Made by a program: the position numbers and the translations under genes
Assembly: GCA_026400835.1 (NCBI GenBank)
Contig: JAPLOA010000074.1
Span: 62,001 to 126,000 of the forward strand
Source of the DNA: Planctomycetales bacterium
Lineage (GTDB): Bacteria > Planctomycetota > Planctomycetia > Planctomycetales > Planctomycetaceae
Reading direction: 5' to 3'
DNA length: 64,000 nt
Shown here: in pieces, positions 1 through 64,000 of the stretch
Numbering within the stretch: the stretch's first letter is position 1
How the letters are laid out: each line of letters begins with the position of its first letter
Notes under the pieces: model-generated
Told to the model about the DNA's origin: nothing
Databases searched by the model: none
Seen by the model: only the letters and a program-made list of their open reading frames with translations

Positions 1-1260
1 GAAGCCGATCTGCCTGATGGCGGCTTTGCGTTCGGTCTGTGCTGCAATCGCAGTTTTCAGGTTGACAATGTTCTGGTCGAAGCTTCCTTCGCCGTTGATT
101 CTCAATCACCGAGTGGTCCTGCTGTGGTGCAGTTCCAGGCAGAACTCAAAAAGCGTCAGGATGAAATCAAAACCGTCGCCGATGAGATCCCCAAACTGCA
201 GGCACAGGAACCCGGTCGCATTGCGTGGCAGACTGATACGGAGCCTTCTCCGCCGGACGTGTTTCTGCTTGATCGCGGTGAATACTCTCACCCCAAAGAC
301 AAAGTAGCGCCTGCGCCGGTCTCAGCGTTGAATGATGAAAACAATCCGTTGGAGATTACGGCCCCGTCGAACGGATTTCCTTCGTCAGGTCGTCGTCTCG
401 CCTGGGCCAACTGGGTAACGAAGCCCGGTTCTCGAGCCGCCTCGCTGATGGCTCGCGTGCAGGTCAATCGAGTCTGGCAGCAATACTTCGGCACTGGTCT
501 GGTCAGCACTCCGGAAAATCTCGGCATGAGCGGTGCGGAGCCGACTCATCCGGCACTGATCGACTGGCTCGCTCAGGAGTACATTCGCTCCGGATGGAGT
601 CTGAAATCACTGCATCGTTTGATTCTGCAGTCGGCCGTGTTTCAGCAAACCAGCTTTGCAAACAACGACGGGACTTCGGCCGATCCGTATAACAAGCTGC
701 TGTGGAGATTTCCGATTCGTCGTCTGGATGCGGAAGCGGTACGAGATTCCCAGTTGGCCATCAGTGGTGATCTAAATATGTCGTTGGATGGCCCGTACGT
801 CGCGACAACTCGAAACGGAGCCGCTGAAGTACTGGTTCCAGAAAACAATCCTGGGGCGTTTCGTCGTTCGATTTATCTGCAACAACGACGCAGTCAGGGG
901 TTGAGTCTGCTGAATGTTTTCGACGCGCCGATGATGGTGGTGAATTGTACTCGCCGCCCGGTAACGACAATGCCTCTGCAGTCGCTGACGCTGTTGAATT
1001 CGGAATTCGCCGTTCGCCGAGGTCACAATTTTGCGAAGCGAATTCTGAGCGACCCAACGATCTCGGATGAGGACCGCATCAAGCAGGCTTTTTTGCTGGC
1101 GACGGGCTCTCCATGTGAAGACGAGATCGCTGCGGAATCGCTGGCTTTTATTAAGCAGCAGCAGGAACTTTACGCCGAGTCATCCGACAGTCAGCACAAA
1201 GCGTGGGCCGATTTCTGCCAGCTTGTGCTGGCCAGTAACGGGTGTCTGTATTTGGAATAA
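1..1260 (+). CDS. DUF1553 domain protein (PSD-type), 5' truncated by window
   Basis: The frame is open from base 1, so only the C-terminal part (about 419 residues) is present. The first 40 residues (around GGFAFGLCCNRSFQVDNV) resemble the end of a LamG or 3-keto-disaccharide-hydrolase-like beta domain. A short coiled stretch follows (QFQAELKKRQDEIKTVADE), then the DUF1553 core with its usual landmarks RVQVNRVWQQYFGTGLV, LGMSGAEPTHPALIDWLA and RRLDAEAVRD. DUF1549/DUF1553 proteins are expanded in planctomycetes and are usually secreted, often with a cytochrome c-like N-terminus that would lie outside this window. Their biochemical role is not established; they are often found beside DUF1501 and sulfatase genes. 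Here no DUF1501 gene follows, and the next gene is convergent. Confidence 0.9.
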   Translation, partial: EADLPDGGFAFGLCCNRSFQVDNVLVEASFAVDSQSPSGPAVVQFQAELKKRQDEIKTVADEIPKLQAQEPGRIAWQTDTEPSPPDVFLLDRGEYSHPKDKVAPAPVSALNDENNPLEITAPSNGFPSSGRRLAWANWVTKPGSRAASLMARVQVNRVWQQYFGTGLVSTPENLGMSGAEPTHPALIDWLAQEYIRSGWSLKSLHRLILQSAVFQQTSFANNDGTSADPYNKLLWRFPIRRLDAEAVRDSQLAISGDLNMSLDGPYVATTRNGAAEVLVPENNPGAFRRSIYLQQRRSQGLSLLNVFDAPMMVVNCTRRPVTTMPLQSLTLLNSEFAVRRGHNFAKRILSDPTISDEDRIKQAFLLATGSPCEDEIAAESLAFIKQQQELYAESSDSQHKAWADFCQLVLASNGCLYLE

Positions 1261-1300
1261 AGCTGAACAGATTGACGGATGCCGCTGGAAGACAAGTGGC

Positions 1301-2233
1301 TTACGACGGAACCGACACGCTGTCCAACAGAGTTTTTAGAACCTGCGAGGCTCGTTGGCGATGGCCTTCCTTCAGGATGCCGCGACACACAATGCGATGG
1401 GCCAGCACGGGGATGACAATCTGCTTGATGTCGTCGGGAATCACGTAGTTGCGTCCCTCGCAAAACGCCACGGCCTGAGCAGCTCGATACAACGTCAACG
1501 TGCCGCGAGTACTCACGCCAAGTGTCAGTTCGTTGTGCGATCGCGTCCGCACGGATAACTCCAGCATGTATTCGGCCAGTGACGTATCCACGGTGACGGC
1601 CTGAACCTGTTTCTGAAGCTGCAATACTTCGTCGGCATTCGTCACAGCGTTGAGAGATTCCACAGGCTGGCCACTCCGATGCTTCTGCAAGATCTCCAGC
1701 TCGGACTTGCGGTCCGGATAACCCACACTCAGGCACATCATGAATCGATCGAGCTGATTCTCCGGCAGTGGATAGGTGCCCTCAAACTCGTAGGGATTCT
1801 GAGTCGCGATGACCAGAAATGGTTCCTGTAACTTATGAGTAATCCCATCGACGGACACCTGCCGTTCGCTCATCGCCTCCAGCAACGCACTCTGGTTTCT
1901 GGGCGTGGTCCGATTGATTTCGTCAGCCAACAGAATATTCGTGAAGATTGGGCCCGGACGGAATTCGAAGTCGCTGGTACCGGGACGGTACACACTGGAA
2001 CCGAGAATGTCGCTTGGCAACAGGTCGGGCGTAAACTGCATGCGGACAAACTTGCAGCCCAGGGTTTTCGAGAGGGCTCGAGCCAGAGACGTTTTCCCCA
2101 GGCCCGGAGCATCTTCCAGCAGAATGTGACCACCCGCCAACAGAGCGACGACGGACAGCTTAATGGTCTGCTGTTTTCCCAGTACCGCGTTTTCAACATT
2201 CGCAATGATGCGACGCACAACGTCATGACTCAC
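1301..2233 (-). CDS. MoxR-family AAA+ ATPase
   Basis: This is a 310-residue AAA+ ATPase of the MoxR branch, chaperone-like proteins that often act with VWA-domain partners on metal insertion or envelope complexes. The Walker A region is LEDAPGLGKTS (about residues 39-49), Walker B is ILLADEINR, and the MoxR-typical sensor segment is ATQNPYEFEGTYPLPENQLD. The C-terminal lid has the usual STRGTLTLYRAAQAVA. The start is GTG with a GGGAG ribosome site seven bases upstream. MoxR genes are normally followed by DUF58 and VWA genes. Here none follows and the gene runs convergently into the DUF1553 gene, so its partner must be elsewhere. The M48 protease gene lies 225 bp upstream on the same strand. 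Confidence 0.92.
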   Translation of the reverse strand: MSHDVVRRIIANVENAVLGKQQTIKLSVVALLAGGHILLEDAPGLGKTSLARALSKTLGCKFVRMQFTPDLLPSDILGSSVYRPGTSDFEFRPGPIFTNILLADEINRTTPRNQSALLEAMSERQVSVDGITHKLQEPFLVIATQNPYEFEGTYPLPENQLDRFMMCLSVGYPDRKSELEILQKHRSGQPVESLNAVTNADEVLQLQKQVQAVTVDTSLAEYMLELSVRTRSHNELTLGVSTRGTLTLYRAAQAVAFCEGRNYVIPDDIKQIVIPVLAHRIVCRGILKEGHRQRASQVLKTLLDSVSVPS

Positions 2234-2458
2234 AAACGGCTCCCAAAGGGCATGGCCCGTGTCTCAAGGCGCAGACCAAAAGCCAGGTTATGACCAGCCT
2301 GCTGCCGGATTTACTCCTGCACACAGTGTGGGTTGCGGGGCATAACGAAGTCGGCTCTGATGCAATCACCAATGATCACAGAGGGACTTCAGCGCCGGCG
2401 GGCTTGTCGTGGACTGCAGATTCACGCCTGCGATTCAGGCAGTATAGTGGCCAACTCG

Positions 2459-3310
2459 TTAAGGGACAGGATCACCGAGACCGTATTTAACAGACGCCCC
2501 CTCATAGTCCTTCATGGCCTGTGGCATCAGTTCGCGCAGAGCAGCGGCTCGTGTGGCGTCGGCGGGATGAGTTGACATCCACTCCATCGGTGCTGCTCCC
2601 TGCTTGCTGCCCGAAAAACGTTCCCAGAACGTCGGGGCTTCGGAGGGATCGTAACCGGCTTTTGCCATCAGCAGCACACCAATATGGTCTGCTTCCAGCT
2701 CGTGCTTTCGGCTGTAAGGCAGGATCACGCCATACTCGGAGGCAACGCCATACGCCGTCAGGACCATCTCCTGCTTCTTCGCATCCTGGTTCTGCATAAC
2801 ATAGCTGCCGAGTGTTTTGCCGGCATTCTGAGCCGTCTGGTAGGTCATGCGTTCGCCGCCGTGGCGCGCAATCGCATGAGCGACCTCGTGAGACATTACG
2901 ACGGCCAGTCCCGCTTCATTTTGACAGACCGGAAGAATCCCAGTGTAGATGGCCACCTTTCCGCCTGGCAGGCAGAACGCATTCTGCGTCTCCGATTCGA
3001 TGACATTGAATTCCCATTTGAAGTCGGGACGATTGGCCGCATCAGCAATTCGCTGGCCGACTCGACGAACCATCTCGGTTGCTTTTTCATTCTTCGTCAA
3101 CGGTTCCGACTTCAGCACTTCCTGATAAGCCGACAGGCCCATCTCATTCTCTTTTTCCACCGAAGTGACCAGAAGCTGTTTGCGATTGGTCATGGGAACC
3201 GACTGACACCCAACGGATGACAACATCGCCGGCGTGGCAATACCCAGCGCGAGCATAGTCACGGCCACCACAGATTTGGCGGAAACGTTTTTATGGGAAT
3301 GAAGATTCAT
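2459..3310 (-). CDS. M48-family zinc metalloprotease, probable lipoprotein
   Basis: This 283-residue protein has an N-terminal hydrophobic signal (VVAVTMLALGIATPAML) ending near Cys35, so it is probably exported and lipid-anchored, although the residues before the Cys are not a perfect lipobox. The zinc motif HEVAHAIARHGG lies at about residues 141-152, and the third ligand region is HELEADHIGVLLMAKAGYDP, typical of M48C (BepA/LoiP-like) peptidases that act in envelope protein quality control. The ATG at 3310 was preferred over an upstream extension because it sits directly before the signal peptide. The family assignment is firm; the substrate is unknown. The upstream 600 bp carries two palindromic repeats. 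Confidence 0.93.
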   Translation of the reverse strand: MNLHSHKNVSAKSVVAVTMLALGIATPAMLSSVGCQSVPMTNRKQLLVTSVEKENEMGLSAYQEVLKSEPLTKNEKATEMVRRVGQRIADAANRPDFKWEFNVIESETQNAFCLPGGKVAIYTGILPVCQNEAGLAVVMSHEVAHAIARHGGERMTYQTAQNAGKTLGSYVMQNQDAKKQEMVLTAYGVASEYGVILPYSRKHELEADHIGVLLMAKAGYDPSEAPTFWERFSGSKQGAAPMEWMSTHPADATRAAALRELMPQAMKDYEGASVKYGLGDPVP

Positions 3311-3400
3311 CGTTTTGGTTCCGGATCGTTTTGCTGTGCACGATGGACTTGCTCTTGCCAGAGCCTCGACGCGAAAGCAACGCTTTCGCCGATTTGACTT

Positions 3401-3468
3401 TCGTTGCACGGCGAGCCGCTAGCGACTGTGCTTGCAAACGCAGTCGCCTGCGGCTTGCCGTTAAACGA
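3401..3468. repeat. Family-A inverted repeat (REP-like), full copy
   Basis: The left arm TCGTTGCACGGCGAGCCGC and the right arm GCGGCTTGCCGTTAAACGA are reverse complements apart from a few changes, and the pairing continues inward through GCGACTG/CAGTCGC. Related copies occur at 14985, 31555, 38595 and 48488. It could form a long hairpin in RNA or DNA. There is no coding sign. Confidence 0.8.
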
Positions 3469-3839
3469 ATTACTCAGCAGACCACAACCGTGGATCAGCC
3501 GCTGGAGTCCCTCAGCATGGACTCTACTCTTGTTCTTCCGGAAGGCTCAAGGTGGCTTGTCTCCCTGCCTCGGCTCTGAAAAAGACAAGAACCTCCCAAA
3601 TCTCCCAGCATGTCGTTAACAAGGAACGGAAGCATTGAGGATCGGCGAAGTTGGCCGGATGATGCGTTTTTCCGTGCTGCCGGATTTCTCTGGCCATTTC
3701 GATGTCAGCCATTTTGTTCCTGGATCGATTCCGCAACGTCGCCCCGATCAGCTTCTGAGATTTCCCGGCATTCACTGCAATTGCAAAAACTCCTCGAGGC
3801 AATTTGCGTGTATCATACGCTTCGAAAACGAGGCTTTCT

Positions 3840-3890
3840 CCCGTCGGCGGAGCGACGAGTGTACCGTACGCCCGTCGCTCCGCCGACGGG
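3840..3890. repeat. Family-B 51-bp palindrome
   Basis: This is an almost perfect palindrome of 51 bases with ends CCCGTCGGCGGAGCGACG and CGTCGCTCCGCCGACGGG around a GTGTACCGTACGCC centre. It lies between the M48 and U32 genes, within the upstream region of the U32 gene. It is the same element as at 39247, 43892 and 53264. Confidence 0.9.
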
Positions 3891-3934
3891 ATTCTCCTTG
3901 CCACGTCCAATTCGGCTTTCTATTTGCGGTCCTC

Positions 3935-6490
3935 ATGTCCAACAACTCGCCCATGCCGACCATGAAAGCTCCCGAACTACTTTCTCCTGCAGGCGACTGG
4001 GACTGCATTCGCGCGGCGGTTGAAAATGGAGCGGACGCGGTCTATTTCGGCCTGGATGACGGCTTTAATGCCCGTGCTCGTGCCGCAAACTTTGATCTGA
4101 ACCGTATCGGTGAGATCATGGAGTTCCTGCATCGCCGCGGCGTCAAAGGCTACGTGACTCTCAATACTCTGGCGTTCTCCGACGAATTGCCTCGACTTCA
4201 GTCCATCATCCGCCGCCTTGCACTGGCTCCGGTGAATGCGGTGCTGGTTCAGGATCTTGGCGTCGCGAAGATGATTCGAGCGATCACGTCTGACCTGGCC
4301 ATTCATGCGTCAACTCAGATGACTCTGACGAGTGCGGAATGTATCGCGGTCGCGGAACAGCTTGGCATCGAGCGTGTCGTGCTGCCGCGAGAACTTTCAA
4401 TCGACGAGATCCGTCAAATTCATAGTCGGTCGCCCATAGAACTTGAAGCGTTCATTCACGGGGCTTTGTGTGTGGCCTATTCCGGTCAGTGCCTGACGAG
4501 CGAATCGCTGGGTGGTCGAAGCGCAAATCGTGGCCAGTGTGCGCAGGCGTGCCGACTTCCCTATGAACTCTTATGTGATGGTGAACTGCGTGACTTCGGC
4601 GATCAGAAGTACTTGCTGAGCCCTCAGGATCTGGCGGCGTTTTCGCTGACTCGCGAACTCATCGATGCGGGAGTTCGCTCCTTCAAAATCGAAGGACGCC
4701 TGAAGACCCCGGAATACGTCGCCAATATTACTCGCCACTATCGCGAAGCCATTGATACCGCAATGGCCGGAAGGCCCGTCGAGTTTACTCGACGTCAGAT
4801 CGCCGAGATGGAGCAGTCGTTTTCCCGAGGATTCTCACCGGGCTGGCTGAATGGTTGCGATCATAAGATGCTGGTTCCGGCAACGAGTTCCGCCAAACGA
4901 GGCGTCCTGCTGGGGCGAATTTCCAACGTGCTTCGCGACTGCGTGACGGTCAGCCTCGATTATTCCGTGCAGGCCGGAGATGGAGTCGTCTTTGATGGCG
5001 ACCGATTCGGCGGCAACGAACAGGGCGGACGAGTCTTTCAGGTGTTTCGTGGCAGACAAGCTCTGCACGAACCTGTGGACTGCGGTGAGGTTGATCTGAC
5101 CTTTGATCGCAGTCATCTGGATCTCAGCAAGTTGTATGTTGGACAGCAGATCTGGAAGACCGATGATCCTCGGCTGAATCAACAGCTTCGCCGCACGTTT
5201 GATGTGGCCGATCCGCAGCGCCGAGTCGCCGTGCGGGTCAAAGTACACGCCGAAGTTGGTCATCCTCTGCGGATTGAAGGCCGTGCGACTAATGGCTGTA
5301 CGTGTCTGGTTCAGTCAGAAGATGCTCTGCAGTTGGCTCAGCGACATCCGGTCACGAAGGAAGCTCTGCAGGAGCAGCTTTCGCGGCTGGGTGGAACGGT
5401 TTACGAACTGAATTCGCTGGACGCAGAAATCATCGGGGGCCCAATGGTTCCCCTGAGCGTGCTGGGAAAACTTCGTAAGCAGATGACTGAGCAGCTCGAT
5501 AAGTCTCTGCCGATGCCCGAGATTCATCTGTGTCGCGATTCCGCCATCGATCGCCTGCGTAGTGAATTGCCTGCTCATGTTGCATCTTCGGCAACTCCGT
5601 TGCTGACAGTGCTCTGCCGGACACTGGACCAGTTGCGAGAATGCACGCAGATGGCGGCTAGTTCGCCAACCTCAGCAAGCTCTGCGACTTTTGCGGATCG
5701 TTTGATCGTTGACTTTCAGGATATTCGTGAATACCGTCAGGCCGTTGAGATCGCCAGAGCTTCCGGGCATACTCTGCTGCTGGCGACTCCGCGAATTCAG
5801 AAGCCGGATGAGATGGGCCTGTTTCGAGCAATGCTCAAGCATCGTCCGGACGGCGTGCTGATCAGAAATCTGAGCGGTCTCGCGTTCTTTCGCGACAACG
5901 CGATCCCGGTCGTGGGTGACTACTCTTTGAATGTGACAAACGAACTGACGGCATCGTTTCTGATGCAACAAGGACTGCAGTGGCTGACTCCATCGTACGA
6001 TCTGAATCGTGATCAGTTAATGGAGCTTGTGAAGTGGGTGCCTTCGCAGTGGCTGGAGATTGTTGTCCATCAACACATGCCAATGTTTCATATGGAACAT
6101 TGCGTGTTCTGTGCGATGTTGTCACCAGGAACGAACAAAACGAATTGCGGTCGCCCGTGCGATGAGCATCAGGTTGAACTGCGGGATCGCACAGGTGTCG
6201 ATCATCCTCTGGTTGCTGACGTTGGCTGCCGCAACACGCTGTTCAACGCGGTCGCTCAAAGCTCGGCCGAAGTTGTCACCGATCTGAGGCAGGCAGGCGT
6301 GAGTCGTTTTCGAATTGAACTGCTGCGAGAATCACCGGGTGAGATTCATCGATTGCTGCAGCTCTATCGTCAATTGCTGAATGGGGCCGTGACCGGCCAA
6401 CATGTCTGGCAATCTCTGAATGCAATGAATCGTGTCGGTGTGACCAGAGGAACTCTGGAGTCAGGCCGCAACCCGCTGGCAATTTTGTAG
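3935..6490 (+). CDS. U32-family peptidase with DUF3656-type C-terminus (RlhA-like)
   Basis: This 851-residue protein opens with the U32 signature ELLSPAGDWDCIRAAVENGA and DAVYFGLDDG. The conserved core is EAFIHGALCVAYSGQC followed by GRSANRGQCAQACRLPYE, with the cysteines that characterise U32 enzymes. The C-terminal half carries a second cysteine cluster (MEHCVFC, then NCGRPCDEH and DVGCR), a layout I associate with U32 proteins carrying DUF3656. E. coli RlhA, which hydroxylates 23S rRNA, has related architecture at about 650 residues. U32 proteins have been linked both to collagen degradation and to RNA or quinone hydroxylation, so a protease label is traditional rather than proven. Start: ATG at 3935, with later in-frame ATGs at 3953 and 3962; the longer upstream open frame merely reads through the palindrome. 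Confidence 0.9.
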   Translation: MSNNSPMPTMKAPELLSPAGDWDCIRAAVENGADAVYFGLDDGFNARARAANFDLNRIGEIMEFLHRRGVKGYVTLNTLAFSDELPRLQSIIRRLALAPVNAVLVQDLGVAKMIRAITSDLAIHASTQMTLTSAECIAVAEQLGIERVVLPRELSIDEIRQIHSRSPIELEAFIHGALCVAYSGQCLTSESLGGRSANRGQCAQACRLPYELLCDGELRDFGDQKYLLSPQDLAAFSLTRELIDAGVRSFKIEGRLKTPEYVANITRHYREAIDTAMAGRPVEFTRRQIAEMEQSFSRGFSPGWLNGCDHKMLVPATSSAKRGVLLGRISNVLRDCVTVSLDYSVQAGDGVVFDGDRFGGNEQGGRVFQVFRGRQALHEPVDCGEVDLTFDRSHLDLSKLYVGQQIWKTDDPRLNQQLRRTFDVADPQRRVAVRVKVHAEVGHPLRIEGRATNGCTCLVQSEDALQLAQRHPVTKEALQEQLSRLGGTVYELNSLDAEIIGGPMVPLSVLGKLRKQMTEQLDKSLPMPEIHLCRDSAIDRLRSELPAHVASSATPLLTVLCRTLDQLRECTQMAASSPTSASSATFADRLIVDFQDIREYRQAVEIARASGHTLLLATPRIQKPDEMGLFRAMLKHRPDGVLIRNLSGLAFFRDNAIPVVGDYSLNVTNELTASFLMQQGLQWLTPSYDLNRDQLMELVKWVPSQWLEIVVHQHMPMFHMEHCVFCAMLSPGTNKTNCGRPCDEHQVELRDRTGVDHPLVADVGCRNTLFNAVAQSSAEVVTDLRQAGVSRFRIELLRESPGEIHRLLQLYRQLLNGAVTGQHVWQSLNAMNRVGVTRGTLESGRNPLAIL

Positions 6491-6558
6491 CCGGGTTGGC
6501 GCGGGGGGAGACGTCCGCTCAGAGCGGCTGGCCCGATTGGGAGACCAGCCAGAACAGT

Positions 6559-7281
6559 TTAGCCTTCCTCGGGCACAGGCTTCGTCAACGGTTCCGGTGG
6601 ATCAACGGGCTGCAGGCATTCGGCATTGTCCGGGAACGGTCGATTCACCTTCGTCGAAATACACGTCTTCGTCAACAGGCCGTTCTCCAATGACTTCAGC
6701 AGTGCGGTGCATTGAGTCGCATTGGCAGTCGGACTCAGCCATGTGGCCCACGCTTCGATTGGCAGAATCACCGGCATGCGATCATGAAGAACGCTCATGT
6801 CTTCGTTCGCGGATGTCGTAATAATGGAGCACGAAACAACGGGTTTGGCGGTCGAATCGCCTTTCGGAGTCCAGTACTCCCAAAGCCCTGCCATCGCGAA
6901 AGGTTGCTGCTCAGCCATCTCCATCAGCCACGGCTGCTTTTTGCCTGTGCTTAGCTTTTGCCATTCCAGAAAACCGTCGGCCGGGATCAAACAACGACGT
7001 TTGGCAAAGGCGGCTCGAAACGCAGGCTTCTCCGCCACCGTTTCCGCGCGAGCATTAATCATCTGATTTCCGATTGCAGTGTCCTTCGCCCAGAACGGGA
7101 TCAAACCCCATTTCATCAGCACGGCTTCGCGGGACTTCGGATCGTCAGCAACGCTTCGAATACAGATCACCAATTGAGTCGGTGCGATATTGTAACGTGG
7201 CGCCAGCGCTGGCATCTCGACCAGATTGAAGATCTCCAGCATTTGAGCAGCTGGAGTTCTGAGCGTGAAGCGGCCACACAT
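6559..7281 (-). CDS. SOS response-associated peptidase (SRAP; YedK/HMCES family)
   Basis: This 240-residue protein starts MCGRFTLRTP. After Met removal the invariant Cys2 becomes the N-terminus that forms a thiazolidine crosslink to abasic sites in single-stranded DNA. Other family landmarks are RYNIAPTQ, NARAETVAEKPAFRAAF with the catalytic Glu, RRCLIPADGFLEW, and HDRMPVIL with the active His. Length and motif order match YedK/HMCES. The role inferred from the family is shielding abasic sites during replication. It stands alone on the minus strand; its upstream spacer contains a 17-bp tandem repeat. I see no obvious LexA box. Confidence 0.95.
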   Translation of the reverse strand: MCGRFTLRTPAAQMLEIFNLVEMPALAPRYNIAPTQLVICIRSVADDPKSREAVLMKWGLIPFWAKDTAIGNQMINARAETVAEKPAFRAAFAKRRCLIPADGFLEWQKLSTGKKQPWLMEMAEQQPFAMAGLWEYWTPKGDSTAKPVVSCSIITTSANEDMSVLHDRMPVILPIEAWATWLSPTANATQCTALLKSLENGLLTKTCISTKVNRPFPDNAECLQPVDPPEPLTKPVPEEG

Positions 7282-7363
7282 ACGTTGTGCCTCAGTGAGT
7301 TTGATTGTTATCAGATCACCAGATGTCAGTGCTGATCTCGCAACGACAAAAAGACGTCAGCCA

Positions 7364-7406
7364 TGGGTCAAACACTTTCGTGGGTCAAACACTTTCGTGG
7401 GTCAAC
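7364..7406. repeat. 17-bp tandem repeat, about 2.5 copies
   Basis: TGGGTCAAACACTTTCG occurs at 7364-7380 and 7381-7397, followed by a partial third copy TGGGTCAAC. It lies between the divergently placed SRAP start and the end of the GYF-like gene. Confidence 0.9.
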
Positions 7407-7438
7407 AATGGGAGGCGTGAAACTTTATTGTTGCTTCA

Positions 7439-8422
7439 TCATTTGGTGGCTGCTGTGTCAGAGGTTTTCGCGGCGGCAGTTTCATTCACGGTCGAAGGTG
7501 ATTCCGCGCGAGCAGCAGCGTCCGATGGAGAACTTGCAGCAGGCGGCATCGCCGGGCGCTGTGTTTTCTGATCGTCGGCAAAAACTTCGCTGAAGATGTC
7601 ATTCAGAATTGCATCATCTTCATCGTTTCGTTTCTTAATTGGCTTCTTTTTGCCTGCGGACTTCTTGCCAACCTTCTTTGCAGCCGGAGATTTCTTCGCA
7701 GGTTTCTTTCGACGTGGAGATTCCGCGGCCTGTGTTTCAGTTTCCGATTCGGAGGTGGCGTTAGAGTTATCGACGACTCCGGATGCCTCAGCGGGATTGC
7801 TCGCAGGAGATGCTGTTGCATCCGCCGTGACGCTTCCGGACTCGGCCACAGGTGTTGGAGCTATCTGTGGAGTCTCTGCGGGTGGGGCTGAGTGTTCCGT
7901 CGGAATTGATGGCTTTGGCCCCGAGTTGTCTTCTCCGAAAGAGTCGCCTGTTGGCTTGTATCCTGTCTGAAAGAGTCTGCGGGTAGACGGAGGAGCGCTG
8001 GCGACTGGCTCGGCGGTAATTGAGGATCCACGATGCAGAGATTCCCCAAGCCTTGCGAAGGAAGCTGCAGGTTTCCATTCTCCAGTTTCACCGTAGCGGA
8101 CGAGATCGTCTTCTGCGAGTGCGCCGGATTCCGCCATGATTCGTAGTTCGGCCAGTGACATAGGGCCGAGCAATTGTCCCAGCGGTTTGCAGTAGAACTC
8201 CGGTGGACCGTCCCCGGTGATTTGTCCCGACAGTGAATCCAGCAGTTCGAGTTCCTCGCTCAACTCCGTCGGATCCGGCTCGCGGGCAGCGGAGCCGTAG
8301 GCCGAGCGACGATTTGAGGGCGCTGCGTCTTCGAAATCAAAGGAGAGCTCCGAGAGATCGGTTATGGTCTCCGGCTCTCCGTCGGACTCTGAATTGTTCG
8401 TTGGGCTGGCTGACACGGGCAT
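7439..8422 (-). CDS. GYF_2-like domain protein with Lys/Ala-rich tail
   Basis: This 327-residue protein has no signal peptide. The N-terminal 80 residues are acidic and low in complexity. A GYF_2-type module follows (about residues 85-140, FYCKPLGQLLGPMSLAELR and WKPAASFARL), a small domain common in planctomycete cytoplasmic or membrane-associated proteins and thought to bind proline-rich peptides. After a Pro/Ala/Ser linker comes a histone-H1-like basic stretch (RRKKPAKKSPAAKKVGKK), then an acidic segment (DEDDAILNDIFSEVFADD). The basic tail suggests nucleic-acid or surface binding, which is inference. ATG at 8422 was preferred over an upstream TTG. The function is unknown. Confidence 0.75.
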   Translation of the reverse strand: MPVSASPTNNSESDGEPETITDLSELSFDFEDAAPSNRRSAYGSAAREPDPTELSEELELLDSLSGQITGDGPPEFYCKPLGQLLGPMSLAELRIMAESGALAEDDLVRYGETGEWKPAASFARLGESLHRGSSITAEPVASAPPSTRRLFQTGYKPTGDSFGEDNSGPKPSIPTEHSAPPAETPQIAPTPVAESGSVTADATASPASNPAEASGVVDNSNATSESETETQAAESPRRKKPAKKSPAAKKVGKKSAGKKKPIKKRNDEDDAILNDIFSEVFADDQKTQRPAMPPAASSPSDAAARAESPSTVNETAAAKTSDTAATK

Positions 8423-8698
8423 TCCACGGGCAGGATACAATCAATCGAAAATCGGTCCGGCATTTTCCGAAATGGGCCGAATGATGCCACCACGAATGTG
8501 GATGAACCACGATTTCGGCTCGAAAAATGTGCTTCCCCGTGTTAAGGGCGGGAAAGTTAGAAGCGGTTGGGTGTATTCGGCCGTGGATTTGATAAGATTA
8601 TCACGCAACGATCGATGGTAGCAGGTTTTCTGAGCCGCGCCGGGTTGTCATCCCGCACTGGAGACAGTGTTTTCTCGTTGCATACAAGTGCAAGCCCT

Positions 8699-9412
8699 AT
8701 GTTTACCGGCCTCGTGGAAGGACAGGGAACTGTCCGGCAAATCGCCTCACTCCCGGTTGGGCTGCGCCTTTCAATTGCACCGGACTCCGCTTGTTTCGCG
8801 GCCACAGATGCGGCTTTAGGCGACAGTATTTCGATCTGCGGTTGCTGCCTGACGGTGGTCGCCATTCACGACGGAATGCTGGATTTCGAAGCGGGCACTG
8901 AAACACTTTCGAAGACCAATCTGGGGCGTTTCGTGGTTGGCAGTCGAGTCAACCTGGAGCGATCTCTGAGGGCAGACGCCAGGTTGGGTGGTCATATTGT
9001 TCAGGGACACGTCGACGGTATCGCGAAGGTGATAGACATTGTTCGCAGTGGTGACTGGATTGACATGTGGTTTGCACCGGGACCAGATCAGCTTCGGCTT
9101 CTCGTGTCCAAGGGCTCCGTCGCGGTTGATGGCATCAGCCTGACCGTTGTGAATGTGACACATGATCGGTTTTCTGTCGCCCTGATTCCTCACACGCTTC
9201 AGGTAACAACGCTGGGTCGTGTGGCCGTGGGTGACGTCGTCAACATTGAAAATGACGTTCTGGGCAAGTATGTGGACCAGCTTCTGGAGCGCCGATTCGG
9301 AAATGCTCAGTCGCCCGGCATTATTCATGCGGCTCCCGGAATCTCCATGGGACCTGACACTGAAGTTCTTCCCGGCATTGATTTGAATCAGGAAAGTCCA
9401 CCTCCCCGATGA
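8699..9412 (+). CDS. ribE: Riboflavin synthase, alpha subunit
   Basis: This enzyme catalyses dismutation of two 6,7-dimethyl-8-ribityllumazines to riboflavin. The start MFTGLVEGQG is the invariant N-terminus of the family, which fixes the ATG at 8699 rather than the upstream extension. The two tandem lumazine-binding barrels are clear: GDSISICGCCLTVV and HIVQGHVDG in the first, KGSVAVDGISLTVVNV in the second. It is 237 residues, slightly longer than the usual 200-220, because of a Pro-rich tail of about 35 residues. Its last codons overlap the rsmA start (ATGA at 9409), so the two are translationally coupled. I see no FMN riboswitch upstream, and no other rib genes are adjacent. Confidence 0.96.
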   Translation: MFTGLVEGQGTVRQIASLPVGLRLSIAPDSACFAATDAALGDSISICGCCLTVVAIHDGMLDFEAGTETLSKTNLGRFVVGSRVNLERSLRADARLGGHIVQGHVDGIAKVIDIVRSGDWIDMWFAPGPDQLRLLVSKGSVAVDGISLTVVNVTHDRFSVALIPHTLQVTTLGRVAVGDVVNIENDVLGKYVDQLLERRFGNAQSPGIIHAAPGISMGPDTEVLPGIDLNQESPPPR

Positions 9413-10362
9413 AAGCAGTCCAGCGTCAGACGCGATCCTTTCTGATGTCGCTGTTCCAGCAGCACGGCATCAACCCGCGCGGAGATCTGGGACAGAACTT
9501 TCTGATCGATGTGAATCTGATTGAGTTCGCTGTGCGAGCCGCCGAGTTGGGGCCTCGCGACGTCGCATTGGAAGTCGGATCAGGAACGGGTGGCATGACC
9601 GCGTTTCTGGCGCAGGAAGCCGGACGAGTCATCTCCATCGACATCGACAAGAACATGTCAGCGCTGGCCGCTGAAGCTGTTCAGGACTGCAACAATGTCA
9701 CGCTCATCAACAGCGATATCCTGAAGAACAAGAACACGCTGGATCCTCATATTTGTGATGTGATCCGCCATCATGTCGCCTCGATTCCGAATGGCCGACT
9801 GAAGCTGGTTGCCAATCTTCCTTACAGCGTCGCGACCCCGGTGATCTCGAACATCATCGCGTCTGATCTGCCGTGGGAGCGCATGGTTTGCACGATTCAG
9901 TGGGAACTGGCCGAGAAGATGGAAGCGGAGCCGGGCAATTCAAAATATGGAGCGATGTCGGCCTGGATTCAGTCGCAGGGAACAGTCCGAATTCTGCGTC
10001 GTCTTGGCCCCAACGTTTTCTGGCCTCGCCCTAAAGTCGATTCTGCAATTGTCAGCATCTGGCGAGATCAGGAGAAAGCAGATCGGATTAACGATCGCCG
10101 GTTTTATCAGGACTTTCTGCGGCGAGCCTTCACACTGCGACGCAAGTTCATTCGGAGTGTCCTTGTGGCACTTTATCGTCAGCAACTTGATAAGCCCGAG
10201 ATCGATCAGCTTCTTTCCGAGCTGGGACATACCTCGGAAGATCGTGCGGAAAACATGGATATTCCCACATTGATTCGCCTTTCGAATCATCTGCTGGCCA
10301 CGATTCAGAAGAAAGGGGCCCAGCTTGAAACGATTGACGAGCCACTTGACTCTGAAGAGTAA
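9409..10362 (+). CDS. rsmA: 16S rRNA dimethyladenosine transferase (RsmA/KsgA)
   Basis: This SAM-dependent methyltransferase dimethylates two adjacent adenines near the 3' end of 16S rRNA during small-subunit maturation. Motifs: DLGQNFLID near the N-terminus, LEVGSGTGGMT (SAM motif I), ISIDIDKNM (motif II) and the catalytic NLPYSVATPV (motif IV). The C-terminal domain has the usual VFWPRPKVDSAIV. It is 317 residues, a little longer than E. coli KsgA (273). The start codon overlaps the ribE stop. It is followed within 41 bp by guaB in the same direction, so a ribE-rsmA-guaB transcript is likely. Confidence 0.96.
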   Translation: MKAVQRQTRSFLMSLFQQHGINPRGDLGQNFLIDVNLIEFAVRAAELGPRDVALEVGSGTGGMTAFLAQEAGRVISIDIDKNMSALAAEAVQDCNNVTLINSDILKNKNTLDPHICDVIRHHVASIPNGRLKLVANLPYSVATPVISNIIASDLPWERMVCTIQWELAEKMEAEPGNSKYGAMSAWIQSQGTVRILRRLGPNVFWPRPKVDSAIVSIWRDQEKADRINDRRFYQDFLRRAFTLRRKFIRSVLVALYRQQLDKPEIDQLLSELGHTSEDRAENMDIPTLIRLSNHLLATIQKKGAQLETIDEPLDSEE

Positions 10363-10383
10363 CTGACCACTGACCACTGACCA
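10363..10383. repeat. 7-bp tandem repeat (CTGACCA x3)
   Basis: Three perfect head-to-tail copies of CTGACCA follow the rsmA stop codon and precede the guaB ribosome site (CGGAG). A possible source of slippage variation; no known role. Confidence 0.9.
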
Positions 10384-10403
10384 TTTTCCACGGAGCCCCC
10401 AAC

Positions 10404-11879
10404 ATGCACGATCGCATCGCCTATCGCGGACTGACGTTTGATGACGTCCTTCTGGAGCCAGGATACAGCGAAGTGGTCCCGTCGGATGTCGACATCAGTT
10501 CGCATGTCACCCGCAATATCAGCCTGAGTTTGCCGATCGTCAGCAGTCCGATGGACACCGTGACGGAAAGTGACATGGCCGTGGCGATGGCCCAGTTGGG
10601 CGGCATCGGCATTATTCACAAAAACATGAGCATTGAGCAGCAGGCGATGCAGGTGGATCGCGTCAAGCGCAGTGAACATGGGGTCATCGTCGATCCAGTG
10701 ACATTGCCGCCAGACACACCGGCCGGTGAAGCCGTGAGGTTGATGGATGAGCGAAACATCGGCGGTGTTCCGATCACGGTTAATGGGAAGCTGGTGGGCA
10801 TCCTGACTCGCCGGGATCTGCGGTTTCTGGAATCAAAAGATCGACCGGTTTCCGAAGTAATGACGAAGGAGAATCTGGTCACAGCATCGGAAGATACGAC
10901 CCTGGAAGCGGCTGAGAGAATTCTCCTGCAAAACAAGGTCGAGAAACTGCTGCTCGTGGACGATGATTATCAGTTGAAGGGATTGATCACGATCCGTGAC
11001 ATCGACAAGAACCTGCAGTTTCCGCGAGCATCAAAAGATTCACGCGGTCGTTTGCGGGTTGGTGCTGCAGTCGGTGTTTTCGATCTTGATCGAGCCGCTC
11101 AATTGGTTGAAAAAGGTGTTGACGTACTGGTCGTCGATAGTGCACATGGTCATTCTCGGAACGTTATCGAAACGGTGCAGGCGATTAAACGTCAACTCCA
11201 GATCGATGTGATTGCGGGAAACATCGCGACGGAAGAAGGTGCAAAAGCTCTGGCAGATGCCGGGGCCGACGCCGTCAAAGTCGGAATTGGACCAGGTTCT
11301 ATTTGTACAACTCGGATAATTTCGGGCATCGGTGTCCCCCAGTTAAGTGCAGTCGCAAATGCGGCCAGAGCTTTAAAGGGGAGCGGAATCCCGATTATCG
11401 CTGACGGGGGAATTCGTTTCAGCGGAGATATAACGAAGGCACTTGCTGCCGGAGCGTGGACTGTGATGGTCGGCGGTCTTCTGGCGGGTGTCGATGAAAG
11501 TCCTGGTGAGATGATTCTTTACCAGGGTCGAAGCTTCAAGCGGTACCGAGGAATGGGATCGCTGGGAGCAATGATGAAGGGCAGCAGTGAACGTTACCGG
11601 CAGGGACATGTCCCGACGGGCGACCAGTCTAAACTGGTTCCGGAAGGCGTGGAAGGTCGCGTTCCTTACAAAGGAGCCTTGCAGCCGCTGATATTCCAGC
11701 TTACCGGTGGTCTTCGTTCCGGCATGGGTTATGTCGGAGTCGGGACAACTGCGGAGCTGCGAGAAAAAGCTCGGTTTATCGAGATTTCAGCGGCGTCGGT
11801 TAGGGAGAACCATCCACATGACATCGCAATTACTCAGGAAGCTCCAAACTATTCTGTGGAGCACGCCCCGAAGGACTGA
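10404..11879 (+). CDS. guaB: Inosine-5'-monophosphate dehydrogenase
   Basis: This enzyme oxidises IMP to XMP with NAD+, the committed step of GMP synthesis. It is 491 residues, a normal length. The N-terminus ([19 protein letters not shown]) is typical. Paired CBS domains lie at roughly residues 95-205 ([19 protein letters not shown] and [18 protein letters not shown]). The catalytic loop is [18 protein letters not shown], with the nucleophilic Cys, and the flap region is GMGSLGAM. The start is ATG with CGGAG upstream. The following gene begins 13 bases after the stop. Confidence 0.97.
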
Positions 11880-11892
11880 TTCCGCTTCTGGC

Positions 11893-13062
11893 ATGAACAA
11901 CCTCCTGCGAGGCGTAAGTCTCGCGGGAATGGTCGCGTTTATGTCGGCTTCGGATGCCGTCGCCGATAACACAAGGGCGACTTCATGGGCCGCACCCTCT
12001 GTTGTTCGGCGTCCGGAAATTGTCGGAGCGATGACCGCAGATGAAGGAGTGCGACGCTCAATGTCCTCCTCAGAGACGGACGTCCGAAAGACGACAGGAA
12101 ATCGAGTCACACAGGCTGGCGGGACACCGCCGGGACATCTGTTCGCTGAGCGACAGGGAGTTGTCCCCGCCGGTGCTGAAATGCCACCGGAACCGGCAGC
12201 CACGAACGCGCCAGCGATCTCCAGGCAGGCAAGGAATCAAGTTGCTCCGTCGGCTGATCGGCGTTATAGCCGAACTCAAAATGTCGATGAAGGCTTCTCG
12301 GCTCGGATGGACTACGTTCTGTCCGGCGGTGTTGTATCGTCTTCCGCTGAGTCCGTCGGTGAATGGTGGGAAGAACGTTCCGGTAAGATGATCAATCGAG
12401 TCCAGCCGGGGCAGAGACGACCACAGCAGCCACCTATGCGGCGTCTGGCCAGTGCACACGACAGGATGATGAACAACATCACTCGGCCAGAACAGCCTCT
12501 TCCGGAGGTCGACTTTTACGATGCTGCACCGATCGCAGTTTCGTCATCATCCGGCGTCATGCAGACGGCAGGTCAGGAAGAGGTTGTCGCAGGCGAAGAG
12601 ACCGCTCCAGCGAGCCGCTTGAAAACAGATATCCGCACAATTCAGCCCACACTGAGTTATGCGATGAAGGGTATTGTTCCCGATCAACTACCGATGGACT
12701 TCAATGATCGAGTGAACACTCAGGAGTATCAGCCTCGTGAGGTCAGCCCGACGGTGTATCAGTGGGCCCCGACCAACTTTTATCACTACCCTTTGTATTT
12801 CGAAGATCCATCGCTGGAGCGTTACGGTCACACATATCATCCGATTGTGCAGCCGTTTGCATCGACGGGGCTCTTCGCAACGCAACTGGTCGGGCTGCCA
12901 TATCAGATGGCTCTGCATCCGATTCATTCAAAACAGTATGCCCTCGGCTACTACCGTCCCGGAGAATTCGCTCCGAAGAAGCATTACCAGATTCCGTTTA
13001 ACGAAGAAGCCACTGTTGTGGAAGTCGCTACGATTGTCGGCTTGTTCCTGATTATCCCGTAG
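11893..13062 (+). CDS. Secreted planctomycete hypothetical protein
   Basis: This 389-residue protein has a signal-peptide-like start (MNNLLRGVSLAGMVAFMSAS) cut near DAVA-DN. The middle is low in complexity and rich in Ala/Pro/Arg. The conserved-looking part is C-terminal: NFYHYPLYFEDPSLERYGHT, YHPIVQPFASTG, YQMALHPIHSKQYALGYYRP. I recall this YPLYFED...LERYG...LGYYRPG pattern from planctomycete hypothetical proteins, but no function is known. It ends with a hydrophobic stretch (VVEVATIVGLFLIIP). The ATG at 11893 is after the guaB stop; an earlier in-frame ATG at 11818 would overlap guaB. It is followed by a good terminator at 13145. Confidence 0.75.
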   Translation: MNNLLRGVSLAGMVAFMSASDAVADNTRATSWAAPSVVRRPEIVGAMTADEGVRRSMSSSETDVRKTTGNRVTQAGGTPPGHLFAERQGVVPAGAEMPPEPAATNAPAISRQARNQVAPSADRRYSRTQNVDEGFSARMDYVLSGGVVSSSAESVGEWWEERSGKMINRVQPGQRRPQQPPMRRLASAHDRMMNNITRPEQPLPEVDFYDAAPIAVSSSSGVMQTAGQEEVVAGEETAPASRLKTDIRTIQPTLSYAMKGIVPDQLPMDFNDRVNTQEYQPREVSPTVYQWAPTNFYHYPLYFEDPSLERYGHTYHPIVQPFASTGLFATQLVGLPYQMALHPIHSKQYALGYYRPGEFAPKKHYQIPFNEEATVVEVATIVGLFLIIP

Positions 13063-13144
13063 GTTGAATCAGCGGAAATCACCTGAACTAAAAGCGGCAC
13101 GGACAGACGAGTTCGTCCCGAAAAATTAGTAAAACCTGCGAAAT

Positions 13145-13184
13145 GAAGCCTGCACGCTGCAAGAATGTGCAGGCTTCAGTTTTT
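13145..13184 (+). terminator. Rho-independent terminator
   Basis: A perfect 11-bp stem (GAAGCCTGCAC / GTGCAGGCTTC) with an 11-base loop is followed by AGTTTTTA. It closes the ribE-rsmA-guaB-hypothetical run. Confidence 0.9.
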
Positions 13185-13314
13185 ACTTTCCGCAATCTTC
13201 GATACTCTTCGCCAGGAAGTCGAGTTTCCGTCCCCGAATTGAGGTGTCTCTGCACTGTGGTGATGGATTGTTGTCATGGCTGAGCAATGTCATGACCGAT
13301 GGAATTTTCCGCTC

Positions 13315-13401
13315 GGCCAGGTGGCGAAACAGGCAGACGCACGGGACTTAAAATCCCGGGTCCCGTAAAGGGACGTACGGGTTCGATTCCCGTCCTGGCT
13401 A
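13315..13401 (+). tRNA. tRNA-Leu (anticodon TAA)
   Basis: The cloverleaf is visible by eye: acceptor GGCCAGG/CCTGGCT (one G-T pair), anticodon stem CGGGA/TCCCG with loop CTTAAAA (anticodon TAA), a long class II variable arm GTCCC/GGGAC, and T arm ACGGG-TTCGATT-CCCGT. CCA is not encoded. Size is about 87 bases. Confidence 0.95.
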
Positions 13402-13566
13402 ATAAAATGACTGGTCGTGGGATAAGGTGCAGGATTTTCGGTAGGCATAAATTGAGGCCGCCTGTTCGCGGGATCTGTCATTCCGATCATTACCTCAACC
13501 TTCAATCCTGGTCGCGTAGAGAACAACTCGAGGCTCTATCAACAGCTTGCACTTGCGGCATGAGTC

Positions 13567-14205
13567 TCAGCAGAATCGCACGAGGCCATTGAGTGTTTGA
13601 AGGAGTGCGGTCAATTCGATCGTGGCGTTGTCCAACGGAGACTGAATGCTCAGAGATCCCTCGAAGCCCGCACTCGACAGCCACGCGTTGATGCGCTGGG
13701 CATCCGGATGCTGTGCCTCGAGCCCGATCAGAGAAACATCCGACTCCGGAAGCCGCGACGCGGGATGTGTTTCGCCCTTCCATTGGATGACAGATGGTGC
13801 GATACCATCACAAACAAAGCGCCCGTCGGCGGGAATCGTGATCTGCCATTCGAGCGTTCCTCGACTCATTTCTTCGATACAGCCCATGTCCAGTGAACGC
13901 AGCCGGGCGACGCTTTCAATTTCATTCGTCCGCATCACCCACCCTGCAAGGCGAGGCGGGCTGTTGAGAGATAACGAATCGAGTTCAAACCACCGAGGTC
14001 TTTGTGGTGGAGCCGCATCGGGATCGATCGCTATAACTTCCAGATAACACTTATCGCCAAGTCTCAGCAGTGCATTGTGGGTTCCCATTCGTGGATGCTG
14101 GCCCCCCGGCTGCATTTTGCATCGTAACACCTCTTCGACATATTCAACGCCCACAGCCAAACTCGATGATGTAACGACCAGATGATCTATCGCGCTGTTT
14201 GGCAT
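13567..14205 (-). CDS. VOC / glyoxalase-like domain protein
   Basis: This 212-residue protein begins AIDHLVVTSSSLAVGVEYVE, the typical first strand and helix of a vicinal-oxygen-chelate half-domain with a metal-binding His. It continues GTHNALLRLGDKCYLEVIAI, matching the Glyoxalase_3 type of single-chain VOC proteins. Such proteins range from dioxygenases to resistance proteins, so the substrate cannot be named. It runs in the same direction as the DUF218 gene upstream, 36 bp apart, so they may be co-transcribed. Confidence 0.8.
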   Translation of the reverse strand: MPNSAIDHLVVTSSSLAVGVEYVEEVLRCKMQPGGQHPRMGTHNALLRLGDKCYLEVIAIDPDAAPPQRPRWFELDSLSLNSPPRLAGWVMRTNEIESVARLRSLDMGCIEEMSRGTLEWQITIPADGRFVCDGIAPSVIQWKGETHPASRLPESDVSLIGLEAQHPDAQRINAWLSSAGFEGSLSIQSPLDNATIELTALLQTLNGLVRFC

Positions 14206-14241
14206 GTCCGTTGAATCCTCAGGAAGACCACATCGAAGAAT

Positions 14242-14814
14242 TTATCGCAGTGAAAAACCAGTCTTCAGCAGCTTCTCGATCAGCCGCAGTTCGTTTTCGA
14301 CGATTGCTCGGTTTTGCGGCGAAGTCTGCCAATTGCTGGCCGTCACTCCTTCTGTCGCCGCGTGACAATAGAGAGTCACCTTGTTTGGAACGTAACGTTT
14401 CATCACGATGAACATCCGCAGCAAGTGCCACGCTGAAGAGACCAAAAAAGCCGTCTTCACAGACTGAAAACCGCCATCTGATTTCAACAGACGACCACAT
14501 TCTTTGGCACTTCCGATCGGATCGTGTCCAGCGTCTTCAGTGATAATGGATGTCTCAGGAACTCCGGCCTTCACCGCGATCTCCTTCATCCGGTCGGCTT
14601 CAGATTTCTGCTGCGGATCCTTGTCTCGACCATCGCCACAGACAATCAATTTCGGAACCATTCCGGCCTTAAACAAAGCCACCCCGGCGGCAATCCGCTG
14701 ACGCAGATGTTCGGGGTCCGGTGATCCCATCACGATAGCAAGGTCAGCTCGCGCGGCAGCGTCATGGCGGAAAACATCTTTGGGCAGCAGCGAGTTCTTA
14801 ATTGCAGACTCCAC
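14242..14814 (-). CDS. DUF218 / YdcF-SanA-ElyC family protein
   Basis: This 190-residue protein shows DUF218 features: LAIVMGSPDPEHLRQRIAAG, PKLIVCGDGRDKDPQQKSEA, IITEDAGHDPIGSAKECGRL and AFLVSSAWHLLRMFIVMKRY. The family includes SanA and ElyC, linked to envelope and lipid-carrier metabolism in enterobacteria, and YdcF, which binds S-adenosylmethionine. The usual N-terminal membrane segment is absent from this frame, so a cytosolic form is possible. GTG start at 14814. Function is not assigned beyond the family. Confidence 0.82.
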   Translation of the reverse strand: MESAIKNSLLPKDVFRHDAAARADLAIVMGSPDPEHLRQRIAAGVALFKAGMVPKLIVCGDGRDKDPQQKSEADRMKEIAVKAGVPETSIITEDAGHDPIGSAKECGRLLKSDGGFQSVKTAFLVSSAWHLLRMFIVMKRYVPNKVTLYCHAATEGVTASNWQTSPQNRAIVENELRLIEKLLKTGFSLR

Positions 14815-15207
14815 GGTAAAAGACGCATTCGGACGTGAACCAGCCGGAAACTGTCATAGCTCAAGGAAATGCCGAAATGATTATCGATTCCGCCACCACA
14901 TTCTACAGGGCCGCGCGAAGCGACATCAAGTACATCGTGATATGGCGAACAGCAGGTATGGGCACAAATCGCAGCGTTCAACTTTGGCTTGCCGTTAAAC
15001 AGACATTCAGTTTGAAAGATAACTTCATCAAGTTCCTCAAATCTTTGACGTGAATCGGAGAACCTCCTGCGACGCTGTGATGTCCAATGACCTGATTCAT
15101 CGATGTTGCTTTCCAGCAGCATTCAGGTCACCGTGAGATTGTCACTCAAATGATGCTCGGGTTTGCTCCTGCATGTTCTGTTTATGGTTTCTGACTGGCA
15201 GCATCGA
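14815..15207. other. Intergenic spacer
   Basis: The spacer lies between the DUF218 gene and tRNA-Met. It contains a fragment of the family-A repeat (GGCTTGCCGTTAAAC, about 14986-15000). The open frames here have no recognisable protein features. Confidence 0.5.
14985..15001. repeat. Family-A repeat fragment
   Basis: The segment TGGCTTGCCGTTAAACA matches the right arm of the family-A inverted repeat. No opposing arm is recognisable nearby, so this is a degraded or partial copy. Confidence 0.55.
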
Positions 15208-15279
15208 CGATGGTAAGCTCAGCGGTAGAGCACCAGACTCATAATCTGGCAGTCACAGGTTCGAATCCTGTACCATCTC
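15208..15279 (+). tRNA. tRNA-Met (anticodon CAT), elongator-like
   Basis: D stem GCTC/GAGC, anticodon stem CCAGA/TCTGG with loop CTCATAA (anticodon CAT), T arm ACAGG-TTCGAAT-CCTGT. The acceptor pairs CGATGGT with ACCATCT except for a C1-T72 mismatch, and position 8 reads A instead of T if standard numbering applies. The anticodon stem lacks the three G-C pairs of initiator tRNA, so elongator Met, or an Ile2 precursor with a modified CAT, is more likely. Confidence 0.85.
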
Positions 15280-15742
15280 CAAACGAGTTGGCTAGAAACC
15301 AACACCGACCCTTTCCGTCGGAGGCGTTGCCTACGCCCAAGGTAACCAGAGGAAGGCAGTCATCTCATCGATCAGCTGAGGAATGCGCTATCAGGAACCA
15401 CGTTGTGGATTCCAGATTGGCGTTGCTTCGGCAGCGTGGAAGTTCGCTCTGCAGTGCGCAGATACCGCGTTCAACGTTCAGAAGCCGACACTGTCATCAG
15501 TGATTAGCACACAGCGATGCAGCCCCCAGTGGTTCATCGCTGCCAACTTATGCACGAGTCAGTGGACACTGCTGAACCTCGTCCACTCAAACGCACTCCG
15601 TGATTGTCTACGTGATCTGCGGATGCACTGTCTTCCAATGGTGTTTTTTTGTTGTTTCGTATCTATAGAGATACGACCGAAGATCTTCGCAAATCAGAGG
15701 CGAAGTCAATGAGTACCGAGCGAACAGCTCGGGGAGGAAATC
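15280..15742. other. Intergenic spacer upstream of slipin gene
   Basis: This spacer of 463 bp has no recognisable gene. A short hairpin (CCGACCCTTTCCGTCGG) lies just after tRNA-Met. The last 30 bases contain the strong ribosome site GGGGAGGAAATC of the slipin gene. Confidence 0.5.
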
Positions 15743-16849
15743 ATGTTCTTTATTAAGCGTGTTAAAATTCGGACCTGGGAAATCGGGCTGCTGTTTCGCG
15801 ACGGTGAATTCAAGGGGCTCGTTGAACCGGGCACGCACAGCTACTTCGATTGGCTCGGGAAAATTCGAGTCGACATCGTGTCACAACGGGAACCCTGGCT
15901 GACTCATGACAAGCTGGATTTGATCGTGAAGTCCGGTACGTTGACGGGACGAGCTGTCGTCCTCGACCTGAAAGACCACGAACGAGCATTGGTGTGGATT
16001 GAAAACCGATTCAGCCATGTCCTGCCTTCAGGGCTCTACGCCTACTGGACAGGCCAGAAGAATGTCCGCGTTGAAATCGTGGATGCTCGGAATGTCCGAT
16101 TTGAACATCAGGAACTCAAGGTGATTGCTCGTTCGACCATGGCCCAGCGAGTCCTTGATGTGTGCACGATTGAACGAGATCGTGTGGGCGTGCTTTTTAT
16201 TGACGGCCGATACATCGATACCCTGACCTCAGGCCTGTACGCGTTCTGGAAGGGACAGTCAGATTCCCGCGTCGTTGAGATCGATCTGCGTGAAACCATG
16301 GTTGATGTTGGTGGTCAGGATATCATGACGTCCGACAAGGTGACTCTGCGCCTTAATGCCGTTGTCACCTACCAGATCGTTGATGCTCGCAAGGCTGTCA
16401 GCCAGACCGATGACGTCCGTCAGGCGCTCTACCGAGAAACGCAATTGGTTCTGCGAGCCGTTATTGGTACTCGAGAACTGGATACTTTTCTTTCCGACAA
16501 GGATGTGGTTGCGAAAGACATTGAAACCAATGTCGCGCGACGTGCGGCAGAACTTGGTCTGGCCATTGCATCGGTCGGGATTCGAGACATCATTCTTCCT
16601 GGCGACATGAAGGACCTGATGAATCGAGTCACGGAAGCTCGCAAGGCTGCCGAAGCCAATCTGATCTCGCGTCGTGAAGAAACGGCAGCCATGCGGTCAC
16701 AAGCCAATACGGCTAAGTTGCTGGCCGATAATCCGGTACTGATGCGGCTGCGAGAACTGGAAGTTCTGGAAAAGATCGCCGCTGCTGGAAAACTGAACGT
16801 CTTCCTCGGCGAGAAGGGTTTGACGGATAAAGTTGTGAATCTGCTTTAG
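15743..16849 (+). CDS. Slipin / SPFH (band 7) family protein with three N-terminal repeats
   Basis: This 368-residue protein carries an SPFH core (VVDVGGQDIMTSDKVTLRLN, IGTRELDTFLSDKD, LGLAIASVGIRDIILPGDM) followed by a charged coiled region (EARKAAEANLISRREETAA), as in slipins and HflK/HflC relatives that scaffold membrane domains. Before the core, a segment recurs three times: FRDGEFKGLVEPGTHSYFDW (about residue 20), IENRFSHVLPSGLYAYWTG (about 80) and FIDGRYIDTLTSGLYAFWKG (about 150). I see no clear transmembrane helix at the N-terminus, unlike most slipins. The start is secure (GGGGAGG upstream). It is monocistronic with its own terminator. Confidence 0.88.
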   Translation: MFFIKRVKIRTWEIGLLFRDGEFKGLVEPGTHSYFDWLGKIRVDIVSQREPWLTHDKLDLIVKSGTLTGRAVVLDLKDHERALVWIENRFSHVLPSGLYAYWTGQKNVRVEIVDARNVRFEHQELKVIARSTMAQRVLDVCTIERDRVGVLFIDGRYIDTLTSGLYAFWKGQSDSRVVEIDLRETMVDVGGQDIMTSDKVTLRLNAVVTYQIVDARKAVSQTDDVRQALYRETQLVLRAVIGTRELDTFLSDKDVVAKDIETNVARRAAELGLAIASVGIRDIILPGDMKDLMNRVTEARKAAEANLISRREETAAMRSQANTAKLLADNPVLMRLRELEVLEKIAAAGKLNVFLGEKGLTDKVVNLL

Positions 16850-16870
16850 CCATCTCAACTATTGACCTGA

Positions 16871-16907
16871 CACACATGGTGCGATCCTTCGCACTATGTG
16901 TGTTTTT
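16871..16907 (+). terminator. Rho-independent terminator
   Basis: A 14-bp stem, CACACATGGTGCGA pairing with TCGCACTATGTGTG through one G-T pair, has a TCCT loop and is followed by TTTTT. It terminates the slipin gene. Confidence 0.9.
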
Positions 16908-17022
16908 GCGCGCGGCTGAGAACGAATGCTGCCGTTTTATCCTGAGCGGCGCAACGTGCACTGAGGCATCTCATGTCGCGGGGCCGACGGGGGCCAGATA
17001 CTTCGCCAAGCCCACGAATCAG

Positions 17023-17496
17023 CTAATAGTATCGGGCGGAATCGGGAAAGCCCCCAACGAGTTTCCTGACCTGAATCGCCATCGTATGAGCATCATTCAG
17101 CTGTAGAACCAACTCGTGAGACGCTTCTTCTTGTGCTGCTAACGCTGCACGATCACTGGTGATCAAAGCAGAGCCAATCTCTGATTCCAATGACAATAAC
17201 TCCAGAGGCTGGCCAACAACACGAACTATCGCTGTATGCCTGATTCTAAGGCGACTCTCGTCAACGACTGTCGCCACCCCACTGAGGAGCAAGCTGCCGT
17301 CTTTTTTGAATGAGGCTGAAATCTCTGGCGACTTGATCAGCTCAACATACCTGCGTGCATTATCTCCATCTAATCGGATCGTCACATGCACTTCGTCCGC
17401 GTCAACTGTGCCGGGTTGTTCGGAGAACTGTTCCACCGAAATCAGACTCGTCAAAAGGCACAGAATCGCAGGTCCAGCGAACATGCTCGACTCCAT
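17023..17496 (-). CDS. Small secreted hypothetical protein
   Basis: This 157-residue protein starts MESSMFAGPAILCLLTSLIS, a probable signal peptide. The rest is beta-rich in appearance (VHVTIRLDGDNARRYVELI, GSLLLSGVATVVDESRLRI) with no motif I recognise. It is the last minus-strand gene after the lptE block, 176 bp downstream of lptE. An upstream extension rich in Cys and Arg was rejected as non-coding. Confidence 0.6.
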   Translation of the reverse strand: MESSMFAGPAILCLLTSLISVEQFSEQPGTVDADEVHVTIRLDGDNARRYVELIKSPEISASFKKDGSLLLSGVATVVDESRLRIRHTAIVRVVGQPLELLSLESEIGSALITSDRAALAAQEEASHELVLQLNDAHTMAIQVRKLVGGFPDSARYY

Positions 17497-17671
17497 TCGA
17501 AAGTGTTCCGGGCATATGGTAGATCTCTGTCGTGCAAATTTGCGGCACAGGAAACACTTGCTCGAAACACACCTGATAACAGACGTCCGTTGCACCTCGT
17601 GATTGCCAAACGATCTGATTCTGCCACCCGCCTGATTGGGGATGCAATCATTGGCATACTCTTCGATCGAC

Positions 17672-18190
17672 TTACCACTGAGCTTCCATAAGGTCGACGA
17701 TGCGAGCAGCCAGACGCGTTGCGGATTCCTGCTGAGCTGTTGCGAGAGACTGTCCGACTTCCGGAGCGAAGCTAACGTTGCTGGAGTGCTGAGTCAGCTC
17801 GGGGCCGAGCGGAAACGTCTGCTGCTGCAAAATCTGTCCGCTGCGTCGGTCGATCCAGCTCACTTCAGCTCCAACCATCAATTGCACTTCACGGGGATCA
17901 TCGTTTCGGTTTTCGACCAGTGGATTCTTGCGAATCTCAATGATCTTTCCTCGCAGAATCGTGTCGGCGGTTTCGGCTTCATCCAGCCGATAGCCGCTAC
18001 GAGTTCGAACTTCTTTCTGCACGGCTTCGGTCAGCAGATAATCCAGATTTCGGCGAAACGAATCGGACTTAAAAACGGCCACATGCACCGTCCGAACTCC
18101 CGGAACCATAGGCGTACCGAGCGTGTAACCGCAGCCGGAGATGGCAGCGAAACTCAGCAGGAGCGACAGGTAAGGGAGTAGTCTCTGCAT
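17672..18190 (-). CDS. lptE: LptE-like LPS-assembly lipoprotein
   Basis: This 172-residue protein has a lipoprotein signal with lipobox ISGC directly followed by GYTLGTPMVPGVRTVHVAVF, the usual LptE opening (GYxL...V..I.V..F.N). Further matches are FRRNLDYLLTEAVQKEVRTR and TADTILRGKIIEI. LptE plugs the LptD barrel and helps insert LPS into the outer leaflet. Planctomycete homologues are divergent, so this rests on N-terminal pattern and context: it follows a BamD-like gene and shares the strand with waaA. ATG at 18190 is chosen because it gives a compact lipoprotein signal. Confidence 0.82.
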   Translation of the reverse strand: MQRLLPYLSLLLSFAAISGCGYTLGTPMVPGVRTVHVAVFKSDSFRRNLDYLLTEAVQKEVRTRSGYRLDEAETADTILRGKIIEIRKNPLVENRNDDPREVQLMVGAEVSWIDRRSGQILQQQTFPLGPELTQHSSNVSFAPEVGQSLATAQQESATRLAARIVDLMEAQW

Positions 18191-18212
18191 GATAGAACGA
18201 ACTGTGCGAACG

Positions 18213-19559
18213 TTATCCTTCATCCAGACTTCGCGAGTTGCTGACAGACTTTACCGGTGAGCCCTCATCCACAGCTTGCGGTCGCGGCGATTCCGTTGGC
18301 GGCAGTGACTCAAGGAATTCAGGAACTTCAGGCAGACCCTGCATTTCCTTACGATCGATCGTTCGCAGAATGGCTCGAGCGTCTTTCGCGAAGGATGTAT
18401 CGGGATACTCTGAAACTACCTGAATACAGGCAATTGCGACAGCTCGCGGCCGACGTTTCTTCTGGTAGTACTCAACCTTGCTCCAGGCTCGCTGAGCTTC
18501 CAGCAGGTAGAGCTGATCGAGATCTTTGCGAAGCTGCTGACGCGAGTGCGATGCGGGGAACAACTGCAGAGACTGCTCTTTCAGTTTTCGTGCCCCTGTC
18601 AGTTCTCGTCCTTCGTAGTAGGGCCCCTGGTAGCTCATTTGCTTAACATGAGCACCCAACAGGAAGGCTTCTTCCAGGTGAGGACTGTCGGGATATTCTT
18701 CCCGGAGAATTTCGAAGTAACGGTCAGCTTCGACGTAGTTGTCATGCCGCTGATAGTAAGTTGCAGTCAGCATCAGCGAATCGTCAGCCAGAGGTCCCGT
18801 TGGATCGTTCATCCAGATCGACTTCAGGCACTCCAATGCTCGACCCTGAGTATCAAACATTGGGCGAGACCGATCATGGAAGTTCGGAAGCACGCGAACT
18901 CGAAGCGTCGGATCCAGCGGAGGCTTTGCAGGCTTCTCGTCTTCGATAACCTTTTCACCGCTGACCTGACGGATTTCATTTTTGGCGACGGGTTCAGCAA
19001 CTTCGAGCCAGATGCGAGCGATGCGATACAGCTTGCGAGTTGCGGGTTCGACGTAGCGAGTCGACGGATAATCTTCGAACAACTGATCGTAACCGTCCTG
19101 AGCTTTTGAGAACTGGCCCTGAGCATAGTAAGACTCGGCCACATAGAACTGAGCTTCTTCACCCAGCGACGATTCTTTGAACTTCTTGGCCGTCTTCTTG
19201 CCAACCTTGATCGCCTGTTCGTAATCGCCTTTCTCAAATGCATCTCGACATTGGCGAGCTTCCCGGCGCTCAGCTTCGGTATAGCGGCGTCCCATTTCCA
19301 GTGGCGATTCTTCGCCATACAGGGAACGTTCCAGCGGTCCACGAATGCCACCAATACTCGCCATTTTTCCGAAGAAACCAGGCTCATCATCTTCCGACAT
19401 CGACGCACATCCACCGACGGCGGAAATCAGAAGAACCACCACAAGATTCAGCAGACCAGCGCGACATGGCGCAGGAGTAACGCACGCGGCGACTCGGTCT
19501 TGCGACCGCTGTCGTCGAGCCGATTCCATTCGGCTGTTGCGCATCCTGCGAAGCAACAT
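18213..19559 (-). CDS. BamD-like TPR outer-membrane lipoprotein
   Basis: This 448-residue protein has a long basic N-terminus, a hydrophobic segment (GLLNLVVVLLISAVGGC) and lipobox Cys, then several TPR-like repeats: DAFEKGDYEQAIKVGKKTAK, EAQFYVAESYYAQGQFSKAQ, YDQLFEDYPSTRYVEPATRK, YVEADRYFEILREEYPDSPH. These resemble BamD/YfiO, part of the BAM complex for outer-membrane protein insertion, but the protein is almost twice as long as E. coli BamD (245), and a general tol-pal or TPR lipoprotein cannot be excluded. ATG 19559 lies just after the recO stop. It is followed by lptE, 22 bp downstream. Confidence 0.78.
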   Translation of the reverse strand: MLLRRMRNSRMESARRQRSQDRVAACVTPAPCRAGLLNLVVVLLISAVGGCASMSEDDEPGFFGKMASIGGIRGPLERSLYGEESPLEMGRRYTEAERREARQCRDAFEKGDYEQAIKVGKKTAKKFKESSLGEEAQFYVAESYYAQGQFSKAQDGYDQLFEDYPSTRYVEPATRKLYRIARIWLEVAEPVAKNEIRQVSGEKVIEDEKPAKPPLDPTLRVRVLPNFHDRSRPMFDTQGRALECLKSIWMNDPTGPLADDSLMLTATYYQRHDNYVEADRYFEILREEYPDSPHLEEAFLLGAHVKQMSYQGPYYEGRELTGARKLKEQSLQLFPASHSRQQLRKDLDQLYLLEAQRAWSKVEYYQKKRRPRAVAIACIQVVSEYPDTSFAKDARAILRTIDRKEMQGLPEVPEFLESLPPTESPRPQAVDEGSPVKSVSNSRSLDEG

Positions 19560-19570
19560 GAGAGATCCAG

Positions 19571-20332
19571 TCAGAATTGAATGTATCGAAGTGTTGACGG
19601 TCTTCGCCCCATGGCCTGGGTGATCGCGGAAACGGCAAGTTTCTGACATTCTTCCGCTTGCTGTCGGCTGAGTTTTACGCGGCTGATCAGTTCTGAAGAC
19701 CCCTGAGTCATACGACGCAGAACTTCAATGGAACCTGCCGAGATCGACGCACCGGAATATTCTTCACGACGGCAGGCCAGACAGAGCAATCCACCCTGAC
19801 TGACCCAATGTGCGTAACCACCGTTTTGATCGACGGATTCGCCGCAGACAGAACATTCAAACAGATTTGGAAGGAGACCAATGAGCTGAAGAAGGGAAAT
19901 CTGGAAGTGAATAATGATGGAAGGGAATTGAGAATCGACTGCTGACAGAGAATTCAGAGTCGCAACTGAAAGGTCGAAAACTTCAGGAGCAGGGTCGAAA
20001 TCTTCGGTGAGCCCGTTCAGTAATTCTGCGACGTAGTATCCGCCGTAAACACTGTTGAGGCTGCCAGGAGTTCCCGAATTTTGCGGGGTGAAACGCTGCG
20101 TTAACCGCGCTTCCGTCAGCAAATTCAGGGTTCCTGAAGATTTCCGGATGAAGACTACGCGACACGTCGAGAGCAGGTCAAGAGCAGCATCAAACGGGCC
20201 CTTTAACCGCTTCGCTCCTTTCGCCAGTGCCGCGAACTTCCCGAATTCTCTGCTGAAGAACGTGACCACTCGGCTGGATTCGCTGAAGTCCGCCTGCCGG
20301 ATCACCAGAGCATCAGCTTTTTCAAGCGACAC
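19571..20332 (-). CDS. recO: DNA repair protein RecO
   Basis: This 253-residue protein carries the OB-fold N-terminus (ALVIRQADFSESSRVVTFFS, REFGKFAALAKGAKRLKG) and the helical C-terminal domain with a zinc site formed by CSVCGESV and LLCLACRREE. RecO helps load RecA with RecR in gap repair. GTG start with AGGGGAG seven bases upstream. It sits between the thiS-like gene and the BamD-like gene in one minus-strand run; the BamD-like start is 12 bases after its stop. Confidence 0.93.
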   Translation of the reverse strand: MSLEKADALVIRQADFSESSRVVTFFSREFGKFAALAKGAKRLKGPFDAALDLLSTCRVVFIRKSSGTLNLLTEARLTQRFTPQNSGTPGSLNSVYGGYYVAELLNGLTEDFDPAPEVFDLSVATLNSLSAVDSQFPSIIIHFQISLLQLIGLLPNLFECSVCGESVDQNGGYAHWVSQGGLLCLACRREEYSGASISAGSIEVLRRMTQGSSELISRVKLSRQQAEECQKLAVSAITQAMGRRPSTLRYIQF

Positions 20333-20371
20333 AAGTGGCTCCCCTGCGCGGTGTTGATTGAGACACTTTCA

Positions 20372-20572
20372 TCAGCCGCCGCCCACAAGGGTCACAACTT
20401 CGATCTGATCGCCGTCCAGCAATGAACATGCGGCATGCTGCTCACGGGGCACAACCGACCGATTGCGTTCTACCGCGCAGTAGCGATTTTCAATCTTCAG
20501 GTCTGCCAGCAGATCTGCGATTGACCAGGAATCCGGAATCTCCCGGGGCTCCCCATTTAGCTGAATTCTCAT
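20372..20572 (-). CDS. thiS: ThiS-like sulfur carrier protein
   Basis: This 66-residue beta-grasp protein runs MRIQLNGEPREIPDSWSIAD to the C-terminus EVVTLVGGG, and the terminal Gly-Gly is what gets adenylated and thiocarboxylated. Length and the LLDGDQIEVVTLVGGG ending match ThiS, which supplies sulfur for the thiazole of thiamine. No other thi gene is near (normally thiG/thiF), so the pathway assignment rests on sequence alone. It lies 39 bp before recO on the same strand. Confidence 0.9.
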   Translation of the reverse strand: MRIQLNGEPREIPDSWSIADLLADLKIENRYCAVERNRSVVPREQHAACSLLDGDQIEVVTLVGGG

Positions 20573-20647
20573 GCTCGTGGATCGCTATCAATAACAAGTG
20601 GACAAAATCAGCCTCAAAGCTTCTGAGTTTTCCCAGAATCGTTCGAC

Positions 20648-21970
20648 TTATGCGACTCGACGAAGAGGAATTGTGACCGGCAGAAGGACCTCGTGCAGCA
20701 ATTCGGCAGTTCGAGCTGTGGCTCCCTGTTGTTGCAGGACTGCTTTCTGAGCATTCCGGCCAAGCTGATGGCGGCGAGCGGAATCGTTCAGCAGTTCATC
20801 AACGGTGCTCGTCAATTGGTGCGACGACTGCAGTTGAACACATCCGTCAGCTTCTCGGAAACGTTCGACAATATCGCGGAAGTTCCATGTATTCGGGCCA
20901 AACAGGACACCAGCTCCATACGCTGCCGGCTCCATCATGTTCTGACCTCCTCGATTTCCAAAACTGCCGCCTACGAATGCTACGTCGGCCAGGCCCCAGC
21001 AGGCACTCAGTTCTCCAATCGTGTCCAGCAGAATGATGGGTTTGTTATCCGTTTCCACGTGCTGTTGCGACGAATCCTGAATCGACGAACGTCGCAGCAG
21101 CGGGAGGTTGCGCGACGTCACCAGTGCGGCAACTTCGTCGAAGCGCTCGCGATGTCGAGGAACCAGAATCAAACGAAGCTGCGAGTGCTGTCTCCGCAGT
21201 TGTAGCCATGTTTCCAGAGCAAGCTGTTCTTCGGGCTCCTGCGTACTGCCGGCCACAAAAACAGTTTCGCCGGACTTAAATCCAAAGATACGTCGCAGGT
21301 TTTCAGTCTTTGCATTCGCGCGAGAAGTTTCAACGCCGTCAAACTTTATGGAACCAGTGACAACAGTGCGCTGCTCCGAGGCTCCCAACGATATCAGGCG
21401 ATCTGCATACGTCTGCGATTGAGCAGCAACGAGTGCCAGCCTTGTGAACAGGGGCTTCAGCAGAAAACGAATGCGGCAGTAACCGCGATGACTGCGTTCA
21501 CTCATTCTGGCATTAACAATTGATACCGGCACATCCAGACGATGGCATTCCGCAAGGAAATTGGGCCACAGTTCCAGTTCCATCAGGACAACCTGAGCCG
21601 GTCGAATTCGGCGAATGGCCTGACTGACAGCCCAGGAAAAATCCAGCGGAAACCACGTCTTCTGGCAATCCGCAAAACGCTTTTGCACCAGCTCCCAACC
21701 CGTGTCGGTGGAGGTTGAAACAACGATCTGAAACTCTTCTCGAGTGCGTCGTCGGAACTCGTCGACAACTTTCTGCAGTTGAATGACTTCACCAACACTG
21801 ACAGCATGAAACCAAACCACTGGCCGACCGTCAGCGCGGAAATCAACTCGGCCAAGCAGTTTCTCTGCCAGCCCCTGACGATAACGTCCATGCCGAAACA
21901 TCCGCCAGGTGATAACAGGCGAGATGCTGACAAGCAGCAGCATGTAGACGGCGTTCAGAAGCCATCGCAT
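20648..21970 (-). CDS. waaA: 3-deoxy-D-manno-octulosonic acid transferase (WaaA/KdtA)
   Basis: This 440-residue GT30 enzyme transfers Kdo from CMP-Kdo to the lipid A precursor. There is an N-terminal membrane anchor (AVYMLLLVSISPVITWRMF), then GLAEKLLGR with the catalytic Glu, VVWFHAVSVGEVIQL, FPLDFSWAV, LMELELWPNFL (acceptor side), and in the C-terminal domain VFVAGSTQEPEE, ILVPRHRERFDEV and FVGGSFGNRGGQNMMEPAAY. ATG with AAGGA upstream. It lies between secA and thiS in the same direction and, with lptE, argues that this organism builds an LPS outer membrane. Confidence 0.95.
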   Translation of the reverse strand: MRWLLNAVYMLLLVSISPVITWRMFRHGRYRQGLAEKLLGRVDFRADGRPVVWFHAVSVGEVIQLQKVVDEFRRRTREEFQIVVSTSTDTGWELVQKRFADCQKTWFPLDFSWAVSQAIRRIRPAQVVLMELELWPNFLAECHRLDVPVSIVNARMSERSHRGYCRIRFLLKPLFTRLALVAAQSQTYADRLISLGASEQRTVVTGSIKFDGVETSRANAKTENLRRIFGFKSGETVFVAGSTQEPEEQLALETWLQLRRQHSQLRLILVPRHRERFDEVAALVTSRNLPLLRRSSIQDSSQQHVETDNKPIILLDTIGELSACWGLADVAFVGGSFGNRGGQNMMEPAAYGAGVLFGPNTWNFRDIVERFREADGCVQLQSSHQLTSTVDELLNDSARRHQLGRNAQKAVLQQQGATARTAELLHEVLLPVTIPLRRVA

Positions 21971-21998
21971 GGAGGAAATCCTTTTCCAGACCCAGATT

Positions 21999-22024
21999 TA
22001 GGTTGGACATTTCTGTCCGACGGG
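21999..22024. repeat. Family-E repeat, half copy
   Basis: TTAGGTTGGACATTTCTGTCCGACGGG is one hairpin arm of the two-hairpin family-E element seen complete at 30914 and 62021. It lies in the 141-bp secA-waaA spacer. Confidence 0.75.
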
Positions 22025-22111
22025 CCAGGAAGAGGTATCAGGAACCAATAGTGCGAAGTGCCTTGTGAGCCATTCGGCCAACTGTTCCTGATCTCTTCTC
22101 GTGGCGAAGCA

Positions 22112-25100
22112 CTACTTACCGCAACACTTTTTGAACTTCTTGCCGCTACCACAGGGACAGTCATCGTTTCGGCCAACGCGAGGACCTGCGTTAATGATCG
22201 GTTTGATCGCTTTCCCTTCCTCGCCGGGCTCTGGCGAATTCGTCTGCAACTGATCCAATTGATCATCCGGAGGAGCCACATCGTGTTCTGTGGCGGTAAT
22301 CTTCCACAGGGATCGCACGAAGTTCGGGCTTTCGTTCTCGATACGGAACAGAGTCTGAGTCACCTGCTCTGCAATACGATCCCACATCGCCAGAAACGCT
22401 CGTCGACCTTCGCGTTTGTATTCTGTGCGAGGATCCTTCTGAGCATAGCCGACAAAGCCAATCCCCTGCTTCAGGTGCCCCATGAAGTAGAGATGATCTT
22501 TCCATGCAGTGTCGAGGAATTCCAGAAGTACCGAGCGTTCCGTCTGACGCATTTCCGGACGGAAGAGTTGCTCGATGCCCTGCAGAAGTTCTGTCCGAAG
22601 CTGACCAGCGGTCATCTTCAGCAGGCGTGAAGAGTCCAGTTCCAGATCCAGTTCGTTTTCGATCCATGTGACGAGGTCGTTGACCTGCGTCTCGGACACT
22701 CGCATGGACGCTTCAGCAGGTGATCCCAGAATTGCATCGAGACGCTGGTCAACCTTTTCACGTTCCGGTCGACGACCCAGGAATTGCTTGCTGGTTGTGA
22801 CCAGTGAATCATAGATCTGAGCGGTCTGCAGATCAGCAAACTGTTCCGGATTGTAGTCTGCTCGGAAGCGAGTATTCGCCCACCGTGCCAGCTTTTCTCG
22901 ATTGAAGCGTTCGTTCTGCTTGCCGTCGCCTTCAAGGAACTGGTGCATTCCGACCGAGATTGGAAACGTCGTTTCCTTTTCATCGTAGCGGCTGCGGACC
23001 TTGTCTTTGAGGAGCGTGGCAATTTGCTTTTCTTCGAGCCCTGTCAGTTCTTCTGACTTCAGTCCTAACAGGAAGTTGAAGTTGGCCCAGCCACACAGTG
23101 ACTTCTGAACAAACTGACCATCCAGCAGATTGTCCAGTTCCTTCAGATCCCAGCGAGACATACCCTCTTTGGCCTGAGCCAACAGGAAGACTGCCAGGCC
23201 ATCCCGATCATGTTTGCGAAGATCTTTATCCTGCAGTGAAAGTCCGAAGGTTCGATTGGCCCATTTCGCCAGCGCAAGCCAGTTCCAGTCGAGTTTGCTC
23301 TCGGCATCTTCCGGCAGATTCACATCGATCTGCTCATAAATCTGCGACTCACCCTGGCGTTCGCCTTCTTCGCGAAGATGCAACTCCAGTTCTTCGCGAT
23401 TCATGTCGCGAATGTCGGAAGATTCAAGTTCCAGTTGCAGATTCTGAGTCACCCAGGCCGTGATGGTTTCCCAGCGATAGTCACGGGCCAGGAAATGTTT
23501 CGTCCAGCGATCGATTTCATCATTCATCATGGCCAGCAACAGGCTGCGACAATCCACACCGTCCAGAATCTGCTGGCGGTAAGAATAAGTTCGCTTACGC
23601 TGTTCGTCCATGACCTCGTCATACTCGAGCAGATTCTTACGCTGATCGAAGTGCTGCTCTTCACGCTTCTTCTGAGCACCTTCGATGCGGCGAGTTACCA
23701 TCGAGCTGATAATTGGTTCACCTTCTTTGAGGCCAGCCCACTGCATAATTCGTTTCACGGCATCACCCGCGAACAGACGCATCAGCTTGTCATCCAGAGA
23801 GATGAAGAAGCGACTGGAACCCGGGTCACCCTGACGTCCTGCACGACCTCGCAACTGCAGGTCAATTCGGCGTGAGTCGTGGCGTTCCGTCCCGACGACA
23901 TGCAGACCACCAAGTTCCTGAACGACTTTGGACTCTGCAATCATGCCTTCGCGTTCGGCGATCATGCGAGTCAAAGCGTCCCACTCAGACTTGGGTACTT
24001 CGAGACGCGAACTGTAACGCGTCCTCAGGTCTTCCCACGCCAGGTGTTCGGGGTTACCGCCGAGGATAATGTCGGTTCCGCGGCCCGCCATGTTTGTTGC
24101 TATCGTTACCGCAGCTTTCCGACCAGCCTGAGCTACGATTTCGGCTTCACGCTCGTGAAACTTTGCATTCAGAACGTTGTGACGGATTCCCTTCCGAACC
24201 AGTCGATTGCTGAGCATTTCTGACAACTCAATCGACGTTGTTCCCACCAGGATTGGTCGGCCGGTTTCATGGACTTCCGCAATCTCCTGAATGACCGCAT
24301 CCCATTTTTCTTTTTCGGTTCCGTAGATGTTGTCCGGAAAGTTAATGCGCTGCATCGGGCGGTTCGTCGGAATCGCCACAACATCGAGGTTGTAGATCTT
24401 GAGGAACTCTTCGGACTCCGTCATCGCGGTACCGGTCATTCCGGCCAGCTTCTTGTAAAGCTTGAAGTAGTTCTGCAGCGTAATTGTGGCAAACGTCTGC
24501 GACTCTTCCTTGATCTTCACGCCTTCTTTGGCTTCAACTGCCTGATGCAGTCCATCGCTCCACTGACGGCCTTCCATCTTTCGGCCGGTGTTTTCGTCGA
24601 CGATGACGACTTCACCTTTCTCCACGACATAGCTGACGTCACGCTTGTAGAGATGATGCGCCTTCAGAGCGTTGTCGAGCAGATGCGGCCATTCCATATT
24701 GCCGGCCGTGTAGAAACTCTCAACACCAGCCAACTGTTCGGCTCGCCGCACGCCTTCTTCGGTCAGATGGCAAGTATGCTCTTTTTCTTTGACTTCAAAG
24801 TCGGTGTCTTTGCGAAGCTGTCGCGCGATCGCGTCGGCTTTGGGATACTTTTCGAGGTTATCATGAGCCGGGCCGGAAATGATCAGCGGCGTTCGCGCTT
24901 CGTCGATCAGAATGTTGTCGATTTCGTCCACAACGGCATAATCGAGAGGCCCCTGAACCTGCTGATCCTTCGTCGGCTTCATGTTATCTCGAAGATAGTC
25001 AAAGCCGAACTGATTGCTCGTTCCGTAAGTGATGTCACAGGCGTAGTGAATCTGTCGCTCGGCAGAACTCATGTTGGACTGAATCGCGCCGACGGTCAGA

Positions 25101-25639
25101 CCGAGATTCAGATGGATCGGGCCCATCCATTCCATATCGCGCTGGGCCAGATAATCGTTGACTGTCACCACATGCACTTTGCCAGCCAGCGCGTTGAGGA
25201 ACGCGGGCAGTGATGATACCAGAGTCTTGCCTTCCCCGGTCACCATTTCGGAGATCATGCCGTTGTGCAGAATGTATCCGCCGATCATCTGTACTTCGTA
25301 ATGGCGCATCTTCAGAAATCGACGTCCCGATTCACGCACTGCGGCGAATGCTTCCGGAAGCAGGTCGTCGAGCGTTTCGCCATTCAGCAGACGCGCGCGA
25401 AACTTCGCAGCGGTTTGTTTAAGGTCTTCGTCTGTCTTCTTCTGCCACTCCGGCTCCAGAGAGTTAATCCGGTCGAGCAGAGATCCCGGAATGATGACCG
25501 TCTTGCCATCACGATCACGAGAAAACCCCAGTTTCCGCATGCGGCGTTCGTTCGACGAGCCGAAAAGGGCCGTGATTCCACGCTCAATTTTGTTGCCGGT
25601 GGCGCTAAAGAAGTCGCCGACTTTTTCGAGAAACTCCAT
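22112..25639 (-). CDS. secA: Preprotein translocase ATPase SecA with repeat insertion
   Basis: SecA drives protein export through SecYEG by ATP hydrolysis. Motifs: EMVTGEGKTL (Walker A, about residues 131-140), VVDEIDNILIDEARTPLIIS, VGTTSIELSE, TNMAGRGTDIILGGNP and GLHVVGTERHDSRRID; the C-terminus has the zinc motif CPCGSGKKFKKCC (about 1161-1173). The protein is 1175 residues, versus about 900 usually. The excess lies between the scaffold/helical wing and the conserved TAWKDHLYFMGHLKQGI, where a W-containing unit of about 30 residues recurs five times at about 726, 788, 848, 916 and 986 (for example LAKWANRTFGLSLQ, LCGWANFNFLLGL, LARWANTRFRADY). It appears to head a minus-strand run that continues with waaA. 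Confidence 0.96.
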   Translation of the reverse strand: MEFLEKVGDFFSATGNKIERGITALFGSSNERRMRKLGFSRDRDGKTVIIPGSLLDRINSLEPEWQKKTDEDLKQTAAKFRARLLNGETLDDLLPEAFAAVRESGRRFLKMRHYEVQMIGGYILHNGMISEMVTGEGKTLVSSLPAFLNALAGKVHVVTVNDYLAQRDMEWMGPIHLNLGLTVGAIQSNMSSAERQIHYACDITYGTSNQFGFDYLRDNMKPTKDQQVQGPLDYAVVDEIDNILIDEARTPLIISGPAHDNLEKYPKADAIARQLRKDTDFEVKEKEHTCHLTEEGVRRAEQLAGVESFYTAGNMEWPHLLDNALKAHHLYKRDVSYVVEKGEVVIVDENTGRKMEGRQWSDGLHQAVEAKEGVKIKEESQTFATITLQNYFKLYKKLAGMTGTAMTESEEFLKIYNLDVVAIPTNRPMQRINFPDNIYGTEKEKWDAVIQEIAEVHETGRPILVGTTSIELSEMLSNRLVRKGIRHNVLNAKFHEREAEIVAQAGRKAAVTIATNMAGRGTDIILGGNPEHLAWEDLRTRYSSRLEVPKSEWDALTRMIAEREGMIAESKVVQELGGLHVVGTERHDSRRIDLQLRGRAGRQGDPGSSRFFISLDDKLMRLFAGDAVKRIMQWAGLKEGEPIISSMVTRRIEGAQKKREEQHFDQRKNLLEYDEVMDEQRKRTYSYRQQILDGVDCRSLLLAMMNDEIDRWTKHFLARDYRWETITAWVTQNLQLELESSDIRDMNREELELHLREEGERQGESQIYEQIDVNLPEDAESKLDWNWLALAKWANRTFGLSLQDKDLRKHDRDGLAVFLLAQAKEGMSRWDLKELDNLLDGQFVQKSLCGWANFNFLLGLKSEELTGLEEKQIATLLKDKVRSRYDEKETTFPISVGMHQFLEGDGKQNERFNREKLARWANTRFRADYNPEQFADLQTAQIYDSLVTTSKQFLGRRPEREKVDQRLDAILGSPAEASMRVSETQVNDLVTWIENELDLELDSSRLLKMTAGQLRTELLQGIEQLFRPEMRQTERSVLLEFLDTAWKDHLYFMGHLKQGIGFVGYAQKDPRTEYKREGRRAFLAMWDRIAEQVTQTLFRIENESPNFVRSLWKITATEHDVAPPDDQLDQLQTNSPEPGEEGKAIKPIINAGPRVGRNDDCPCGSGKKFKKCCGK

Positions 25640-26188
25640 GTCTCGTGATCGTCCTGAGAAACTAGTTAGGTGGAATCAGTGGTCCGACAAACCGGCGAAT
25701 GCTCTGCCACAAAGGCAGAAGATTCCCGTGGGACCGGAAAGTAGGCAGTTTTGTCGTAAGTCAAAGGCTGCCAAGTCTATTGGATCTGCCGAACAGCGGT
25801 CAATCCCGCTGATCTACGCAGAAATTGCGGGGGATTCGCGATCGAGTCGGCAGGGAACAGGCAATCTGCGAGGAAAAGGCAACTGTTGTACCGTCGGGGG
25901 AGTTTTAGAAGCAGTCGGTGGATTTTTCGCAACGTCTGAGCCCTGCAGACAACCCAGATTTGAGGCACTTTCGGAAAAAATTGCCAGTCGGAAAAGAATC
26001 TGATTCAACGGCTGAACACATTGTAAACTGGCCCAATCGCTCATTTGCGACGCCTGAGTTTCCCCTGAGACATTGTTGAGGACCATTCACTGGCACAGAT
26101 CCTGCATTTCTCAGGAAATTGCTGATGAGGCCTCGGAGATTCCTGCTTCGAACCGTCGCCGTGTCCATCTTTGTCGTGAGATCGCTCT
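25640..26188. other. Divergent intergenic region (secA / small membrane protein)
   Basis: This 549-bp spacer between secA (minus) and the gene at 26189 (plus) has no recognisable gene or RNA. It contains a good sigma-54-type -24/-12 site at 26091-26106. No convincing sigma-70 boxes for secA were identified. Confidence 0.55.
26091..26106 (+). promoter_or_regulatory. Candidate sigma-54 (-24/-12) promoter
   Basis: TGGCACAGATCCTGCA fits the TGGCAC-N5-TTGC consensus with the invariant GG-N10-GC spacing and one mismatch (C for T before TGC). It ends 82 bases before the ATG at 26189, a plausible leader length. Confidence 0.5.
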
Positions 26189-26737
26189 ATGTTCTCCTCA
26201 ATTCGCTCGTCGCTCCGTAAACACAGTGTCAGTGCCGTTCTGTTGACGCTGACGACTCTGACATTGACGAAGTCCCAGCCGCTCAAGGCCGCCCCTCCAG
26301 GAGCCTTATCGGAAGCAACGCTGCTGGCCGCAGATCGTGCTGACCTCGCCCTTGATACAGGACTGTGGCGAGGCGAGTTCCTGAGGAATCAGGACGAAGA
26401 GACTTCTGCTGCCACGGGAAAGTCGGATGACGAAAATCATCAAAGCCTGCAGACCCTGCGGGCCGCTGATGTTCGTAAAAAGATCGATATCGTCAACCTT
26501 GAAGAGGCCGCTGAAGAGTACTTTGAAGACGGACAAACTCTGCTTGCAGAGTCAACGGGAGACGAAATTCTGGCTGCGACAGAAATGCCCGAGAACTTAT
26601 CTGACTGGGAACAAGCGATCTGCAACGTGTCAGATGGAAAGGCACTTTCGGGCGGTCAGAAGGGCCCTTCAATGATCACCGTGATCGTGGCCGTCGTCGG
26701 CATGATCGTGGTGATCGGTGCCTACATGAAAAAGTAG
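26189..26737 (+). CDS. Small exported protein with C-terminal membrane anchor
   Basis: This 182-residue protein has a basic N-terminus and signal-like hydrophobic run (VSAVLLTLTTLTLT), an acidic middle (NLEEAAEEYFEDGQTLLAE), and a strong C-terminal transmembrane helix (MITVIVAVVGMIVVIGAYMKK, about residues 162-182). No domain is recognised. It stands alone behind a possible sigma-54 promoter and converges on the HD/GGDEF gene. Confidence 0.7.
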   Translation: MFSSIRSSLRKHSVSAVLLTLTTLTLTKSQPLKAAPPGALSEATLLAADRADLALDTGLWRGEFLRNQDEETSAATGKSDDENHQSLQTLRAADVRKKIDIVNLEEAAEEYFEDGQTLLAESTGDEILAATEMPENLSDWEQAICNVSDGKALSGGQKGPSMITVIVAVVGMIVVIGAYMKK

Positions 26738-26753
26738 TCCACAGACAATGGCG

Positions 26754-28919
26754 TTACGAGCCCAGCAGGTAAGCTCGAAGATCCCGCATCATGACCATGC
26801 AGCGTCCCGCAAAAGCTTCGGCCTCAGACACCTTGCCATAGGGAACGACGAGAATCGAGACCTGATGGACGGTCCTCGGTTTCCCGTCAATCTGACCGAC
26901 TGATCGCATTGTGCCGAACGAGATGCAGACATCAATCGGCTGCTTGGCTGAGGTACTGCCCCAGCGACGCGTAAAGCTCAGCGACCCCAGTCGGATCTTC
27001 ATGTTGCCATGATCTATGCTGAGCACATCGCCTTTGTATTCCCGAATGAATGCCTGAAGTTTCATCGCGGTAAGCTCCAGCGATGTGGACACTTCAATCT
27101 TCTCGCGGAACTCAAACAAGCCGTCTTTCTCAGCAAATTGAGGCTGCTGTTCCTGAACCGCAGCAGCTTTGAGGGCCGCGTCATCGACGACTTCTGTTTC
27201 CCAGCACGTACGATTTCGACCCGTTTCCTTAGCGCGGTACAGACAGTTGTCTGCTCGCTCCAATACAGTCTGCACTGTGTCGCCCAGCTTGGCTGTCGAA
27301 ACGCCGAATGACGATGTCACCGTGAGAGTACTGACGCCGCCAATAGAACTTTTCTGAATGGCATGTCGCAAACGTTCTGCTCGTCGTACCGCTGCATCCA
27401 GATCGGTGTCAGGGCACAGCACGACAAATTCTTCACCACCGTAGCGACCAATGATTTCGCCGGAATAAGTTTCGTGCTGCAGCAACCGAGTCATATCCAC
27501 AAGCACCTGGTCACCCACCTGATGCCCGTAGTTGTCGTTAATACGTTTGAATTTGTCGACGTCCAGAAAGATCGCGCTGAGATTTCGAGTTCCCTCGTGG
27601 GAATGATAATCCTCAAGCATATGACGCAATTGCGTTTCCAGTTGACCCCGATTCGCAACGCCGGTGAGTGGGTCTCGCGTGGCCGCCAGTTTTAGTTCTA
27701 CATATTCACGACTCTGGCGTCGAACACCACTCTTGTTTCGCAGCAGTTGCACAGTGCCCTGAACGGATCCGTTAGATGCAAGAATAGGCATTGTGTAAAC
27801 GTCGACTTTCAGATGCCGAGTGTCGCCGACGCGACATAGGCGACTGCCAAACTGAGCGCGCCCATTCTTCAGCATCTGGCCCACCATCGTCTCTTCGCGA
27901 GATTCCGGCGACGGCTTGTCGTCCGTCAACGAAGCCAGTTGCACATCCACCGGCTGCCATGTACGTCCCAGAACACTTTGCAGCGGAAGGCCTGTCATAC
28001 TGGGCATTCCATCGCTCCAGATGCAGTAGTTTTCGTTGGAGTCGAGAACAAAGTAACCGTCGTACAACACCTGAAACTGATAAAGCACGTTAATGAACTG
28101 AGCCAGCAGGACAGCTTCGTTCCGCTGCTGATCCGTCATTTCCAATCGCGTTTCGGAGGCTTGAAACGGGTCAGCAAATCGGAAGAGTGAATCACCTTCG
28201 GCTTCAAACCAACGATTGAGAGTTCGGATAATGTTGCCATCGTATCGACTGCCGGATTTTTCCTCCAGAACGCTGATGGCTTCCTTATGAGTCATCCCTC
28301 GGCGATACGGCTTGGGTGAGCTGAGTGAATCAAAGGCATCGGCGACGGCCAGAATTCGTGGCCCAAGCGGAAGATCGGTCGAAGCTCCAGCCGTCGGTAC
28401 GTTAATTCCGGCGCTGTCGAAGTCGTGATGCAGCATGGACAGCATCGAAACAACAGCCGGATCCGTATGGAAAGCCTGCAGCAGATTGACCGCGGCATGA
28501 TGATGCAGCAGAACGAAGTCGTACTCTTCGCTGTTGAGTTTTCCAGGCTTTTTCAGAATGTGTTCGGGAACACCCAGTTTTCCGAGGTCATGCAGCAGAG
28601 CAGCAACTTCCAGTTGTCTTCTCTGACCATCATCCCAGCCCATCAGCTTCGCAACTCCGCTGGAGATAGCCGCAATGCGCTGGCCGTGCAACAGACTTGA
28701 TGAATCAAGCAGTTTCATTGTTCGCAGCAGCAGAGTCATCAGGTTGAGAGGCATGATCTGCTTTTCGCCGCTCATGGCCTGCTGTCGCCGCGCATCTTCG
28801 GACAGAGCCAGCATGCGTAACAGAACACCACTGGTGTCCGTAGGCATGGCCGGCGTCAGAAACTCTGACGAGATTCCGCTATGTCTGTTGATGGAAGACG
28901 ATGTTGACACTGGCAGCAC
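26754..28919 (-). CDS. HD-domain / PAS-like / GGDEF signalling protein
   Basis: This 721-residue cytosolic protein has three parts. Residues about 60-270 form an HD-GYP-like domain: the HD motif ALLHDLGKLGVPEHILKKPG and ILAVADAFDSLSS are present, but the GYP segment is diverged (LHHDFDSAGINVP). A PAS-like sensor follows (YDGYFVLDSNENYCIWSDG). Next is a GGDEF diguanylate cyclase domain (DPLTGVANRGQLE, FLDVDKFKRINDNYGHQVGD, signature GRYGGEEFVVL). No RxxD inhibitory site is seen before the signature. The last 120 residues form an unrecognised domain. It should make cyclic-di-GMP; hydrolysis by the HD part is uncertain. GTG start chosen because AAGAGG lies about ten bases upstream; an ATG at 28847 lacks one. 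Confidence 0.88.
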   Translation of the reverse strand: MLPVSTSSSINRHSGISSEFLTPAMPTDTSGVLLRMLALSEDARRQQAMSGEKQIMPLNLMTLLLRTMKLLDSSSLLHGQRIAAISSGVAKLMGWDDGQRRQLEVAALLHDLGKLGVPEHILKKPGKLNSEEYDFVLLHHHAAVNLLQAFHTDPAVVSMLSMLHHDFDSAGINVPTAGASTDLPLGPRILAVADAFDSLSSPKPYRRGMTHKEAISVLEEKSGSRYDGNIIRTLNRWFEAEGDSLFRFADPFQASETRLEMTDQQRNEAVLLAQFINVLYQFQVLYDGYFVLDSNENYCIWSDGMPSMTGLPLQSVLGRTWQPVDVQLASLTDDKPSPESREETMVGQMLKNGRAQFGSRLCRVGDTRHLKVDVYTMPILASNGSVQGTVQLLRNKSGVRRQSREYVELKLAATRDPLTGVANRGQLETQLRHMLEDYHSHEGTRNLSAIFLDVDKFKRINDNYGHQVGDQVLVDMTRLLQHETYSGEIIGRYGGEEFVVLCPDTDLDAAVRRAERLRHAIQKSSIGGVSTLTVTSSFGVSTAKLGDTVQTVLERADNCLYRAKETGRNRTCWETEVVDDAALKAAAVQEQQPQFAEKDGLFEFREKIEVSTSLELTAMKLQAFIREYKGDVLSIDHGNMKIRLGSLSFTRRWGSTSAKQPIDVCISFGTMRSVGQIDGKPRTVHQVSILVVPYGKVSEAEAFAGRCMVMMRDLRAYLLGS

Positions 28920-29263
28920 GCTCGTACGACCTCTTGAGATTCACCACCGGGCTCAGAAGTTGCGCCCAATCTGGAATCTTCGGGGGATGGTCGAAAAGTA
29001 TTTTTATCAGGGGATGATATTGCGCGAGGACATCGCACTCTCGAACTCTAGGTTATGTTGCGGAGTAGTGTCGGAAGAACAACAAAAGTTGCCAAACCTT
29101 TAACTCCATGCAATCTTCCGGATTGGTGGAATCATTTCAGGTGGACCGACTGTTCTTAGTCCTCAAACTCCGAAAAGCCGGAGTAACGTTTTCCCGGATA
29201 TGAAAAAAAACCTCCCCAAGTCGACGCTCTATTCATATCGCACCATTTCGGAGCCTGTTCAAA
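28920..29263. other. Spacer upstream of HD/GGDEF gene
   Basis: The 344-bp spacer holds the leader of the signalling gene. A small hairpin, ACTCCG-AAAAGC-CGGAGT, lies at 29167-29184. I looked for a cyclic-di-GMP riboswitch and see no convincing one. Confidence 0.45.
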
Positions 29264-29302
29264 CAAAAAACCGGCCAGCATCCTTAGCGGTTGCAGGCCG
29301 GT
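29264..29302 (-). terminator. Rho-independent terminator (minus strand)
   Basis: On the minus strand ACCGGCC ... GGCCGGT forms a 7-bp G/C-rich stem followed by TTTTTTGTTT. It lies 240 bp downstream of the small secreted-protein gene at 29544. Confidence 0.75.
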
Positions 29303-29543
29303 CTAACAGAAAGATTTCTTTACTTCTTCACGCACATTCGCCGGGATGCTTACCCCTGTTTCGTTGGCTCCGAGATCCCCCGGCAAAATCAAAGAACTTC
29401 CGGGCCTGAGACAATGGCCTGTTCGACGACAAGACTCGGCTCGCGTCTCAGGCTCACGTTCCTGCGGTTCCGTACGACAATTCTCGCTGACTTCTTCATG
29501 GCCATCGAACATGCCGAGCCATCGAGTTTTCCACCGAGCAGTA

Positions 29544-30044
29544 CTACCAGAGCCGGTTGTACCACAGTGGTGAGAACATGAAGAATCCGGATACAGGTGT
29601 CAGAACTCGTGATGGACGGGCTGGCTGAGGAATTCGCTTGACAGGCTGTTTGTGTTCAAAGTTGTGATTGATCACTGTCTGATGGCGAGCATTCCCCGTC
29701 AGGATCTCCATGGCGGAGTCATGACGATAGTTCGGGTTGGCTTTGTATTCAGCACGGCGAAACGGAATGGAATTGTAAATGCGAAGATATTCAGCGGAGT
29801 CTGCTTCAGCAGCAGGGCTGACATAGACAATACCGTTCATCGCATGATGCTGCTGAATCGAGACCACTTCGATCGGAGCAGCAGGGACTCGATCGTCGAC
29901 AACGGGATCAGTGTCGGGGATGTTTGAAATGGAATCAGGAACCGGCGGTGTGACCTTCGGTTCATCCGATTTTGCATCCTGAACAAAGAACAGTGCCAGC
30001 GCAACGATCGCCATGGCAAGAGTAAAGCGGCGGGATAGTGTCAT
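29544..30044 (-). CDS. Small secreted hypothetical protein
   Basis: This 166-residue protein begins MTLSRRFTLAMAIVALALFF, a clear signal peptide, then a Pro/Asp-rich stretch (KVTPPVPDSISNIPDTDPVV). The C-terminal half contains YLRIYNSIPFRRAEYKANPN and NYRHDSAMEILTGNARHQT, of unknown function. The start is supported by AAGGAG upstream of ATG 30044. It is monocistronic with a terminator downstream. Confidence 0.75.
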   Translation of the reverse strand: MTLSRRFTLAMAIVALALFFVQDAKSDEPKVTPPVPDSISNIPDTDPVVDDRVPAAPIEVVSIQQHHAMNGIVYVSPAAEADSAEYLRIYNSIPFRRAEYKANPNYRHDSAMEILTGNARHQTVINHNFEHKQPVKRIPQPARPSRVLTPVSGFFMFSPLWYNRLW

Positions 30045-30181
30045 GGTCTTCTCCTTGATCAACGAAACAGCAGATACGTTGAATGGAGAATGAATAGGAC
30101 GCGCACCCTGTGTCAACGAGTGAAAAAAATCGTCGGAAAGTTTTTCAGGGCTGATTCAGAATACAGCAATGTACGGGGTTT

Positions 30182-30883
30182 TCAGGGTTTGTTGCCCAGA
30201 TACACCGTCGCGATTCCACCTGTCAGTTTGTGATAAGAAGTGTTTACAAGTCCGGCTTCTTCCATCAAACCCGTAAGCTGAGCACCGCTTGGAAATTCAG
30301 AAACGGATTGAGGCAGATACTCATAAGCCGCCTGGCGATTTCTGACCAGCAACTGCCCCAGTCGCGGCAGAATATTTCGGAAGTACCATCGATAAATGCG
30401 ACTCAAAAGGCGGCTGTCAGGCAGCGAAAACTCCAGCACGACAACCTTGCCGCCGGGCTGACAAACGCGAGTCATTTCCTTCAGCCCACCAATCGTGCTC
30501 GACACATTTCGAAGTCCAAAGGCGACCGACACAACCTGAAACATGTCGGATCGAAATGGAAGTGACATGGTGTCAGCTTCCATAAACACAACATCACGAT
30601 CTGATCGTTTTTGTTCTGCAAGTCGCAGCATGCCATGCGTAAAGTCGGTGGCGTAAACCGGCGCGGTGCCGTTCAGTTTCTTACGAAACGCGAAGGCCAG
30701 ATCGCCGGTCCCCGTACATACATCCAGAATCGGCGATGAGTTGAACGGCTGAGCAAGTCGGACCGTTTTCCAACGCCAGTACACATCGGTACCGGCCGAC
30801 AGAAAATGATTCATGAAGTCATACCGGCCCGCGATCTCTCCAAACATCTGGCGAATTCGTGAACCGGACTTATCAACAGGCAT
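30182..30883 (-). CDS. ubiE: Demethylmenaquinone (ubiquinone/menaquinone) C-methyltransferase
   Basis: This 233-residue SAM-dependent methyltransferase carries the UbiE/MenG pattern: IRQMFGEIAGRYDFMNHFLS at the N-terminus, ILDVCTGTGDLAFAF (SAM motif I), DMFQVVSVAFGLRNVSS and GGKVVVLEFSLPDS. It performs the final C-methylation in menaquinone synthesis; whether ubiquinone is also made cannot be told. Length is normal. It is not next to other men genes. A family-E repeat lies 30 bp upstream of its start. Confidence 0.94.
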   Translation of the reverse strand: MPVDKSGSRIRQMFGEIAGRYDFMNHFLSAGTDVYWRWKTVRLAQPFNSSPILDVCTGTGDLAFAFRKKLNGTAPVYATDFTHGMLRLAEQKRSDRDVVFMEADTMSLPFRSDMFQVVSVAFGLRNVSSTIGGLKEMTRVCQPGGKVVVLEFSLPDSRLLSRIYRWYFRNILPRLGQLLVRNRQAAYEYLPQSVSEFPSGAQLTGLMEEAGLVNTSYHKLTGGIATVYLGNKP

Positions 30884-30913
30884 GGCACTGGTACTTCGTC
30901 AAGTCTTCATTTT

Positions 30914-30975
30914 GGGGTAGGACAGGCATTCCTGCCCGTCGCAGGCTGGTCGGACAAGAATGTCCAACCCACGTT
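30914..30975. repeat. Family-E repeat, full copy
   Basis: Two adjacent hairpins: GGCATTCCTGCC, then TCGGACAAGAATGTCCAACC. It is the reverse complement of the copy at 62021 with minor changes. Intergenic, between ubiE and the SET gene. Confidence 0.85.
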
Positions 30976-31045
30976 TTCAGGGCTGTAAGAGAACTACTAT
31001 TCTCTTACCGAAATATCCGCAGACTTCAGATCCGCGTTAACAGGC

Positions 31046-31435
31046 TCAGGATTCAACAACATTGAAATCGACTGGATCCATGACGTCTTCGGCTCCGTTG
31101 TAGTTGATCGTAATCTCTTCACCACGTTCGATGTCGCGCAGAGCCCGGTATTCCTTAACCTGATTTCCCGCGTCGTCATAACGCGCATTAGGGCTATAGG
31201 AATGGTTGTAGAGTGATCCAAACCCCAACGCGAGGGCGACTTTGCCTTTGCCGTATTCAAAGACATAGGCCGGCAGCACGTTGGCGTAATCGCCTTCCAA
31301 CGCTTCTTTCTCGGACATCACAAGCAGAGGCGCACGTTCAAAAACGGTTCCAGCCGGTATCAGGACTCGAGCATAAACGCCACGGCCTTTGCCCTTGGCA
31401 CGCTTGACTTCAATCATCGTCGGGGGAATGAGCAT
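31046..31435 (-). CDS. SET-domain protein
   Basis: This 129-residue protein is essentially one SET domain: GKGRGVYARVLIPAGTVFER, GFGSLYNHSYSPNARYDD (the NHS motif that helps bind SAM) and GEEITINYNGAEDV. SET domains methylate lysines. In bacteria small SET proteins occur sporadically, and targets may be ribosomal or chromatin-like proteins. There is no Cys-rich pre- or post-SET region. Monocistronic appearance. The substrate is unknown. Confidence 0.88.
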   Translation of the reverse strand: MLIPPTMIEVKRAKGKGRGVYARVLIPAGTVFERAPLLVMSEKEALEGDYANVLPAYVFEYGKGKVALALGFGSLYNHSYSPNARYDDAGNQVKEYRALRDIERGEEITINYNGAEDVMDPVDFNVVES

Positions 31436-31554
31436 TGTCGTGAATTTTGTGAAGGAGAATGTTGAGAAGAATATGACGGAAAAAAAAGTGCCGGGATCAT
31501 CGAAGCACGTTGTATCCTGATCCCCCGGAGTGCAATACCAGGGTGTTGATTTAA

Positions 31555-31610
31555 TCGTTTAACGGCAAGCCACAGGCGTTGTTGTCTGATTTCGCCTCGC
31601 CGTTACACGA
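31555..31610. repeat. Family-A inverted repeat
   Basis: Left arm TCGTTTAACGGCAAGCC, right arm CGCCTCGCCGTTACACGA, with some bases lost from the right arm. It lies 17 bases past the stop of the dihydroorotase-like gene and may double as a transcript-end hairpin. Confidence 0.75.
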
Positions 31611-31627
31611 CAGCTCTGAATAGACGA

Positions 31628-32947
31628 CTAAGAACAAGGAACCGAAACACCTTTCTGATAACGAATTTCTCCATCGACCAGAGTCATCACAACTCGCCCG
31701 GTGAAGACTTTGCCATCGAACGGCGTGTTGCGACTGCGTGAACGAAACTCGGACGCTTTCACTGTCCATTGCTCTTCTGGATCAATAACTGTGACGTCCG
31801 CTGGCTGGCCAGTTGAAAGCGTCCCGTGCTTCAGCCCAAGCACGGCCGCGGGTCCAACGGTCAACCGTGATATCAATTCCGACCACGTTAAATGCCCCGG
31901 TTCGATCAGAGCTTTCACGCAGACTGGCAGCAGCGTTTCAATTCCGCAGATGCCGAACGGAGCGATATCCAGTTCGACCTGTTTCTTCTCAAACGCGAGT
32001 GGTTGATGATCGGCCGTGATGGCTGACAATGTTCCGTCCTTCAAGCCCGCGATCAGAGCCTGGACATGCTCAGCGGAACGCAGCGGAGGATTGCACTTGT
32101 ACATCGTGTCGAACGAATCCATTACCTCGTCTGTCAGCAACAGGTGATGAGGAGTGACATCCGCGGTGACCGCAATGCCCGCCGCCTGAGCTCGACGAAT
32201 GCGTTCGACAGAATCGGCGGTCGTTACGCACATCAGGTGAACTCGGCCGCCTGTCAGTTCGGCCAGAGCGATATCGCGGCCAGTCATGATATCCTGGGCT
32301 GCCGCCGGGATGCCTCGCAGACCCAGCCGTGTGGCCTGGAATCCTTCATGGATTACTCCACCTTCGGAAAGTTCCGGCACCATCGCGAAGTGCAGAATCG
32401 GACGATTGAACATCCGCGTATATTCCAACGCTCGCCGCATGACTTCGGAATTTGCAACGGGGCTCTTGGCGTCGGAAAAACCAATCGCACCGCCCTGCAC
32501 CAACTGGCCGATCTCAGCCAGTTCCTCGCCCTTGCTTTCCTTTGTCACAGCCCCCAAAGGATAGACGCGGCAATTGCGAGCACGCTCGGCCTGCAAACGG
32601 ATAAACTCGGCCGCCGATCGATTGTCCACAACCGGACAAGTATCAGATTGAGCCGCGATCGTCGTGAATCCGCCCGCCAGAGCGGCCGCAGTTCCCGTGG
32701 CCGTTGATTCATCTTCCTCGTAACCAGGTTCTCGCAGAGAGACATGGGTATCGATAAACCCGGGACAGACAATCTTGCCGGACGCGTTGATAATTTCCGT
32801 ATCACGCCAGTCAATGTCCGCGTCGGATTCTTCCCGAACACTGGTGATGGCATCAATGCCACCGTCCTGGATCCAGACATCGGCGATGGCATCGATACCA
32901 TTCGCCGGATCAATCACTCGTCCGCCGCGAATCAGTTTTCGACTCAT
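31628..32947 (-). CDS. pyrC: Dihydroorotase-like protein, probably inactive partner of PyrB
   Basis: This 439-residue protein has the amidohydrolase fold of class I dihydroorotase ([54 protein letters not shown]). Key metal ligands are replaced: HxH reads HVS (second His to Ser); the family N-H-A-E segment reads HFAM (His to Phe); the H-[IV]-S-T segment reads CVTT (His to Cys). DH of the later TDHxPH motif survives as ADHQPL. The pattern matches the inactive dihydroorotases (PyrC'/PyrX) that act as structural partners of aspartate transcarbamoylase in some bacteria. Its start overlaps the pyrB stop (ATGA), supporting coupled production. A functional dihydroorotase would then be encoded elsewhere. 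The family call is firm; the lack of activity is inferred. Confidence 0.88.
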
Positions 32948-33915
32948 GCCTCACCTCCCTGCAGGCGTCGGCGCTCCTGTGTCAGCAATGTCAGACAAGC
33001 CATGCGTACCAGCAGTCCATTTGAGACTTGATTCAGGATGAGTGAATGCGGCCCATCAGCAACATCCGGAGTCAGCTCCACGCCTCTATTGATCGGTCCC
33101 GGAGCCAGTACCAGCAGATCACTCTTCCCGCGACGGATTCGATCGCCATTCATTCCAAAGAGATTGGCATACTCCGGAATCGAAGGGAAGAACGCCCCGC
33201 GCTGACGTTCGAACTGAACTCGCAGCAGGTTCACGCAATCCACTTCCGGCAGGATATCATCCAGGCTGTAAGCAATCTCGACACCCATTCGAGTAATGTC
33301 GCTGGGGATCAACGTCGCCGGTCCGCAAACGATGACTCGAGCACCCAACTTAACCAGGCCATGAATATTTGAACGTGCAACTCGACTGTGGCGGATGTCG
33401 CCCACCAGAGCCACCGTCAGCCCCGAGATTCGTCCCCGCGCTTTCCGGATCGTGTAGATGTCCAGCAGGCCCTGAGTTGGATGTTCGTGAGTTCCATCGC
33501 CAGCGTTCAGGACACTGGCTTTCAGATGACGAGCCAATAGATGAGGAGCCCCGGGAGTTCGATGGCGACAGACCACCATGTCGACTCCCATCGCCTCAAT
33601 CGTCAGCGCTGTGTCGATGAATGTCTCGCCTTTGGACAGGCTGCTGGAACTGGCCGTAAAGTCGACCGTATCCGCGCCAAGTCGGCGAGCGGCGAGGCTA
33701 AAACTGGTGCGAGTTCTGGTAGAGTTTTCGAAGAACAGATTAGCAACGACAACGCCTTTCAGCACATCCAGTCGCTGAGTTCCGCCGAAGGTGGCTCGAT
33801 CATAGTGTTCCGCGAGATCCAGAACGGTGGTCAGCTGCTCGGCTGACAATCGTTCCAACCCCAGCAGGTGCCGCTCACCCCACGGCCCGCTTACAGGAAG
33901 ATTATTGAGTACCAT
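32944..33915 (-). CDS. pyrB: Aspartate carbamoyltransferase catalytic subunit
   Basis: This 323-residue enzyme joins carbamoyl phosphate and aspartate in pyrimidine synthesis. Signature motifs: [20 protein letters not shown] (carbamoyl-phosphate binding), [44 protein letters not shown] and [12 protein letters not shown]. All expected active-site residues are visible. ATG 33915 gives a normal-length protein; the longer open frame upstream looks non-coding. The stop overlaps the start of the dihydroorotase-like gene. I see no pyrR or attenuator structure upstream. Confidence 0.95.
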
Positions 33916-34190
33916 CAGACGCCATTTCGCTCTCGATTGCCATTTTCCTGCCTCCAGGGCGAATCTATCTGCATCCGCGATCCCATTCAATTCACCCCGA
34001 ACCTGTTGTCCGGATTTCCTCAACAAGGGCAGTGTTTTCGCGGCCGGGCTCAATGGACTCGTCTCGGTCTACGAGATGGATTTGGTGCCGATTCTGTTTT
34101 TGCCAGAAGGCGGACGCGAATGAAAGCGATCGGGAGCAGGGCCTCTTGCTGAGAAAGAGGAGTACATTCGTGAGAACTCCAGCGGCTGTC

Positions 34191-34489
34191 TCAACCTCCG
34201 CTTAGTGCGCCCCAGATGATGAAGGGTTCTGTTCCGGCTATCATAGCCGCCGGAAGCGGTGCGGTGGTGTTGACAAATGACAGATGCTGTTGACAGCCAA
34301 AGTACCGCAGGAAGGCTCGTCGCTTTTTCGTGACGCTCGCACGGTGCCACAAAGCATCGGATAGCACTGCTCAAGAGCGTCGAGCAAAGTGTCGATCGTG
34401 ACAGGACTCGAGACCTCCAGCAGAACCTTTGGGCCGGACCTCGCGAGGTTCTGAAGGTGAAACGGGATCTCCACGCGAATCATTGCCAT
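34191..34489 (-). pseudogene. MoaD/ThiS-family beta-grasp gene with an internal -1 frame change
   Basis: Reading from ATG 34489 gives MAMIRVEIPFHLQNLARSGP and LLDALEQCYPMLCGTVR, the first half of a MoaD-like sulfur carrier. After about residue 53 this frame loses similarity, while the -1 frame gives KKRRAFLRYFGCQQHLSF, TAPLPAAMIAGTEPF and IIWGALSGG, ending in Gly-Gly before a stop at 34191. Together they make a complete protein of about 99 residues. The change point is next to CGAAAAAGC, where a tRNA-Lys on AAA could slip back one base. So this is either a one-base deletion (or sequencing error) or a programmed -1 frameshift. Its C-terminal GG suggests a thiocarboxylated sulfur donor. Confidence 0.8.
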
Positions 34490-34735
34490 GGTTATCCTGT
34501 TGCCGTGAGTAATGCAGGACCGGGAGTCTGGTGCGTGCCGATCAATCAGGCAACCCCAATTCAAAAATGTTTGCACGTCTGACCCAGCGTGGTACTTCAA
34601 ACGCGACACCACTCAAGAATCATCCGGCACAAGTTTCGTGGCGTAAATCACAACCCAAAGCGTAAGTTTTGAAGTTGCGCGTTTGTTGTGATTTCTCGCG
34701 AAGTTTAAGGGCGGATGTTGTTTCTGGACGGTTCC

Positions 34736-36169
34736 TCAGCTCCACAGTTCAGTGACCGGATGTCCGTTCTCGACGATCGGGATCGGCCGATTTTCTGAAT
34801 TCGGAACACGTATATCGGGATCAATCCCGAGAGCATAATAAACAGTCGCGGCGAGATCTTCCGGGCTGACCGGAGTATCCAGCGAATACGCGGCGTCCTT
34901 GTCCGAGGCACCATAAAGAGTACCCCCCGGAATTCCGCCACCAGCAATCACGGTCGAAAACAGGGTGCTCCAGTGATCGCGTCCCCAGTTTGCGTTGGCC
35001 TTCGGAGTGCGTCCCATTTCTCCGGTCGCAATCACAAGCGTTTCATCCAGCAAACCGCGTTCATCAAGATCGCTCAGCAGCGCCGAACAGCTCTGATCAA
35101 ATGTCGGCAGCAAGTTCTTCCTGACATCATCACTGTTGCGGTGCGAATCCCAGCTATAACCGTCGACGCAGTCATAGTGGACGGTCACATAGCGAACACC
35201 GGCTTCGATCAAACGGCGAGCCATCAAGGTTGACTGACCAAATAAATGTCGACCGTAACGATCACGAACCTCAGCCGGTTCCGCTTTGATGTTCAGCGCG
35301 TTGCGAGTCCGCTCAGAAGTCATCAGAGAAAATGCCTTTTCTCGAAACGGGTCGTAACTGGCTGCGGTAAACTGATCCAACTGGTGACGATTCACATCGA
35401 ATTGATCCAGCAGCGAGCGACGACGATCCAGGCGATCCATTGAAACGCCTTCCGGAGTTTTCATGTCAGCGATCTGAAAAGCCAGTTCATCATCCGTGCA
35501 GGTTCGCCAGTACGGATTGTCATTAACATCTCGCTTTTGAATCTGCGTGGTCAAAGGATTGTAGCGAGGCCCCATCCAGCCCGCGTGTTCTCCTGGTCGA
35601 GGATACTGACCTTTCTCCTGCAGCGCTCCGAGCGAATTAGGCAGAACCATGTACGACGGCATTGGATTGGACAAACCCATCGTCCGCTGATCGACATAGT
35701 CAACGATCGATCCCATTGATGGCCAATCCTTTGGCGTGGGAGAAAAGCCTCCACCGATCGGAACATGCCATCGTCGTCCGGTTTGGATGTAATGTCCCCC
35801 GCCACTGTGGTCATTCAGCGAATGTGACATCGAACGAATGACGCGGTACTTGTCAGAGATCGCCGCCATCTTTGGCAGGTATTCTCCGATCAACAGGCCT
35901 GGCGTCTTACTGGCGATCGGGCGAAATGGCCCTCGGATCTGGTCCGGTGCTTCAGGCTTAAGGTCAAACGTTTCCAGCTGACTGGGGCCGCCAAAGAGCA
36001 GAAGGAAAATGACGTTCTTCACTTTCGGAGCCTGCCCGGACATCACGGCTTCCGACGCCAGAATCTGAGGCAGCGAGAGACCGAAGAGTCCAGCTCCGCC
36101 AGCCTGCAGGATCTGACGACGGCTAAGACCGTCGCATGCGGATCGAGGTGCTCCGTGAATCGTGAGCAT
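34736..36169 (-). CDS. DUF1501 family secreted protein
   Basis: This 477-residue protein has a twin-arginine-like start (SRRQILQAGGAGLFGLSLPQ) and the DUF1501 pattern: IFLLLFGGPSQLETFDLKPE, LPKMAAISDKYRVIRSMSH, HSGGGHYIQTGR, ARRLIEAGVRYVTVHYD, ETLVIATGEMGRTPKANA and GRDHWSTLFSTVIAGGG. The fold is alkaline-phosphatase/sulfatase-like with a metal-site HD pattern. DUF1501 genes are normally paired with DUF1549/1553 genes in planctomycetes; here it has no partner next to it. The biochemical role is unknown. Confidence 0.92.
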   Translation of the reverse strand: MLTIHGAPRSACDGLSRRQILQAGGAGLFGLSLPQILASEAVMSGQAPKVKNVIFLLLFGGPSQLETFDLKPEAPDQIRGPFRPIASKTPGLLIGEYLPKMAAISDKYRVIRSMSHSLNDHSGGGHYIQTGRRWHVPIGGGFSPTPKDWPSMGSIVDYVDQRTMGLSNPMPSYMVLPNSLGALQEKGQYPRPGEHAGWMGPRYNPLTTQIQKRDVNDNPYWRTCTDDELAFQIADMKTPEGVSMDRLDRRRSLLDQFDVNRHQLDQFTAASYDPFREKAFSLMTSERTRNALNIKAEPAEVRDRYGRHLFGQSTLMARRLIEAGVRYVTVHYDCVDGYSWDSHRNSDDVRKNLLPTFDQSCSALLSDLDERGLLDETLVIATGEMGRTPKANANWGRDHWSTLFSTVIAGGGIPGGTLYGASDKDAAYSLDTPVSPEDLAATVYYALGIDPDIRVPNSENRPIPIVENGHPVTELWS

Positions 36170-36401
36170 AATCTTTTCCTCCGGGCATAAATTGCAGGTG
36201 GGCGCTGAGTTTTTCGCTCGCCAATGGGATTCTGGCGTAGAAACTCGCCTTCCGCAACCTGTTCATACACAGCAACGGCCGCAACCGGCGAAAACTGCTG
36301 CTCCGATTGACCTTGTCCGTTTTGCCGGATAACCGGTAAAAACCGCGTATTGTAAAACTTAAATGGCGGGCAGGAACCCTCCAGCGTAAGAAACCAGACT
36401 C

Positions 36402-38483
36402 ATGTGGTGCCGCGATTGTCACAGGGAAGTTGACGTCAAGGCCGCCGGATCGGCGTGTCCTCTGTGCGGTCGCGCGCTCACCACCAGCACTCGGCAAACC
36501 GACGATATACGCCGTGCTTATGAGATTCTGGAACGCTGGCAGTCTTCAGACCTCTTTGAACGGATCAGCACCACTGCTCCTCTGACCACCTTCAAACAGC
36601 AGGATCGAGCACCTCTTCTGAATATTCCGCTGGGCAAGCCGTCCGTGGCTGCTCCGATGACTGAGGTAGAATCCGTAGCACCGCCAGAGACGATGCGCGT
36701 GCAAGATTTAGTGCCGTTGCCTGAGCCGCCAGCGGAGCAAAGACCCAACACACTGTCGCCGATGCCCGCGAGCTTGCGTGTTCCGCGAGAACTTCTCGAG
36801 CCTGCTCGCGAATTTGTCGGTGTGACCGCGAATCCGACAGGAACGGGTCGCAAGGAACAACTCATTTGGGACCTTCTCGTTGCTCCGACTCCGTTGCTGG
36901 CGAATGTCCTTCCGCAGAGTTCCTCACAATTGCAGTTGTCGTCAGTGGCCGTTGTTCCTCCAACTCTGCTTGCCGGCGTTTCTGAACGACCGCTGCCGGG
37001 CTCAAGAATCAAGAATCCTCAGTCTCCGCCAACCTTGATTCCCCGAGATGCGGAATCTGTGGTGAACGAATCTGCCGAGAAGATGGAGTCCGCATCGACG
37101 GCTGAACCAGAGATACGGGATGTTGATTCTGCAGAGATGCAGCTCGCCCATTTCGATACGGCAGATGCTTATCAAGCGGAACTATTCGCTGAAGAGGCCG
37201 TCTCGCACGATGTCGACTCATACGATATCGATCAGCCTTATGCACGGTTGGTCAGGGCTGACGACAGTTTACAGAGACATCCCGGTCCTGAAGCAGCGAC
37301 CATCGCTGGCGATGCTCTCCTTGAACAGGAAACGGATGACTCCAGGGAATACGAGTCTGAGAATCCTGAGCCACACGATGCTGATACAGCCAATCTCGAG
37401 GCAGCTCAATTCGAAGAAGCAGATCAGTTCTCAGCACCCGCTGCGGCAGACGACCTGTCGCATCTGGAGAATCTGTTTGCAGACTTGGCGCAGGATGAGT
37501 TCTCGCAGGAGTCCGCCGAAATCGAATTCAGGGAAACCCTTAGTTCTGATGGTCAATCAGTCCTTGCGACAACTGAACAGTTTGCCGCATCAGCAGAAGT
37601 TTCCCAGACCGTTTTACCGGTGTTGATGTCATCGGCGTCGGTTCACGAGGAATCGGCGACCCTTGAATTCAAATCGGCAGAATCTGCCAACGATACCAAA
37701 CAAACGCACCTTGAGACGACGAATAAGAGTCAGCGCTCTGCCATTCGTCGACCGCCTTTGCATCGCCGTTTTCAGCTCGAACGCCCCGTTTCCGAAAGTT
37801 CAGCAGGATCAGAAGCCGTGACTCGAAAACTTAGACTCGACCAGACCGGTGGCAATGCTGCAACTCCTCAGGAAAAGCAGCCGGTGACTTCGCTGCCATC
37901 GTCCGTGGCTCCGGAAACGAAAATCGTTTCCAATTCGCCGATGCCCGGAAAGCGGTTCCGAATCGATAAAGCAGAATCGGTCGATGATGTTACAAACACC
38001 GCCGGCCAGCGTTCACGCACTCATGGTCTTCCTCGCCAGCGATACATTGATGAAGCTCACGAATCTCAGCTCCGCGGACCACACTTCGAAGTCAGCGCTC
38101 CGAAGCGTTCCAATCTGACCAGCATGACTGGTCAGTTCCTCGCATACCTTGGCGTGCTTGGTCTGACGGTTGGTACGGCGATGGTGATCTACGGCCACTT
38201 CGGAGGTTACTCCGAGATTACTCCGACCGGCTGGCTGGTGACGACCGTTGCTCAGATGCTGCTGTTCCTCGGCGTGATCAATCTGGTATCCGGTGGCATC
38301 GAGCAAAACAATGACGATGTTTCTCGCCGCATCAATACTCTGGGCGAACAATTGCTGCGTATCGAACAGGTCACATCGGAAGTCATGCGAGGCCCGAAAA
38401 TCCCGGCTCACATGTACGCGGAAGATCGTGACGAAGACGAAGTCATGGAATCACAACGCGAAACCGCTGTCGTGAAACGATAG
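36402..38483 (+). CDS. Zinc-ribbon protein with acidic linker and C-terminal membrane pair
   Basis: This 693-residue protein begins with a zinc ribbon (Cys3, Cys6, Cys19, Cys22 in MWCRDCHREVD...CPLCGRAL). A disordered, acidic region of about 500 residues follows, with recurrent DAD/EE/AEE patterns. A basic stretch then precedes two hydrophobic helices (GQFLAYLGVLGLTVGTAMVI and GWLVTTVAQMLLFLGVINLV, about residues 575-630) and a cytoplasmic tail with a coiled stretch (RINTLGEQLLRIEQVTSEVM). I recall similar N-terminal ribbons in planctomycete proteins but know no function. It is divergent from the DUF1501 gene. Confidence 0.78.
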   Translation: MWCRDCHREVDVKAAGSACPLCGRALTTSTRQTDDIRRAYEILERWQSSDLFERISTTAPLTTFKQQDRAPLLNIPLGKPSVAAPMTEVESVAPPETMRVQDLVPLPEPPAEQRPNTLSPMPASLRVPRELLEPAREFVGVTANPTGTGRKEQLIWDLLVAPTPLLANVLPQSSSQLQLSSVAVVPPTLLAGVSERPLPGSRIKNPQSPPTLIPRDAESVVNESAEKMESASTAEPEIRDVDSAEMQLAHFDTADAYQAELFAEEAVSHDVDSYDIDQPYARLVRADDSLQRHPGPEAATIAGDALLEQETDDSREYESENPEPHDADTANLEAAQFEEADQFSAPAAADDLSHLENLFADLAQDEFSQESAEIEFRETLSSDGQSVLATTEQFAASAEVSQTVLPVLMSSASVHEESATLEFKSAESANDTKQTHLETTNKSQRSAIRRPPLHRRFQLERPVSESSAGSEAVTRKLRLDQTGGNAATPQEKQPVTSLPSSVAPETKIVSNSPMPGKRFRIDKAESVDDVTNTAGQRSRTHGLPRQRYIDEAHESQLRGPHFEVSAPKRSNLTSMTGQFLAYLGVLGLTVGTAMVIYGHFGGYSEITPTGWLVTTVAQMLLFLGVINLVSGGIEQNNDDVSRRINTLGEQLLRIEQVTSEVMRGPKIPAHMYAEDRDEDEVMESQRETAVVKR

Positions 38484-38517
38484 CAAACTGCTGATCGGTT
38501 TGACGTGCAAAAAGTAG

Positions 38518-38535
38518 TGCTGGCTTCAGCCAGCA
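38518..38535. repeat. Short palindrome (TGCTGGCTTCAGCCAGCA)
   Basis: An 18-bp palindrome 35 bases after the stop of the zinc-ribbon gene. It resembles the CCCCAGGCTTCAGCCTGGGG palindrome at 53418 in its GGCTTCAGCC core, so the two may be members of one family (family C). Confidence 0.7.
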
Positions 38536-38594
38536 TTCCTCAGGGGACTCGATTGCAATCTGACGGGAGCAGGCACCACGAGAATCGCTCCGTA

Positions 38595-38617
38595 GCCTGC
38601 GGCTTGCCGTTAACCGA
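38595..38617. repeat. Family-A repeat, right arm only
   Basis: GCCTGCGGCTTGCCGTTAACCGA matches the right arm of the family-A element. The left arm is not recognisable. It lies in the 200-bp spacer before the YfhO-like gene. Confidence 0.75.
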
Positions 38618-38682
38618 GAATCGCGACTCTGTGCTCTCTATGATCTCTGTGGTGAACAATTTCCTGTCCCTGTGATCCACCC

Positions 38683-41079
38683 ATGACATCGGAGAATGCC
38701 TGCCCGTCGGTTCTGCAGCAAACTCGAATCGCTCGTACTGCCGCGTTCGCATTCCTGAGCTGGATGTTTCTTCCGCTGCTGACGGGACAGATCTACGTCT
38801 GCGATGATCTGCTCAATTATCATCTGCCGATTCGCCAGTTCTATTCGTCGTGTCTTGAGAACGGCGATGCTTTCGACTGGATGCCCGGTCTGTTCAGTGG
38901 CTACTTTCTGACGGGTTCAGGGCAGGCTGGAACATACCATCCCTGGCATTGGTTGCTCTATCGTTGCCTGCCGCTGGAGACCGCTTTTAATCTGGAAGTA
39001 CTCAGCAGTTATCCGTTCATGCTGTTCGGAATGAAACTGTTTCTGCAGCGACACTTTCAGCGTCCTGATGCAGCCTGGCTGGGAGCCATCGTTTTTACAT
39101 TCAGCGGCTTTTGTACTCTGCACTTTCTGCATCCAAATGCAATTGCGGTTGTGTCGCACATTCCTTGGTTGTTGCTGTGTGCTGATGTGATATTACGCGA
39201 TGGTCCGGGATCGTCTTTTGGTCCCGGAGTAAACAAACAAGGCCATCCCGTCGTCGGAGCGACGGGCGTACGGTACACACGTCGCTCCGCCGACAGGACA
39301 GCCCTGATTGGCGTCGCACTGCTGACAGGTTCCCAGCTACTGCTCGGCTATCCTCAATATGTCTGGTTCTCCCTGCTCGCTGAGATCGTTTATTGCCTCG
39401 GATTCATGTCGTGGAGTTCTCAGGGCTTTGGCATACTTTTGGTCATCGCCAGTCTGAAGGTTTTGGGGCTGGGGCTGGGAGCTGTCCAGGTCCTTCCTTC
39501 GATGGTCGCCTTGTCGGAATCTGATCGCAGCGCGATGGCGAAGGAGTTCTTCTTTGAGCATCCCTTAACTGCCGCCGACATGCTGCAATGGTTCAACCCG
39601 TTCCTCACAGACACGCGAGTCTTCGGCCGGAATACTCATGAACTGGGACTGTACTGCGGCGCGATCCCGTTCCTGCTTGCGATCGTCGCGATCACACGTC
39701 TTCGATCACAATCATCTCATCGACGACTGCTACAGGTGATGCTGGCTCTGGGCTTGCTGGCCTTGTGGCTTTCTTTCGGCAAGGCTGGTGGCCTCTACGT
39801 TATTCAGACATGGCTGCCAATAATCGGGAGATTTCGCTGGCCGTCACGCATTCTTGTCCTGCTTCATTTCGTCCTCGCCGTGTTTGCAACGGCCGGTTAC
39901 ACTCGCATCACCAGCCCCGTCAGCGGTACGGCGCCAGCTGCCGGTGTCAGCCTGGAAACGAACGGCAACCTGCCATGTTCTCGCGATCAGAAACAACTGC
40001 TTCCGCCCATCATCTACTTCGTCCCCATCGCCAGCATTCTGACTTCACTTCTGGCGCCGGTGATCTGCGGTCGCGAGAATGTCGCTTCGTGGACGCTGTT
40101 GTCGCTCGGACCAATTCTGTTTGTGCTGGCAGCGATTCTGGTGCGTGATGTTTCTCGCGGTCGCCACAGCCCGGCGTTCATGTTGTTCCTCGCCGGTGAT
40201 CTGGCGGCCTATGGACTAACCTATGACGCAATGAGCCTCAAACAATCAATGCAGGAAATCATCGCGGAGGTGCCCACTCCGCCCGGGTCTCCGAATGATG
40301 GCCGAGTCATCGCCGAGGTGCAGTTGCAGAATGGTGACGAAAAGTTTCATGGCAATAAGTTGTTGTTAAAAGGCTGGCATCAGGCCGATGGTTATGAGGG
40401 TCTGCTGTCGTCGCGATCATTGCTGGGAAAAAACCTGACGCTGGATGGGCTCCGTATCGCAGGAGTTCGCTGGGTAATCAATGAAGGTCACCACAATTCG
40501 ATCGCAGCATTGAAGGCCACCAGCGATCCAAAGTGGCTGGAAGTTCCCGATCCTCAGCCGCGAGTGCGACTAGCTCGTAATGTTCGACAGGTCAGCAACA
40601 CGGCCGAGGCATTGCAACACTTGTCCGCAGCAGGACCAGTCGTCGTTGAATATGATCCGGAACAGCGAGCTGGAATCGAGGAATTAGCGACTTCGGGTTG
40701 CACTCCTTCAGAATCCGACGTCGTGCAGATCGTGTCGGAACGACCCGGGTTGATTGAAGTCGACGTCGAATGCTCATCGAGCCAACTACTGATTGTTTCC
40801 GAGAGCTGTTCACACGGCTGGAAAGTCACTGTGAATGGAGAAATGTCTTCGATTCTCAGGGCGGAAGTGGATTACATGGCGTGTGAGATTCCGGCTGGCC
40901 AGTCCCGTGTGCAGTTTCGCTTCGAGCCGGATAGTGTGACCGTTGGCTTTCGGATCTCCGTGACTTCTCTTTGGTTCTTGTGCCCTGGAGCTGCAGTGTT
41001 CTACTTTCTGAAGTTCCGTCGGATCTCTCAAAGAAAACCGAATATGGGGCGAACGACAACAGATTCGCTAACGCATTAA
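38683..41079 (+). CDS. YfhO-like multi-pass membrane protein carrying an in-frame palindromic repeat
   Basis: This 798-residue protein has an N-terminal set of about ten or more transmembrane segments (for example AAWLGAIVFTFSGFCTLHFL, IPWLLLCADVIL, ALIGVALLTGSQLLLGYPQY) and a soluble C-terminal part of about 270 residues, ending in another membrane helix. The layout and motifs such as YVCDDLLNYHLPI and SGYFLTGSGQAGTYHPWHWL suit YfhO-family or GT-C-like membrane glycosyltransferases. Residues 189-205 (PVVGATGVRYTRRSADR) are encoded exactly by the 51-bp family-B palindrome at 39247-39297, which sits in a loop between membrane segments and keeps the frame. The DUF456 gene follows 19 bp downstream. 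Confidence 0.85.
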   Translation: MTSENACPSVLQQTRIARTAAFAFLSWMFLPLLTGQIYVCDDLLNYHLPIRQFYSSCLENGDAFDWMPGLFSGYFLTGSGQAGTYHPWHWLLYRCLPLETAFNLEVLSSYPFMLFGMKLFLQRHFQRPDAAWLGAIVFTFSGFCTLHFLHPNAIAVVSHIPWLLLCADVILRDGPGSSFGPGVNKQGHPVVGATGVRYTRRSADRTALIGVALLTGSQLLLGYPQYVWFSLLAEIVYCLGFMSWSSQGFGILLVIASLKVLGLGLGAVQVLPSMVALSESDRSAMAKEFFFEHPLTAADMLQWFNPFLTDTRVFGRNTHELGLYCGAIPFLLAIVAITRLRSQSSHRRLLQVMLALGLLALWLSFGKAGGLYVIQTWLPIIGRFRWPSRILVLLHFVLAVFATAGYTRITSPVSGTAPAAGVSLETNGNLPCSRDQKQLLPPIIYFVPIASILTSLLAPVICGRENVASWTLLSLGPILFVLAAILVRDVSRGRHSPAFMLFLAGDLAAYGLTYDAMSLKQSMQEIIAEVPTPPGSPNDGRVIAEVQLQNGDEKFHGNKLLLKGWHQADGYEGLLSSRSLLGKNLTLDGLRIAGVRWVINEGHHNSIAALKATSDPKWLEVPDPQPRVRLARNVRQVSNTAEALQHLSAAGPVVVEYDPEQRAGIEELATSGCTPSESDVVQIVSERPGLIEVDVECSSSQLLIVSESCSHGWKVTVNGEMSSILRAEVDYMACEIPAGQSRVQFRFEPDSVTVGFRISVTSLWFLCPGAAVFYFLKFRRISQRKPNMGRTTTDSLTH
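39247..39297. repeat. Family-B 51-bp palindrome inside a coding gene
   Basis: CCCGTCGTCGGAGCGACG ... CGTCGCTCCGCCGACAGG, 51 bases, beginning on a codon boundary of the YfhO-like gene (codons 189-205). Its length is a multiple of three and it has no stop in the reading frame. Confidence 0.9.
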
Positions 41080-41098
41080 AACAACCGTCTGACGAATT

Positions 41099-41644
41099 AT
41101 GGACTGGACTCTGATCTCGTTTTGGTCGCTCGCTCTTTTGCTGATTGTGGTCAATGCCGGAAGCCTGGTCCTGAACCTGCTCCTTCTTCCCGGCAACTGG
41201 CTGATGGTCGCGAGTTTAACCATCTATTTACTTGGCACCAGTTTCGAACGCGGTCCGACATGGACCATCCTGATCATTTCAGTGGCGCTTGCGGCTCTGG
41301 GCGAACTGCTCGAACTGATGCTCGGCTCCGCCAAAGCCGCGCAGAAGGGTGCCAGCCGTCGTGCCATGCTGTTGTCGCTGGTTCTATCATTTGTCGGCAG
41401 TATCGCCGGGACGTTTCTGATTCCGATCCCGGTGGTCGGCAGCGTGATCGGAGCGATCCTCGGTGCCGCCGCCGGCGCTTTTGGTGGCGCGTGGCTGGGC
41501 GAAGCATGGATCGGCACCGAGATGACTCGCCGCAACGAAATTGGCACCGCAGCCATGTCCGGGAGATTGATCGGAATGATTGCCAAGTTTGCGATTGGAA
41601 CGGCGATCTTCGCAATTCAATTGGTCAGTTTTATCTTTCGGTAG
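41099..41644 (+). CDS. DUF456 family membrane protein
   Basis: This 181-residue, very hydrophobic protein has repeated glycine-zipper-like helices: LLLIVVNAGSLVLNLLLLPG, IPVVGSVIGAILGAAAGAF, GAWLGEAWIGTEM. The order PGNWLM ... ELLELMLGSAKAAQKGASRR ... FGGAWLGE fits DUF456, whose function is unknown. It starts 19 bp after the YfhO-like gene and is likely co-transcribed. It converges with the ceramidase-like gene, only 11 bp from its end. Confidence 0.88.
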   Translation: MDWTLISFWSLALLLIVVNAGSLVLNLLLLPGNWLMVASLTIYLLGTSFERGPTWTILIISVALAALGELLELMLGSAKAAQKGASRRAMLLSLVLSFVGSIAGTFLIPIPVVGSVIGAILGAAAGAFGGAWLGEAWIGTEMTRRNEIGTAAMSGRLIGMIAKFAIGTAIFAIQLVSFIFR

Positions 41645-41655
41645 ACCTAAAGCAG

Positions 41656-43785
41656 TTACTGCACCACCAGCTTCGCAACCTCGTCAGCCGCCAATGCTCG
41701 ATTGAACACAGCGGCCTCGTCGAGGCGGCCTTCCCAGTTGGAGTCGTTGTCGCTGCGGCCGCCAAGCATGAGTTCTTCGATTGCAACCGAAGGAGCTTTG
41801 CCTTCGATTTCAAGTCTTCCGTTGAGATAAACCTGAACCTTCTCGCCATCACGAACCAGAACGACATGGCTCCAGACCCAGCGAGGAATCTCGGTCTTGC
41901 CTGCCAGACGTTCCTCTGCAGACTGGCCATGCTGATAAATCAAAGTCCCGGTATGTCCGCTCTTTCCACCGACACCCAGATGCTCTCCAAACGCACTGAT
42001 CCCGTGGTCGTTATCTCGCGAATAAAACCATCCGCTGACATCACGTCCATCGTTCGGCATGCCGTTCCAGATCCAGAGCGACACGCTATAGGATGTTCCC
42101 AGATCGGCTGCTCGTGAACGCAGGCGGCCACCGACAAAATGCGGTGCTCGGTTGGTTGCGTTTGCTCCGCAGAACGCTGCTGATTGAGCACCTTCAAGAT
42201 GATACGTAATCGCAGATTCGTAGTGGGCATCTCGATGATGGCCGCTGGAATCTGCTGCGATCGGGCCGGTAAACTCATTCAGTCGCCACCACGCGGCTGG
42301 CCTCAATGATTGAATCGTTTCAGACGCAACCCCAACGGGCAGACCGTAGCTGCGGCGAACTTTCCCGCTGACAGACTCCAGCAAGCTGATCGCAGCCTGC
42401 GTAATCTTCGCTTCGGCTTTCACTTCCAGGCCAGCCGATCGAGCTTCCCACGTGTTGTAACCGCCGAAGGCATGCTGTTCGACCGGCGGAATATAACCAT
42501 CGCCACCGTTGGCTAGTTCAATCACCATGTTGTGCGCCAGAGGACTGGCCGCTTTGATCTTGAGCCCTGTGATGGCATACGTTTCGTTCGGAGTTGTCGC
42601 GATACCAATGTCCCCGATTCGCAAAGCCTGAACAACGATTTCAGCCTGCTGGGCTTCATGCAGCAGGATCTGCTCGCGAGCATAAACCTCTGTCTGAGTT
42701 GTCGGCAGGCGATCTCCGACTTCATTCATGATGCGTTGAGACCATTCCAGCAGTTGCTTATCCGGAACTCGATACTTCAATGTCATTCGCTGTTCGGCCA
42801 TCGCGATACTGACATCGTCACGATACTGCACACCTTCCAGAGCCTTCATTGCGATGTCGAGAAGGCCGTTGGCGTACGTATCGATCGTCAACGCGGGATC
42901 CCATGAGTCGGGTTTTGTGTAATCACGACGCCAGATGTCGCCGCTGCAACCATGTGACATTATTCCGACAAAGTTGCTGTCCGGAGCAAGTCGTTGCTTG
43001 AGCCCTTCGCTGAACAGTCCAAAGTAATCTGCACTAATGTCGGAATCGCCAAAGTAGTGCATGGAGAAATTTCCCAGCACAGCCAGCGGCTTACCTTCGC
43101 GAGTCTGAACCGAAATGAGCGACAACTGAGGATCTTCAGGCCCAGCTTCACCGACAGCGTCATCCCAGTTCGCTCCGGCATGCATGTTGGCTCGCACGGT
43201 CAGGTTGCCAAACGGATCTTCTGCGATGCGATCCGGGCGACGAATCCATTGTCGTACAGCGGTATATGCTGGTGCTTCGGCCGAAGCGAAACCAATCCGA
43301 GCCGGCTGTTGAGCCGACTGAGCGGCCGCGATGACCTGCACCACTTTCTCACGCAGGAACGGGACGTAATCCGGATCAGCATCTGTCCCCAGACATCCCA
43401 TCGACGCAGGGGCCGAGTGAGAATGTGTGGCGGAAATCAGGATTCGATCGGTCGGAATCCCGGTCTTCACTTTCGCAAGAGCTTTGATGTCGTCCAGAAG
43501 AACTCGGCCAATCATACAACTGTCCACAACCACGATCGCCAGTTGTTCTTTACCATCGCCGAAGTACAAAGCTCGCGCCATCACTCGCGTCTTGACCTTG
43601 TCCAGACTGCGACTAGTCATGCCTCCATTGACCAGGACCGGAAGCTTGTCTGGTGTGACATCCACGACAGCAGCACCGGCCTTGAAATCCGCTTTAGCCA
43701 GACCTGGAGCTGACACCAGCAGCATCGCAAGAATGAGCAGGAGTTGAGCCTGAAAAGTACTTTTCGGAGCAGGGGCTGTGATCAT
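41656..43785 (-). CDS. Neutral/alkaline ceramidase-like protein with C-terminal LamG domain
   Basis: This 709-residue exported protein has a signal peptide (LLLILAMLLVSAPGLAKA). The first 480 residues resemble the neutral/alkaline non-lysosomal ceramidase N-terminal family, often annotated this way in planctomycetes: GAAVVDVTPDKLPV, ISATHSHSAPASMGCLGTD (zinc-type HSH), FSMHYFGDSDISADYFGLFS and FVGIMSHGCSGDIWRRD. The last 200 residues form a LamG/concanavalin-like domain (AWWRLNEFTGPIAADSSG, YSVSLWIWNGMPND, WVWSHVVLVRDGEKVQVYLN, FNRALAADEVAKLV), likely carbohydrate binding. ATG 43785 with GGAG upstream. The substrate need not be ceramide. Confidence 0.88.
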   Translation of the reverse strand: MITAPAPKSTFQAQLLLILAMLLVSAPGLAKADFKAGAAVVDVTPDKLPVLVNGGMTSRSLDKVKTRVMARALYFGDGKEQLAIVVVDSCMIGRVLLDDIKALAKVKTGIPTDRILISATHSHSAPASMGCLGTDADPDYVPFLREKVVQVIAAAQSAQQPARIGFASAEAPAYTAVRQWIRRPDRIAEDPFGNLTVRANMHAGANWDDAVGEAGPEDPQLSLISVQTREGKPLAVLGNFSMHYFGDSDISADYFGLFSEGLKQRLAPDSNFVGIMSHGCSGDIWRRDYTKPDSWDPALTIDTYANGLLDIAMKALEGVQYRDDVSIAMAEQRMTLKYRVPDKQLLEWSQRIMNEVGDRLPTTQTEVYAREQILLHEAQQAEIVVQALRIGDIGIATTPNETYAITGLKIKAASPLAHNMVIELANGGDGYIPPVEQHAFGGYNTWEARSAGLEVKAEAKITQAAISLLESVSGKVRRSYGLPVGVASETIQSLRPAAWWRLNEFTGPIAADSSGHHRDAHYESAITYHLEGAQSAAFCGANATNRAPHFVGGRLRSRAADLGTSYSVSLWIWNGMPNDGRDVSGWFYSRDNDHGISAFGEHLGVGGKSGHTGTLIYQHGQSAEERLAGKTEIPRWVWSHVVLVRDGEKVQVYLNGRLEIEGKAPSVAIEELMLGGRSDNDSNWEGRLDEAAVFNRALAADEVAKLVVQ

Positions 43786-43891
43786 CTTGAGATCTCCACG
43801 ACAGAGAGTTGCCGAAGCAGGGGAGGATTTTTTGGTGGGGGGCTGGCGACGCGAGGGGAAGGTCTTTGAGTGTCGATACCGCAAATCTTGT

Positions 43892-43942
43892 CCCGTCGGC
43901 GGAGCGACGGGTGTACGGTACACCCGTCGCTCCGCCGACGGG
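43892..43942. repeat. Family-B 51-bp palindrome (most perfect copy)
   Basis: CCCGTCGGCGGAGCGACGGG ... CCCGTCGCTCCGCCGACGGG with centre TGTACGGTACA: a nearly perfect palindrome. It lies between the ceramidase-like gene start and the end of the helicase gene. No reading frame on either strand of this copy contains a stop codon. Confidence 0.92.
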
Positions 43943-44043
43943 CGATTCATGTTGGCAGCGACCCGCAGCATTCTGGTCGAACCAATCACGTCTCGCAAAC
44001 GCACCATACAAATTGATGTTCATGCCTTTGCAGTTTGCTCAAA

Positions 44044-47000
44044 TCACTTTTCTTGAGTCGCCCGCTTTCGGCCTCCGGGCTTTTTTTCATTCTCAGCCTC
44101 CAGCGATGTCGAAAACGGATCAGGCGTGCCGGACTGGCGTGAGATCTCCGACACAGTGCTTGCCAGTCGAGTCTCTTTCGATGCTGATTTGACGTTGCGA
44201 GCGGAATCGATGGTTTCTATCAGACGGTTCAATTGTTCGGTTGGCCGTCGGAACCAATCAAGGCTCCACAGATGATGAATCATCCAGCCCTGACTCTGCA
44301 GTACTCCGTCTGTCGTGCGGTTGCGATCTCGAGCGGATCGAGCGGAACTCCACGTTTCGCCATCGACGATAATCCCCATGAGATAGCGACTTGAATTGTC
44401 CGGATCGATAATCGCCAGATCCACATAAAGCCCGGCGAGGCCGATCTGCTTAACGACAGAGTATCCCCGTTCCTCCAGTTGACGTGCCACGACATCCGCA
44501 AAGCGATCGCTGGAGCGGCCGCCTCGTGCGGCATCAAACTCGCCGCCCCTCTCTGCAAACCGCAGATACTCACGAAACACCGCTGGGCCGCGTCCTGTCG
44601 CGCGAGTCAAATCGATGTCTTCAGCATGCATCGAAGAAAAGATCTGTAGAACTCTTTTGGCACGAGTCATCAGCACATTCAATCGACGCTCGCCACCGGT
44701 CGCTGACACGGGACCAAAATTCAGAGAAACTTTGCCGTCTTCACCCGGCCCATAACCTACAGACACAAAAACAGCATCCCGTTCATCCCCTTGCACGTTC
44801 TCAAGATTCTTCACAAAGAACGGATCCACCGCGTTGGGATCAAAGAATGAATCAAGGTCCGGATTGCTGCGTCTCAGCTTCGCGAGTGATTCCAGAATCG
44901 CATCGCGCTGAGTGACGGAGAATGCGGCAACTCCAAGCGTCCACTGCGGACATTCTCGGGCATGGCGAATGATGGCTTCAGCCACGACGTTGGCTTCGAT
45001 TTCGTTGCGGCCTTTCAGAAAACGACCGGTCTCCACGAAACGCCATTTGACGCCCAATTCGCCTGATCGCTCAGGCGAAGGAACAACGTACAACTGATTG
45101 TCATAGAACTCCCGATTCGAAACGGCGATCAGCGATTCATGTTTGCTGCGATAATGCCAACGCAACATTCTTTGCGGCATATTGCGAGCAATCGCCAGAC
45201 CAAGAATGCTTTCAACATCACCGGCCTGCATTTCCAGCGATCCGTCTTCGCTGGCCGTATCCCCTGACATGCGACCGAAGAACTGCGTCGGAGGCATTTG
45301 TTTATCGTCGCCAACCACAACCATCTGACGACAGCGAGCCGCCGCGCCCAGAGCTTCGACCGGTCGAACCTGCGAGGCTTCATCAATCAACAGCATGTCG
45401 AACTCAAGAACACCCGGCTCCAGATACTGCGCGACCGACAACGGACTCATCATGAACACGGGTTTCACAGCCTGCACAGCAGTACCAGCGCGGGCGAGAA
45501 GTTCGCGCAGCGGAAGATGGCGACGCTGTTTCTGCATTTCATGTTTCAGCAGCTGAACAGCCTCGGGCGTGTGGCCTTCGCGAGAACGTCCAATCCCCTT
45601 CCAGTGCGCGTCGGCGACTTCTGCACGAGCGATCTCCAGGCGTCGAATATCCAGGCTGCAGAATTCTTCGATGAGTGTTTCGAACTTAACTCCTTCGAAC
45701 GTTTCCAGATTTGCAGATTGCTTCAGGACAGCTCGCAACAAAGCTTCCGCTCGAGCAAATCGAAAAACAGTCGGTGCATCCCCGGGAGAAATTCGGCCCG
45801 AGCTGATCCTTTCCACAAGCACTCCGCCGCCAATAGTCGCCGCAGCAGAATTTGAACGTCGATAGGTCTGCCACTGCTGAAGTCCTTCTGGATTCCTGGA
45901 CCACTCCACCAGCCGCCGTCGAATCTCTGTCAGAGCATTGTCTTCCAATGAAGCCACGGAATCTGCAATGTGGGCGGTCGCGGAGGCCCAATCGCGCAGC
46001 GAGCGATCATCGAGGTGCAAATCTGGCTTTTCGGCTTCAAAAGCGACTGAGAAATTCAGTTGCAACGATTCGCCCAGACGACGATAACCTGCCAGAAACA
46101 CATCCAGCTTTTGAGCAACGTCCGTGGCCAGACGCTTGAGTGCCTCCCTGGATTCCAGCGAAGCCAACATCGAGCGGAATCGTGGCGAGACGCCCGATTT
46201 CACCGTGGCATCATCCCACGCTTCCCAGGTCGCGATGCGCTTCAGATCAGTCTGCGGACCATGCCATAAACGCCCAAAAACGTTGCTCGCAAACGTATCG
46301 GCATCGGCCAGTTTTTTGATAGCGATCTGCCGTCTATGCAAAAGCTCAAAGACATTGAGGCGTGCTTCAAATGTTCCAGGTTGTGGCCCGGTCAGAATAC
46401 TCTTCAGCGTTTGCCGAGCTTTACGATACGGCGTGTGGAGCATGCGACAGAGACATCGACCATACATCGTGTAGGCATGGTAGTCTTCCGCAACATCAAG
46501 ATCCCAGGCAGACTCAGCAACCTTGCCCCGCAACTTCTCATTCGCTTCAAGAATCGCGCGAGCGTGGTCAGCGAGTTCTCTGATGGCGCAGCGATGATCG
46601 GTCCAGATCAGATTTGCTGCCGCGTACGGATCGATCTCGGGCGCAACAAGCAGTGCATCGACGGTTCGCAGGAGTCTGCGAATCGACGACAACGAAGTGA
46701 CGGCATCGTCAGAAAGTTTCTGACGGAGAGTGGTCCCGGCGTCCGTTAACGCATCAAGATCAGCCATCCGCTGCGGCGTGGTTGTCAACAGCCGTTCGAG
46801 GTCCAGGGGCAGGATGTGATCCAGCATCGAGCCGCGCCAGGGATGTTGATTGGGATCGCCGATATCGGAGATGACTCGTGCTAGATTTGTGACGGCTTCC
46901 AGTTTCAGGGCGTATTCGTCGGAGTCCCAGTCTGCGGCTTCTGGTAACTGAAAATCGGGCAGCGGAGTCGCAGCAGCTCGCAAATCGATTAGTTCTCCCA

Positions 47001-48351
47001 GAATTTGATAAGGTGTCAGCCCGCTGCTGGCAAAACGAGTATGCAGCGTCGTCGCATAGTCATTTAGCTTCTGTTGACGATCTTTGAGTCGACGAATGGT
47101 GTCTGGCAGATCGTCCGGAAGAACGGGAGCACCCATTTTCAGAGTGCGATCGACTTCTCTCAGAACAATACGCTTATTGGACTTTCGGGAATGCAGTTCG
47201 AGGCATAATTCGCCGAGTCCGATGTTATCCAATCGTCGTTTGACGACTTCCAGAGCTGCCATCTTTTCCGCAACAAACAGAATCGTCTTACCGGAACTCA
47301 CGGCCGCGGCAATCAGATTTGTAATCGTCTGTGACTTGCCGGTTCCTGGAGGACCCTGAATCACCAGATTTCTTCCGCGAGCGGCTTCTTCAATCACCAG
47401 CGACTGAGAGCTGTCGCAATCAATCACGTGCTGAGTCTTTGCCGCATCGAACAATCGATCGATATTCTCATGACTTCGGCAGACAGGTTCCACGGGTGGA
47501 AATCCATCCCGCAGAAGTCCAGTGATTAAAGGTTGATCCTGAAGGGGTCGGCCAGTCGGCCAGTTATTGGGATCAAGATCTCGATACATCAAAAGGCGAG
47601 TAAACGAGAAGCACCACAGCACGATATCGTCGGCTCGCACTTCCCACCCGCGTTGATCGGCAATGACCACCGTCACATCCTGAAAGTAAGTGGCCGGTGA
47701 GAGATCGTCTGTGTTGGGGACGTCAGGAAGATTGATCCCGAAGTCACTCCTGAGTCGCACCTTCAGAGTCAGATTGGTCTCAATTTCGCCGTCGTTCCAT
47801 GACAACGAGTAACGTTTGCCTGAGCGGCCTTTCTCAAGCACAACGGGGACCAGCAGCAGTGGTGCGTAGCGTGGTGCTTCAGGGGCGTCGAGTTCAAACC
47901 ACTTCAGGAATCCGAGTGCCAGATAAAGCACATTGACTCCCTGCTCCTGCATCAGCGTGGAGCTGTCATCCATGAGCGCCTGAAGCCGACGATCCAGTTC
48001 TTCCGGAGTCAATCTGGTGTGCAACACATCATCAGTCGCAGACATTGCGCCGGCATTACATTTTCCTGACGCGGGTTCGGAATTCGGATGCGAGGCGAGT
48101 TCTGAATTGGAATTGAGGCGGGAATTACCAGCCAACGCCTTCTCAGCGAGTGGGCCTTCCTCAAAGCGAAACGCAGTGCCTTCATGGACGAGCATGCGAA
48201 AGACGTCAGCCGCTGATTCGTCATGAACACCGATCGCCGCGCCGGGATTCCTGTCGCGAGGCATCGAGAGCAGGCGATTGGTGGTAGTGAGTTCCAGCAG
48301 ATCTCGTCTGGCAAGTTCCAGCTGTTTCAGCAGTTGATCGGAGTTAGCCAT
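44044..48351 (-). CDS. DUF4011 - superfamily 1 helicase - nuclease-like protein
   Basis: This giant cytosolic protein has 1435 residues. The N-terminal 300 residues match DUF4011 (LLELTTTNRLLSMPRDRNPG, YLALGFLKWFELDAPEAPRY). A split SF1 helicase follows: Walker A VIQGPPGTGKSQTITNLIAA (about residues 331-350), then a long alpha-helical insertion, Walker B MLLIDEASQVRPVEALGAA, VVVGDDKQMPPTQFFG, WHYRSKHESLI, LENVQGDERDAVFVSVGYGP and LNVLMTRAKRVL. The C-terminal 150 residues look like a Vsr/DUF559-type PD-(D/E)xK nuclease (ERGYSVVKQIGLAGLYVDLA, GIIVDGETW). ATG 48351 with no signal. The same order of domains is reported for the single-gene Hhe anti-phage system. No other defence gene is adjacent. 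Confidence 0.88.
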   Translation of the reverse strand: MANSDQLLKQLELARRDLLELTTTNRLLSMPRDRNPGAAIGVHDESAADVFRMLVHEGTAFRFEEGPLAEKALAGNSRLNSNSELASHPNSEPASGKCNAGAMSATDDVLHTRLTPEELDRRLQALMDDSSTLMQEQGVNVLYLALGFLKWFELDAPEAPRYAPLLLVPVVLEKGRSGKRYSLSWNDGEIETNLTLKVRLRSDFGINLPDVPNTDDLSPATYFQDVTVVIADQRGWEVRADDIVLWCFSFTRLLMYRDLDPNNWPTGRPLQDQPLITGLLRDGFPPVEPVCRSHENIDRLFDAAKTQHVIDCDSSQSLVIEEAARGRNLVIQGPPGTGKSQTITNLIAAAVSSGKTILFVAEKMAALEVVKRRLDNIGLGELCLELHSRKSNKRIVLREVDRTLKMGAPVLPDDLPDTIRRLKDRQQKLNDYATTLHTRFASSGLTPYQILGELIDLRAAATPLPDFQLPEAADWDSDEYALKLEAVTNLARVISDIGDPNQHPWRGSMLDHILPLDLERLLTTTPQRMADLDALTDAGTTLRQKLSDDAVTSLSSIRRLLRTVDALLVAPEIDPYAAANLIWTDHRCAIRELADHARAILEANEKLRGKVAESAWDLDVAEDYHAYTMYGRCLCRMLHTPYRKARQTLKSILTGPQPGTFEARLNVFELLHRRQIAIKKLADADTFASNVFGRLWHGPQTDLKRIATWEAWDDATVKSGVSPRFRSMLASLESREALKRLATDVAQKLDVFLAGYRRLGESLQLNFSVAFEAEKPDLHLDDRSLRDWASATAHIADSVASLEDNALTEIRRRLVEWSRNPEGLQQWQTYRRSNSAAATIGGGVLVERISSGRISPGDAPTVFRFARAEALLRAVLKQSANLETFEGVKFETLIEEFCSLDIRRLEIARAEVADAHWKGIGRSREGHTPEAVQLLKHEMQKQRRHLPLRELLARAGTAVQAVKPVFMMSPLSVAQYLEPGVLEFDMLLIDEASQVRPVEALGAAARCRQMVVVGDDKQMPPTQFFGRMSGDTASEDGSLEMQAGDVESILGLAIARNMPQRMLRWHYRSKHESLIAVSNREFYDNQLYVVPSPERSGELGVKWRFVETGRFLKGRNEIEANVVAEAIIRHARECPQWTLGVAAFSVTQRDAILESLAKLRRSNPDLDSFFDPNAVDPFFVKNLENVQGDERDAVFVSVGYGPGEDGKVSLNFGPVSATGGERRLNVLMTRAKRVLQIFSSMHAEDIDLTRATGRGPAVFREYLRFAERGGEFDAARGGRSSDRFADVVARQLEERGYSVVKQIGLAGLYVDLAIIDPDNSSRYLMGIIVDGETWSSARSARDRNRTTDGVLQSQGWMIHHLWSLDWFRRPTEQLNRLIETIDSARNVKSASKETRLASTVSEISRQSGTPDPFSTSLEAENEKKPGGRKRATQEK

Positions 48352-48487
48352 GTGTTGTTTGGAGTATTGTGAGACGATACGCTCGGTGTTACGGGGACTT
48401 GATATACTTCGATGTTGCTCATGCCTTTGATATGAGTCTTCCGGCTCGCGCCGGCGCGCTTTTGACCTCACCCCTGCGATGGCGATT

Positions 48488-48555
48488 TCGTTTAACAGTA
48501 AGCCACAGGTGACTTCCGTTGCCTGCATCGACGCCTGCGGCTTACCGTTAAACGA
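48488..48555. repeat. Family-A inverted repeat, full copy
   Basis: Left arm TCGTTTAACAGTAAGCCACAGG, right arm CGCCTGCGGCTTACCGTTAAACGA, about 22 bp each around a loop of about 22 bases. It lies between the helicase start and the Rieske gene stop. The helicase open frame extends through it, but the arm is upstream of the chosen start. Confidence 0.85.
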
Positions 48556-48604
48556 GAGAGTCCGCTTTACTTTCAGCATTCATGTGAATGTGATCCCATC
48601 TGAC

Positions 48605-49717
48605 TCATTGCTCTCCATCATCGATTCCGCATTTGCGACGCACATATTCCTGAAACGCCCAGACCAGTTCTTCCAGAGTACTGATCGTGCCGTGAAAGGG
48701 ACTGTGCTTCATGCCTCGTTGAATGTCGGGATAAAGGCGAGCATCTTCGGCCAGTACCTGCTTGATGATGGCCACTTTGGCTTTGCCCCAAAGTTTTGTC
48801 ATCAGTCGTGATCCAAACGTTTCCTTGACCGCCTTCAGCGCAAACACATGGACAGTCATGTGGCACGACTCTGGTGACGTGGGGAAAACAGACATCACCT
48901 GCAACATTGCATCGATGCGCATGATGAAGATGTTGGGGAAGGTATGATGCAGGCGATATTGATGAGTGCATCCGGGCTCCAGCAGGGAGAGAAGGCGATT
49001 GGTGACGCGGCGATACAACTCGGGTGAAACAATGGGCGATCGCAGGATCGTTCCCTCGGGAGTAATCACGTGTTCGATCTCTTCTTCGGTTCCGAAACTG
49101 ACCAGTGTCTTTGGATGAATCAAAGGGACGTGGTAAGCTTCCACGGTATTCTCCGCGACCACCTTCCAGCCAGCGTTGAAGTCATAGCTCCACGTGCCGG
49201 CCTGTTGCCATCGTTCTGCCGGGAACTCATCAATGACAGGAATTAGCGGCCCCGGCACGTCACTCAGGGCCGGAGCATCATCATTCAGTGTCACAAAAAT
49301 CATGGGGCCACGCACTTCGGTGCGAAACGATTTTAAGCACTCAGGCCCCCCAGGCATCGGCCGGAAATTCTGCGCGAACGGAATCTTTCCGGTGCGACCA
49401 TCAGCGTTAAACTGCCAGCCGTGGTATTGGCAGGTCATCTCTTTTGAGTGACCACTTTTCTCATGACTCAGCAGACAATGGCGATGCGGACAGACGTTCA
49501 GAAACGTGCAAATGGTGCCCCCGAAGTTACGAATAATAATCGGAGTTCCAAACAGTTCCCGCGTCAAAAAGTCACCGTCCGCGGGAAGATCGCTCAAGCT
49601 TGCCACGGCCTGCCACGACGGTCGAAACAGAACGTCAATTTCCTTCTGATACTGCTCAGGGCAGAAGTACAGAGACGGCTTCAGAACGTGTGGCAGACGA
49701 CACTGATGGACAAACAT
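48605..49717 (-). CDS. Rieske non-haem iron oxygenase, large subunit
   Basis: This 370-residue protein carries a Rieske [2Fe-2S] site (CPHRH at 76-80 and CQYHGW at 96-101) and the mononuclear iron motif ENTVEAYHVPLIHP, as in ring-hydroxylating, choline/carnitine and steroid-type oxygenases. The sequence resembles single-component Rieske oxygenases (RHO alpha) more than any specific enzyme. No reductase or ferredoxin gene is beside it, so electron partners must be elsewhere. The substrate cannot be inferred. It lies on the same strand as the helicase, separated by the family-A repeat. Confidence 0.9.
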   Translation of the reverse strand: MFVHQCRLPHVLKPSLYFCPEQYQKEIDVLFRPSWQAVASLSDLPADGDFLTRELFGTPIIIRNFGGTICTFLNVCPHRHCLLSHEKSGHSKEMTCQYHGWQFNADGRTGKIPFAQNFRPMPGGPECLKSFRTEVRGPMIFVTLNDDAPALSDVPGPLIPVIDEFPAERWQQAGTWSYDFNAGWKVVAENTVEAYHVPLIHPKTLVSFGTEEEIEHVITPEGTILRSPIVSPELYRRVTNRLLSLLEPGCTHQYRLHHTFPNIFIMRIDAMLQVMSVFPTSPESCHMTVHVFALKAVKETFGSRLMTKLWGKAKVAIIKQVLAEDARLYPDIQRGMKHSPFHGTISTLEELVWAFQEYVRRKCGIDDGEQ

Positions 49718-49793
49718 TGAGCGTTCTTTACTGGGAATCGGACTTATCAGCAGCGCAGGTTCGAGACTCTGATCGATCGCAACGATCGCTCAG

Positions 49794-51344
49794 TTAGTTC
49801 TCGATGGCTCGCTGCAATAGATTCGCTGTCATCTTCTGAACTCGTTCATCAGGACCATGAGGCCGACTATGATGTGACCATGGCAACGTATGCCCCGGAG
49901 GATCTCCCAGAGCCTGAGCCCACCAGATAGTCGCCGCATTGAAGACGAAGTTATTCTTCGGACCGGGATAGATCGTGGCGGTCCATTGCTGAGGATTCAC
50001 TCCGCCCTGCCAAGCTGTTCCGGCGGCGACAATTTCCAGACCAGGAATCTCAGCCGGCTGACCGTGATACTCCCAGCCAATCAGTCCCGGAATAAACTCT
50101 CCGTTCTTAACGCCCGCATCCTTGAACATCCAGTGGTCGGCTTTTGTGACAACCCAGTCACCGCCGCCATTGACGGGTTCGATATTGCGAGCCCCCATAA
50201 GCAGTCCTTCGTCCGGCCCACGATGAGGAAACGGTCCGTTGTCTTTTTCGCGACCCACTGCGTAATCATTCTCCGCACCATAGGGGCCGCCGCGGAAGAA
50301 GATACGGTTAGGATTTCCGGTCGAGGATGCTCGCAATGGAGTCACCCAGCACACACTGTTGCCCGAGAGAAACAGCAGATCGACGCCTTCATCACGCATT
50401 TTCGACACGCTGTTGAACTGGCGAATATCCCAGTACTCATCGTGACCGATACTGACAAACGACTTGCACTTGAGGCCACGATCAGGAGTGACCATGTCGC
50501 TGTTTGAGCAGTACGTTACGTCGTAGCCATTCTGTTCCAGCCAATAGGTCATCGGGAATTCATAAGGAATAAACTCTCCCGAGCCAACGCTGAGCGGGTC
50601 GTTGACCACAGACGTGTATTGAGCTTCACGGCCATAAGGACGATCAAAACTGACATCGGCCCATGGTCCCTGACCGCCTTTGGGATGCGTGTAAACAGAG
50701 TAATGACTCGGCCAGACGTTGTAGGCCTGCCAGGTGTTATCCGAACATTGAAACAAGACATCAGCCGGTCGTTCATCGCGTACGATAAAAATGACATAGC
50801 TCTGCCAGTAAGGTTCATTGCCTTCCGGAATCGTCGTTATGCGTCCGAGATAGACGCCGCTGATCCATTCTGAGGGAATCGTCAACGTTATAGATGGCTC
50901 CCAATGGCATTCGTGCAGATCTTTCTCGCCGATGACTGGTTCCGGCTGTGTGACGCCTTTCACGCGATCAATCGTCTGCATCAATCGAGCACCGCGTCCG
51001 CCGTAGTATCCTGTTCGGAAGATCTCCAGCTTGAAGTCTCGCGCAGGTTTTGAAGAGACCATGATGTCAATCTTTTCACCCGCGAGGACGCTTTGCTTTG
51101 AGCAATAGCCTTCGATGTTCCAGGAACGGCATCCGGCCCCGTCCACTTTGACTCGTGTCAATTGCCAGTCGATTGCACCCGGAAGTTGATTCTCCTTCCG
51201 GATCGGATTCTCCGCAAAAGCCGAGAAGCTGCTGATGATCAGCACTGCGAGAGTCAGCAATGGGTGTGCAAAAGAGTTCCTCAGAGAATACCGACGTTCT
51301 GAACCGGTGTGCGGTTCAGAGCATTTCACGAAATCTATGGCCAT
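49794..51344 (-). CDS. N,N-dimethylformamidase beta-subunit-like exported protein
   Basis: This 516-residue protein has a signal peptide (HPLLTLAVLIISSFSAFA). The body resembles the large subunit of N,N-dimethylformamidase: PGAIDWQLTRVK, GEKIDIMVSSKPARDFKLEI with a YYGGRGARLM loop, VLFQCSDNTWQAYNVWPSHY, YEFPMTYWLEQNGYDVTYCS, FVSIGHDEYWDIRQF and NRIFFRGG. This family (often DUF6605-like) is frequent in soil bacteria and the amidase activity has been shown only for a few. ATG 51344 was chosen because the longer frame adds a non-signal-like N-terminus. No small subunit gene is adjacent. Confidence 0.8.
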   Translation of the reverse strand: MAIDFVKCSEPHTGSERRYSLRNSFAHPLLTLAVLIISSFSAFAENPIRKENQLPGAIDWQLTRVKVDGAGCRSWNIEGYCSKQSVLAGEKIDIMVSSKPARDFKLEIFRTGYYGGRGARLMQTIDRVKGVTQPEPVIGEKDLHECHWEPSITLTIPSEWISGVYLGRITTIPEGNEPYWQSYVIFIVRDERPADVLFQCSDNTWQAYNVWPSHYSVYTHPKGGQGPWADVSFDRPYGREAQYTSVVNDPLSVGSGEFIPYEFPMTYWLEQNGYDVTYCSNSDMVTPDRGLKCKSFVSIGHDEYWDIRQFNSVSKMRDEGVDLLFLSGNSVCWVTPLRASSTGNPNRIFFRGGPYGAENDYAVGREKDNGPFPHRGPDEGLLMGARNIEPVNGGGDWVVTKADHWMFKDAGVKNGEFIPGLIGWEYHGQPAEIPGLEIVAAGTAWQGGVNPQQWTATIYPGPKNNFVFNAATIWWAQALGDPPGHTLPWSHHSRPHGPDERVQKMTANLLQRAIEN

Positions 51345-51444
51345 GTTGATGATTCCCTGGAGGTGAGTGAATGAAACCGGCGGGACGCTTGACGATGTGA
51401 CGCAGAGTCCCGGATGATAATGACCCGCCGAGAAAAACTCCCTC

Positions 51445-52608
51445 ATGGTCGGAAAATCGATTTCGGAGCCGAACCTGCGGACTCTGAATTCCGATGTTTT
51501 TTGGCCACAAGTCTTCGCTCAACCTTCCGTCAAGAAAGTAACTGCTGTGCTCATTTTCGATGCTCATCTGGATCTGGCTTTGAACGGTGTTGACTGGAAT
51601 CGTGACATGCGATGTTCAGTCGACGACCTGCGTGCTCATGAACGGCATCTGGGAATGACCGAAGCCGGACGCACAGGGAGTACGCTCAGTCTTCCCGAAC
51701 TCAGAGCGGCTGAAATTGGAATCTGCCTTTCGACGCTGCTGGCTCGTCAGGAGAAGGAGATCAACCACTCGTTCGGCTGGACGTCTCCTCAAACATGCTA
51801 CGCAATGGCCCATGCTCATCTTGCGTGGCATCGTGCAATGGAACGAGCTGGCCTGATGAGGTCGATCAAAACCAAACGAGATCTGGCTCACCACATTGAA
51901 GACTATCGCAAGAACCCAACGACCGCACCGCTGGGTTTTATTCAGACGATGGAAGGTGCGGATCCCGTGCTGATTCCGGATACGATTGATGAGTTTTATG
52001 AGCACGGCCTGCGAGCCATCGGGCTGACTCATTACGGTGCCAATCGTTATGGTGGTGGCACCGCCTGTGAAGTCGGGTTGGCTCTGGATGCGATTCCTTT
52101 GCTGAAACGCATCAGTGAACTGGGAATGACGCTTGATGTGACGCATCTGTCGGACGTTGCATTCTGGCAGGCACTGGAATACTTCGACGGCCGCATTCAC
52201 GCGAGTCATCAGAATTCACGTCGCCTTGCACCGTGGCAGCGACAGTTTTCTGACGAACAATACAAAGCCGTTATCGATCGCGATGGTGTCATCGGGATGG
52301 CATTTGATGTCATCATGCTACAGCCGGGCTATGTGCGTCGAGTGACTCCCGCGACAGTGACGATGGAACGCGTTGTTGACAATATCGATATCGTCTGTCA
52401 GTTGGCCGGGAATACTCGTCATGTTGGAATCGGCAGCGATCTTGACGGCGGATACGGAGTTGAGCAGACACCTGCCGACTTCGATCGTATTCGCGACCTG
52501 CAGAGACTGACGGAAATGATGTCAAAGCGAGGGTACACGGAAGCCGATATTGCCGGCATCATGCATGGCAACTTCCTGCGATTCTTCAGCGAAGTTCTGC
52601 CGGATTAG
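51445..52608 (+). CDS. M19 (renal dipeptidase-like) membrane dipeptidase
   Basis: This protein of up to 387 residues has the M19 zinc pattern: IFDAHLDLALNG (DxHxD), TMEGADPVL (bridging Glu), RAIGLTHYGANRYGGG, LDVTHLSDVAFWQ, IHASHQNSRRL and HVGIGSDLDGGYG. M19 enzymes cleave dipeptides, including D-amino-acid dipeptides. There is no signal peptide, so it is cytosolic. The start is uncertain: ATG 51445 gives a 34-residue lead, whereas GTG 51547 follows AAGAAAG and begins right at the conserved IFDAH. It is divergent from the dimethylformamidase-like gene. Confidence 0.9.
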   Translation: MVGKSISEPNLRTLNSDVFWPQVFAQPSVKKVTAVLIFDAHLDLALNGVDWNRDMRCSVDDLRAHERHLGMTEAGRTGSTLSLPELRAAEIGICLSTLLARQEKEINHSFGWTSPQTCYAMAHAHLAWHRAMERAGLMRSIKTKRDLAHHIEDYRKNPTTAPLGFIQTMEGADPVLIPDTIDEFYEHGLRAIGLTHYGANRYGGGTACEVGLALDAIPLLKRISELGMTLDVTHLSDVAFWQALEYFDGRIHASHQNSRRLAPWQRQFSDEQYKAVIDRDGVIGMAFDVIMLQPGYVRRVTPATVTMERVVDNIDIVCQLAGNTRHVGIGSDLDGGYGVEQTPADFDRIRDLQRLTEMMSKRGYTEADIAGIMHGNFLRFFSEVLPD

Positions 52609-52627
52609 TTTTTTCAAGGTCACTCGA

Positions 52628-53242
52628 TTGTCCCACCTGTCTCCCATAACAGCCAATGAGTTCGTAACGAAACTCCCTGACCTGCCCGAAGCCGGGCGCT
52701 GGCATGAACTTCATGACGGTCTGCCCGTACTGCTGTCAGCTCCTGACGATGTCCACGGGACGATTGTTCTGAATCTGACTCGCGCGCTGGCAACCTGGTT
52801 GCAGGGCCAGCCCGTCGCGACTCGAGGTTACGCGTGTCCGGGGATTGGACTGCATGTCAAATCTCAACCGGACACCGTCTACTTTCCGGCGATGAGTCTC
52901 TTCAAAGATGGGCAGCCGTTTTCGCAATTTGATCGCACAATTGCCTCAGAGGTTCCCAAACTGGTGATCGATCTGGCCTCGTCCAATGATCGTCGCACGG
53001 ATATGCGTCTGCGGACAACGGCTTACCTGAAGCACGGCGTTGAAGTGATCTGGATACCAGACCCATTCAAGAAAGAGGTTCAGGTCATTCGGCGTTCGGC
53101 CCATACGCTGGCCCTGGGCAAATGGCAAATTCTGAACGGCGATCCTGTTCTTCCGGGGTTCCAGATCGAAGTTGAAAAGATCTTCGCTCAACCAAAGTGG
53201 TGGAACGGCGAACTGCCGGAGTTCTCGGTGGTGCAGGAATAA
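52628..53242 (+). CDS. Uma2-family (DUF820) nuclease-like protein
   Basis: This 204-residue protein matches the Uma2/DUF820 fold (PD-(D/E)xK superfamily): HELHDGLPVLLSAPDDVHGT, GLHVKSQPDTVYFPAMSL, LVIDLASSNDRRTDMRLRTT, YLKHGVEVIWIPDPFKKEVQ. The canonical Glu of VxEVLS reads Asp (VIDLAS) and the following Lys-rich helix carries Arg/Thr, so activity is doubtful. The TTG at 52628 with AAGG eight bases upstream is the best start. It follows the dipeptidase stop by 19 bp. A family-B palindrome starts 22 bases after its stop. Confidence 0.8.
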   Translation: MSHLSPITANEFVTKLPDLPEAGRWHELHDGLPVLLSAPDDVHGTIVLNLTRALATWLQGQPVATRGYACPGIGLHVKSQPDTVYFPAMSLFKDGQPFSQFDRTIASEVPKLVIDLASSNDRRTDMRLRTTAYLKHGVEVIWIPDPFKKEVQVIRRSAHTLALGKWQILNGDPVLPGFQIEVEKIFAQPKWWNGELPEFSVVQE

Positions 53243-53263
53243 GCTTGCCAAGGAATAGAAAAT

Positions 53264-53314
53264 CCCGTCGACAGAGCGACGAGTGTACAGTGCACACGTC
53301 ACTCCGCCCAATGG
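53264..53314. repeat. Family-B 51-bp palindrome, diverged copy
   Basis: CCCGTCGACAGAGCGACG ... CACACGTCACTCCGCCCAATGG, 51 bases, the most diverged copy. It abuts the Uma2 stop codon. Confidence 0.85.
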
Positions 53315-53417
53315 CGTGGAATTAAGGGAATTCCGTGTTGATCATCGCCTGGGATCACGCAAGCTTTGGTCCGTTGTTTCGGGCTGTGTTCTGCAGCGTA
53401 GCTGCGGCAGCATTTAG

Positions 53418-53437
53418 CCCCAGGCTTCAGCCTGGGG
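53418..53437. repeat. Family-C palindrome CCCCAGGCTTCAGCCTGGGG
   Basis: A perfect 20-bp palindrome in the repeat-rich spacer. A related segment, GGCTAATGCCTGGGGCTA, occurs near 53562, and a similar core lies at 38518. Confidence 0.85.
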
Positions 53438-53465
53438 TGGGAGGCAAAAACACTGTTCAATAGCA

Positions 53466-53528
53466 GTGAAACGGCGACAGCGATGTTCTTTTTCAGGGAT
53501 ATCAACACATTGCTGCCGCCGTTTCACG
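53466..53528. repeat. Inverted repeat with 20-bp arms
   Basis: GTGAAACGGCGACAGCGATG and CATTGCTGCCGCCGTTTCAC are reverse complements with two differences, separated by about 20 bases. It lies inside the segment bounded by family-B ends. Confidence 0.8.
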
Positions 53529-53706
53529 GCTTAATGTTCATTTTCAAACGTCTTTCCCGAGGCTAATGCCTGGGGCTATCCGCGGCCGCCTCTTTGAGGC
53601 GAAATCAGAGCGATAGTTGTCCCGCTGAATCTCGTTGCAATACCAAATTTTTGACACCTCAGGACAAGCCCCATTGTGGCAAATCGAGATTAAGTCCACG
53701 CCATTG

Positions 53707-53723
53707 GTCGCTCCGCCGACGGG
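53707..53723. repeat. Family-B half element
   Basis: GTCGCTCCGCCGACGGG is the right terminus of the family-B palindrome without the rest. Together with the element at 53264 it bounds a segment of about 460 bp in inverted orientation. Confidence 0.8.
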
Positions 53724-53753
53724 ATTCTTGTGCTCCCTCGGCCGCTCCAGCCT

Positions 53754-55043
53754 CTACTTCCGCTGGTCCAGCGCGACGTAATCGCGTTGAGTGGCCCCGG
53801 TGTAGATCTGCCGCGGACGGTAGATGCGACTTGTGTCTTCGTCACGCTGTTCACGCCAGTGAGCCAGCCAGCCTGGCAGTCGACCGATGGCGAACATCAC
53901 CGTGAACATGTTCGTTGGGATGCCCATCGCTCGGTAAAGAATGCCGCTGTAGAAGTCGACGTTCGGATACAGTTTGCGGCTTACGAAGTAGTCGTCTTCC
54001 AGAGCGATCTTTTCGAGGTTGCTCGCAATCTCCAGCAGAGGATCGTTAATCCCCAGTTCCTGCAGAACCTGCCCAGCCATCTTTCGCAAAATCGTGGCTC
54101 GTGGATCGAAGTTTTTGTACACGCGGTGACCAAAGCCCATCAGGCGGAAGCCGCTGTCCTTATCCTTGGCCTTGGCGACATACTTCTTGTAGTCATCTCC
54201 GTCTTCGTGAATCATCTGCAGCATTTCGAGTACGGCCTGATTGGCCCCGCCATGCAGAGGTCCCCAAAGAGCACAGATGCCGGCAGAGATTGACGCGAAG
54301 ATATTGGCACGGCTGCTGGCAACGATACGGACTGTTGATGTACTGCAGTTCTGCTCGTGATCCGCGTGCAGGATCAACAGCATGTTCAGTGCCTTCACAA
54401 GCACCGGATTGATTTGGTATTCCTCAGCCGGAACAGCAAACATCATGTTCAGGAAGTTGGCACAGTAAGACAGATTGTTCTGAGGATAAATCGTCGGCTG
54501 ACCAATCGACTTCTTGTAAGCATAGGCTGCGATTGTTCGCACTTTGGCGATCAGACGTACAATGTTGACGTCGGAAATGTCGTCTTCGGTGCCGGGGTAG
54601 TAAGTCGAAAGAGACGAAACCATCGCCGACAAAATCGCCATCGGGTGAGCGTTTGGCGGGAATCCTTCGAAGAACTTCTTCATGTCTTCGTGAATCATGC
54701 TGTGATAAGTCAGCTGAGCACGGAACGCCTTGAGTTGTTCCGGGGTTGGCAGTTCGCCATACAGCAACAGCCACGACGTTTCGACAAAATCTGATCGTTC
54801 TGCCAGTTGTTCAATCGGGTAACCGCGGTAACGCAGAATGCCTTTGTCACCGTCGATAAACGTGATCGCACTTTTGCAGGCACCGGTGCTGTTAAATCCG
54901 GGATCCATCGTGATCGCGCCGGACTGAGCCAGCAACTTGGTGATATCGACAGCGGTTTCATTTTCCACGCCGCGAATCACCGGCAACTCATAGGATTTAC
55001 CGTCAAGAGTCAGACTGGCCGATGACATAAATTCGGGTTCCAT
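53754..55043 (-). CDS. gltA: Citrate synthase
   Basis: This 429-residue enzyme condenses oxaloacetate and acetyl-CoA at the entry of the TCA cycle. Landmarks: RYRGYPIEQLAERSDFVETS, NMLLILHADHEQNCSTSTVR (active-site His), GALWGPLHGGANQAV-type segment (seen as CALWGPLHGGANQAV) and MGFGHRVYKNFDPRA with the second His; Asp is in the expected C-terminal stretch. The length fits type II (E. coli-like) enzymes. The start may be ATG 55043 or ATG 55028. The gene stands alone, divergent from a DUF1501 gene. Confidence 0.96.
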   Translation of the reverse strand: MEPEFMSSASLTLDGKSYELPVIRGVENETAVDITKLLAQSGAITMDPGFNSTGACKSAITFIDGDKGILRYRGYPIEQLAERSDFVETSWLLLYGELPTPEQLKAFRAQLTYHSMIHEDMKKFFEGFPPNAHPMAILSAMVSSLSTYYPGTEDDISDVNIVRLIAKVRTIAAYAYKKSIGQPTIYPQNNLSYCANFLNMMFAVPAEEYQINPVLVKALNMLLILHADHEQNCSTSTVRIVASSRANIFASISAGICALWGPLHGGANQAVLEMLQMIHEDGDDYKKYVAKAKDKDSGFRLMGFGHRVYKNFDPRATILRKMAGQVLQELGINDPLLEIASNLEKIALEDDYFVSRKLYPNVDFYSGILYRAMGIPTNMFTVMFAIGRLPGWLAHWREQRDEDTSRIYRPRQIYTGATQRDYVALDQRK

Positions 55044-55378
55044 TCAATCATGAGATACTTCCCGGACGCAGCGCCGCTGCCAACCCGGGAAAAACGAACA
55101 GGTTCTCGCCTTGTTCTGTGCGCCAAACGGTATCACGAGAACCGCAAAAGTAAACTCACCCGCGCCGGAACATCTTTTCCGAGATTGGAATCGTGCAGGT
55201 CATCCGGAATACACAGGCGGGGCAGAGTCGCCTGTCCCGCCGACAAAACGCTGTTTCCACTACCAAAACCGGTCATCTGCACGTTATCATCGCGACGTTT
55301 CATCCGGCCCTCAGCGGCCGGCGCGGCGAGTTCAGGCACGATCTTTCGACCCGATCTTTCGATTTGAGGGACCTGAGA
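55044..55378. other. Divergent intergenic region (gltA / DUF1501)
   Basis: The 335-bp spacer holds both promoters. It contains a C/G hairpin (GGCGGG ... CCCGCC, about 55216-55245) and a direct repeat CGATCTTTCGA at 55339 and 55352. No gene is recognised. Confidence 0.5.
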
Positions 55379-56707
55379 ATGGCGAATCGACCAACTTCCG
55401 GATTGTGCATTCCTTCTCAGCACGGACTTTCTCGTCGCGGATTTTTCTCCCAGGGAGCACTCAAGGCCAGTGCGATAGGTGGCATCGCCGGTTGCTTTGC
55501 CGCCGATATGGGCCAGATTCACGCCCTGCGTTCGGAGGAAATCGCGGGCGAATTGAAACGGCAGGACAAGCGAGTCATCCTGCTGTGGCTGGCCGGCGGT
55601 GCCAGTCAATTTGAAACGTGGGATCCGAAGCCAGGTGCCAAAACCGGAGGCCCGTTTCGCGCGATTCAGACGAACGCGACCGGAGTGCAGATCAGCGAAT
55701 TGCTGCCGGAACTTTCACAGAGAATGCAGCACACAGCCATTATTCGATCGCTCAACACAAAAATTGCCGACCACGGTCGCGGCGCGGATCTGATGGAAAC
55801 GGGGCGTCTGAAAGATCCAAGTATTCTCTATCCGGATTTGGGAGCGGTGATCGCTCGTGAGTTAGGGCGGCTGGAAAGCAAAGTGCCGGACTACGTTTCG
55901 CTCTACACATCGACCGAAGGACGTCGCAAAGGGACCAGCGGATTTCTGGGCGCGCGGTATGCTCCGATGTTTCTTTCCGAAAGCATGATTCCGCCCAATA
56001 TCGTCAGAGCGGAGTCTCTCCCTGAGATTGATCACAAAGACCGCGCAGCATTGCGAGATGCGTTGGGCCGACGTTTCGCGAGTGCTCGTCGCAGTGATTC
56101 TGTCGACAGTCAGAACTCGGCGTATCAAAGAGTTCATGGACTCATGGCGAGTGCCGAGCTGTTCGATATCTCAAAAGAGCCGGCCGATGTGCAGGCGCGT
56201 TACGGACCGACTCAGTTCGGGCATCAATGTTTGATTGCTCGTCGACTGGTTGAAGCCGGTGTTCCGTTCGTCAAAGTCGCTCGAGCGTGGTGGGACAGCC
56301 ATGGTCAGAACTTTGAAACTCATCAGGAGCTGTGTGCCGATCTGGACCATTCCATGTCGGTGCTGCTGGACGATCTCGAACAACGCGGGCTTCTGAAAAA
56401 TACGCTGGTCATCACACTGGGTGAGTTCGGAAGAACGCCGCAGATTAATTCGAGCCTTGGACGAGACCATTTCGCCAGCGCATGGAGCTGCAGTTTGTCA
56501 GGGCTGGGGATTCGAGGCGGCGTGGCTTACGGAAAGACAGATCCCGAAGGCCACAAAGTCGTGGAAGGCGAAGCGTCTGCAGGAGACCTGTTCGCCACCA
56601 TCCTGACCGCCCTGGGAATCGATTACAAACACGAATACACCGTGGGCGCACGGCCTGTTCCGCTGGCCGATTTTGGCTCCGAGCCGATTGCAGAAGTTCT
56701 GGCGTAG
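55379..56707 (+). CDS. DUF1501 family secreted protein (second copy)
   Basis: This 442-residue protein has a twin-arginine-like start (GLSRRGFFSQGALKASAIGG) and the DUF1501 pattern: VILLWLAGGASQFETWDPKP, LPELSQRMQHTAIIRSLNT, IADHGRGADLMETGR, ARRLVEAGVPFVKVARAWWD, NTLVITLGEFGRTPQINSSL and GRDHFASAWSCSLSGLG. GAGGG about ten bases upstream supports ATG 55379. It is a paralogue of the protein at 34736, with clear divergence. No DUF1553 gene is beside it. Confidence 0.93.
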   Translation: MANRPTSGLCIPSQHGLSRRGFFSQGALKASAIGGIAGCFAADMGQIHALRSEEIAGELKRQDKRVILLWLAGGASQFETWDPKPGAKTGGPFRAIQTNATGVQISELLPELSQRMQHTAIIRSLNTKIADHGRGADLMETGRLKDPSILYPDLGAVIARELGRLESKVPDYVSLYTSTEGRRKGTSGFLGARYAPMFLSESMIPPNIVRAESLPEIDHKDRAALRDALGRRFASARRSDSVDSQNSAYQRVHGLMASAELFDISKEPADVQARYGPTQFGHQCLIARRLVEAGVPFVKVARAWWDSHGQNFETHQELCADLDHSMSVLLDDLEQRGLLKNTLVITLGEFGRTPQINSSLGRDHFASAWSCSLSGLGIRGGVAYGKTDPEGHKVVEGEASAGDLFATILTALGIDYKHEYTVGARPVPLADFGSEPIAEVLA

Positions 56708-56726
56708 TTCAGGCTGTGAGACCGTC

Positions 56727-58331
56727 CTACGTTTTTGTTGTGCGGAAACGCATTGACAGAAAATCCCATTCAGGATTCTGCTTCTGAGAGTGCTGAGCTT
56801 CCCACTCGGAGTTAAACAACACGGCCAATTGATCGTACTGGTCGACGACCTGCCGACTGGAAGACAGTAGCTGCAGCTCGGACTTGCATCCCGGCTTCGG
56901 CACAACCCAACGCGCCACCTTGTAGTTCAGCCATCGAACTTCCGTTTCGGTATCATACTCGGACTGAAGACGAAACTTGACCACGTCAAACTGCAGTTCA
57001 CCCACCGCCGCGAGGATCAACTGTTTGACAGAAGTACTTGGAGTCTGAAAGACCTGAATCGCACCTTCTTCAAGCAATTGTGTGAGACCACGTTCAAACT
57101 GCTTACGGCGTCCGGTGTCCATGCAGACCATCATCGCAAAGAACTCCGGAGAGAACTGCGGCAACGGCTCAAAGTTGACAGGAGCCCCTTCGCAGATCGT
57201 ATCTCCTAACAGGAATTCACCAGGATTCACCAGGCCGATGATGTCACCCGGAAAGGCTTCATCCATCGTTTCGCGTTCCTGTCCGAACAACTTGTGCGCA
57301 CGCTTCAGGCGGATCTTTTTTGCGGTCCGAGGATGATAAACTTCCATCTCCCGACGAAATGTTCCCGAGCAGACTCGCACAAAGGCGACTCGGTCACGAT
57401 GTTTCGGATCGAGGTTCGCCTGAATCTTGAACACAAAGCCAGAGAACTCCGGCCGCGCCGCTGGGATAGGCCCTTTGTCGCCCATTCGATCTCGCGGTGT
57501 GGGACAGAGTTTCAGGAAGCCACGCAGAAATTCTTCGACACCGTAGTTCGTCAACGCACTTCCAAAGAAGACCGGAGACACTTCACCCGCCAGAAAGCGA
57601 TCTCGATCATACGTCGCACCAGCAGCTTCCAGCAGTTCGACTTCTTCCCGCGCCTGCGCGACGATGCCCTGTGGCATGTTCTCCGGATCAACTTCCGACA
57701 GGGGCATCAGCTTTGACGCAAGTCGATGAGTATTGTCGCGTGACTCAAACACAAACGCGTTGCGGGTGGCCAGATCGATGACGCCTCGAAAATCGAAGCC
57801 TGTGCCCAAAGGCCAGTTGACCGGAACAGGAATGATCCCCAGTTTGGACTCGATGTCTTCCAGAATCTCAAGCGTTTCTTTGCCCGGACGATCCACCTTG
57901 TTCACGAAAGTGATCACCGGGATTTTGCGAATCCGGCAGACGTTGAAGAGTTTCTCTGTCTGGCTTTCCACGCCGTTGGCAAGGTCCAGCACCATGACCG
58001 CGCAGTCGGCCGCGACCAGAGTACGATAGGTATCTTCGCTGAAATCCTTGTGTCCGGGCGTGTCCAGCAGGTTCACCTGACAGCCATCGAATTCGAACGT
58101 CAGCACGGTCGAACTGACGGAGATCCCGCGTTGCTGTTCGAGTGCCATCCAGTCGGATGTGGCAGACTTCTGATTCTTGCGACCGCGAACAGCTCCCGCC
58201 GTCTCCAGCATCCCGCCATACAACAGAAGTTTTTCGGTCAGAGTTGTCTTGCCCGCATCCGGATGCGAAATAATGGCAAACGTTCTGCGGCGAGCAATTT
58301 CTCGCGTGACTACGGGATCAGTAGAGCTCAT
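56727..58331 (-). CDS. prfC: Peptide chain release factor 3 (RF3)
   Basis: This 534-residue GTPase recycles RF1/RF2 from terminated ribosomes. G motifs: SHPDAGKTTLTEKLL (G1), EQQRGISVSS (G2), LLDTPGHKDFSEDTYR (G3), VNKVDRPGKE (G4, NKxD). RF3-specific features include LLYGGMLETAGAVRGRKN and YDTETEVRWLNYKVARWV. ATG 58331 gives the usual length; a TTG 16 codons earlier was not preferred. The gene is convergent with the second DUF1501 gene. Confidence 0.96.
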   Translation of the reverse strand: MSSTDPVVTREIARRRTFAIISHPDAGKTTLTEKLLLYGGMLETAGAVRGRKNQKSATSDWMALEQQRGISVSSTVLTFEFDGCQVNLLDTPGHKDFSEDTYRTLVAADCAVMVLDLANGVESQTEKLFNVCRIRKIPVITFVNKVDRPGKETLEILEDIESKLGIIPVPVNWPLGTGFDFRGVIDLATRNAFVFESRDNTHRLASKLMPLSEVDPENMPQGIVAQAREEVELLEAAGATYDRDRFLAGEVSPVFFGSALTNYGVEEFLRGFLKLCPTPRDRMGDKGPIPAARPEFSGFVFKIQANLDPKHRDRVAFVRVCSGTFRREMEVYHPRTAKKIRLKRAHKLFGQERETMDEAFPGDIIGLVNPGEFLLGDTICEGAPVNFEPLPQFSPEFFAMMVCMDTGRRKQFERGLTQLLEEGAIQVFQTPSTSVKQLILAAVGELQFDVVKFRLQSEYDTETEVRWLNYKVARWVVPKPGCKSELQLLSSSRQVVDQYDQLAVLFNSEWEAQHSQKQNPEWDFLSMRFRTTKT

Positions 58332-58688
58332 CGGGATGGATTCAGGATCAGGAAAGGAATAGACGGCGTCCGCCAGCAACGTTTTCTGTCGGAGTGATAC
58401 GGTTCAGGCACGACGATTACAACTACAATCACAACGTGTGTCTGACGTGTCTCAGAGACGGTGGTTCGGCAGCAGTCAGTTAATCAGAATCACAGGCACG
58501 TTCCAGGGGCCGCAACTCCGAGAACTCGGTGGATACTCTAAACTGGCGGAAGGTACACGGAATGGGCCTGCTGCTTTTGAACCATGTTGGCCGTAAACGA
58601 AAGTGTTCTGAATAAAGAAAGACGAGCCATGGTGGGGCTCGTCTTTCAGGAATTCAGAAGAATTCAAATCAGTGCCGGAACGTGAAGA
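58332..58688. other. Spacer between RF3 and TolC-like genes
   Basis: The 357-bp spacer contains the terminator of the TolC-like gene at 58609-58646 and the RF3 leader. No gene is recognised. Confidence 0.5.
58609..58646 (-). terminator. Rho-independent terminator (minus strand)
   Basis: On the minus strand AAAGACGAGCC-CCACCAT-GGCTCGTCTTT forms an 11-bp stem followed by CTTTATTC. It lies 43 bases past the stop of the TolC-like gene. Confidence 0.8.
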
Positions 58689-60986
58689 TCACAGCGACGC
58701 CTTGCCGGTTTTCGACATGCGATTCCGAACCTCTTTCGAGCGTCCGGCAGGAGCTTGCTCCGTCTTTACCGCGTTGCGAATCTGCCCCTGAACAGCACTG
58801 GATTGTGGAACCCCCGACAACCCGGTTGTGTTGGCAGGCACTCGTCGCGGCGGCTGCGGAGGGATCTGTATCGGAGCTGATTCCGGTGCAGGTGCCGATT
58901 CCGGCATCGGTGTACTCTGTTGAACCGGCTGAGTTGCAGGAGCACCCGGCACCAGCATTGGACTCGATGTCGCTCCTGAAGCAGATCGGGGAGGAATGCC
59001 GTCAACAACTCCGGGAATGTGTGGACGATCCGGACTGCTTTGGCTTTCCCACGCATTGATCCCCGGACCACCCGTGAACTCCGCCGGAACAGCATCGACG
59101 TGTGTGTTGTCCAGAGCATGAGTCATCGCTTCGCCACGTCGCTTAGCATCGTCATAGGCCGCCGGATTCCACTGACCTTCCGCCAGATAAATCGAATTGG
59201 CCTCCAGCAGTGTTCCCTTGCGGAAGTTCAGCTCAGTAATCGCTTTGTTGTATTCGATGATGCTGCGAAGGTAGCTCTGGTCAGCGTCCCGACTGGTAAT
59301 CTTTGACTCCAGTACGCGTCCCAGCGATATCGGATCGCGCGCTTCACTGATCAGTTCACGCTCTGATGTGGTGTCCGTAAAATCTTCTGCGACAGCAACT
59401 CGCTTTGCACCACTTTCCGCCAGCAGATACCAACGGTCCATTTCCAGAACAGCATTATTCAGTTCACGAGCAATTTCCTGCTCCTGCTCCTGCAGAACTG
59501 ATTTCGCCTTCCGGAGCCGGAGTTCATAATTGCGAACCTGAGCCCGAGCCAGTCGCAGGCCGAGAGGCATGGAAAACTGAAGGCCTGCTCCCCAGCCGGT
59601 ATTGTCACCCTGCGTCAAGGTCTCGTACGCACTGGCATAGCCAGCGTCCGTCTGACCATCATCGTCCTCTTCGCCCAGCAGTTTGTCACCAAACCCATTG
59701 ATTCGATACTGCGAAACGAGATCGAGGCGTGGACGAGAGAGGTTCTTTGCAGCTTTCAACTGGAGTTCCAGACTGCGAATTTCCCATTTCTGTCGGCGTA
59801 GCTCCGGACGATGAGCCAAAGATTCAAGCAGGGACGATTCCCAGTTAGGAATCAACGGGGCTTCTGTCGGCTTATCAACAGGAGTCAGAAAATTCCCATC
59901 GTTCAGTGGAAGCCCAAGAAGACGTCTCAACCGGTATTCTGCACTCAGGACGTCGGCCAATGAGCCCTTCATTCGTGCGTCAGCTTCATAGAGCCGATTT
60001 GCTGCCTGCGCCTCTGCATCTCGAGCATCGGCTCGGGTCGCTATCAGGTCCCGAAATGTCACGATATCTTCAAACGTTTTGATTTCCGATTGATAGAGCT
60101 GAAGCGCGAGATACAAATCCCAGTACTTCGTCTCCACATCGCGGACCAGCGTCGTGACGGACTGCTCAAAGTCTACCAGCGAAATATCCGTGTTGATGCG
60201 GGAGATAAGTACGCCCTGAGACACACCGCTCACACCGCGAACGCCCTGAGCAATCGGACCGGCGATGCGAGTAAACTCGGTGCCACCACCAGCCAACAAC
60301 GGCTGACGATACTCAGCCTGAATCGATCCGGTGTAAGCTGAAGGAAACAGACGCTGGAGATTGTTCTGACTGTAGTTCCAGTCGTGCTGAATCGCGACAG
60401 TACCGGAATTAGCTAACGCCTTTTCAAGTCGAGCCTGAAATTGTCCCGTGTCCTCGGACAGTACGTCTCCGGCCTGAAGACCAAGGTTGGCGGTGTTCTG
60501 TGGGTCTTCCGATTTGCCAGCCTGCAGATTGGACGTAAAGATCGGATCGAAGTCCGCCAACGCAGCGTCAACACCGCGGTTTCCGAAAAGAAAACTGGTA
60601 TCCTGAATTGCGGCATCGTAAACCGAAGCGACTCGGGATGGGTTGGCTAGTAGTGCATTTCCGGGCGACCCGAAGGACTGGTCATCGCGAAGAATGGTGG
60701 CATTGGACAATGCCATCTTGATGCATTCGTCGAGTTTAATGTGCCGCTGTGACACTTCCTCAAGGCTGGTGATTCGCCGAGGGGCTCGGAATAGATTGGG
60801 ATCACTCTCGCGCGACTCGGACTCGGTTGGATACTCAATTGACGTGGCAAAATCTCGGTAATGTGCGATCGTCTTGTCTTCACCGATAAGATATTGCAGC
60901 CTCGCACCCGGCCCGGCGCAGCCCTGACTCAGCAGTGCGGCGAGCAAAACAGTCGCCGTTGATCGCTTCCATCGGGTCGTTTTCAC
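58689..60986 (-). CDS. TolC-like outer-membrane efflux lipoprotein
   Basis: This 765-residue protein has a lipoprotein signal (TATVLLAALLSQGCAGPG) and the paired helical repeats of OEP/TolC proteins: LDECIKMALSNATILRDDQS, LVDFEQSVTTLVRDVETKYW, VLSAEYRLRRLLGLPLND, LESLAHRPELRRQKWEIRSL and GAGLQFSMPLGLRLARAQVR. The C-terminal 120 residues are Pro/Ser/Ala-rich and probably disordered. It should form an outer-membrane channel for an efflux or type I secretion system, but no pump or adaptor gene is adjacent. GTG start with a perfect AGGAGG seven bases upstream. Larger than E. coli TolC (493). Confidence 0.92.
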   Translation of the reverse strand: MKTTRWKRSTATVLLAALLSQGCAGPGARLQYLIGEDKTIAHYRDFATSIEYPTESESRESDPNLFRAPRRITSLEEVSQRHIKLDECIKMALSNATILRDDQSFGSPGNALLANPSRVASVYDAAIQDTSFLFGNRGVDAALADFDPIFTSNLQAGKSEDPQNTANLGLQAGDVLSEDTGQFQARLEKALANSGTVAIQHDWNYSQNNLQRLFPSAYTGSIQAEYRQPLLAGGGTEFTRIAGPIAQGVRGVSGVSQGVLISRINTDISLVDFEQSVTTLVRDVETKYWDLYLALQLYQSEIKTFEDIVTFRDLIATRADARDAEAQAANRLYEADARMKGSLADVLSAEYRLRRLLGLPLNDGNFLTPVDKPTEAPLIPNWESSLLESLAHRPELRRQKWEIRSLELQLKAAKNLSRPRLDLVSQYRINGFGDKLLGEEDDDGQTDAGYASAYETLTQGDNTGWGAGLQFSMPLGLRLARAQVRNYELRLRKAKSVLQEQEQEIARELNNAVLEMDRWYLLAESGAKRVAVAEDFTDTTSERELISEARDPISLGRVLESKITSRDADQSYLRSIIEYNKAITELNFRKGTLLEANSIYLAEGQWNPAAYDDAKRRGEAMTHALDNTHVDAVPAEFTGGPGINAWESQSSPDRPHIPGVVDGIPPRSASGATSSPMLVPGAPATQPVQQSTPMPESAPAPESAPIQIPPQPPRRVPANTTGLSGVPQSSAVQGQIRNAVKTEQAPAGRSKEVRNRMSKTGKASL

Positions 60987-61556
60987 GCGGACAGCCTCCT
61001 GAAGGCACAGACTTCATGTCTTTGAGTAAGTTCCGACGCCATTCCTGGTTTTGCGTCGAGCTTCTTTTCTGGTTCCCCACCCGCCAACAGCGCAACGCGC
61101 CCCTGTCGGGTCATCTCCTAATCGTTATCGTCAGAACAATCGTCAAACTTTCCCCAAACTTCCTGACAGGAACCTTTGAGCGTTGCTCAACCTGCCCTTC
61201 GGCAAGTATCGCCATTCGGAATGAAAACCGGCGGATGCTGCTCGATCGCTTCATGGATCGAGTTTCATTAACATCCTGATTCATCGCAGCTTGCTGTGGC
61301 AGACTCGCGAATTTGCAGGGATTTTGCGGATTCCAACGGTCGGGCTGACTTCCGATCAACGATCATGGGGACTTCGGCTCACGATAATCCCGCGCGGATT
61401 TTGGGTTCTTCTGAAGCGGTGATCGCGGAGGCTCGCTGACGGTGAACCCGGTCAAACAACCAAGACTGGCGTGGAAGGAGCCCTGGTGCCCATCGAACGA
61501 CAGTCGGACAAGAGTGTCCAACCAACATCTGGAACTTGAATTTTGGAACGATAACA
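60987..61556. other. Divergent intergenic region (TolC-like / YkgJ-like)
   Basis: The 570-bp spacer contains a family-E half element at about 61502-61525 and both promoters. No gene is recognised; the open frames here lack protein features. Confidence 0.5.
61502..61525. repeat. Family-E repeat, half copy
   Basis: AGTCGGACAAGAGTGTCCAACCAA is the GTCGGACAAGAATGTCCAACC hairpin of family E with small changes. It lies 32 bases before the YkgJ-like start. Confidence 0.75.
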
Positions 61557-62000
61557 ATGGAAACAGCCACACTCCCCATAGTGACCAGAGAAACGCTGAA
61601 GCCCGGCGAAGTTCTCTGCAGTTACTGTACGGCGCGATGCTGTCGCTACTTCGCGATGGCGATCGATACGCCCAAGACGTGGGAACAATTCGACAACATG
61701 CGGTGGTACATGATGCATGGCCCGTTTTCAGTCTTTGTCGATGGCGCGTCATGGTATCTGTTGATCCCGGGCGACTGTCAGCATTTGCAGGCTGATCATA
61801 TGTGCGGAGCCTACGACACTCGACCGCAGATCTGCCGCGACTACACCACAGACTCCTGTGAGTATGACAACGACGGCGTGTACGATCAGTTGTTTGAGAC
61901 GCCCGCACAACTGTGGGAGTACGCTCATGCAATTCTTCCGGCTCGAACGCGCCGTTCGGCTGATGGCCGTGTCTCACTTCCTGTGTTGCAGGTCAATTAG
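61557..62000 (+). CDS. YkgJ-family cysteine-cluster protein
   Basis: This 147-residue protein carries the CxxC...CC cluster typical of YkgJ/UPF0153 (LCSYCTARCCRYFAMAID), then MCGAYDTRPQICRDYTTDSC. Such proteins probably bind a metal or Fe-S cluster; the function is not known. ATG 61557 was chosen because the conserved region starts shortly after. Near the C-terminus it contains TRRSADG, identical to the peptide encoded by the family-B palindrome but with different codons. The gene is monocistronic. Confidence 0.85.
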   Translation: METATLPIVTRETLKPGEVLCSYCTARCCRYFAMAIDTPKTWEQFDNMRWYMMHGPFSVFVDGASWYLLIPGDCQHLQADHMCGAYDTRPQICRDYTTDSCEYDNDGVYDQLFETPAQLWEYAHAILPARTRRSADGRVSLPVLQVN

Positions 62001-62020
62001 TGCTTTTTCGGAGCGGGAAA

Positions 62021-62078
62021 CGTAGGTTGGACATTCTTGTCCGACAATCCCGCGACGGGCAAGAATGCCCATCCTACC
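62021..62078. repeat. Family-E repeat, full copy
   Basis: CGTAGGTTGGACATTCTTGTCCGAC followed by GACGGGCAAGAATGCCCATCCTACC: two hairpins facing outward-complementary ends. Reverse complement of the copy at 30914. Confidence 0.85.
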
Positions 62079-62187
62079 CTCATCAAATCTGAATCAGGTT
62101 CACAGTATCAGCGGACGCTGAAAGTGCTTCTGCCGATGCCGCAGATCATCAAATTCTGCTCCCATTTCATTCGATTGGCCTTCTGAC

Positions 62188-63531
62188 GTGTCCGACAAGA
62201 AAACACAGCGTATCAAACCTCAGACCCTGCGTGGTTTTCGAGACTTTCTGCCCGATCAAATGATGGCGCGTGAGCATCTGATCGATATCGCTCGATCTGT
62301 CTACCGCAGCTACGGATTTGCTCCGATCGACACACCAGCGCTGGAGTATGCGGAAGTCCTGCTGGGCAAAGGGGGAGAAGAATCCGACAAGCAGGTCTTC
62401 CGCTTCACTGATCAGGGCGATCGTGATGTCGCCATGCGTTTCGATCTGACAGTCCCACTGGCTCGTTTTGCCGCGCAATATGTTCAGGAGCTGGGCGTTC
62501 CGTTTCGACGTTATCATATTGCGCCTGTTTGGCGTGGCGAACGGCCAGCTCGCGGTCGCTTCCGGGAATTCATGCAGTGCGATTTTGATACGATTGGCAC
62601 GATGAGCAATTCGGCAGATATCGAAACGTTGTTTGTCATCAACGATCTGTTCGAAAAAATCGGAATTGAGCGGTTTACGATTCGAGTCAACAACCGCAAG
62701 GTGCTCAACGGGCTGCTGGAAAAGTGCGGCCTCGGTGAACATGCTGTCGGCATCCTTCGTTGCCTCGATAAGCTCGACAAGATCGGTCGTGATGCAGTCG
62801 CGGCAGAAATGGTGGAGCGAGTTGGTATCACTGCGGCGGGAGCTTCACAGGTTCTGGACATGGCTCAGTTAAAGGGTACTCCGGATGAGATCCTGCGTGG
62901 TCTCGACGGAATGCTGGCCGGAAGTCAGATTGGTGAAACGGGTGTGAATGACCTGCGGGAACTGTTTGCCTCGGTCGATGCCTGCGGCTGGCCGGCGGGC
63001 CGAGTATCCCTGGATGTTTCAATCGCACGAGGTTTGGATTATTACACCGGGACGATCTACGAGACTCTGCTGGGGGATCTGCCGGAAATTGGCAGTGTCT
63101 GTTCCGGAGGCCGCTACGATAATCTGGCCGATCTGTTTACGGCTCAGCAACTTCCCGGTGTTGGAGCGAGCCTGGGGCTGGATCGAATGCTGGCTGCACT
63201 CGAAGAACTGGGACGCACTCAGAAGGCCACCACACCGGCTCCGGTACTGGTCACAATGTTCGATGCTGGCCGAGTCTCGGATTATCTGCAGATTGGTCGC
63301 CGCCTGAGACAAGCCGGAATTGGTACTGAGGTTTACCCTGAAGCGAAGAACATCGGCAAGCAGATGAAGTATGCGGATCGTAAAGGATTCCGACTGGCGG
63401 TGATTGCCGGGGGAGATGAATTTGCGGCCGGTCAATTTCAGGTGAAGGATCTGCAGAACGGCACTCAGGCGTCGGTCGCGGCTGCAGACCTGATCGCTCA
63501 TATTTCCGCCTTGCTTTCACCATCGAAATAG
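62188..63531 (+). CDS. hisS: Histidine-tRNA ligase
   Basis: This 447-residue class II synthetase charges tRNA-His. Motifs: GFRDFLPDQMMAREHLI, LGKGGEESDKQVFRFTDQGD, MRFDLTVPLARF (histidine A-type region), RGRFREFMQCDFDTIGT (motif 2), ARGLDYYTGTIYET and GGRYDNLADLF with GVGASLGLDRML (motif 3). The C-terminal anticodon domain follows (PVLVTMFDAGRVSDYLQIGR). GTG start at 62188. It is followed by the metallo-beta-lactamase gene 80 bp downstream. Confidence 0.96.
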   Translation: MSDKKTQRIKPQTLRGFRDFLPDQMMAREHLIDIARSVYRSYGFAPIDTPALEYAEVLLGKGGEESDKQVFRFTDQGDRDVAMRFDLTVPLARFAAQYVQELGVPFRRYHIAPVWRGERPARGRFREFMQCDFDTIGTMSNSADIETLFVINDLFEKIGIERFTIRVNNRKVLNGLLEKCGLGEHAVGILRCLDKLDKIGRDAVAAEMVERVGITAAGASQVLDMAQLKGTPDEILRGLDGMLAGSQIGETGVNDLRELFASVDACGWPAGRVSLDVSIARGLDYYTGTIYETLLGDLPEIGSVCSGGRYDNLADLFTAQQLPGVGASLGLDRMLAALEELGRTQKATTPAPVLVTMFDAGRVSDYLQIGRRLRQAGIGTEVYPEAKNIGKQMKYADRKGFRLAVIAGGDEFAAGQFQVKDLQNGTQASVAAADLIAHISALLSPSK

Positions 63532-63611
63532 CTGAAACCAAAAATTGACTGAGCTGGACAAACAAGGCTGCAGATTGACTGCATTCAGACCGTTGGAATA
63601 GTTGCGCACTC

Positions 63612-64000
63612 ATGGTTGAAAATCTTCCCTTCGACACCGTTCGCCACAAAGCTCTCACAATTGATGGCTATTCGCGAGCGGCCGTCCAGAGCTATTGGCG
63701 AGTTCAGGAGCTGAAGCTTGGTTTTGAACTGGGAGCAAGCCCCTGGAACTTCATGGGGACTCAGGTCTTCCTTGTGACACACGGTCATCTGGATCATCTG
63801 GCCGCGTTACCCGTTTATGTCGCGCGGCGACGCATGATGAAGATGGATCCGCCAACGATCTACCTCCCGGAAGCGATCGTTGACGACGTATGGCGTGTAG
63901 TCAAAGCCTGGCAGAAGCTGGATCGAGGACGCATGATGTGCGAACTCGTCGGCGTGAAAGAGGGCGACATGATTACGCTGTCACGTGAGCATCGATTTAC
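63612..64000 (+). CDS. Metallo-beta-lactamase-fold protein, RNase Z-like (3' truncated by window)
   Basis: The first 129 residues are present and open to the window edge. The frame reads [40 protein letters not shown] and [26 protein letters not shown] is the HxHxDH zinc motif, and the ISDIG-free start with YSRAAV resembles RNase Z-like or cAMP-PDE-like enzymes. The protein continues beyond the window, so the exact family is uncertain. Confidence 0.8.

Follow-up and report, generated by a model that had tools for sequence, protein, structure and literature searches.

A genus-restricted family of probable REP dimers in Fuerstiella with an in-frame copy in a YfhO-like gene

Introduction

A 51-nt palindrome lies in frame within a gene for a YfhO-like membrane protein in a planctomycete, which raises the question whether such a repeat is specialised for coding genes or belongs to a mobile system that normally resides between them. 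An earlier note on this DNA favoured the former and read the palindrome as an element of the Rickettsia palindromic element (RPE) type that spreads into genes. The window analysed here is a 64,000-nt stretch of a Planctomycetales genome (GCA_026400835.1, contig JAPLOA010000074.1), and this genome is designated G000.

Results

Searching the whole 7.58-Mb genome for the 51-nt repeat (CCCGTCGGCGGAGCGACGGGTGTACSGTACACCCGTCGCTCCGCCGACGGG) returned 38 full or near-full copies together with about a dozen single halves. A pattern search of the same genome gave 35 sites and none with a reversed-pattern control, so the repeat occurs far beyond chance. In the window, we recovered all copies listed in the earlier note (3840, 39247, 43892 and 53264, plus a half near 53707). 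The full copies, to which no strand is assigned, comprise i) an intergenic copy at 3840..3890 (49/51 to the consensus), upstream of a peptidase U32 gene with a likely start at 3953, ii) the intragenic copy at 39247..39297 (47/51), which is in frame in the YfhO-like gene and encodes PVVGATGVRYTRRSADR, iii) an intergenic consensus copy at 43892..43942 (51/51) between the genes 41656-43785(-) and 44044-48351(-), and iv) a degenerate intergenic copy at 53264..53314 (42/51), 21 bp past the stop of a Uma2-family gene. The single half (about 53703-53721, minus strand; G000:C54:115704-115722) corresponds to one REP hairpin with 3 mismatches and follows the stop of a citrate synthase gene, 53754-55043(-), at a distance of about 30 bp. 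As the earlier note had stated, the copy at 43892 is stop-free in all six frames; it is a perfect 25+1+25 palindrome and is missing from the orthologous region of the related genome G004. Naive open reading frames span the copies at 3840 and 43892, yet gene calls put both outside genes.

The window also holds a second dispersed repeat family with the core GCCTGCGGCTTGCCGTTAAACGA (3399-3468, 31544-31578, 38592-38617 and 48486-48555), and a sequence resembling this family is present in an intergenic region of G004. Besides, there is an 82-nt inverted repeat pair (30915-30996 and 61998-62079), 31 kb apart and 82% complementary, and the segment 53392-53437 (-), near the degenerate copy at 53264, matches the Rfam sRNA family Acido-Lenti-1.

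Each half of the palindrome folds alone into a 20-nt hairpin with a 7-bp stem (CCCGTCG, a 6-nt loop and CGACGGG). The unit can be written as GTAC-R-CCCGTCG-[CTCCGC]-CGACGGG, or GTAC-ACCCGTCG-CTCCGC-CGACGGG in its single-stranded hairpin form, and two inverted copies of it face each other with their GTAC tags inwards across one base. Among 47 distinct sequences, whose rows include orthologues so that the counts are not all independent, compensatory changes affected 6 pairs and 9 cells of the small hairpins, a level that 0/500 shuffles equalled, while a single 51-bp hairpin gave no covariation beyond shuffles in the same set. Covariation in the two small hairpins and none in the long one indicates that the unit is a tagged hairpin in a tail-to-tail dimer. 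Each half thus has the anatomy expected of a REP, namely a short hairpin (20-40 nt) preceded by four unpaired tag nucleotides on its 5' side, and the tag reads GTAC in most copies and GTAG or GTAA in a few, GTAG being the canonical REP tag. CGTC-tagged REPs, which have an 8-9 bp stem, a 4-5 nt loop and no transposase, were excluded by the 7-bp stem, the 6-nt loop, the GTAC tag and the REP-associated tyrosine transposase (RAYT) described below.

Using a codon-usage gene caller trained on G000, we found 35 of the 38 copies to be intergenic. Two others (C46:15484 and C27:34597) touch only uncertain ORF starts, which leaves the copy at 39247 as the sole one clearly within a gene. According to the same caller, the window is 85% coding and a random 51-mer falls wholly within a gene with a probability of 0.82, so that about 31 of 38 would be expected there, and the observed intragenic number falls far below this (P about 1e-26). 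The earlier note had itself named a genome-wide count of intragenic copies as the refuting test for its gene-spreading element, and this count came out against a coding-targeted reading. The weight that it gave to the open frames does not hold either: in a simulation, 44% of shuffled-arm palindromes of equal composition were stop-free in all six frames, and only 25 of the 38 genomic copies are. GC-rich palindromes often lack stops, and the open frame of the 39247 copy is a by-product of this composition.

The 35 intergenic copies occupy 22 co-directional, 8 convergent and 5 divergent spacers, compared to about 16.6, 4.9 and 13.5 expected from intergenic length in the window. Divergent spacers are therefore under-used, and many copies lie 10-60 bp past stop codons. 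Both the extragenic preference and the bias towards 3' ends are as expected of REPs. In related genomes, most placeable copies are intergenic as well, several being undecided at contig ends or overlapping short, low-scoring ORFs.

The exceptional copy at 39247 starts on a codon boundary, as had been claimed, of a gene at 38683..41079 on the plus strand that matches PF09586 (YfhO; Pfam 4.6e-17). Aligning the YfhO-like homologues, a check proposed in the earlier note, revealed the insertion in frame in three congeners (G000, G004 and both contigs of G015) and its absence from the homologues of G014, G005 and G076. Between G000 and G004, the 17 inserted codons carry 3 synonymous and 8 non-synonymous changes, which corresponds to a w of about 1.05 based on small counts and few sites, in comparison to about 0.20 for the constrained rest of the gene. 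The in-frame sharing by congeners together with this w points to an old, tolerated and near-neutral insertion, and the 39247 copy is a genuine but rare case of this kind. It landed once and long ago, in frame within a membrane-protein loop, was tolerated and now drifts almost neutrally. A function acquired by the peptide within the YfhO-like protein is very unlikely: the insertion does remain in frame in all three congeners, but its w contrasts with that of the gene remainder, few sites as there are, and the homologues of G014 and G005 manage without the peptide. The locus provides an instance of a repeat turning into protein sequence that is relatively dated and nearly neutral.

A direct look at Y1_Tnp genes revealed no palindrome, as the PF01797 score of the cognate RAYT does not reach the threshold. 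This gene, which was reached via its C-terminal peptide, is located on contig C401 of the congener G015 and encodes a protein with the HUH motif NHVH and the Y-x-x-x-N-P tyrosine motif YISKNP that define RAYTs. It matches the NCBIfam model REP_Tyr_transpos (NF047646) with 8.4e-15, below the curated cut-off, and Pfam Y1_Tnp with only 0.035. Dimers are found upstream of the gene (1432-1482), inside it in frame (636-686) and at its 3' end (426-476; locus L289). The in-gene dimer encodes PTQRQVYRTPVAPPTG between NHVH and YISKNP, where the protein has about 20 extra residues and a sister RAYT reads SWKHFTAHKINRELRTKGRFWQ. An in-frame REP between the HUH and tyrosine motifs is a feature of RAYT subclass 2.4; the RAYT tree is weakly supported and covers part of the intended rows. 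Palindrome-bounded C-terminal RAYT fragments occur on G015:C363 and at the end of a JALHMY contig, where the arrangement may be an assembly join.

The combination of a RAYT gene with the flanking repeat is present in G015:C401 and not in the window's own genome. G000 contains 19 Y1_Tnp loci and lacks a close counterpart of the cognate RAYT, as no RAYT there exceeds 49% identity to the G015 protein; at the matching site of the RAYT locus (G000:C18), just a palindrome is left. G000 does have a sister RAYT on C73 at about 69 kb, flanked by GTAG-C-CRTCTCG-CTCCGC-CGAGAYG repeats that share the CTCCGC loop, the stem length and the tag spacing with the palindrome, and related RAYTs of G004 and G014 are flanked by similar GTAG-tagged REPs. 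The pairs of this sister family have their tags outside and are 130-150 bp apart, whereas a palindrome dimer joins its two units tail to tail across a single base pair. GTAG-tagged and GTAC-tagged repeat populations are both present in G000. Four of its RAYT-type genes, at C73:68800-69950 (L065), C15 (L068), C78 (L067) and C24 (L050), are each bordered by a GTAG-tagged REP type of their own.

When 84,980 species records were scanned, a set that may omit the window's own genome, the palindrome was restricted to Fuerstiella-type genomes; one matching record titled Candidatus Kuenenia corresponds to G001, a genome of the same genus. Among 98 relatives, we found it in 5 other congeners, and no viral contigs with the palindrome were found. 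G015 carries the palindrome at most G000 sites and G004 at many of them; some sites are empty or partial, and none of the empty ones inspected for target duplication was clean. Orthologous copies are better conserved than their raw flanks, and conservation of the sites ends with close relatives. At the position orthologous to G000:C37:33281, G001:C114 (L140) and G014:C48 (L142) bear different palindromic sequences instead. Since no two-sided orthologous site is common to JALHMY and G000, the palindrome was amplified separately in JALHMY. There (L245-L288) and at locus L265 of G012, it forms the centre of a repeat of about 185 bp with conserved, unequal arms that end near GGACAAGTCCT and ATTTATTGATGG, which indicates that another mobile form exists.

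Discussion

Taken together, the palindrome is very probably a REP dimer, which is non-autonomous and depends on a RAYT for its spread, and its family represents genus-restricted REP dimers of Fuerstiella with their own RAYT, a new family of a known class. This is supported by the intergenic preference, the covariation of the small hairpins, the bracketed G015 RAYT, the sister RAYT, the genus restriction, the near-neutral insert and the fact that a further Fuerstiella genome has insertion sites independent of those in G000. Against it stand the predominance of GTAC over the canonical GTAG tag and the tail-to-tail 1-bp spacing, which is unlike that of the sister family, as well as the lack of a close RAYT in G000, the armed form in JALHMY and G012 and the lack of a clean empty site. 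Mechanistically, the dimers would be spread by the RAYT, which belongs to the single-strand HUH-Y1 transposases (IS200/IS605 type); this enzyme may recognise the GTAC-tagged hairpin and move it as single-stranded DNA, and selection would normally remove copies inside genes.

It is extremely unlikely that the palindrome is instead an RPE-like element specialised for coding genes thanks to its open frames. In-frame insertions in both the YfhO and the RAYT gene, in two different reading frames, and the number of stop-free copies fit such an element, but the strong depletion from genes refutes it as a genome-wide rule, the stop-free state is expected at the simulated frequency anyway, and the palindrome has both a cognate RAYT and the anatomy of a REP. 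What stands of the earlier note is thus the mobile palindrome and its in-frame insertion in YfhO that homologues lack, and not the gene-spreading element of RPE type. The arms around the palindrome in JALHMY and at L265 of G012, with their similar outer ends, could also suggest the core of a longer inverted-repeat transposon (a MITE) moved by a DDE-type transposase, of which G000 and G015 retain the core alone. We regard this as highly improbable, as copies in G000, G015, G004 and G001 are armless with the core still conserved, several JALHMY copies have one recognisable arm only, and palindromes bracket a RAYT gene.

The spacer bias, the frequent placement soon after stops and the conservation of orthologous copies above that of their flanks would also be in line with a selected RNA or DNA element, for example a transcription attenuator or an mRNA 3'-end stabiliser, which could coexist with a REP dimer. 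Nevertheless, this appears unlikely: REPs in general are reported to be biased in this way (PMC3733652), promoter avoidance would produce it as well, and the sites themselves are shared by close relatives only. Similarly doubtful is the possibility that this RAYT lineage switched its tag from GTAG to GTAC and that its mobile unit became a fused tail-to-tail dimer open in all frames, with the open frames being selected; if true, the dimer would be able to live in the gene of the transposase that moves it and, now and then, in proteins of the host.

With the REP dimer as the preferred reading, a striking in-frame palindrome now has its place in a known mobile system. Fuerstiella offers a test case, as G015 has an intact cognate RAYT in contrast to G000 with dozens of copies and no close RAYT, so that one could measure how a REP population decays once its transposase is lost.

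We found no paper on this REP family in Fuerstiella. Published work already covers REPs of planctomycetes, REPs inserted into genes and those lying in frame within RAYT genes. The view that such an element is not described in planctomycetes is wrong for the class: PMC3733652 reports REP families of Rhodopirellula baltica, and in-frame REPs within RAYT genes, between the HUH and tyrosine motifs, are known (PMC6006769). PMC3733652 also covers tagged REPs, their dimers, an intergenic bias and occasional in-frame copies in genes, and includes TT dimers with 1-2 bp spacers in Opitutus terrae. Its GTAG-tagged REPs resemble the palindrome in the tag followed by a 7-bp stem and a short loop, the inverted dimers, the RAYT association, the mostly intergenic location 3' of genes and the occasional in-frame gene copies; the palindrome differs by GTAC in most copies, and its stem and loop were not seen in the text of PMC3733652. 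The G015 RAYT shares flanking REPs and an in-frame REP between HUH and Tyr with TnpAREP/RAYT subclass 2.4 (PMC6006769), a likeness that rests on these in-frame and flanking REPs, whereas its inserted unit is a full dimer. REPINs occur in genomes with and without a RAYT (PMC8049555), and like these REPIN/RAYT populations (PMC3116915, PMC8049555) the palindrome is a non-autonomous REP doublet with vertical inheritance and persistence without a RAYT gene, although its tags lie inside, across the 1-bp spacer. Rickettsia palindromic elements (PMC2229807, PMC3767692) are likewise in-frame palindromic insertions tolerated in proteins, but those of the RPE-1 type measure 105-146 bp and have many intragenic copies, their frequent in-frame ORF location contrasting with one clear case among the 38 copies of the 51-bp palindrome.
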